IMG/VR virus record: IMGVR_UViG_3300009502_002944
Span: 1 to 27,218 of that record
DNA length: 27,218 bases
Direction: 5' to 3' (one strand)
Origin: a virus
Shown: one piece after another, positions 1 to 27,218 of the stretch
Layout of the letters: each line of letters begins with the position of its first letter
Numbering within the stretch: the stretch's first letter is position 1
Translations under genes and position numbers: made by a program
Notes under the pieces: model-generated
The model's input: the letters and a program-made list of their open reading frames with translations, nothing else
Told to the model about the DNA's origin: nothing
Database searches by the model: none

Positions 1-234
1 ATGCCCGAAACCTACATCGCCATCCATCACCTTGCGACACCCCGGCAGCGACGGGCGCTCTATAGGTTTGGACTCCGTGATCCGCAGATCGTACGGGCCA
101 TGACCGCCCCCGAGGCCAGCCGACTGCTAACTATCCTAGTTACGGTGGCCAGACGCATACAGCCCGAGGCCACGACGCCCGCCGAATCCGAGGCCCGCAG
201 GACCGCCGACGCCGTGGGGGCGAAGCCCCTGTAA
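1..234 (+). CDS. Small hypothetical phage protein, possibly 5'-truncated
   Basis: A 77-residue basic reading frame that begins exactly at the left edge, so a start further upstream cannot be excluded and no ribosome binding site is visible. The protein is helical and charged with no Cys pair, membrane segment or motif that I recognise. Its composition (many GCC codons) matches the phage genes that follow. A T-tailed terminator hairpin begins 72 bases after its stop, so it is probably the last gene of an upstream unit. Function unknown. Confidence 0.5.
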   Translation: MPETYIAIHHLATPRQRRALYRFGLRDPQIVRAMTAPEASRLLTILVTVARRIQPEATTPAESEARRTADAVGAKPL

Positions 235-276
235 TCCAGCCCCGGCAGCTAATGAAAAAACCCGCCCCGGTCGATA

Positions 277-297
277 AAAAATAGTTGCCATATTTTT
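277..297 (+). repeat. AT-rich inverted repeat upstream of terminator
   Basis: AAAAATA (277-283) and TATTTTT (291-297) form a 7-bp A/T stem around a 7-base loop, just before the GC-rich terminator hairpin at 306-343. It could be part of a promoter or an operator; nothing in the sequence decides this. Confidence 0.25.
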
Positions 298-305
298 GAC
301 TCCGC

Positions 306-343
306 AAACCCCCCACCGTGACTAAGTGGGGGTTTCGCTTTTT
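306..343 (+). terminator. Intrinsic terminator
   Basis: AAACCCCC-AC (306-316, with one extra C bulged) pairs with GTGGGGGTTT (326-335) around a 9-base loop and is followed by CGCTTTTT. It lies after the first small gene and ends about 90 bases before the next start codon, as expected for the end of a transcription unit. Confidence 0.75.
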
Positions 344-433
344 GCATCGCTAAACTGTGAAACGCTAATCCGCCAGAGGCCCGCTACCGATAGATGGGAT
401 TGGTTGATAACGCTTAGGAAAATGGAGAGACAC

Positions 434-829
434 ATGATTACGCCGGAAGAAGCCGAAATATTGGTGAAGCATCATCTAAAAACACTTATCGATTTCGATT
501 TGCATTGTGCAGAAGGCGGGGGAATTGGCGGATCGGACTTCCGCATAATTCGCCAAGCCAACGAACGTATAGACGCCCTAATTGAAGCCGGTTTCATCAC
601 CGTGGAACAAGTACACGCCATCGCCGAGCCGATGTACGCCCAACGTGATCGGGATATTGCCGAGATACAGCCACTCATGGACGCCCTAGCCGCCGCCGCC
701 CAAGCAGGCAGGCAGCTATCGGAAAATTCCGCAACGGTCGATAGAAACTTTATCAGCCATGGAAATCTTTTGAGATTTCCGAAGGATAATTCCGGGGAAG
801 CCGGAACAGTAAGCCGGAACAGTAAATAG
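434..829 (+). CDS. Hypothetical phage protein
   Basis: A 131-residue protein. The frame stays open upstream to a GTG inside the terminator stem, but the ATG at 434 is chosen because GGAGAG (425-430) sits just before it and the terminator must lie outside the gene. Residues 1-100 are mostly helical and acidic; the tail (about 100-131) is polar and probably disordered. No domain recognised. The last codons overlap a short hairpin (TTCCGG/CCGGAA) that recurs before the tail-tube gene. It lies immediately upstream of the structured segment that precedes the primase, so it may belong to the early or replication region. Function unknown. Confidence 0.6.
   Translation: MITPEEAEILVKHHLKTLIDFDLHCAEGGGIGGSDFRIIRQANERIDALIEAGFITVEQVHAIAEPMYAQRDRDIAEIQPLMDALAAAAQAGRQLSENSATVDRNFISHGNLLRFPKDNSGEAGTVSRNSK
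790..809 (+). repeat. Hairpin TTCCGG-CCGGAA-CAG, copy 1
   Basis: TTCCGG (790-795), loop GGAAG, CCGGAA (801-806), then CAG and a purine-rich stretch with ATAGATAAAT. A partial second copy (GCCGGAACAGTAAATAG) follows directly. The same hairpin followed by CAG and ATAAATAAG occurs at 17387-17409, the only other place I noticed it. Confidence 0.5.
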
Positions 830-841
830 ATAAATGACCTA

Positions 842-971
842 GCTCGAAACTACGGTCGCCGCTAATGACCGCCCTCTATCACGGAGAGCAGCCAGAACAA
901 AAACGATAATCACGCCATAGCGGCGACCATGGGGCCATAACGTTTCGAGCCGTTATGGCCCCGCTTCTTTT
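842..971 (+). promoter_or_regulatory. Structured leader RNA candidate before the primase gene
   Basis: The stretch between the genes ending at 829 and starting at 997 contains three exact complementary pairs: GCTCGAAAC (842-850) with GTTTCGAGC (942-950); GGTCGCCGCTA (854-864) with TAGCGGCGACC (918-928); and GGGGCCATAACG (931-942) with CGTTATGGCCCC (951-962). The loop of the third hairpin (943-950) is itself complementary to 842-849. The segment can therefore fold either as a pseudoknot or as two alternative states. A small inner hairpin CTCT/AGAG (874-877, 885-888) sits inside the second stem. It has no plausible reading frame. It may control transcription or translation of the primase gene, or be an independent small RNA. 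Confidence 0.6.
931..971 (+). terminator. Strong intrinsic terminator before primase gene
   Basis: A perfect 12-bp stem, GGGGCCATAACG (931-942) and CGTTATGGCCCC (951-962), with an 8-base loop, followed by GCTTCTTTT. It ends only 25 bases before the primase ATG, so read-through or an internal start must be involved in expressing that gene. Its loop can pair with upstream bases 842-849, which suggests an attenuator. Confidence 0.7.
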
Positions 972-996
972 GGCGTGTTATCTAGGATCGTAAAAA

Positions 997-3345
997 ATGG
1001 CGGTAGTAAGAACCTATGACTATCACGACGACCGTGGAATTTTGGTCTACCAAGTATGCCGCACGGAACCAAAAGGATTTTTTCAACGCCGCCCCGGAGC
1101 GGATCATAAGGAGTGGATCAACGGCGTACCCGCCAACATCCGGACCATATTTCGACTCCCTCAGCTAGTCGCCTCCCCAGAAGGCAAAACGATTTACATC
1201 ACCGAAGGTGAAAAGGACGTGCTAGCTATTGTTGACCGGGGGAACTACGTAGCCACCTGCAATACATGCGGCGCTGGAAAATGGCCACACGACCACGACC
1301 ACTATTTTGAGAATCACCCTGTAATCATCATCGCCGACAAGGACGAGCCCGGACGGAAACACGCCCGCAACGTGGCAGAAGGCATCGCACTGGCAAAGGC
1401 CAAAAGTGTAAAGATCATTGAAGTACCGGGAGCGGGAAAGGATGCGACCGATTTTCTAGAAGCCGGGGGGACCATCGACGAGCTAGACGCCCTAGCCGCC
1501 GCCACCCCCGAGTATATCCCCACACCCAAACCGCTAGAACTGCCAGACGTGCCCGACATATTAGACACCGCAACGCCGGAGGCCACGACAGCCAAGGCCA
1601 TAATCCCACGACCCGCCGCCAAGGCCGCACCCGCACCCAGCAGCCCGGAAAACCAAAACCTCGAAAGCACTTGGCAAAACATACTCTTAAAAACCATGGC
1701 CACCCAAAAAGGCACGGGATGGATGGGAAAATGTCCAGCCCATAACGACGGCAAAGCCTCGTTATCGCTTGCTCGGGGAGAAGACGGGCGAATCCTAATG
1801 AAGTGTTTCGCAGGATGCGAGTTTGCGGAGATAACGAAAGCCCTGCAAATCGAATCATGCTCATGTTTCCCGCCCATCGCCAAACGGGGCACGCAGCCAC
1901 CGGAACCACCCGACGCCGAAACCCTTAACTACGCCCAATACTACCAGCCCAGAGAATGGCAGATAAACCGGGAGGCAGTGCCCGCAATCATTGCCACCGT
2001 CAATGATTTTCTTTGCGCAGAACTTCAGCAGGAACCTAGCATTGCCACCCTTGCCGCCTCATTATGGTGCGCCACGGCCATAATCGGAAAACGAGTAGCG
2101 TTTACCAATCGTGGAAATCGGTACTATTGCAATCTGTTTATGGCCATCCTCAGCCCATCGGGTGGAAATAAATCAGGCACGGCCGGAACCGTGGTAGATT
2201 TATTGGCGGAAGTATTGCCGAACGTGGGGGAGATATCTAGTACCACTCTCCCCGCATTTCTCGCCCGCTACGGTGATTCCATCGCCGGGGGAGCAACCGA
2301 CCGGGATCAAAGATTTAAGGAAATCAAAGAAAAACACTCCCTCAATTTGTCCGGTACACCGCTAGTTATTGACGAATTCCGAGCTTTCGTTATGGAAATG
2401 ATTCCGGAAAATGAAGCCACAAAAAACAGCCAAAAATTCTGCAAGCTAACGGAAAATCGTTTGGTGGACTCGGACACCGTGAGCCGTGGTTTGCGGTTAC
2501 TATTCGATCCGTGCGTTAATATGCTTGGACTCAGCCAGACGGACCCGTGGAATAACGAAATGAGATCGGCAGCTTGCCAAACTGGAGGCATAGCCGCCCG
2601 AATTCTCCCCGCCAATCCCGATATGCTTAAATTGGTTGGCTGGACCTGCAAGCCCGTTACACGTTACGAGGCCGTGGAAGCCCTGCAAAAACTAGCGGAT
2701 TATGTTTCCGCCCGATCCGATGTTAGCCAGAGAATTGGCGTAACTTTTGGGGGTGGGGATGACCCCCTGAAAACCGTCAAAGATTCCGCCGTGGCAGCCT
2801 ATCCGTATGTATCATATTTCGCCGAATCCCACCCCGATGAATGGTCGTTACTAGAAAGTAAAATTCTCATGCAATCCGCCAAGATCGGAGCAGTATTGGC
2901 CGTGGCAGATCAGGCAGCCCGAGCCGCACCTATGGACCCGTTTTCCACCGCACCAGACACCACAGTGGACGCCGCCCCATTTATGAAATGGGCTTGGACG
3001 TTTACCGGATTTTGTCACGTATCAAATACCTACCATTGCGTGAGAACGACCGAGCAATCCGTTTTGCAGGACCGCATGATTGACGCCATGAAACGACACC
3101 ACGGCATCGCCTCCCGCCGTGATCTTTGCCGAGCTATGAATCTGAAATCTTTTGAGGCACAACAGATCATTGATCTAATGCTACAAGACGGAATGATCGT
3201 ACCATGTAAGGACGGACGTAGGCAGGTTTTTCAGTTGCGACAAGAAACCGACACTTTGGATGCTTTTGGGGTAAAAGACCAAAAAGACTGTCACACGTCA
3301 TCTAAGGTTAATGACACATTTACCGACACTTTCCACAAGCTATAA
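997..3345 (+). CDS. Phage replication primase/helicase: Toprim, CHC2 zinc finger, DUF3987-like ATPase (permuted order)
   Basis: A 782-residue replication protein. Residues 1-60 match the segment that normally links zinc finger and Toprim (YxYxDxxGxLxYQVxR, FxQRRPG). Toprim: ITEGEKD (68-74) and IIIADKDEPGR (110-120), then KDATDFLEAGGT. After a Pro/Ala linker (~185-225) comes a CHC2-type zinc finger: C246-x2-H249, C270-x3-C274 with GWMGKCPAH before it. It is followed by an ATPase domain with an atypical P-loop SPSGGNKSGT (386-395) and Walker B LVIDE (456-460), then a C-terminal winged-helix-like part (~700-770). In known primases the zinc finger comes first; here it lies between Toprim and the ATPase. 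AGGA precedes the ATG. Presumably it primes and unwinds phage DNA. Family assignment is firm, precise activity inferred. Confidence 0.85.
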   Translation: MAVVRTYDYHDDRGILVYQVCRTEPKGFFQRRPGADHKEWINGVPANIRTIFRLPQLVASPEGKTIYITEGEKDVLAIVDRGNYVATCNTCGAGKWPHDHDHYFENHPVIIIADKDEPGRKHARNVAEGIALAKAKSVKIIEVPGAGKDATDFLEAGGTIDELDALAAATPEYIPTPKPLELPDVPDILDTATPEATTAKAIIPRPAAKAAPAPSSPENQNLESTWQNILLKTMATQKGTGWMGKCPAHNDGKASLSLARGEDGRILMKCFAGCEFAEITKALQIESCSCFPPIAKRGTQPPEPPDAETLNYAQYYQPREWQINREAVPAIIATVNDFLCAELQQEPSIATLAASLWCATAIIGKRVAFTNRGNRYYCNLFMAILSPSGGNKSGTAGTVVDLLAEVLPNVGEISSTTLPAFLARYGDSIAGGATDRDQRFKEIKEKHSLNLSGTPLVIDEFRAFVMEMIPENEATKNSQKFCKLTENRLVDSDTVSRGLRLLFDPCVNMLGLSQTDPWNNEMRSAACQTGGIAARILPANPDMLKLVGWTCKPVTRYEAVEALQKLADYVSARSDVSQRIGVTFGGGDDPLKTVKDSAVAAYPYVSYFAESHPDEWSLLESKILMQSAKIGAVLAVADQAARAAPMDPFSTAPDTTVDAAPFMKWAWTFTGFCHVSNTYHCVRTTEQSVLQDRMIDAMKRHHGIASRRDLCRAMNLKSFEAQQIIDLMLQDGMIVPCKDGRRQVFQLRQETDTLDAFGVKDQKDCHTSSKVNDTFTDTFHKL

Positions 3346-3378
3346 GTATATATGTATACAGTAAATATATAATATCGT
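3344..3378 (+). promoter_or_regulatory. AT-rich tract after the primase gene
   Basis: Directly after the primase stop lies a run made almost only of A and T, including GTATATATGTATAC and AAATATATAATAT, in otherwise GC-rich DNA. Such a tract next to a replication gene suits a DNA-unwinding element or a promoter. No consensus -35/-10 pair with proper spacing could be fixed. Confidence 0.4.
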
Positions 3379-3448
3379 AACGTAAGTGTCAGTGAAAAAA
3401 GGATACCCACCCATGTTTGGTCATTTTTCAGCGCATGCCTATATGGGG

Positions 3449-3468
3449 GGTGTAACAATTGTGACACC
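3449..3468. promoter_or_regulatory. 20-bp near-perfect palindrome, operator-like
   Basis: GGTGTAACAATTGTGACACC reads the same on both strands except for one symmetric pair of positions. It lies in the non-coding stretch downstream of the primase gene and upstream of the AP2-domain frame. Length and symmetry fit a dimeric regulator or a replication-initiator binding site. The rest of 3379-3482 holds nothing else I can support. Confidence 0.5.
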
Positions 3469-3647
3469 ATCTAATTACCTAAAGACGAACGATTAACAGC
3501 GTACCAGAGTATTCAGAATTCAGAGTTTGCCACCTCACCCGGCCGGTACGCCGTGGCCGCAATCCCACGGGACTTTGCCGCCGATGCGCAGGCCATCACA
3601 GCGGCACCACCAAGCCCACGACATCCGCCACCGGATACTGTGGGGTG

Positions 3648-3818
3648 ATGTATGACCCGGTTCACGACCCCGAGAGGCCATACCGGGCCATAATCACTAT
3701 CCACAGCCATGGCGTACGGCTGGGGGACTACAGCGTAGCCGCCGACGCCCACGCCGCCTATCAGGAACGATGCCTAGAACTCGGGAGGATGAAAACCGAA
3801 AACGGTCGAAGAAACTAG
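3648..3818 (+). CDS. AP2-like DNA-binding domain protein, start uncertain
   Basis: From ATG 3648 the frame gives 56 residues, with YRAIITIHSHGVRLGDY followed by a helix ADAHAAYQERCLEL. This is the AP2 pattern (xRAxIxxxGxxxxLGxFxxxxxAxxAY) seen in phage HNH/AP2 proteins. The first AP2 strand, GYCGVMYD, is encoded in the same frame upstream of this ATG. Still further upstream the frame gives GLCRRC, like the zinc ribbon at 4382. The frame is open back to 3483 but has no ATG, and its only GTG is the codon just before ATG 3648. Either a rare start (ATT 3492) is used, or the 5' end is broken and this is a decayed homing-type or regulatory gene. It probably binds DNA; biological role unknown. Confidence 0.45.
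   Translation: MYDPVHDPERPYRAIITIHSHGVRLGDYSVAADAHAAYQERCLELGRMKTENGRRN
3804..3814 (+). repeat. 11-bp direct repeat, left copy
   Basis: GGTCGAAGAAA at the end of the AP2 frame recurs exactly at 4021-4031, flanking the TCTAGAAG cluster on both sides. Confidence 0.45.
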
Positions 3819-3839
3819 AGTGTTTCTCCTTTGCCGATG

Positions 3840-3871
3840 ATGCCTACCTCCCCGGTGGGCATTGTCGTTTT
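3840..3871 (+). terminator. Intrinsic terminator after AP2 frame
   Basis: ATGCCTACC (3840-3848) pairs with GGTGGGCAT (3854-3862), nine pairs with one U-G, around a 5-base loop, and TGTCGTTTT follows. It lies 22 bases after the AP2 stop codon, which supports that frame being transcribed. Confidence 0.5.
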
Positions 3872-3993
3872 CTAGAAGTCTTCTAGAAGCTTCTAGGACG
3901 CACAGAACCGACCATTTCCCGCATCGCCGGGGTTACGGCATCTAGAAACACCATCTAGAAGACTTCTGACAGCATCTAGAAGCTTGTCAGAAG
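3871..3993. repeat. Cluster of TCTAGAAG motifs and nested inverted repeats
   Basis: TCTAGA occurs five times in about 110 bases (3871, 3882, 3941, 3954, 3975), four of them as TCTAGAAG, and a sixth near-copy CTTCTAGGA starts at 3889. The first two form back-to-back palindromes. The last lies inside a hairpin with exact 9-bp arms CTTCTGACA (3963-3971) and TGTCAGAAG (3985-3993). No reading frame covers the region. The array looks like clustered protein-binding sites, such as an origin or a repressor/partition site. The same motif recurs singly at 4902 and in tandem at 14141. Confidence 0.55.
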
Positions 3994-4020
3994 ATCGCCG
4001 CTATCGGTTTTTCTGGGGAA

Positions 4021-4031
4021 GGTCGAAGAAA
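4021..4031 (+). repeat. 11-bp direct repeat, right copy
   Basis: Exact copy of GGTCGAAGAAA from 3804-3814, placed just before the ribosome binding site of the next gene. Confidence 0.45.
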
Positions 4032-4059
4032 TAAGTATGAAAAGGAGAACACGTAAATC

Positions 4060-4392
4060 ATGGTAAATATCATTGAACTAGTAACTACGCCCGAGCTTGC
4101 CGCCGCACTAGAACCCGGCAGATATGTATATCTGGTAGCCACGGGACTGGTTAGTCCATTTTCTGACATGCACGCCGCTAACATGGCCATCGGTGGGGGA
4201 CGTGATGTAGACGGGCGATATGGAAATGAATTAACCCCGCCATATTCCGCCGTATTTCTCAGCGCCGCCGACGCCCAGAGGCTGGGAGAATTCTTAGTGT
4301 GGAGGATTGTATCCGCCAGCATCACCAGCCCCACCATGCTTAACCCGGTAGCCGTGAAACTCATCTTAGAGCGGGACGCCAATGGCCAATGA
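4060..4392 (+). CDS. Hypothetical phage protein
   Basis: A 110-residue protein of mixed beta/alpha character, with a Gly-rich patch (IGGGRDVDGRYGNELTPPYSAVFLS) and a helical C-terminus. No family recognised. AAGGAG lies about 13 bases before the ATG, a rather wide spacing, but no closer in-frame start exists. Its end overlaps the start of the next gene by 11 bases, so the two are probably translationally coupled. As the first gene after the control-like region it opens the long + strand gene run. Function unknown. Confidence 0.6.
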   Translation: MVNIIELVTTPELAAALEPGRYVYLVATGLVSPFSDMHAANMAIGGGRDVDGRYGNELTPPYSAVFLSAADAQRLGEFLVWRIVSASITSPTMLNPVAVKLILERDANGQ

Positions 4393-4636
4393 CGATCTCG
4401 ATATCTGTCTCACCCCCGGATGCCCACACCCCGCCCACGCCCACGGACTTTGCCGCCGTCACTATGACCGGCAACGCAACCAGCCCACACCCCGCCGCAA
4501 TATCTGTCAGACGGATGATTTTTGTTCGCATTTCACGCCGGATGAATGCGACCAGATCGCAGCCGGGATCGTCGCCAAATTACTAGCCGCCGAGGAGGCC
4601 GACACAATCCGCCTATTCCGAAACAGGAGAAATTAA
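4382..4636 (+). CDS. Small zinc-ribbon protein
   Basis: 84 residues. The N-terminus holds C9-x4-C14-x9-C24-x2-H27 with the signature GLCRRHYDR, a small zinc-binding module common in phage proteins; the same Cys/His spacing occurs at the N-terminus of the HNH protein at 6340. The second half is acidic and helical, with two further Cys (ICQTDDFCSHF) near the middle. It may bind nucleic acid, but nothing shows the target. It overlaps the previous gene and is followed within five bases by the holin-like gene. Confidence 0.65.
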   Translation: MANDDLDICLTPGCPHPAHAHGLCRRHYDRQRNQPTPRRNICQTDDFCSHFTPDECDQIAAGIVAKLLAAEEADTIRLFRNRRN

Positions 4637-4640
4637 ATCT

Positions 4641-4886
4641 ATGACCATTTCCGATATCAGATCATTTCTTGCCGGTAGAAAAACCTACGCCGTGGCAGCC
4701 GCCGCCTTAATCACGCTTGGCATTGCGTGGAGTGATTCCAAAATCACCACCGAATCCGCCATAGAAAAAGCCGTGGCCATAATCCTTGCCAGTACCATGC
4801 GGGCCGGAATTCAGAAAGCGCAGGACAGCGCCGCCGAATCCGCCAACATCCTGAAAAATGCTACGAAATGTTGCGGGGATGAATGA
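4641..4886 (+). CDS. Small holin-like membrane protein
   Basis: 81 residues with a short cytoplasm-type N-terminus containing GRKTY, one hydrophobic segment (~15-31, AVAAAALITLGIAW) and a second weakly hydrophobic helix (~42-58, KAVAIILASTMRAGIQKA), then a polar tail. This arrangement (GRKTY, membrane helix, amphipathic helix) is seen in small phage membrane proteins often labelled holin. GGAG stands before the ATG. No endolysin is adjacent, so a lysis role is an inference; a structural membrane role is also possible. Confidence 0.5.
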   Translation: MTISDIRSFLAGRKTYAVAAAALITLGIAWSDSKITTESAIEKAVAIILASTMRAGIQKAQDSAAESANILKNATKCCGDE

Positions 4887-4970
4887 CCACCGGCAAACAT
4901 CTAGAAGGATTTTCGCAGACGCCCACCGAATAACAGACATAGAAAACTAGCCGCCAATCCGGGGGAAATA

Positions 4971-5849
4971 ATGACATCCATTCTCATGACCACGACCGTA
5001 ACCACGTTGAACGCAGGCCAAATCGTTACATATTTGGGAGGCCATAACTACATCGTAGCCGATGCACTAGCCACAAACTGGATTGCATCAGGTTTGGCCA
5101 CCGCCTACACGCCGCCAATTGGCACGGGAGCAGTAGACAGTGTAAACGGCCAAACGGGTACAGTGGTTTTGGACGCCTCAGACGTTGGCGCACTGGCACC
5201 CGATGGGGACGGCAGCGGATTAACCGGCGTAACTGCCACCGTTACCGAAACCGATCCAGTGGTAGGCGCAATCACTGGCATTGTTAAAGCGGATGGAGCC
5301 GGGAACATCACCGCCGCCACGGCTAGCACAGACTACACCGTGCCGGATGATTTGGCCGATTATTTCCCACTGGCTGGGGGAACAATGACCGGCAATGTAG
5401 ACATGACAGCGGCTGGTTTGAAAATGGGCGCAACGACCGTAGGCGGGGGAGATATATCGGTGAATTCGATTTATCTAGATACCAGCATCATTTTTGACGA
5501 CGCCACCACCCAAACCACGGCATGGACTGGGACAGACGCCAACGCTTTATCAGCCAACGGCGGGACGATGTATGGCGATATCAACATGAACTCCTGCAAC
5601 ATTAACACCATTGCCACACTATCCGCCGTTACCGTTACGGACGGGCAATACGTGATACTTGGCACACTATCCAGCCCCGCCAGCGGTTACGGATTATGGC
5701 TTAACTCGGGAGCAGGAATTCAGTTTGCAGCCGGTGCAGCCATAACACTCCCCGACTACTCGACCATCACCACACCCGCCGAAGGCATGGTGGCGTGGGA
5801 TTACACCGGCCACGCCATGAAAACATACAACGGCACAACGTGGATTTAA
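4971..5849 (+). CDS. Tail-fibre-like protein with shared N-terminal module
   Basis: 292 residues. Residues ~1-47 form the module found also in the genes at 14221 and 15126 (hydrophobic start, AGQIV, WIASGLA, TPP). Residues ~57-75 (SVNGQTGTVVLDASDVGAL) and the later FPLAGGTMTGNVDM are hallmark segments of phage tail-fibre and collar proteins. The rest is Gly/Ala/Thr-rich and probably beta-structured, ending in YNGTTWI, like fibre or receptor-binding C-termini. GGGGGA (4961-4966) precedes the ATG. The gene lies 3.3 kb before the terminase rather than after the tape measure, which is unusual for a fibre. Receptor binding is inferred. Confidence 0.65.
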   Translation: MTSILMTTTVTTLNAGQIVTYLGGHNYIVADALATNWIASGLATAYTPPIGTGAVDSVNGQTGTVVLDASDVGALAPDGDGSGLTGVTATVTETDPVVGAITGIVKADGAGNITAATASTDYTVPDDLADYFPLAGGTMTGNVDMTAAGLKMGATTVGGGDISVNSIYLDTSIIFDDATTQTTAWTGTDANALSANGGTMYGDINMNSCNINTIATLSAVTVTDGQYVILGTLSSPASGYGLWLNSGAGIQFAAGAAITLPDYSTITTPAEGMVAWDYTGHAMKTYNGTTWI

Positions 5850-5861
5850 TCGGGTGATATC

Positions 5862-6143
5862 GTGAAACTGGAAAATCAAAACATCACCATCGGGACCGTG
5901 GGCAAAATGACAAGCGCCGCCATCGGCATCATAGCCATAATTGTTTCCGCCGTACTGGCCTACGCCTCAGTGCGGGCCGACACAAATCAAAACAAAACGG
6001 CCATAGTGGAAATTCAAACGGAGCAAACGAGGCAGGACGCCAGAGTAACCGACGATGAAAAGAACGCCAACGAAATGAACCTGAAAATAGATCGGGCCAT
6101 AACGATTCTTGAGAGGATCGACAAAAAGGTAGGACGGCCATAG
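5862..6143 (+). CDS. Membrane-anchored coiled-coil protein
   Basis: 93 residues, GTG start with GGGTGA shortly upstream. A membrane helix (~19-39, AAIGIIAIIVSAVLAYASV) is followed by a long charged heptad-like helix (~45-88) rich in Gln, Glu, Asn and Lys. This is the shape of small phage membrane proteins near lysis genes (DUF-type haemolysin XhlA-like, or i-spanin-like). Together with the holin-like gene at 4641 it may form a membrane/lysis group around the fibre gene, but no lysin is present. Function not proven. Confidence 0.55.
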   Translation: MKLENQNITIGTVGKMTSAAIGIIAIIVSAVLAYASVRADTNQNKTAIVEIQTEQTRQDARVTDDEKNANEMNLKIDRAITILERIDKKVGRP

Positions 6144-6145
6144 CC

Positions 6146-6343
6146 ATGCACGCCATAACTCTGCAATGTACAAAGTGTAACGCCGTGATAAATGCCGAGG
6201 CCGAAATCATAAGCCCGGATTATGACCGGATGTTTTTGAAATGCTGGAAATGCAGCGCCGCAGAAAATGCACTGGCAGAAGCGGAGAGGCATAAGCGACA
6301 GTATCTAGACGCCTATGCCGACATGATAGAGGCCACCAAATGA
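6146..6343 (+). CDS. Zinc-ribbon protein (CxxC...CxxC)
   Basis: 65 residues with two CxxC knuckles, CTKC (residues 8-11) and CWKC (32-35), a classic zinc ribbon, then a charged helix (~37-65). The overall shape recalls the small Com-type zinc-ribbon proteins of Mu-like phages, but the similarity is too slight to assign that role. The start lies two bases after the previous stop, and the end overlaps the HNH gene as ATGA. Probably nucleic-acid binding. Confidence 0.6.
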   Translation: MHAITLQCTKCNAVINAEAEIISPDYDRMFLKCWKCSAAENALAEAERHKRQYLDAYADMIEATK

Positions 6344-7104
6344 TGAGCAGCCGCAAACCATGTTCGTGGGCCGGATGCCCCGAGTTAATCAGCGATGGCA
6401 GCTATTGCCCACGCCACGCACCACGGGCCGAATCTTTGCGAGCCGAACTTATGGCCGCAAATGATCGCATGTATCGGGCCACGCCATGGGGGAAAGAATC
6501 GAAAACGTTTCTGTCCTCAAAAGATTGGCAGAATTTACGCCGTGAGAAGTTACGAGCCCATCCGTTTTGTGCGGAATGCGAGCGTAACGGAATACTCGGG
6601 ACGTTAGCACGTGACGTACACCATATCGCCCCACGGGCCACACGCCCGGACTTGGCGTTAGTAATGGCCAACCTCGAAAGCTTATGCACGCCATGCCATT
6701 CCGCCATAACTCGCAGAGAAAACAGACGGGAGAAAAACATAATGCGTTACGTTATCACCGGGCCAACATGCAGCGGGAAAACTAGATACGTGGAGGCCCG
6801 CCGCCAAGTGGGTGACGCCGTATGGGATTATGACGCCATCGCCGCCACAATGTTTAGATGCCCAACGTATCCACGCCCGCCGCACGCCATGGAAATAATG
6901 AAATACATTATGGCCGCATTTCTTAACGCCATCGCATCATCCGATTGTACGGCCTACATCATCGTAACGGATGAGGCAGAGGCCAAGGCCGTAGCCGATA
7001 GACTCGGGGCCAGTGTAATACATCTAACAGCCACGCCCGCCGAAATAGTAGAACGTCAAAAGGCACGGGCCATAACTCGGGAGAATAAAACATGCCACTC
7101 GTAA
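6340..7104 (+). CDS. HNH endonuclease fused to a P-loop NTPase
   Basis: 254 residues. The N-terminus carries the zinc module C8-x4-C13-x9-C23-x2-H26. The HNH core follows: C77-x2-C80, VHHIAP with H94/H95, N111, and C116-x2-C119-H120. At residue 135 a second domain begins, MRYVITGPTCSGKT, with Walker A at 141-148, then WDYDAIAA and a C-terminal helix, typical of small phage kinases/AAA-type NTPases. HNH proteins beside terminase commonly cooperate with it in DNA cleavage during packaging. The fusion is unbroken, but GGGAG lies nine bases before ATG 6742, so the NTPase part might also be made alone. Domain calls are firm; the role of the NTPase is unknown. Confidence 0.75.
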   Translation: MMSSRKPCSWAGCPELISDGSYCPRHAPRAESLRAELMAANDRMYRATPWGKESKTFLSSKDWQNLRREKLRAHPFCAECERNGILGTLARDVHHIAPRATRPDLALVMANLESLCTPCHSAITRRENRREKNIMRYVITGPTCSGKTRYVEARRQVGDAVWDYDAIAATMFRCPTYPRPPHAMEIMKYIMAAFLNAIASSDCTAYIIVTDEAEAKAVADRLGASVIHLTATPAEIVERQKARAITRENKTCHS

Positions 7105-7418
7105 CGCCAACCAAAACAAATGGACCGCACACCATCACCGCCAAACAAGCCGCCAGATATTCACGTGCATCCATCAATACATTACTCGGGGTGATAGCCT
7201 CGACGCACCGGGAACTAACCCGCCGCCTACATCACGGTGCGGACTACACACCCGCCGAATATCTAGAAGCGTTGGGAGCGGATGCCGCCGAACTTCTAGA
7301 ACTTCTGACAGCGATAGAGAACTTGGCAACGAAACACAAACCCGGATCGGTGAAGGCATCGCCGGGGAAAATGAAATTCCAAACGCATACAGATGGACAC
7401 GTAACGATATTGGCATAA
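7092..7418 (+). CDS. Hypothetical phage protein
   Basis: 108 residues, overlapping the end of the preceding gene by 13 bases, with GGGAG before its ATG. The central part is helical (YTPAEYLEALGADAAELLELLTAIENLA) and the N- and C-termini are polar and basic. No catalytic pattern, Cys pair or membrane segment. Located in the small-gene group between the HNH/NTPase and PLD-like genes. After its stop, 7419-7535 is a 117-base gap in which I see only a CCCC/GGGG hairpin (7421-7438). Function unknown. Confidence 0.55.
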   Translation: MPLVTPTKTNGPHTITAKQAARYSRASINTLLGVIASTHRELTRRLHHGADYTPAEYLEALGADAAELLELLTAIENLATKHKPGSVKASPGKMKFQTHTDGHVTILA

Positions 7419-7535
7419 CCCCATTGAGAACTTTGGGGACGCAAATTGCCGGGACCGTATCGCCCCAGTTACGCACTCATTGGCCTATTTGCCCACAGCC
7501 AGCAGCGACAGCCGGGGGAATCCACGGGGGAGATA

Positions 7536-8261
7536 ATGAAAAACGCTAACACCATGAACACCACGGGACTAAAACAGCTAACCGGACTCAAACAAATGTG
7601 GATTGCCAAAGACAATTCCATTGACGCCACGGCATTAGCCGCAGGCAGCCCCGCCGAATTTGACGACGCCGCCATACAACAGACTCAGCCGCCCATTGAT
7701 ATTGTTTTGCGGAGTAACCCAACCAAACGGACTTTTCTAAATGCCATTTCCATCAAGGCCATAACCGAACATATCACCCGCCTACCATCGCCGGGGGAAA
7801 CCATTCACGGCGTAGTATCGGGGCGATACCCGCTATGGGCTTTCATTCCTGCAATCTTATCCATCACCGGGGACACCATCGCAGATTTACAGCTTGCAAC
7901 GCTCAGCTTTTCAACTGACAACGGCGCCGAACTAATTGACCTTTTGGACGCCAACAAAATCAAAGCGGTTACGCTGGCATGTTCGCATTACTTCCGGTAC
8001 ACCAACAAACACATTTATGATCCGATTGCCGCCGCCTTGAAACAGCGAGGCCAGAGAATCCGGGGGTTACGGACACACGCCAAGATCATAAATGCCAAGA
8101 TGCAAAATGGAACGTGTTACACCGTGGAATCATCCGCAAATTTGAAGTCCAGCCACAACCAAGAACAGTTTACGTTATCCAGTGACGCCGCATTATTTGA
8201 CTTCCACAAACAGTGGATAGAGAAAATGTACGGGGCCATCGGCACGAAGGACAGAGAATAA
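7536..8261 (+). CDS. Phospholipase D-like phage protein (single HKD-like motif)
   Basis: 241 residues from ATG 7536, chosen because GGGGGA (7526-7531) precedes it; the longer frame from TTG 7446 has no such site. The C-terminal half holds H181-A-K183, then after about 16 residues SSAN (199-202), then EQFTLSSDAALFDFHKQWI. This is the single PLD-like half motif (HxK...SxN...E) of a small family encoded near phage terminases. A single motif implies a dimer if catalytic. The enzymes it resembles cleave or transfer phosphodiesters, so a nuclease role is possible, but the substrate is unknown. Its stop overlaps the small terminase start (TAATG). Confidence 0.65.
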   Translation: MKNANTMNTTGLKQLTGLKQMWIAKDNSIDATALAAGSPAEFDDAAIQQTQPPIDIVLRSNPTKRTFLNAISIKAITEHITRLPSPGETIHGVVSGRYPLWAFIPAILSITGDTIADLQLATLSFSTDNGAELIDLLDANKIKAVTLACSHYFRYTNKHIYDPIAAALKQRGQRIRGLRTHAKIINAKMQNGTCYTVESSANLKSSHNQEQFTLSSDAALFDFHKQWIEKMYGAIGTKDRE

Positions 8262-8659
8262 TGAGAGGACCAAAACCACGGCCAAAACCTAGCACCACGG
8301 AGCAGACGCCACCAGCGCCGCCCGAGGAACTAACCGACGAAGCGAAAGCAGAGTGGGAGAGAATCACAAACATCTTGACACGCCAAAGAATCTGGAGTGA
8401 AGCGGATCAGGCCGCACTAATCATTTATTGCACGAGTTATGCCGATTACAGACACGCCAGCAAAATGGTACGGGAAAACGGCACCGTGATATTGAGCAAC
8501 TCGGGGACGCCGGTAAAAAATCCATATTGTTCGGTACAGCGGGATTGCTGGGAGAGAATCCGCCCATTGCTGGCAGAATTCGGCCTAAGCCCCAGCAGCC
8601 GGGCGAGATTGAAGTTAGATGACGGGGGAGCGGGGGACAGTGACGACGAATTCGATTAG
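8261..8659 (+). CDS. terS: Terminase small subunit, P27 family
   Basis: 132 residues starting at the ATG that overlaps the preceding stop. The N-terminal MRGPKPRPKP is the basic, Pro-rich start typical of the P27 family. It is followed by a helical core (LTDEAKAEWERITNIL, SEADQAALIIYCTSYADYRHA, VRENGTVI) and NPYCSVQRDCWERIRPLLAEFGLSPSSRARL, the canonical P27 C-terminal block. It recognises phage DNA and activates the large subunit for packaging. The end overlaps the large terminase gene by about 20 bases. Assignment is firm by motif and position. Confidence 0.9.
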   Translation: MRGPKPRPKPSTTEQTPPAPPEELTDEAKAEWERITNILTRQRIWSEADQAALIIYCTSYADYRHASKMVRENGTVILSNSGTPVKNPYCSVQRDCWERIRPLLAEFGLSPSSRARLKLDDGGAGDSDDEFD

Positions 8660-10226
8660 CACCACCGATGCGGGATTCTATTTTGATGAGGCCGCAGCGG
8701 ATCGGGTTTGCAGGTTTTTTGAATCCCGCCTTACACACTTTGAAGGCCGATGGGCAGGCAAAGCGTTTATCTTGCTGGACTGGCAGCGCCAGATTCTTAG
8801 AGATGTTTTCGGCTGGAAGCGAGCAGACGGCACCCGCCGCTATCGCACTGTTTACGTTGAGGTCCCGAGAAAAAACGGCAAGAGCATATTTGCGGCTGGC
8901 ATCGCACTTTATTTGCTGGCAGCCGATGGAGAGGCCGGGGCACAGGTCTATAGCGTAGCCGCAAACACTTCTCAGGCATCCATAACTTTCGATGCCGCCA
9001 AGAAAATGACGGGAGCAAATGCCGCACTGTCAAAACGTATCGACGTACAACGCTGGCATCTTGCCCACCCAAAATCAGGCAGCGTATACAAGGCATTATC
9101 CGGGGAAAATGTTGGCAGCCACGGGAAAAACACACACGGCCTAATCCTCGATGAATTCCACGAATGGACCAGCCCCGGAAGCCGTGAGCTTTTTTCAGCG
9201 CTCGTAACTTCTCAAGGCGCACGCAGCCAGCCGCTAACGATCATTATTACAACGGCCGGAAACACCAGCGACGACAGTATGTGTCTTGATTTTCACCACA
9301 AGGCCGAACGGCAGGCAGCGGGGGATTGTGCGGACGATACTTTTTATTCCGTGATCTTTTCCACGGCCAAACCGTGGGATGATGAGGCAGGATGGCAGGA
9401 GGCCAACCCGTCACTAGGCCATACCATAACCATTGACTACCTAAGAGCCGAGGCCGTGAAGGCCCGTGAATCCGCACAATATCAAAACGCTTTCCGCAGA
9501 TTATATTTGGACCAGTGGACCGAACAGACGACCCGGTGGTTATCGCTCGAAACGTGGGACGCATGCACGGCACACGTAGAGCCGCCAGCCGACACGCCCG
9601 CATACGTGGGTTTGGACTTGTCCACCACGTACGATTTAACGGCCGCCGTTTGGGTTTGGCCGATGGGTGACAAATGGCTAGTAGTCCCCCGCCTATATTG
9701 CCCCAACGCCACGGCACAGAAGCGATGGAAGGAAGACGGCACGCCGTTACCCCAGTGGATTGCCGATGGCTATGTGATCGGCACGGACAGGCCAACAATC
9801 GATTATGACCGCATAGAGGCCGACATCATCGCAGCCCAGCCGATCCAAGAATTAAGTTTCGACCCGTACAACGCCAGCAGCATAGTTAGCAGACTGGAAA
9901 AGAGCGGGATAGTAACGACGCCCACGTATCAGACTTTCCGGGGGATGAATGCGGCATGTAAAGAGTTAGAGCGCCGCCTCATTTCTGGCAGCATCATCAT
10001 TGCCGACAATCCCGCATATCGCTGGATGGCGCAAAATGTGGAAGTGGAAACCGATAGACATGGAAACATACGCCCGGTGAAGCCAAAACGGAAAGGCAGC
10101 TATGCGGGAACTCGGGGGGCCAGCATTGACGGCATAGTGGCGCTAGTGGTGGCGATATCCCGCCTGCAATTGATGGGCAATGCGCCGCCAGTGGAAGCCA
10201 ACGAAATCCAGATAGCAGTTTTTTGA
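8640..10226 (+). CDS. terL: Terminase large subunit
   Basis: 528 residues from GTG 8640, preceded by two GGGGGA runs (8624, 8632); ATG 8619 in frame is an alternative. N-terminal ATPase: EVPRKNGKS with Walker A-type residues 77-82 and HGLILDEFHEW with Walker B L170-D171-E172. C-terminal RNase H-like nuclease: YVGLDLSTTYDLTA (D326), SFDPYNAS (D408) and ASIDGIVAL (D497), the three acidic positions expected for metal-dependent DNA cleavage. This motor translocates DNA through the portal and cuts concatemers. Length and motifs fit the HK97-like Terminase_1 family. Confidence 0.95.
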   Translation: MTTNSISTTDAGFYFDEAAADRVCRFFESRLTHFEGRWAGKAFILLDWQRQILRDVFGWKRADGTRRYRTVYVEVPRKNGKSIFAAGIALYLLAADGEAGAQVYSVAANTSQASITFDAAKKMTGANAALSKRIDVQRWHLAHPKSGSVYKALSGENVGSHGKNTHGLILDEFHEWTSPGSRELFSALVTSQGARSQPLTIIITTAGNTSDDSMCLDFHHKAERQAAGDCADDTFYSVIFSTAKPWDDEAGWQEANPSLGHTITIDYLRAEAVKARESAQYQNAFRRLYLDQWTEQTTRWLSLETWDACTAHVEPPADTPAYVGLDLSTTYDLTAAVWVWPMGDKWLVVPRLYCPNATAQKRWKEDGTPLPQWIADGYVIGTDRPTIDYDRIEADIIAAQPIQELSFDPYNASSIVSRLEKSGIVTTPTYQTFRGMNAACKELERRLISGSIIIADNPAYRWMAQNVEVETDRHGNIRPVKPKRKGSYAGTRGASIDGIVALVVAISRLQLMGNAPPVEANEIQIAVF

Positions 10227-10239
10227 ACGGGGGTGGGCA

Positions 10240-10440
10240 ATGAGAAAAACGCATACCGAAGTAGAACACGACCGAGAACTATTGATGGAGGTTTCGTTTC
10301 TGGCAGAGATAGAAACCAATCCAGAGAAGAAAGCCACGCTAGAACGGCAGGCCGAAAATATCCGCCAGTGGATACGGATGCAGGAAAAACAGCCGCCAAG
10401 ATTGAAAGACAAAAAGAAACAAAGCCAACCGGGGGGATAA
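10240..10440 (+). CDS. Small charged coiled-coil protein between terL and portal
   Basis: 66 residues, ATG 10240 with GGGGG (10229-10233) in front. Highly charged single helix (EVEHDRELLMEVSFLAEIE, KKATLERQAENIRQWIRMQEK) with a Lys-rich tail. Its stop is three bases before the portal start, and the portal's G-rich binding site lies within its last codons. Small proteins at this position are common in HK97-like phages. Function unknown. An overlapping longer frame from 10233 runs into the portal gene and is not coding. Confidence 0.6.
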   Translation: MRKTHTEVEHDRELLMEVSFLAEIETNPEKKATLERQAENIRQWIRMQEKQPPRLKDKKKQSQPGG

Positions 10441-10443
10441 CCT

Positions 10444-12213
10444 TTGACCGCCGAAAATGTAACGACAGTAACCAGCGACCATATCGACCCCGCCACGTTG
10501 GACACGCAGGCCAAAAGCGGAGGCAGCACGCCAGCCGTGCAAATTTTTACGATTAACGGGATGCCCAACGTAGACCCGCTAACACTTGGCAGCGCCAACA
10601 CACCGATTAACGAACATAACGCATTGAGTATCCCGGCGTACTATTCCGGATGCCGGTTTATCTCGGAGACTATCGGAGCATTGCCGAAACATGTTTACCA
10701 GAAGACCGCCAACGGGCCAAAACGGCTGGACTCTCACACCGCAGAATGGACCTTGAACAGCGAGCCCAACGAACTACAAACGCCTAGCGTTTTTTGGTCC
10801 ACATTTCTATTGCACGCCGTGAATTGGAGCAATGCCTATGCAGCTTTGAAAATGATCGGCGTGGAAGACCCACAATTGTTTTTGCTTCCACCGGATCGGG
10901 TTACGCCGTTTCGTTTCAACGGCCAACAATGGTATGCCTATGATTTGGGCCAAACGCCCAACGCCAATCCCAACAGCCGCTATCTCATCTTCGCCGCCGC
11001 CGAAATGATCCATCTTCCTGCATTGTCTTTTGACGGCATCGCCGGGATGCCAATGGTTAAAATGATGGCCGGGACGCTCAGGACCACCAAAAACACCGAG
11101 GCATATATATCGCAATACTACGGCCAAGGTGGTCTTTTGGGTGGCGTAGTGGAATCAGACAAGCCGCTTACGAAGGAACAGGTTCAAGAATATGGCGATG
11201 TAATCACCAATAAATTCAGTGGCGTTGATAAGGCTCATAAGTGGCTGGTACTTGGCAACGGCGCAAAGGCCAAAACCTTGAGCCCCGATGTTGACACCGC
11301 CCAAATCAGTGAGAACCGGCAATTTGGCGTAACCGAAATTTGCCGGATGCTACGAATTCCGCCGCATCTTTTGTACGAACTCGGACGGGCAACGTGGGCA
11401 AATATCGAATCACTCGGAATTGAAGTGGTTAAATACACGTTATCAAATTGGATTACACCGCTTGAGCAGGAATTGACCCGCAAACTTCTGACAAGGCAGG
11501 AGCGGAAAGCCGGATGCTACATCCGGTTTGATACCAGCGCTCTAATGAGAGGCGACCATCAGGCCCAGATAGATGCCGCCGTCAAACGGACACAGAACGG
11601 ACTTACAACGCCCGATGAAGAGCGCAGCAACTGGGAATTGCCGCCGTACGCCGATGGCATAGGCAGCCGCCCGAGAGTACCGGCAAACACCGTAGGACTT
11701 GGCAACGACACCGCCGCAGAGGCCGTGCCCGGACTGCCAGCCGCCGCACCAGCAGCGCCGCCAGCCAAACAACCAGCCACACCGCCCGCCGATGTAGAAG
11801 GTAGTGACGATCTAGCAGCCGTGAAACCGGAGGCCGAGGCTTTCGCCACGAAGGAACATCTTAAACTAAGCCACTTTGAAGCGATGATAGACGACGCCGC
11901 CAGCCGGGTACATTCAAAGGCCGCAAAGGCCACAGAGGCAGCCCAAAAGAAGCACAAAGACAACCCGCAAGGCTGGACCGCTTGGGCCAATGTCTTCCAA
12001 AATGAAATGACCCACTACGCCGCCGTAGCCGTGGGGCCAATCTTCCAAACCTACGCAAATCTCAGCGGAAAAGATACTACCGGCATGGCCGACAAATGCG
12101 GGGGGACGTACGGCCGACAGCTAGGCCAGCATCTTATGGCCATCGGCCACGGGCAGGAATCCACGGCACCAGATTTGAAGAAAGTAGTAATGTCTCACGG
12201 GGGAACAGAATGA
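10444..12213 (+). CDS. Portal protein, HK97 family
   Basis: 589 residues, TTG start supported by GGGGGGA (10431-10437) six bases upstream. The core (~60-430) has the HK97-portal pattern: YYSGCRFISETIGALPKHVY, LNSEPNELQTPSVFW, NAYAALKM, GLLGGVVESD, ITEICRMLRIPPHLL-type segment (GVTEICRMLRIPPHLLYEL) and LTRKLLTRQE. It forms the twelve-subunit ring through which terminase packages DNA. The tail (~430-589) is unusual: a Pro/Ala-rich linker, then a helical domain (KLSHFEAMIDDAASRVHSKA). Such extensions vary between phages. The stop overlaps the protease start as ATGA. Confidence 0.92.
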   Translation: MTAENVTTVTSDHIDPATLDTQAKSGGSTPAVQIFTINGMPNVDPLTLGSANTPINEHNALSIPAYYSGCRFISETIGALPKHVYQKTANGPKRLDSHTAEWTLNSEPNELQTPSVFWSTFLLHAVNWSNAYAALKMIGVEDPQLFLLPPDRVTPFRFNGQQWYAYDLGQTPNANPNSRYLIFAAAEMIHLPALSFDGIAGMPMVKMMAGTLRTTKNTEAYISQYYGQGGLLGGVVESDKPLTKEQVQEYGDVITNKFSGVDKAHKWLVLGNGAKAKTLSPDVDTAQISENRQFGVTEICRMLRIPPHLLYELGRATWANIESLGIEVVKYTLSNWITPLEQELTRKLLTRQERKAGCYIRFDTSALMRGDHQAQIDAAVKRTQNGLTTPDEERSNWELPPYADGIGSRPRVPANTVGLGNDTAAEAVPGLPAAAPAAPPAKQPATPPADVEGSDDLAAVKPEAEAFATKEHLKLSHFEAMIDDAASRVHSKAAKATEAAQKKHKDNPQGWTAWANVFQNEMTHYAAVAVGPIFQTYANLSGKDTTGMADKCGGTYGRQLGQHLMAIGHGQESTAPDLKKVVMSHGGTE

Positions 12214-12911
12214 CGCACGCCAAAAACAACACAAGAGAGATTTTCACGAGCCGGGTTACGTTTGAGACGAAACCCCAGCCCGGTAAATCCTTGCCCACAC
12301 TTTGCGGCTATGCCATGACGTGGGGGACGCTTTCAGACGACCGGGGAGGCTACAAGGTTAGACTAAAGAATGGCAGCGCCAAGGCCATTCCCACCGGGCC
12401 AACGCTGGCACTCGCAAACCACGATTATTGCACGCCGCTTGCCAGCAATGCCAACGGTACATTGAGAATGACGGCCGACGCCACCGGGTTACGTTGCGAA
12501 ATCGACCTACCCGATACCACGTGGGCGCATGATCTTTGCGCCACAATCGACCATTTGAAAAATGACACTACCAGCGCTATGGGAATGTCTTTTGGCATGT
12601 TACCCAACGGGACGTATGCCGAGGTTAAAGAAGCGGGCCAAACAATCCGGGAATATTCCGCTTTTGAGTTTGACGAGGTTTCGACAACTGTAATACCGGC
12701 GTTTACGTCCACCACCATTGACGCCGCCGATGATGAGGAAGAAGAAGAAGAAGCCGAGCTAACCGCCAGCGAATCCAGCGACGAAGAAGAAAACGAACTG
12801 GCAGCCGTACCAGCCGCCCAACCCGTGGAGGCCGTACAGCCGCCCACACCCAACCGAAATAAATTATCCGTGGAAATAGAGGAACTTAAAGCGGGACTCT
12901 CGAATCAGTAA
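12210..12911 (+). CDS. HK97-type prohead protease
   Basis: 233 residues from ATG 12210, with GGGGGA (12199-12204) five bases before it. Serine protease of the S78 type that cleaves scaffold/capsid during head maturation. Visible motifs are TLCGYAMTWGTLSDDRGGY at the N-terminus, the catalytic-His segment ANHDY (H71), and the Ser segment TSAMGMSFGM (S122 or S127), followed by FDEVSTTVIPAF. The C-terminal third is a Glu/Asp run (DDEEEEEEAE) plus a Pro-rich tail, probably disordered. Capsid follows after 92 bases, as in HK97. Confidence 0.9.
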   Translation: MTHAKNNTREIFTSRVTFETKPQPGKSLPTLCGYAMTWGTLSDDRGGYKVRLKNGSAKAIPTGPTLALANHDYCTPLASNANGTLRMTADATGLRCEIDLPDTTWAHDLCATIDHLKNDTTSAMGMSFGMLPNGTYAEVKEAGQTIREYSAFEFDEVSTTVIPAFTSTTIDAADDEEEEEEAELTASESSDEEENELAAVPAAQPVEAVQPPTPNRNKLSVEIEELKAGLSNQ

Positions 12912-13003
12912 CTAGAGGCCAAAACCCGACCAGAGTAGCCGGATGACAGGCCAAAGAAAAAACAAACCAATACGACCGCCTATGGGGCGGGGGGACAAAC
13001 AAA

Positions 13004-14131
13004 ATGGACATCCGCACAGAAAAAATGGGCAAGCTTGCCGCAGACGTTAAGGTGATTTTCGAGCTTGCGAAGGCCGAAGGCCGTGAGCTTTCCGCCGATG
13101 AATACGCCAAGAAAGATTCGATGTTGGCCGAATTCAATGGCTTGAAAAAGACTTTGGACGCCGAAAAGCAGGCCGCAGAAATGCATTTCACCAGCGACGT
13201 TATCACCGGCAAGGCCGTTGAAGCGAAGCAGAACGAACGGGAAGAATTTAACGCTTTCCTTCGCAGTGGCGACCGTAGCCGCTACGTTATCACCACTGGA
13301 ACCGGTTCGGGCGCTTTGGTCCCGGTAGCCGTTTCTACGCCGGTTATCGTTCGGCGTGCATGGAATGCCTACCTTAACGCCGCCGTGATCGGTGGCCAGC
13401 CGGTTTTGGGTGGAACCAGCACCGAAACTCTCAGCCTCCCGGTTATGGACGACACGACCGTTAGCGGTCAGGCCGAAGCGGAAGACGCAACCAGCGACAC
13501 CGCCGCCGATCCAGTGACGACCAATATCAGTCTTGGCGCAAACCTCTATGATTCCAAAACCGTTTGGATTTCTAACACGCAGGCTCAGGCCGTGGGTTAC
13601 GATTTGGCCGGTTATGTACTGCCAATTTTGGACAAGCGTATTGAGCTTAGCCAAGGTGCGGCATGGCATACGAAGGCCGTGGCGCATGCCGTCAGCGGTA
13701 ACACCGTGACGACCGCCGCAACGAACGGCTTGACCTACGCCGAATTCATCAAATTTTATCACAAGATCGCCGTGCAATTCCGCACCGATGCCGTTTGGAT
13801 CATTTCGGATGGACTCTTGCAGATCCTCGAAAGCCTAACCGACACCTACGGCCGTCCGTTGCTTTCCGATCCACTCACGGAAGGTGCGGTTAAGACCTTG
13901 AAAGGCCGCCCCGTGGTTATCGACATCAATATGGCCGACCCCGCAGCGAATGCGATTTCCGGCATGATCGTTTCCGCCGCCTCGCTTCATCCTCGCATCA
14001 TCGAAAACCGCCGTGTAGCCGTTTATCAGAACGTGCCCACCGCCCCGGATCAGATGGGCTACCGTGAATTCGTCAATGGCGACTTCGACGTTAGCGCCGG
14101 AATGGCATTCTTGAAAGGTGCAGCCTCTTAA
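13004..14131 (+). CDS. Major capsid protein, HK97 fold
   Basis: 375 residues, ATG with GGGGGGA (12989-12995). Residues 1-~85 form a charged helical arm like the HK97 delta/scaffold region (LAAD...RELSADEYAKKDSMLAEFNGLKKTL). From ~95 the HK97-like core follows: TGSGALVPVAVSTPVI, NISLGANLYDSKTVWISNTQ, GYDLAGYVLPILDKRIELSQGAAWHT, AVWIISDGLLQILESLTD, GRPLLSDP, LKGRPVVIDINM. The arm would be cut off by the preceding protease. Codon choice differs from neighbours (CGT, GTT, GGT, few CTA/GTA), as expected for the most highly expressed gene. A terminator follows. Confidence 0.92.
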   Translation: MDIRTEKMGKLAADVKVIFELAKAEGRELSADEYAKKDSMLAEFNGLKKTLDAEKQAAEMHFTSDVITGKAVEAKQNEREEFNAFLRSGDRSRYVITTGTGSGALVPVAVSTPVIVRRAWNAYLNAAVIGGQPVLGGTSTETLSLPVMDDTTVSGQAEAEDATSDTAADPVTTNISLGANLYDSKTVWISNTQAQAVGYDLAGYVLPILDKRIELSQGAAWHTKAVAHAVSGNTVTTAATNGLTYAEFIKFYHKIAVQFRTDAVWIISDGLLQILESLTDTYGRPLLSDPLTEGAVKTLKGRPVVIDINMADPAANAISGMIVSAASLHPRIIENRRVAVYQNVPTAPDQMGYREFVNGDFDVSAGMAFLKGAAS

Positions 14132-14140
14132 TTGAGCTTG

Positions 14141-14160
14141 CATCTAGAAGCATCTAGAAG
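14141..14160 (+). repeat. Tandem CATCTAGAAG repeat
   Basis: Two exact head-to-tail copies of CATCTAGAAG between the capsid stop and its terminator. It is the same motif as the cluster at 3871-3980, and one more copy lies in the gap at 4901-4910. Confidence 0.6.
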
Positions 14161-14165
14161 ATTTC

Positions 14166-14199
14166 AAGGCCGTGGGGTATCTAAGCCTCACGGCCTTTT
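14166..14199 (+). terminator. Intrinsic terminator after capsid gene
   Basis: AAGGCCGTGGGG (14166-14177) pairs with CCTCACGGCCTT (14186-14197), twelve pairs with one G-U, around an 8-base loop, followed by TTTT overlapping the stem end. It closes the head operon right after the capsid gene, so capsid can be made in excess over the connector genes. Confidence 0.8.
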
Positions 14200-14220
14200 G
14201 TAATGGGGAACCAAAACACA

Positions 14221-14454
14221 ATGAACATCCGCATGTTACAAAACCTCAGCACCACCGAGGCCGTTTATCTGGCAGGCCAAATCTATTCACTGTCAGAAGA
14301 TCGGGCCAATCGCTGGATTGCCAGCCATCTAGCAGAAGCCGCCACACCACCTACGCCGCCCGTAGAGACGATGATAGCCAACGTATCGACCATGAAGGCC
14401 GACAACGCCAGCAAGAGCCGCAGACAGAAGCCAGCCAAACAGGAGGCCATATAA
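14221..14454 (+). CDS. Small protein consisting of the shared N-terminal module
   Basis: 77 residues. ATG 14221 is preferred over 14203 because GGGGAA lies about ten bases before it and 14203 is next to the terminator. Its first ~47 residues (MNIRMLQNLSTTEA, YLAGQIYSL, ANRWIASHLAEAATPP) match the N-termini of the fibre-like protein at 4971 and the glycosyltransferase at 15126. The tail is Lys/Arg-rich. Small proteins of this kind commonly sit between capsid and connector genes; their function is unknown. The stop overlaps the next ATG (TAATG). Confidence 0.65.
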   Translation: MNIRMLQNLSTTEAVYLAGQIYSLSEDRANRWIASHLAEAATPPTPPVETMIANVSTMKADNASKSRRQKPAKQEAI

Positions 14455-15014
14455 TGCAGTGGTCCATAACGACACCAGCCGCCACCTATCCCGTAACCGC
14501 CCAACAAGTGGCAGACCAAACCCGGTTAGATGATTTAACAGCGGAATCCGCTTGGGTAGCCGAGGCGATTGCCGACGCCACCGCCTACGCCGAAACCGAA
14601 ACGCAATTAAGCTTCATCACCCGCACAATCACCGCCCAATTTTGGCCGGAGAAAAGCGGCATTTTGCCCGAAGCGAATCCATTCCCGGCATACAGTTGCC
14701 TACCGCTTTTCCGGGGACCGCTTCAAAGCGTTACCAGCGTAAAAGACCTCCTCGGAAATGCAGTGAGTTATCAAACCCGAACCGTGGGCAACCTTGATTT
14801 TGTCCAGTTGAACGGATCAACAATCGGGCCGGTGCAAATCGTGTACGTGGCTGGATTCGGGGACACCGCCGCCGCCGTGCCCGCCGACATACGCCGGGGG
14901 ATTCTTGCCCACGTGGCGCACCTCTACATTCACCGGGAGGCCGACGCCGACAGCGTACCCAGCGGACTTGACCGCATCTATGGGCGATATTCGGCCGGTG
15001 GGGCCATCGGCTAG
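14454..15014 (+). CDS. Head-tail connector protein, gp6-like
   Basis: 186 residues, ATG with a perfect AGGAGG (14441-14446), one of the few canonical sites in this phage. Features of the HK97 gp6/DUF3199-type connector: YPVTAQQVADQTRLDD, the helical AWVAEAIADATAYAETET, ITRTITAQFWP, LFRGPLQSVTSVKDL, IVYVAGFGDTAAAVPADIRRGILAHVAHLYIHRE. It docks under the portal to form the first connector ring. The following gap (15015-15125) holds no gene that I can see. Confidence 0.85.
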   Translation: MQWSITTPAATYPVTAQQVADQTRLDDLTAESAWVAEAIADATAYAETETQLSFITRTITAQFWPEKSGILPEANPFPAYSCLPLFRGPLQSVTSVKDLLGNAVSYQTRTVGNLDFVQLNGSTIGPVQIVYVAGFGDTAAAVPADIRRGILAHVAHLYIHREADADSVPSGLDRIYGRYSAGGAIG

Positions 15015-15125
15015 GCCGAAATCCATCGACCTACCAGCCATCCGAGGCCGCAGGAGGCCCGCAAACGCCGTTTAATGCAGCCGAAAAAGCCAAAATTCAC
15101 CCAAAACGGCCTAAATTGAGAGGTT

Positions 15126-16139
15126 TTGACCATTTTCGTACGGATGACCACGAATCTAAGCACCATGGCGGGGATGTACCGGGCCGGGGAAGTTTACGAG
15201 GTAACGGACGCCATCGGCACCCACTGGATTAGATCGGGCATGGCCGAGTGGTCAGATATTCCACCCGCCTACATGCAGGAATTCTACGGCCGCCTCGACA
15301 CCACCCAGCCAAACACGCCACATATTTTCTTGCCATTTTGCGGAGAGTTTGGCCACCTGATTATTTCTCACATCCGCCAAGTACATCATCACACGGCCAA
15401 ACACAAAATAGTTTGCTGCAAGCCGGGGGAGCAAGTCTTATTCCCATCCGCAACCAGTTTCTTTTTTGACTGGAAAGACCCGATACCAGACGCCGAAAAG
15501 GCCGGGACAATCAGAGTATCGCCGTATGATCGCCCGCCGCTTCAATGGCCACTAATTCTAGAACGCTTCCCCGAGGCTATCCCAGTGAAGGCCGGGGGGA
15601 TGACGATGACACAAGAACATATCCCACTGTACCCGGAAAAACGCATACCATTTCAACCCCGCCGCCGTGGATTGAAGGCCGATATCTGTCTTGGCGTGAG
15701 AAGCCGGGAGTTTTGCCCAGAGAGAAACTTTCCAGCCAAATCATGGCAGATCATCGCCGACGCTATCACCACCCACGGCTATACGTTTGGCGTAGTGGGC
15801 AAACGGCCTACTAGCTTTGATCTAGCAGGCCAACAATGGCACAGTGGCGACTATGACACAGACGCCAGCATAGAAGCGATTCAAAATTGCCGCCTATGGT
15901 GTGGCACGGATACGGGAACCAGCCATCTAGCCGCCGCCATCGGCGTACCCATGATTATTTTCCGGGCAGATAACAGCACTACATTTATTGATCTTATGCG
16001 GACATTCAACAGCCCGCACCCGCTAACATTTTTGGCCGATTGCTGGAAACCCCAACCGATCATTGACGCCATTTTTGCAGGATTGGACAGCCTAAAACGT
16101 GAACAGAATACAGAGATTAAAATCGGGGTAACAGCATGA
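15126..16139 (+). CDS. Glycosyltransferase (GT9/heptosyltransferase-like) with shared phage N-terminal module
   Basis: 337 residues from TTG 15126. Residues ~1-47 are the module seen at 4971 and 14221 (NLST, YRAGEVYEV, THWIRSGMAEW). The rest is a GT-B type glycosyltransferase: IFLPFCGEFGHLIISHIRQV as N-terminal Rossmann start, NFPAKSWQIIADAI, FGVVGKRP, and CGTDTGTSHLAAAIGVPMIIF (T261-H267), the nucleotide-sugar-binding signature of ADP-heptose:LPS heptosyltransferases. It may glycosylate a virion protein or a host surface sugar. The start is unsure: the GAGAGG site is only two bases from TTG 15126 but eight from an in-frame ATT at 15132; ATG 15144 would cut the module. It lies between connector genes and overlaps the next gene as ATGA. 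Confidence 0.7.
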   Translation: MTIFVRMTTNLSTMAGMYRAGEVYEVTDAIGTHWIRSGMAEWSDIPPAYMQEFYGRLDTTQPNTPHIFLPFCGEFGHLIISHIRQVHHHTAKHKIVCCKPGEQVLFPSATSFFFDWKDPIPDAEKAGTIRVSPYDRPPLQWPLILERFPEAIPVKAGGMTMTQEHIPLYPEKRIPFQPRRRGLKADICLGVRSREFCPERNFPAKSWQIIADAITTHGYTFGVVGKRPTSFDLAGQQWHSGDYDTDASIEAIQNCRLWCGTDTGTSHLAAAIGVPMIIFRADNSTTFIDLMRTFNSPHPLTFLADCWKPQPIIDAIFAGLDSLKREQNTEIKIGVTA

Positions 16140-16480
16140 AAAATGCACGTGGTGCGGGGGAACGCCGCCACAAAGTAAGCATTATGAAACGCACCACCAC
16201 AGTAACCAATCTGGAAAGCACCGCCACGTACACCGCCGAGGCCGTCACCCGTTGGGCAGCCATCGAACCACTAACAGCCCGTGAGCTTTTGATTGCGCAA
16301 CAAAGCCAGATTTACAGCGAAGCCACCAACAAAATAACGTTTGGCTGGACAGCTAGTTTTGACGCCACGGCAAAAGACCAGATTAAGTTTGGCACCCGCA
16401 TCTATGAGATTGTTGGCAGCCCGACGAACGTAGGCGAGGCCAAACGACAGATAGAAGTTATGGCCGTGGAGAGAACCTAG
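16136..16480 (+). CDS. Head-tail adaptor / head closure protein
   Basis: 114 residues. Pattern of the SPP1 gp16 / HK97 gp7-type adaptor: an N-terminal AGERRHKVSIMKRTTT, then WAAIEPLTARELLIAQQSQIYSEATNKITFGW, and KFGTRIYEIVGSPTNVGEAKRQIEVMAVE. This beta-barrel ring closes the portal after packaging and receives the tail. Its ATG overlaps the glycosyltransferase stop. Assignment by motif and synteny. Confidence 0.8.
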   Translation: MKNARGAGERRHKVSIMKRTTTVTNLESTATYTAEAVTRWAAIEPLTARELLIAQQSQIYSEATNKITFGWTASFDATAKDQIKFGTRIYEIVGSPTNVGEAKRQIEVMAVERT

Positions 16481-16481
16481 C

Positions 16482-16970
16482 ATGGCACGGGAGCGGGGGA
16501 ATTTCAGCTTATGGTTTAAGCTTGACGGAATCGAGAAGCTAGAGAAACAACTCAAGGCGCTTGCCGATCCAAAGACAGCGAAAAAAATACAGCGTAGAGC
16601 CGCCACCGCCGCTATCCGCCCGATGCGAGCCGCTTGTAAAGAAGCTTGTCCGGTGGATACCGGCGCTTTGAAAAAGAGCATAGACAGCAAAGTGAGTGTT
16701 AAGAATCGTGGGGTATCGGCCATTGTTGGCGCAGACACCGCCGTGATGGAGGACGGCAAGAAAGGAGAGAAATCAGAATCAACAGTGAGAGCCGCCCGAG
16801 TATTACACCTTGTTTGCTTTGGTTTCATCGATCCGAGCGGGAAGGCCGTACCCGGCAATAACTTCTTGGAGCGTGGCTATCACATAACGATTGATCGCTG
16901 TCAGAAGATTTACGCCGACAAATTACGGGAAGGCTTGGAAAAAGCCGCAGACGAGGCCGGGGGGAAATAG
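16482..16970 (+). CDS. HK97 gp10-like tail component
   Basis: 162 residues, GGAGAGA before the ATG. Signature: LDGIEKLEKQLKAL, AATAAIRPMRAACKEACPVDTGALKKSI, and FLERGYH near the C-terminus, all typical of the HK97 gp10/minor tail (neck) family with its PVDTGxLxxSI core. It acts at the head-tail joining interface or tail terminator assembly. The next gene starts immediately after its stop. Confidence 0.85.
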   Translation: MARERGNFSLWFKLDGIEKLEKQLKALADPKTAKKIQRRAATAAIRPMRAACKEACPVDTGALKKSIDSKVSVKNRGVSAIVGADTAVMEDGKKGEKSESTVRAARVLHLVCFGFIDPSGKAVPGNNFLERGYHITIDRCQKIYADKLREGLEKAADEAGGK

Positions 16971-17375
16971 ATGAGCACAGAAAACGATATCGTGACACTG
17001 TTAAAAACCAACGGGACGCTAACCGCTATCCCGTTTCATTTGGCCACCGATCCACAATCCGTAGCCTTGCCGAAAATCACGATTGAAAAGATTGGGGAGC
17101 GCCGCCAGTACAGTAACGACGGGGACGCCGGATTATCGACGGCCAATTATCAGCTAAACGCCATCGCCGCCAGTATGAACGCCGCCAAGACGCTGGCACG
17201 GGCCATGAAATCCACGCTTGCCGCCAATATGTTGGCCACCTATGGCAGCACCCGATTTGCTGGGATTTTCATTGAGGCAGAAAAGGATATGGCCGCACCC
17301 ACAGAGGCCGGGATAGAGAAGCCCGCCCAGATCAGCATTTTGAGTATCCGGGCCAATTTCTACGATTCACTATGA
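16971..17375 (+). CDS. Tail completion / terminator protein, DUF3168-like
   Basis: 134 residues, ATG directly after the upstream stop with GGGGGGA (16959-16965). Pattern of gp17/DUF3168 tail terminator proteins: short N-terminal helix (DIVTLLKTNGTLTAIPFHLA), PKITIEKIGERRQYSNDGDAGLSTANYQLNAIAAS, NAAKTLARAMK, and a final beta strand (QISILSIRANFYDSL). It caps the tail tube at the head end. Position between gp10-like protein and tail tube supports the call. Confidence 0.78.
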   Translation: MSTENDIVTLLKTNGTLTAIPFHLATDPQSVALPKITIEKIGERRQYSNDGDAGLSTANYQLNAIAASMNAAKTLARAMKSTLAANMLATYGSTRFAGIFIEAEKDMAAPTEAGIEKPAQISILSIRANFYDSL

Positions 17376-17386
17376 GCTAGAAGGAA

Positions 17387-17409
17387 TTCCGGGGGGAAAT
17401 CCGGAACAG
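17387..17409 (+). repeat. Hairpin TTCCGG-CCGGAA-CAG, copy 2
   Basis: TTCCGG (17387-17392) and CCGGAA (17401-17406) with an 8-base loop, then CAG and ATAAATAAG. It corresponds to the element at 790-809 but has a longer loop. It lies in the leader of the tail-tube gene. Confidence 0.5.
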
Positions 17410-17415
17410 ATAAAT

Positions 17416-17433
17416 AAGAAACGTTTCTTTTTT
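17416..17433 (+). terminator. Weak hairpin with U-tract before tail-tube gene
   Basis: AAGAAACGTTTCTT is a perfect 14-base palindrome followed by four more T. The stem is short and AT-rich, so termination would be weak; it may instead mark a processing or promoter-proximal element. Confidence 0.35.
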
Positions 17434-17446
17434 GGGGGGACAAATA

Positions 17447-17878
17447 ATGTCCAACGCAACACTAGGATTTGGAAGCCAAATTTACAAAAAGGCTTCCGGT
17501 GATACGGACTTTGTGAAGATCGCACAATCCAAAGATTTGAAGTCGCCGGAAAGCGAAGTAGCCAAGGTGAAAATCACCAATAACGATTCGCCCACCAGCC
17601 CCGGACCTAGCCAAGAATACATTCCGGGGATGATTGATCCCGGTGACATGGAATTCGATTGGGTCTATGTTAAGGCCCAACAGAAAATCCTTTACGCCCA
17701 TTGGGCAGGCCGGGATATCGTCCAATTCAAAGAAGTGTTTCCGGACGGCAGCGGGTACACGTTTGGCGGATTCATTACGAAGGTTACCAACGAGAGCAAA
17801 ACCGAAGACGAGGCCATTTCCGGCAAGGTTTCAATCGCCTTGACCGCAGCCGCACAATTTTCAGACGCCTTGAGCTAA
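17447..17878 (+). CDS. Major tail (tube) protein
   Basis: 143 residues from ATG 17447, with GGGGGGA (17434-17440) six bases upstream; the TTG at 17432 would overlap that site. The fold signature is that of siphovirus tail-tube proteins: FGSQIYKKASGDTDFVKIAQSKDLKSP, SPTSPGPSQEYIPGMIDPGDMEFDW, and GYTFGGFITKVTNESKTEDEAISGKVSIALTA. Stacked hexamers build the tail. It stands right before the frameshifted chaperone pair, the canonical position. Confidence 0.88.
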   Translation: MSNATLGFGSQIYKKASGDTDFVKIAQSKDLKSPESEVAKVKITNNDSPTSPGPSQEYIPGMIDPGDMEFDWVYVKAQQKILYAHWAGRDIVQFKEVFPDGSGYTFGGFITKVTNESKTEDEAISGKVSIALTAAAQFSDALS

Positions 17879-17894
17879 CGGGGACGGGAATTAA

Positions 17895-18203
17895 ATGAAG
17901 ACTCTACTTTCCAAAGGCCGGAAGCGTTCGGAAATCGATATCGACGGGGACAAAATCATCCTGCAAGAGCTTTCACTAGCAGATAGTGCCGGTTTGAAGC
18001 AGCATGATACCGACGATGAGGCAGCCATAACGCTACGGCTTATCGTGGCCTCGATTATCGACGCAGACGGCAAGCGGGTTTACAGCAATACAGATATTCC
18101 CGCCTTGCGGGAAGCGTTGACGTTGACGACCTGCAAGGCCATCGGGGAAGCCATCGGACGGCTTAACGGTTTCGACGGGCCAAAACAAAGCCCAAAAGCC
18201 TAA
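17895..18203 (+). CDS. Tail assembly chaperone, short (G-like) form
   Basis: 102 residues, ATG with GGGGA upstream. Equivalent of lambda gpG: GDKIILQELSLADSAGL, AITLRLIVASIIDADGKRVY, ALTLTTCKAIGEAIGRLNGFDG. It binds the tape measure during tail assembly. The stop lies four bases after the slippery heptamer CCCAAAA (18191-18197), so most ribosomes finish here and a minority shift to -1. Confidence 0.85.
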   Translation: MKTLLSKGRKRSEIDIDGDKIILQELSLADSAGLKQHDTDDEAAITLRLIVASIIDADGKRVYSNTDIPALREALTLTTCKAIGEAIGRLNGFDGPKQSPKA

Positions 18204-18538
18204 CCGCTAACGAGCTTTTCCCGTTTCGACTTTGCGGTTTGCTGGGGATTGACCACCCGGACTACTTGGCGGAACGGCTAACCCCGAGGCAGTTAGCGGA
18301 TTGGGCCGACGTGTACGCCGCTGATCCGTGGGGGGAACAGCGGGCCGATATGCGGATGGCCAGAACCGTTTGGGCCATTTTCCAGAGCCCGAGGAAACAG
18401 CGGATCAACGAACGGGATTATCTGTTTACGTTTTCCGCCGCCGAAGCCGCCCCGCAGACGCCGGAAGAATATCAAAGCGACTACCGGGCCAAAGCCCACC
18501 GGATGTACGCCTTGCAAAACCAGAGATTCAAACGCTAA
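17895..18538 (+). CDS. Tail assembly chaperone, long (GT-like) form by -1 frameshift
   Basis: Predicted 214-residue product: the G-like protein up to the CCCAAAA heptamer, then reading continues in frame -1 through SLTANELFPFRLCGLLGIDH to the stop at 18538. The T part (LTPRQLADWADVYAADPWGEQRADMRMARTVWAIFQS) is typical of the second chaperone domain, with the PWG(x)3AD motif shared by many siphoviruses. The -1 frame has no good independent start (only a TTG at 18239). Low levels of this fusion recruit tube subunits to the tape measure. Confidence 0.82.
18191..18239 (+). other. Programmed -1 frameshift site and downstream stem
   Basis: CCCAAAA (18191-18197) fits X_XXY_YYZ exactly in the zero frame (C CCA AAA). 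AACCGC (18202-18207) pairs with GCGGTT (18234-18239), and inside it AACG (18209-18212) pairs with CGTT (18222-18225). The stem begins four bases after the heptamer. Confidence 0.8.
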
Positions 18539-18553
18539 CCGGGGGAACGGGCC

Positions 18554-20944
18554 ATTTCTAAAACACTCACAAATCTACACGTTGGACTCGGAGGCAGCGC
18601 CGCCGGTTTGGCCTCTATGTTTGCCGGAGCCGTGGGACAGGTCCACAGTTTCGGCGGCGCAATGGCCGAGGCCGGTAGCAAGCTAATGGAATGGGTGGGA
18701 GTGGGAGCCGCTATAGAAGTGGGACGGGCAGCCGTTGACCACTTGGCCGAATCCATTAAATCCGGTTTTGAGGTAGCGGAGAAAATCGAGAATGCCCAAA
18801 TTGCAATGACTGGCTTGGCCGGATCGGCAGAGAATGCCACGGCCATAATCACCCATTTGAAAAACCTATCCGTATCATCGGGACTTGGTTTCGACGAATT
18901 GACAGCCGCCACGAAAAAGCTAATGGCCATCGGCGTCAGTGCCGAGAAAATCGAGCCGCTAATCCGGAGTATCGGGGACGTGGCAGCCGGAACCGGGGCC
19001 AGCCTATCCGATATGGCCGAGGTTTTCGTTAAGGCCGAAGGCCGGGGAAGCATCACCGCCAAAGAGCTAAAGAGCTTGACGGCGCAAGGCATACCGATTG
19101 TGGCAGAACTTGCCCGCCAATTCGGGACCACCGCCGAAGGCGTAAAACAGTTAGCCGCTAACGGCCAAATCGGTTTCGCCCAACTTCAAAAAGCTTTTGA
19201 AAGTATGTCCGGGCCGGGAGGCCGTTTCGCTGGACTCATGGACCAACAGGCAAACACCGTAGGCGGGGTTTGGAAACGGATTGCAACCAGTATCGGATTC
19301 AGTAGCGCCGAAATCATCATGCAGCTAGAGGAGGCTTTTGATTTGCGAGGAATCCTGCAAAGCGTAATGACGGCCATTCCCGTTATCACCACGTACATAA
19401 CGAACGGCATCACACTGCTAACCCCATACCTGCAAATGGCGGAAGCTTGGATTTTCCGGGGACTTGGGGCAGTTTGGGACACGATCAAAGGACCATTGGC
19501 CACCGCCTTTAATTTCATCGCCGGAATCTTGCCAGCCATTCCCGATTTAATCGGATCAGCAATGGGTTATTGCTGGGAAATCATACAATCCGTTTGGGGT
19601 TCTATCTGGGGTTTCATCGGGCCGATTGTTACCGCCATTTATGACGTGATTGCCACGAACTGGGAGGCAATTGTAGAAACGACCGTGGGATTTGTTATGG
19701 CCGTGGTGAATGTTTTTGAATCTGTTTTCACCGCCTGTTATGGCATCGCCCAATCTATCTGGGATGGCATTGTAACGATTTGGAACGAAGCCACGGCCTT
19801 TATCACCGGCCGCACCGCCGACGCCGCCAACGCCAACGTTACCGCCTTTACCAGCATGTACGATATGGTTTCGTGGTTTGTGAATGGCCTCAAAGACCTT
19901 TTGAACGCCGCCGCTTTCACGCTTAACCACTGGCAGGACGCCGCCGAAATCGTTGGCCTTGAAGTGATGTTGGCATTTATCACGCTTGGCAATCAACTGG
20001 AATATGTTTTCACCACCGTGATTCCATACGCCATAAATTACGGCGTGGCGTACCTAAAAGATTTTGGGGGGATGACCACCACCATTATCAAAAACATTCT
20101 GGCAAACATCTTAATGTTTGTGGAATCGATTCCCGGACTTCTGACAGGAGAACTATCGTTCCGTGATGTAGTGGGCCAATTTGCGCCCATCACAGAAGCT
20201 TTCGCAAGCGAAATGAAGAAGCTACCAGCCATGGCAGCCAGAGTACCGGGCGATATGGAAAAGGCCATGACGGGGGAACTCAACCATCTAGAAGGAAAAT
20301 TCGCCGAAGGCTTGGGAGGCTATCTTAACGGAGCCGATGAAAAAGCCCATAACGCCGCCAAGAAGATAACCGACGCTTTGAACGCCGGATTAAATAACGT
20401 GAAACACCCCAAAGATTTGGGACTTGGCTTTTCTCACAAAGACCTAAACCCCGTTATCCGCCCGACCGTGAACAATGACGACCTACACGCCACTTTGCAC
20501 GTTGAGCTAAAACTAGGAAAATTGACCCGATGGGGATCGGCGCAAGCGTTAGCCCAGCAATCAGAAATAGCCAATCAGATACGTATGCCGCTTATGCCGG
20601 GAGTGAATCGCCCAACAAACGCACCGCCGACGAGGCCGGGAGCAACGCCCGCCAAGCCAGCGACAGCCACACCAGCTAACAGCAATGATCCAATGAATCT
20701 GGGATGGGATGAACCGACACCAAAGGCCATCGATCTAAATACTACACCATCGACGCTAGGAGACTGGGGGACGCCAGCCGCACCGGCCGCACCACGGCCA
20801 GCCGCAGCCATCGCACCAAAAGACGATAAGCCAGCAACCGGCAGTACATCACCACTAGAAAATATGGCCGCACTTATGGCCGAAATTCGCCGCTATATCG
20901 TCAAATGGGACTCTAACCCGCCACTGGCGGAAGTGAATATGTAA
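18554..20944 (+). CDS. Tail tape measure protein
   Basis: 796 residues if it starts at ATT 18554, 778 from the first canonical start (TTG 18608). ATT 18554 is preferred: GGGGGA (18541-18546) lies seven bases upstream, as for many genes here, and the extra 18 residues (SKTLTNLHVGLGGSAAG) are the usual N-terminus of tape measures. TMP core: VAEKIENAQIAMTGLAGSAENA, GVSAEKIEPLIRSIGDVAAGTGAS, GRGSITAKELKSLTAQGIPI. It continues with several hydrophobic segments (~260-420, many Trp) that could span membrane during DNA entry, and a Pro/Ala tail. It sets tail length; by the usual 1.5 Angstrom per residue the tail would be near 120 nm (inference). Confidence 0.88.
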   Translation: MSKTLTNLHVGLGGSAAGLASMFAGAVGQVHSFGGAMAEAGSKLMEWVGVGAAIEVGRAAVDHLAESIKSGFEVAEKIENAQIAMTGLAGSAENATAIITHLKNLSVSSGLGFDELTAATKKLMAIGVSAEKIEPLIRSIGDVAAGTGASLSDMAEVFVKAEGRGSITAKELKSLTAQGIPIVAELARQFGTTAEGVKQLAANGQIGFAQLQKAFESMSGPGGRFAGLMDQQANTVGGVWKRIATSIGFSSAEIIMQLEEAFDLRGILQSVMTAIPVITTYITNGITLLTPYLQMAEAWIFRGLGAVWDTIKGPLATAFNFIAGILPAIPDLIGSAMGYCWEIIQSVWGSIWGFIGPIVTAIYDVIATNWEAIVETTVGFVMAVVNVFESVFTACYGIAQSIWDGIVTIWNEATAFITGRTADAANANVTAFTSMYDMVSWFVNGLKDLLNAAAFTLNHWQDAAEIVGLEVMLAFITLGNQLEYVFTTVIPYAINYGVAYLKDFGGMTTTIIKNILANILMFVESIPGLLTGELSFRDVVGQFAPITEAFASEMKKLPAMAARVPGDMEKAMTGELNHLEGKFAEGLGGYLNGADEKAHNAAKKITDALNAGLNNVKHPKDLGLGFSHKDLNPVIRPTVNNDDLHATLHVELKLGKLTRWGSAQALAQQSEIANQIRMPLMPGVNRPTNAPPTRPGATPAKPATATPANSNDPMNLGWDEPTPKAIDLNTTPSTLGDWGTPAAPAAPRPAAAIAPKDDKPATGSTSPLENMAALMAEIRRYIVKWDSNPPLAEVNM

Positions 20945-21810
20945 TGACCACAGTAAACGAAATCGGGGCCAAAGGACTGGCGGACGGAGACATTAACGAG
21001 GAACGGGCCAGCCGCTTTTTTCTTGTCAGAAGTAGCACACCCATTGACGCCGTAGCCGCCGCCACGGCATCCGGAATCCCGGACTATTTCGACCCGCACC
21101 CCAGCAATTCCGCCTATCTGCTAAAGAACAAACGAGGCCGGGCCGTATCAGAAGATTCGGGCCGCTACGCTTGGGAAATCCAGCTAGATTACTCGAATCG
21201 CATCATCCATCCGCTAGATATGCCCGCACAAATCGAGTGGGATTTTAGCGAAGCCAGTGAAGCGTATTTTCTGGATTGGTCCACACCCGATCCGAAGCCC
21301 GTCAAAAACAGTGCAGGCCAAAACTTTGAGGCACTCCCCGAGAGAGAATCCGGCGTGATCGTATGCCACATAACCAAAAATGTAGCCACCGATTTTGATA
21401 CCAGTCTATTTTTGTCAGCCCGTGAAAACGTGAATAGTGCCGGATTCACGGTGGACGGGGTTTCGTTAGACGTACACCAAGCCAAATTCAGCGGCGCAAA
21501 TGTTACACCGCCTGCATTGTCAGCCGGGGAGTGGTTTCGTACTGTCAAAATGACCTTGAAATTTAAACAATCGTGGGATGATGTTTTCAATGATGAAGGC
21601 TACCAGCAATTGGCCAGTGACGGCATAAACCTAGTAGATTGTTACACCAACGCCACCGACCCAAACAACAAGCCCGAAAAAGTGGTCAAACCATGGCCAT
21701 TGGACGGCACGGGCCATAAGAAGGCCAACGCCACGGACACCCCCGAACCACTGACATTTAAACCGTATGAGGAGCTAGATTTTGCGGACCTATCCGCACT
21801 ATTGAGCTAA
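20944..21810 (+). CDS. Distal tail protein, unknown
   Basis: 288 residues; the ATG overlaps the tape-measure stop (TAATG). The sequence is rich in aromatic and acidic residues and looks beta-structured, with a region like an assay of tail/baseplate hubs (RYAWEIQLDYSNRIIHPLDMPAQIEWDFSEASE in segments). I do not recognise the family. Position straight after the tape measure is that of Dit-like or hub proteins, so a tail-tip role is likely. It is followed after five bases by the next gene. Confidence 0.6.
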   Translation: MTTVNEIGAKGLADGDINEERASRFFLVRSSTPIDAVAAATASGIPDYFDPHPSNSAYLLKNKRGRAVSEDSGRYAWEIQLDYSNRIIHPLDMPAQIEWDFSEASEAYFLDWSTPDPKPVKNSAGQNFEALPERESGVIVCHITKNVATDFDTSLFLSARENVNSAGFTVDGVSLDVHQAKFSGANVTPPALSAGEWFRTVKMTLKFKQSWDDVFNDEGYQQLASDGINLVDCYTNATDPNNKPEKVVKPWPLDGTGHKKANATDTPEPLTFKPYEELDFADLSALLS

Positions 21811-21815
21811 AGACC

Positions 21816-22982
21816 ATGGCCAAAGACTTTGGATTTTCTAACGACGCCGCCAAGCGGATCATTGCCTCGACCCGAGCGTATGAACGTAGCGGGCCAAATA
21901 CCGTAGGCCCGCAAATTGGGCCGGTACGCCGTGATGTATCCGGGCAATGGTGCAAACTCGGGGACGCAGCCGCCTTTTCTGGCAACAAAAACATCTATAA
22001 ATATGCGTGGAAAGTACAACGGGCCAAAACGGACGGCTGGGAAGACGTGCCCGATGATGATCCAAATTGGATTTTGTCAGGCACTACCAGCGAGCGTTAT
22101 GCGTTGAACGGCAGCGAATCACAAAACACAAACGACCAGCCGCAGGTTATGCCATATCCGCCCGGTGCGATTGTCTGGATGGAATTCGGGTGGGAGTGGA
22201 CCGGTTCAGCATGGCAGCAAACCCGCCGATTTGGTCAGACACCGCCCGGCATCGCCATACAAGGCTATAACTGTTTTAGCAGTGTATGGACCACGACGAA
22301 CGACCTCGACAAACCGAACCAAGACGCAATTATGCTTTTGGATTTCGGGCCAGATTTCGCCGTGGAATTCCCATATCCCGACCAATACTATGGCCGGGTA
22401 GATTGGCGTGGGCTTGGCGTAGGCTGGGAAGCCGAATATCCGGAAGGCTCATGCAGCGACAAAGAAACCCACCCCACGAGCGGAGATTGTGGAGACACAG
22501 ACGGAACATTCAATTTCCCGAACCGCATTGTGTTCGGGATGAATGACACCTCGATAGCTAGTGTGAACTGGAAAAACAGTGAATACACCGCCACCGATCC
22601 AGCCATCCGAGTGTTCACCGCCTCGGGAACCGTTTGGACCTTGAAATTGTCAGACGGGGACGGGGACACCGCAGATATCGAAATGGCCAACGATATCCAT
22701 TTTGACAGCACCGGGGACGGGGTAACTAGCGTTAAATGCGCCCCCGGTGATGCGCCGGGTGATGAGTGCGCCGGACGCACGGCAAAAGTTACGTTTGGAT
22801 TTCCTACCACCGTAGAAGACGGGGACGGAATGTACCTGATCCGAAAAACTGTCAGCAGTGGCACCGCCTCATACGATTGGCTGGCACCGCCCGCCGACGA
22901 TGGCAAGCGTTATTTTCTATCGATTGTCGGGACCACTATGTTGTGGATTGCCGGTAGCGATTGCGCCGCCTCGGGGGGATAA
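21816..22982 (+). CDS. Distal tail / baseplate protein, unknown
   Basis: 388 residues. Aromatic- and Gly/Asp-rich, mostly beta by appearance, with repeated Trp (WKVQRA, WMEFGWEWTGSAWQQT) and Asp/Gly-rich turns (SDGDGDTADIE, FDSTGDG, VEDGDGMY) that could bind calcium. A few Cys occur (CSDKETHPTSGDC, KCAPGDAPGDEC). No known domain recognised. Context between two tail genes suggests a tail-tip or receptor-binding role. The next ATG follows its stop directly, with GGGGGGA inside its end. Confidence 0.55.
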   Translation: MAKDFGFSNDAAKRIIASTRAYERSGPNTVGPQIGPVRRDVSGQWCKLGDAAAFSGNKNIYKYAWKVQRAKTDGWEDVPDDDPNWILSGTTSERYALNGSESQNTNDQPQVMPYPPGAIVWMEFGWEWTGSAWQQTRRFGQTPPGIAIQGYNCFSSVWTTTNDLDKPNQDAIMLLDFGPDFAVEFPYPDQYYGRVDWRGLGVGWEAEYPEGSCSDKETHPTSGDCGDTDGTFNFPNRIVFGMNDTSIASVNWKNSEYTATDPAIRVFTASGTVWTLKLSDGDGDTADIEMANDIHFDSTGDGVTSVKCAPGDAPGDECAGRTAKVTFGFPTTVEDGDGMYLIRKTVSSGTASYDWLAPPADDGKRYFLSIVGTTMLWIAGSDCAASGG

Positions 22983-23828
22983 ATGGCCGACAATGTTTCT
23001 ATCGTTCATGCCACCGGATCATCCTATGATTTGCTTTTGATCGATTCCAGTGGCCATCCGATCATCAGCGAAAAATGCGCATGCGATCAAATAAATTGCA
23101 CCCATTGTGCGGGTGCATGTTTCGGAAACAGCCTATCAATTCACTGGACTTGGACGACCGCATCGATATCCACCACCAACATCATCGACGCTGCGGGATA
23201 TACTCCGTCGGACATAGTTGCGGCATGGAACGTTTCGGGGTTTGGTATCAATAGTGCGGATGAGGATTTAACCGCATATCACTCGGATGGCGGCTCTAGC
23301 TCTCCGGGACCAGATTGCGTGGTATCCGGCAGCGATCACGTTTTTGGCTGGTGGACCGGAACGTATAGCAGTCAAAGTAGTTTAGAGTTTATCAGCAAAA
23401 CAGGTGGTGGTGCGGGAACCGGGGGATGGCAGGCGGTTTTGGAAGTTTTCCTTTCAGGAACATTTGCCGGAGCGGGTGCGGGATTTGTGAATTCGACCGC
23501 CAACTATACCGCTAACATCGGTAATGTATGCGGTTTTTCTGGCAGCTACCATGAGCCGGTATATTTTAGTTGCGGCGTCGTTATTGATTGCTACTATACG
23601 CTGGCAATTACCGTCACCGGCAACGATTGCTGCTATTGCACGGCCGCCGATGGATGCCAGCATCTAACCGCCGCCGAGTGTGATGGAAAATGCAGCAATC
23701 CATCAGGAGGCAGCCCAGCCCCAGCCGGTGGACAGCCCGCCGCCAGCCAAGCCACACCAGCCCCAGCCAACCCGAGGCCAATCACGCCCCGCAAACCATG
23801 CAGCGGATGTAGCCGGGCCAAACGGTAG
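22983..23828 (+). CDS. Cys-rich tail-tip protein, unknown
   Basis: 281 residues with 17 Cys, clustered as CACDQINCTHCAGAC near residue 32, NDCCYCTAADGC and AECDGKC near the C-terminus and CSGCSRAKR at the very end. The centre is Gly/Ser/Thr/Trp-rich and beta-like (VFGWWTGTYSSQSSLEFIS). The tail after ~240 is a Pro/Ala linker. Such cysteine density is unusual for a phage structural protein. It could be a metal-stabilised or disulphide-stabilised tip, or several zinc knuckles. GGGGGGA (22973-22979) precedes the ATG. Last gene of the tail group. Confidence 0.55.
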   Translation: MADNVSIVHATGSSYDLLLIDSSGHPIISEKCACDQINCTHCAGACFGNSLSIHWTWTTASISTTNIIDAAGYTPSDIVAAWNVSGFGINSADEDLTAYHSDGGSSSPGPDCVVSGSDHVFGWWTGTYSSQSSLEFISKTGGGAGTGGWQAVLEVFLSGTFAGAGAGFVNSTANYTANIGNVCGFSGSYHEPVYFSCGVVIDCYYTLAITVTGNDCCYCTAADGCQHLTAAECDGKCSNPSGGSPAPAGGQPAASQATPAPANPRPITPRKPCSGCSRAKR

Positions 23829-23860
23829 ACCATGCCACCGCCAGCCGATACCATGGCGAC

Positions 23861-24337
23861 ATGACCACCCAACCCCCACCCCACCAGCCCCGTCAATTTT
23901 ACAGCAAGATACACGGCGTCACCCACGGGAACCGTCAGAAGATCGTACGCAAGCTAAAAATCGGGGAAGTGTTGAGGCTTACACCCGAGCGGGATAACCC
24001 AGCCGATCCAAACGCCATCCTGATTACCCGAAAGAATGGCCAGCAACTCGGGTACATCGGCAGAGAATTGGCCGGTGATATGATGCGGAAGTTTGGCCGG
24101 GGGAGGCAGTATTCTTGTATTGTCTCAGACTTGACCGGGGGAACGCCAGACTATCCGCACCATGGCGTCAATATTCTACTGACAGAATACGAGGCCGGGC
24201 CATCGGCACCGCCCAAACCCCGCCGCCCATTCCGCCGCCTACTCATATTTGCCATAGTCCTGATAGTGGCCATGTTGGGGACGTGTATCGGCCTACCGTT
24301 GATCGCTGGCATCTATCATATAATGACTAGCCGGTAG
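23861..24337 (+). CDS. HIRAN-domain protein with C-terminal membrane anchor
   Basis: 158 residues. Residues ~16-110 match HIRAN: IHGVTHGNRQKIVRKLKIGE, LTPERDNPADPNAILI, GQQLGYIGRELAGDM, then GVNILLTEY. HIRAN domains bind DNA ends or 3'-OH single-stranded DNA in repair and remodelling proteins. A Pro/Arg-rich linker leads to one membrane helix (~127-150, LLIFAIVLIVAMLGTCIGL). This puts the HIRAN domain on the cytoplasmic face of the membrane. No strong ribosome binding site was seen. Candidate roles are DNA sensing at the membrane, host takeover or lysogenic defence; none is demonstrated. Confidence 0.7.
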   Translation: MTTQPPPHQPRQFYSKIHGVTHGNRQKIVRKLKIGEVLRLTPERDNPADPNAILITRKNGQQLGYIGRELAGDMMRKFGRGRQYSCIVSDLTGGTPDYPHHGVNILLTEYEAGPSAPPKPRRPFRRLLIFAIVLIVAMLGTCIGLPLIAGIYHIMTSR

Positions 24338-24359
24338 ACCACGCCCCGGAGAACCGCCC

Positions 24360-24602
24360 ATGAAAATCTTCAAAATCTTTGAAAAACTTCGAAGTACTGT
24401 ATTGACAACTCGGGCCGGGGCCCCGTTAGGCATGCGTCGCCAACCCCACTCTCGCAACTGTCGCCTTGTCCCTTCAATGAATCACCTGACACTACAGCGT
24501 CATCGTATTCCGAACTCGATGCTGCTAAACAGCCGACAAGTCCTAGATGGTACAATTGGAGGAAAGACGTTGGCGGATATTCAAATACGGGAGATGATTT
24601 AA
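24360..24602 (+). CDS. Short frame across the probable phage/host boundary
   Basis: 80 residues. GGAG eight bases before the ATG and the start MKIFKIFEKLRSTVLTT look genuine and phage-like, but the rest (from about 24,411) has no protein-like pattern, and composition changes within it. I read it as the 5' end of a phage gene joined to foreign DNA, perhaps at the integration crossover. It may also be a real but unrecognised gene or non-coding. Between it and the next gene (24603-24673) I see nothing else. Confidence 0.3.
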   Translation: MKIFKIFEKLRSTVLTTRAGAPLGMRRQPHSRNCRLVPSMNHLTLQRHRIPNSMLLNSRQVLDGTIGGKTLADIQIREMI

Positions 24603-24673
24603 TTCTCAGGTGGATTTGTTGCTCAATTTATCCAATCGCAATTTGGTGATTTCCTTACAGGAAGGATTCAAAA

Positions 24674-25048
24674 GTGACAGGCAAATGCACGTTGGCTGAG
24701 TTAATCGTTCGAGTACGTGGCGCCTTCGCTTATTGGGATCTACACGCCCCTGATGATTTTCCCGTGGAAGACAAAATGGATTTGGTGAAGCTTGTTGAGC
24801 AGATAAATCGTTGGATAAATGAAATATGCGAGCGGAGTCGCGATAACAACAATCGGCATCTCTTGCGTTTGTGTTTAAAGGAGCTCGGCCAATCGTATGA
24901 GGCTCATTGCAGCGGAGATAGCGAGCGGTGCGATTCACTTTATTGCGATGCAAAGCGACATTTCGAAGAATCCCTTTCCGCCAAGAAAAAGGCAACAACT
25001 TTTGTTGTAGCGCCCGATGGGCAAACTCAAAACTTAAAAAAAGAGTAG
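24674..25048 (+). CDS. Hypothetical protein, probable host or other mobile DNA
   Basis: 124 residues, GTG start with AGGAAGGA at 24658-24665. Mostly helical and charged (DKMDLVKLVEQINRWINEICERS, LLRLCLKELGQSYEAH, RHFEESLSAKKKA) with a polar C-terminus. No known domain. Codon use is more AT-rich than either the phage genes or the prenyltransferase gene, which suggests separate origin. No partner genes are visible. Function unknown. Confidence 0.5.
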   Translation: MTGKCTLAELIVRVRGAFAYWDLHAPDDFPVEDKMDLVKLVEQINRWINEICERSRDNNNRHLLRLCLKELGQSYEAHCSGDSERCDSLYCDAKRHFEESLSAKKKATTFVVAPDGQTQNLKKE

Positions 25049-25319
25049 TGGCACCCAAGGCGTGGCATGGCGTTTTGTTCAGCATTTGCACGCTGATGTT
25101 AGGAAGGTCTTGAAGAGGAAGGCGGCTGTGTTCGTGGGAAGATGGCCATCTCTTCCTTTCTTCCACATTTGTGCCCATTTGTGTTCATTTGTGGTCCCAT
25201 CCCGTCATCTCCCCCGTTTTCCCCTCATCCCCTTGCCAATCGAATCCCAAACCCCGAAACTTCCCCCTGACTTATAACCCATAACCCATAACTCTTAACT
25301 AAAACATCGGCCCCAACCC
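25049..25319 (+). other. Intergenic gap with short repeats
   Basis: This gap holds no gene. It contains ATTTGTGCCCATTTGTG with a further CATTTGTGG (three ATTTGTG units near 25167-25193) and the tandem CCCATAACCCATAAC (25278-25292). A promoter for the following gene probably lies here but no clear -35/-10 pair could be fixed. Confidence 0.5.
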
Positions 25320-26315
25320 ATGACCCAATCCCCACCAACCTCTCCCTCCGCAACCTCGCGCCCCCCCTCCCCCCTCGCCACCTTCCTCGATCTCATCAAA
25401 TTCGCCCACTCCATCTTCGCCCTCCCCTTCGCCCTCATCGCCACCTTCTGGGCCTTCCGCCAGCTCGCCATTTCCCCCTTCGCCGCCCCCGGCCTCGGGC
25501 GCCTGGCGCTCATCCTCGTCTGCATGGTCCTCGCCCGCACCTTCGCCATGACCGTCAACCGCCTCGTCGACCGCCACTACGACGCCCTCAATCCCCGCAC
25601 CGCCCGCCGCCCCTCCGTCACCGGCCACGTCTCCGAACGCTTCATGCGCATCACCATCGCCTTCTGCATCATCCTCTTCGTCGCCGCCACCGAACTCTTC
25701 GACCTCTTCTTCCACAACCCCTACCCCCTCTACTTTGCCCTCCCCGTTCTCGCCTGGCTCGCCATCTACTCCTACACCAAACGCTTCACCAGCCTCTGCC
25801 ACTTCTGGCTCGGCATCTCCCTTGGCCTCGCCCCCGTTTCCGCCTGGATCGCCATCGCTTACGGTTCATCCACCGCCGCCACCGTCACCACCCTGCCCGC
25901 CACCACCCCCTCCTCCTCCCTCGACCTCCGCCTCCTCACCATCCTCCTCCTCGGTGGGGGGGTCGCACTCTGGGTCGCCGGCTTCGACATCCTCTACGCC
26001 CTCCAGGACGAACAATTCGACCGCGACCACCACCTCAACTCCCTCCCCGCACGCCTCGGCCGAAAAAACGCCCTCCACGCCTCCCGCCTCTGCCACCTCC
26101 TCACCATCTTCGCCTTCCTCGCCCTCGGCCACCTCGGCCATTTCCACACCCTCTACTGGATCGGCTTCGCCCTCGCCGCCCTCCTCCTCCTCATCGAACA
26201 ATCCCTCATCTCCGAAAAAGACATCTCCAAAATCAACCTCGCCTTCATGACCGCCAACGGCCTCATCGGCCTAACCTTCGGCGCCCTGGCCATCGCCGAC
26301 ACCCTCCTGACATAA
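25320..26315 (+). CDS. UbiA-family polyprenyltransferase (UbiA/MqnP-like)
   Basis: 331-residue integral membrane enzyme. After a Pro/Ser-rich start, IKFAHSIFALPFAL (26-39) is the typical first helix of UbiA-like prenyltransferases. The first Asp motif is N80-R-L-V-D84-R-H-Y-D88 with NPRTARRPSVTG; the second is D230-E-Q-F-D234 with LNSLPARLGRKNA. It transfers a polyprenyl chain to an aromatic acid in quinone biosynthesis. This subgroup is often the menaquinone (MqnP) or an unassigned UbiA type; the sequence alone does not decide. Composition is extremely C-rich at third positions, unlike the phage part. Eight or nine membrane helices. Host gene. Confidence 0.88.
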   Translation: MTQSPPTSPSATSRPPSPLATFLDLIKFAHSIFALPFALIATFWAFRQLAISPFAAPGLGRLALILVCMVLARTFAMTVNRLVDRHYDALNPRTARRPSVTGHVSERFMRITIAFCIILFVAATELFDLFFHNPYPLYFALPVLAWLAIYSYTKRFTSLCHFWLGISLGLAPVSAWIAIAYGSSTAATVTTLPATTPSSSLDLRLLTILLLGGGVALWVAGFDILYALQDEQFDRDHHLNSLPARLGRKNALHASRLCHLLTIFAFLALGHLGHFHTLYWIGFALAALLLLIEQSLISEKDISKINLAFMTANGLIGLTFGALAIADTLLT

Positions 26316-26321
26316 CCTCCA

Positions 26322-26438
26322 CGTAAACACGAAGACACGAGGGACACGAAGACCACGAAGTAATCATAAAAAAAGGAGCCGCCAGGCTCCCAGATAACTC
26401 AAAAAAATCTTCGTGGTCTTCGCGTCTTCGTGTTTACG
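26322..26438. repeat. Large inverted repeat between convergent genes
   Basis: CGTAAACACGAAGAC with ACGAAGACCACGAAG (26322-26360) pairs with the reverse complement at 26409-26438; the left arm has nine extra bases. The arms enclose a terminator hairpin. The unit is made of ACACGAAGAC-like repeats and may be a dispersed intergenic element of the host. Confidence 0.65.
26368..26390 (-). terminator. Terminator for the minus-strand gene
   Basis: GGAGCC (26375-26380) and GGCTCC (26385-26390) form a 6-bp stem with loop GCCA. On the minus strand the stem is followed by seven T (complement of 26368-26374), so it terminates the gene at 26451. For the + strand gene only the outer inverted repeat could act. 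Confidence 0.65.
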
Positions 26439-26450
26439 TCGTCGTCGCCC

Positions 26451-27218
26451 TCACCGCCCCGCCGCCGACCACAAACTATAAAACAGCACCACCACAATCA
26501 CCAAACTCGCCCCCGCCATCACAAACGCCCCCCCGATCAACCACGTATTCCTCTGCCTGCTCTTCTCAATCCACTCATGCATCTGCATCGCCGACGCCGC
26601 ATATGAATCCCGCACCTGCTGCAGCGCATCGACCGCATGCTGATTCGCCAGACTCAATAGATCGATCATCATCGAAAACCGGTTGAATGACTCCACCAAC
26701 TGCCGATCGATTTCATTGCCCATCTCGATCTGCTCTTTGATGCTCGCCAGCGCCTCGACGTATTCCTTCTTCGCCCCCATCGCCGTGACCACTTCCGTCA
26801 CCTTCCGCTGCTGCTCCGAGTGCATCGCCAGACGATCGTTGATCATCTTCAACATGTCCGCCTGCATCTTGCTCGTCTGCGGCAGCGCCTCGGCCGCCTG
26901 CGGCAACGTCCCGATCTTGCTCAACAACTCATCCTGTCGCTTCGATTGCCCATCCAACGCCGCCCGCAACTCCTGCACCGTCTGGATCAGCGAATCGTAA
27001 CTCTGCTGAATCTTGTACGTCCCCGCCGCACCGCTGCCACCCACCACCATCGACGCCTCCGACGACCCCGCGCCGCTCGGTCCCACCTTCCCCACCACCG
27101 CCCCGCGCTCTCCATACGTACCCGTCCCCTGCTGCGTCGCCTGCTCGTACGCCTCAAAATCCACCACCGTCGGCTCCCCACCCGCCACCCGCCGCTTAAT
27201 CCACTGCATCATCCCCAT
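26451..27218 (-). CDS. Coiled-coil protein with C-terminal membrane anchor
   Basis: 255 residues reading leftward from the right edge; an ATG stands exactly at the edge and another two codons on, so an upstream extension is possible. A Gly/Ser/Ala-rich stretch (~30-70) is followed by a long coiled coil (~70-225, with LIQTVQELRAALDGQ and EQIEMGNEIDRQLVESFNR) and one membrane helix near the C-terminus (~228-250, LIGGAFVMAGASLVIVVVLFY). Such tail-anchored coiled coils occur in many bacteria without known role. Host gene; not a phage gene by composition. Confidence 0.65.
   Translation of the reverse strand: MGMMQWIKRRVAGGEPTVVDFEAYEQATQQGTGTYGERGAVVGKVGPSGAGSSEASMVVGGSGAAGTYKIQQSYDSLIQTVQELRAALDGQSKRQDELLSKIGTLPQAAEALPQTSKMQADMLKMINDRLAMHSEQQRKVTEVVTAMGAKKEYVEALASIKEQIEMGNEIDRQLVESFNRFSMMIDLLSLANQHAVDALQQVRDSYAASAMQMHEWIEKSRQRNTWLIGGAFVMAGASLVIVVVLFYSLWSAAGR

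Follow-up and report, generated by a model that had tools for sequence, protein, structure and literature searches.

The analysed DNA encodes a probable primase of the DnaG/T7 class in which the usual order of domains is swapped: the Toprim domain comes first, a CHC2-type zinc finger follows and an ATPase region closes the protein. This order is read directly from a single frame of 782 codons without internal stop (Table 1), and it is a real and rare rearrangement in a well-known enzyme class. The gene lies in the window, that is, the whole stretch of 27,218 nucleotides under analysis, which corresponds to G000:C87:95849-123066 on a contig of 124,486 bases. We estimate at roughly 70% the probability that its product is the prophage's own DnaG-type primase with a DUF3987-like ATPase, the finger standing between the two and reaching the Toprim site in cis or in trans.

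Table 1 Features of the window (positions on the 27,218-nucleotide stretch; residues of the 782-aa protein).
Feature	Residues and motifs	Positions	Strand
Permuted putative primase-helicase gene (Toprim, CHC2-type zinc finger, DUF3987-like ATPase, helical tail)	782 aa	997..3345	+
Linker motif (YxYxDxxGxLxYQVxR) and Toprim	1-173; EGEKD and DKDEPG intact	997..1515	+
Pro/Ala-rich linker, predicted mostly unstructured	174-227	1516..1677	+
CHC2-type zinc finger	228-296; C246, H249, C270, C274	1678..1884	+
DUF3987-like ATPase region	about 333 to end; Walker A-like SPSGGNKSGT	1993..3342	+
Terminase small and large subunits, same prophage		8213..10226	+
Portal, head maturation protease, major head protein, connectors, tape measure		10444..20944	+

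The ATG of the frame is preceded by AGGA, about 8 bases 5' of it. A mis-called start, or a finger encoded just upstream in another frame, was considered and rejected: between positions 700 and 1002 each of the three frames is broken by stops and the CxxH..CxxxC pattern is absent from all of them. The second, upstream finger against which the preliminary description had cautioned thus did not materialise. Its own reading of the gene, with the linker motif and Toprim at residues 1-160 and the finger behind them after a Pro/Ala linker, is what the frame contains, the N-terminal part extending to about residue 173. No close full-length homologue of the protein was found in the collections searched, and a search of the genome contigs with P0001 as query returned no relative.

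Pfam places Toprim_2 at residues 67-154, with 26.8 bits against a cut-off of 22.1. The relatives of the Toprim and of the finger were aligned separately, as A1 and A2. In A1 the linker and Toprim are 38-46% identical to their relatives and keep YxY..D..G, KxFxQRRP, EGEKD and DxD; the catalytic acids of the last two are invariant across the alignment. The conserved subdomain found before the Toprim in DnaG-type primases (YxYxDxxG, KxFxQRRP) is also present. When the input alignment includes Toprim rows, the model has a pLDDT of about 95 over residues 1-180 and matches T7 gp4 (6n9x_C, E = 2.0e-8) and E. coli DnaG (3b39/1dd9, E = 1.8e-7) in the PDB.

From residue 187 onward the pLDDT of the structure model is below 50; this low confidence between Toprim and finger is consistent with a flexible linker. 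The finger itself scores 12.5 bits with Zn_ribbon_DnaG (residues 236-274), below the Pfam cut-off of 24.9. Its assignment is nevertheless clear from close relatives: the four ligands are invariant in the 13 sequences of A2, at 38-51% identity, and tblastn against relatives gives E-values down to about 1e-11 to 1e-12. With finger rows in the alignment, residues 220-290 are modelled at a pLDDT of about 96, and the fold match to the zinc domain of B. stearothermophilus primase is weak (1d0q_A, E = 0.66). Toprim and finger thus keep their defining residues and are both predicted with high confidence, in agreement with the earlier view that the two parts are intact. On its catalytic domain and its four-ligand CHC2 finger, we infer that the protein is a DnaG-type (Toprim) primase. 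It is filed as a variant and not as a typical member, since we take the catalytic domain to define the family and the finger is not N-terminal.

The ATPase part is less sharply defined. DUF3987 (PF13148) is found in two stretches with 31.5 bits, over the cut-off of 27, and the best of them, residues 345-404, covers profile positions 1-61 of 364; the region matches DUF3987 only weakly. The DUF3987-like ATPase that had been proposed beside the finger thus passes the threshold, yet its structure model is unreliable: confidence in that region is too low for a RecA-like fold to be read from it. The Walker A-like motif had been called atypical, and it is: SPSGGNKSGT lacks the two glycines of the GxxxxGK[ST] pattern (positions 1 and 6), which makes the putative ATPase activity of the protein uncertain. 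At least one relative of the ATPase is likewise off-consensus (L226, IGPSGKARKTT), and two others, P0002 and L228, have a regular PPGVGKKT; the motif varies within this ATPase group. A second DUF3987 gene occurs elsewhere in the same genome (L001, G000:C56:14454-15503), with a strong, nearly full-length match of 195.9 bits.

An order of this kind could also arise if a normal finger-Toprim-ATPase gene had been joined wrongly during assembly. The genome is fragmented, at 97 contigs, and the only other copy, in IMG/VR (UViG_3300022555_003215, 29,277 bases), is 100% identical to the contig throughout, so that it probably derives from the same assembly and is not an independent check. Yet both junctions are in frame within the single 782-aa ORF. 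The gene contains no repeats of at least 14 bases, hence no obvious substrate for misassembly, and its base composition is continuous, with a GC of 0.547 in the Toprim, 0.507 in the finger and 0.51 in the ATPase. Together with a second protein of the same order in another genome (L351, below), these features make an artefact very improbable.

To place the order among relatives, sequences were drawn from the family to which the genome belongs, from 392 sampled genomes of its phylum, from named genomes, IMG/VR, phages and plasmids, and from further phylum samples entered via the relatives L230 (Verrucomicrobiota), L247 (Actinomadura) and L243 (Pseudomonas); domain order was called with profiles built from the collected relatives. 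Finger precedes Toprim in 246 distinct frames and follows it in one, L351, the window being excluded. The remainder comprises 109 frames with Toprim alone by profile, 53 with finger alone and one with a double Toprim. As the survey was sampled by similarity and not at random, with loci that are often cut, the ratio of about 1 in 250 is a rough frequency only. In the finger-first relatives the median gap from finger to Toprim is 22 aa. In many of the Toprim-alone frames the Toprim is preceded by a further module, which is a divergent finger or a zinc-less type with 'WHDHE..GGGVLDL'. Homologues of the same order, which had been named as support, therefore exist and are very rare; the contrary outcome, all homologues in the usual order, is excluded by L351. 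A literature search limited to open-licence papers found no report of a Toprim-then-finger order in Toprim primases.

Further candidates all proved to be finger-first when their frames were inspected. The Streptomyces plasmid hits H121/H122 had seemed swapped because a single tblastn alignment extended across the finger region; the Salinibacter plasmid proteins are annotated with a start just before the Toprim. Two other layouts occur among the loci: a single frame of L301, at 2289 (+), is Toprim-like at both 134-280 and 323-444, and the IMG/VR loci between L153 and L223 hold many short finger-only frames of about 145-190 aa, apparently stand-alone.

The one other swapped protein, L351, is encoded on a contig of 3.98 Mb (G842:C1) from the phylum sample of Actinomadura meyerae; its host apparently belongs to another phylum than that of the window. 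Counted from the first ATG it has 695 aa and, like the window protein, a Toprim, then a finger, then an ATPase. In contrast to the window protein, the ATPase is of the AAA_25 and not the DUF3987 type, with a regular Walker A (GQPGIGKT), and the linker is shorter. A single BLAST alignment joins the two proteins from Toprim through finger, at 31% identity. L351 is probably part of an integrated element, given its neighbours: genes for a tyrosine-type integrase, a transposase-like protein, a DNA methyltransferase and tRNA-Met. A tree of the Toprim domains leaves a shared origin of the two undecided (p-AU 0.616), and their differing ATPases point to an exchange of parts, whether from one origin or two. 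The intact motifs, the open frame and this second example support the first suggestion, that the window gene is a rearrangement and not a product of decay.

Among known systems the closest are the DnaG-type finger-Toprim primase-helicases of phages and plasmids (PHROG 239 and 6088, with T7 gp4 as a studied example), which share the linker motif, the Toprim motifs, the type of finger and the fusion to an ATPase; the best relatives are about 40-55% identical to the window protein per domain. They differ in that their finger is first, in 246 of 246 surveyed, whereas in the window protein it stands after the Toprim, on a longer linker. A protein of L226 (G405) has a related ATPase (hhalign, 96.9%) and looks, by eye, to be made of the same three domain types, but in the usual order of finger, Toprim-like domain and DUF3987. 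Outside the Toprim primases, PriCT-1 precedes the primase domain in the InversePrim family of AEPs (PMC5862659). There too an accessory domain lies on the opposite side of the catalytic domain compared with related families, but PriCT-1 and AEP are unrelated to the domains discussed here, and the accessory domain is in front there and behind in the window protein. The finger and the Toprim are also separable elsewhere, as in the split primase of L240 (Candidatus Andersenbacteria, frames 3248 and 3450, +), where a frame of 81 aa with the finger lies directly 5' of a Toprim-first frame of 724 aa. Similarly, primase zinc ribbons occur on their own, next to DnaG Toprims, in jumbo phages (PMC7824862).

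These comparisons bear on the origin of the gene. One protein, L148 (L148:3341-5626), combines a Prim-Pol (AEP) domain, a CHC2 finger and a D5 helicase. It was considered as a length match that had lost its Toprim, and rejected since it is a Prim-Pol protein. As in the window protein, its finger stands between the catalytic domain and the helicase, and this finger is 46% identical to that of the window; unlike in the window protein, the catalytic domain is archaeo-eukaryotic and not Toprim, and the helicase is D5 and not DUF3987. The same working enzyme could thus stem from the fusion of a Toprim-first protein with one made of finger and helicase, for instance through replacement of the AEP domain in a layout like that of L148, and not from movement of the finger within the gene. 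Toprim-first proteins without a finger do exist (L240, L256). Moreover, the similarity of relatives to the window in the Toprim is uncorrelated with that in the finger (r = -0.14), a value that is biased by selection of the relatives by either domain. Weighing against a fusion, the helicase of L148 is of another type, the survey identified no finger-DUF3987 protein without a Toprim, and a tree of so short a domain as the finger would not be reliable. We regard this fusion as a serious rival, tentative at about one chance in three; it concerns the origin and leaves the working model unchanged.

In DnaG-type primases template recognition falls to the zinc domain and the joining of nucleotides to the Toprim (PMC9198812), and the subunits of DnaG primase are described as acting mutually in trans (Corn et al. 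2005, as cited in PMC6163395). By its motifs and context, the Toprim domain of the window protein would make the primer, and the finger, like those of T7 gp4 and DnaG, would read the template. It may reach the catalytic site from the C-terminal side, over a flexible linker of about 50-80 residues; alternatively, it may act on the Toprim of the adjacent subunit within a ring. The DUF3987-like ATPase would be the presumed helicase, its helicase activity and ring assembly being assumed by this model.

It is also conceivable, though unlikely, that the finger no longer takes part in priming and has become an element by which the helicase binds or is loaded onto DNA, the Toprim being independent of it or not priming at all. 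The finger does adjoin the ATPase, in some relatives no CHC2 finger is recognised, and a form of T7 gp4 that lacks the finger retains helicase activity, albeit without primer synthesis (PMC9198812). Still, the window protein keeps the residues that are conserved in the fingers of finger-first primases, and the Toprim-only relatives mostly have another module before the Toprim, which suggests that this type of Toprim needs one.

The preferred reading, a priming finger placed behind its Toprim, touches on a mechanistic question: finger-first is the rule in DnaG- and T7-type primases, and the point at issue is which catalytic domain the finger serves, its own or that of a neighbour. A natural protein with the finger behind, on a long linker and adjacent to the helicase, offers a ready test of the effect of position, and of action in cis versus in trans. 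In a broader sense, it shows that mobile elements shuffle not just the content but also the order of their replication modules. More speculatively, and at somewhat less than even odds, mobile-element primases could have come to the Toprim-then-finger order on more than one occasion, with DUF3987 and with AAA_25 partners, as a small and undescribed architecture; the finger would then be able to serve priming from either side of the catalytic domain, as a template-reading module that can be placed freely and possibly acts mainly between subunits.

As to its surroundings, the region is read as the prophage of a tailed phage. Besides the packaging, head and tail genes of Table 1, the window holds an HNH endonuclease gene, and a host-like UbiA gene comes after the head and tail genes. 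To the left of the window, on contig C87, lie a host-like TatC gene and a gene for a Resolvase/Recombinase-domain protein (L055:13170-14903), a serine integrase that is likely the integrase of the prophage. No convincing attachment sites were found, an exact match of more than 14 bases being absent between the searched flanks. On the same left side of the prophage, the TatC gene is adjoined by a gene for an Imm1-family immunity protein (L055:10401-10811).
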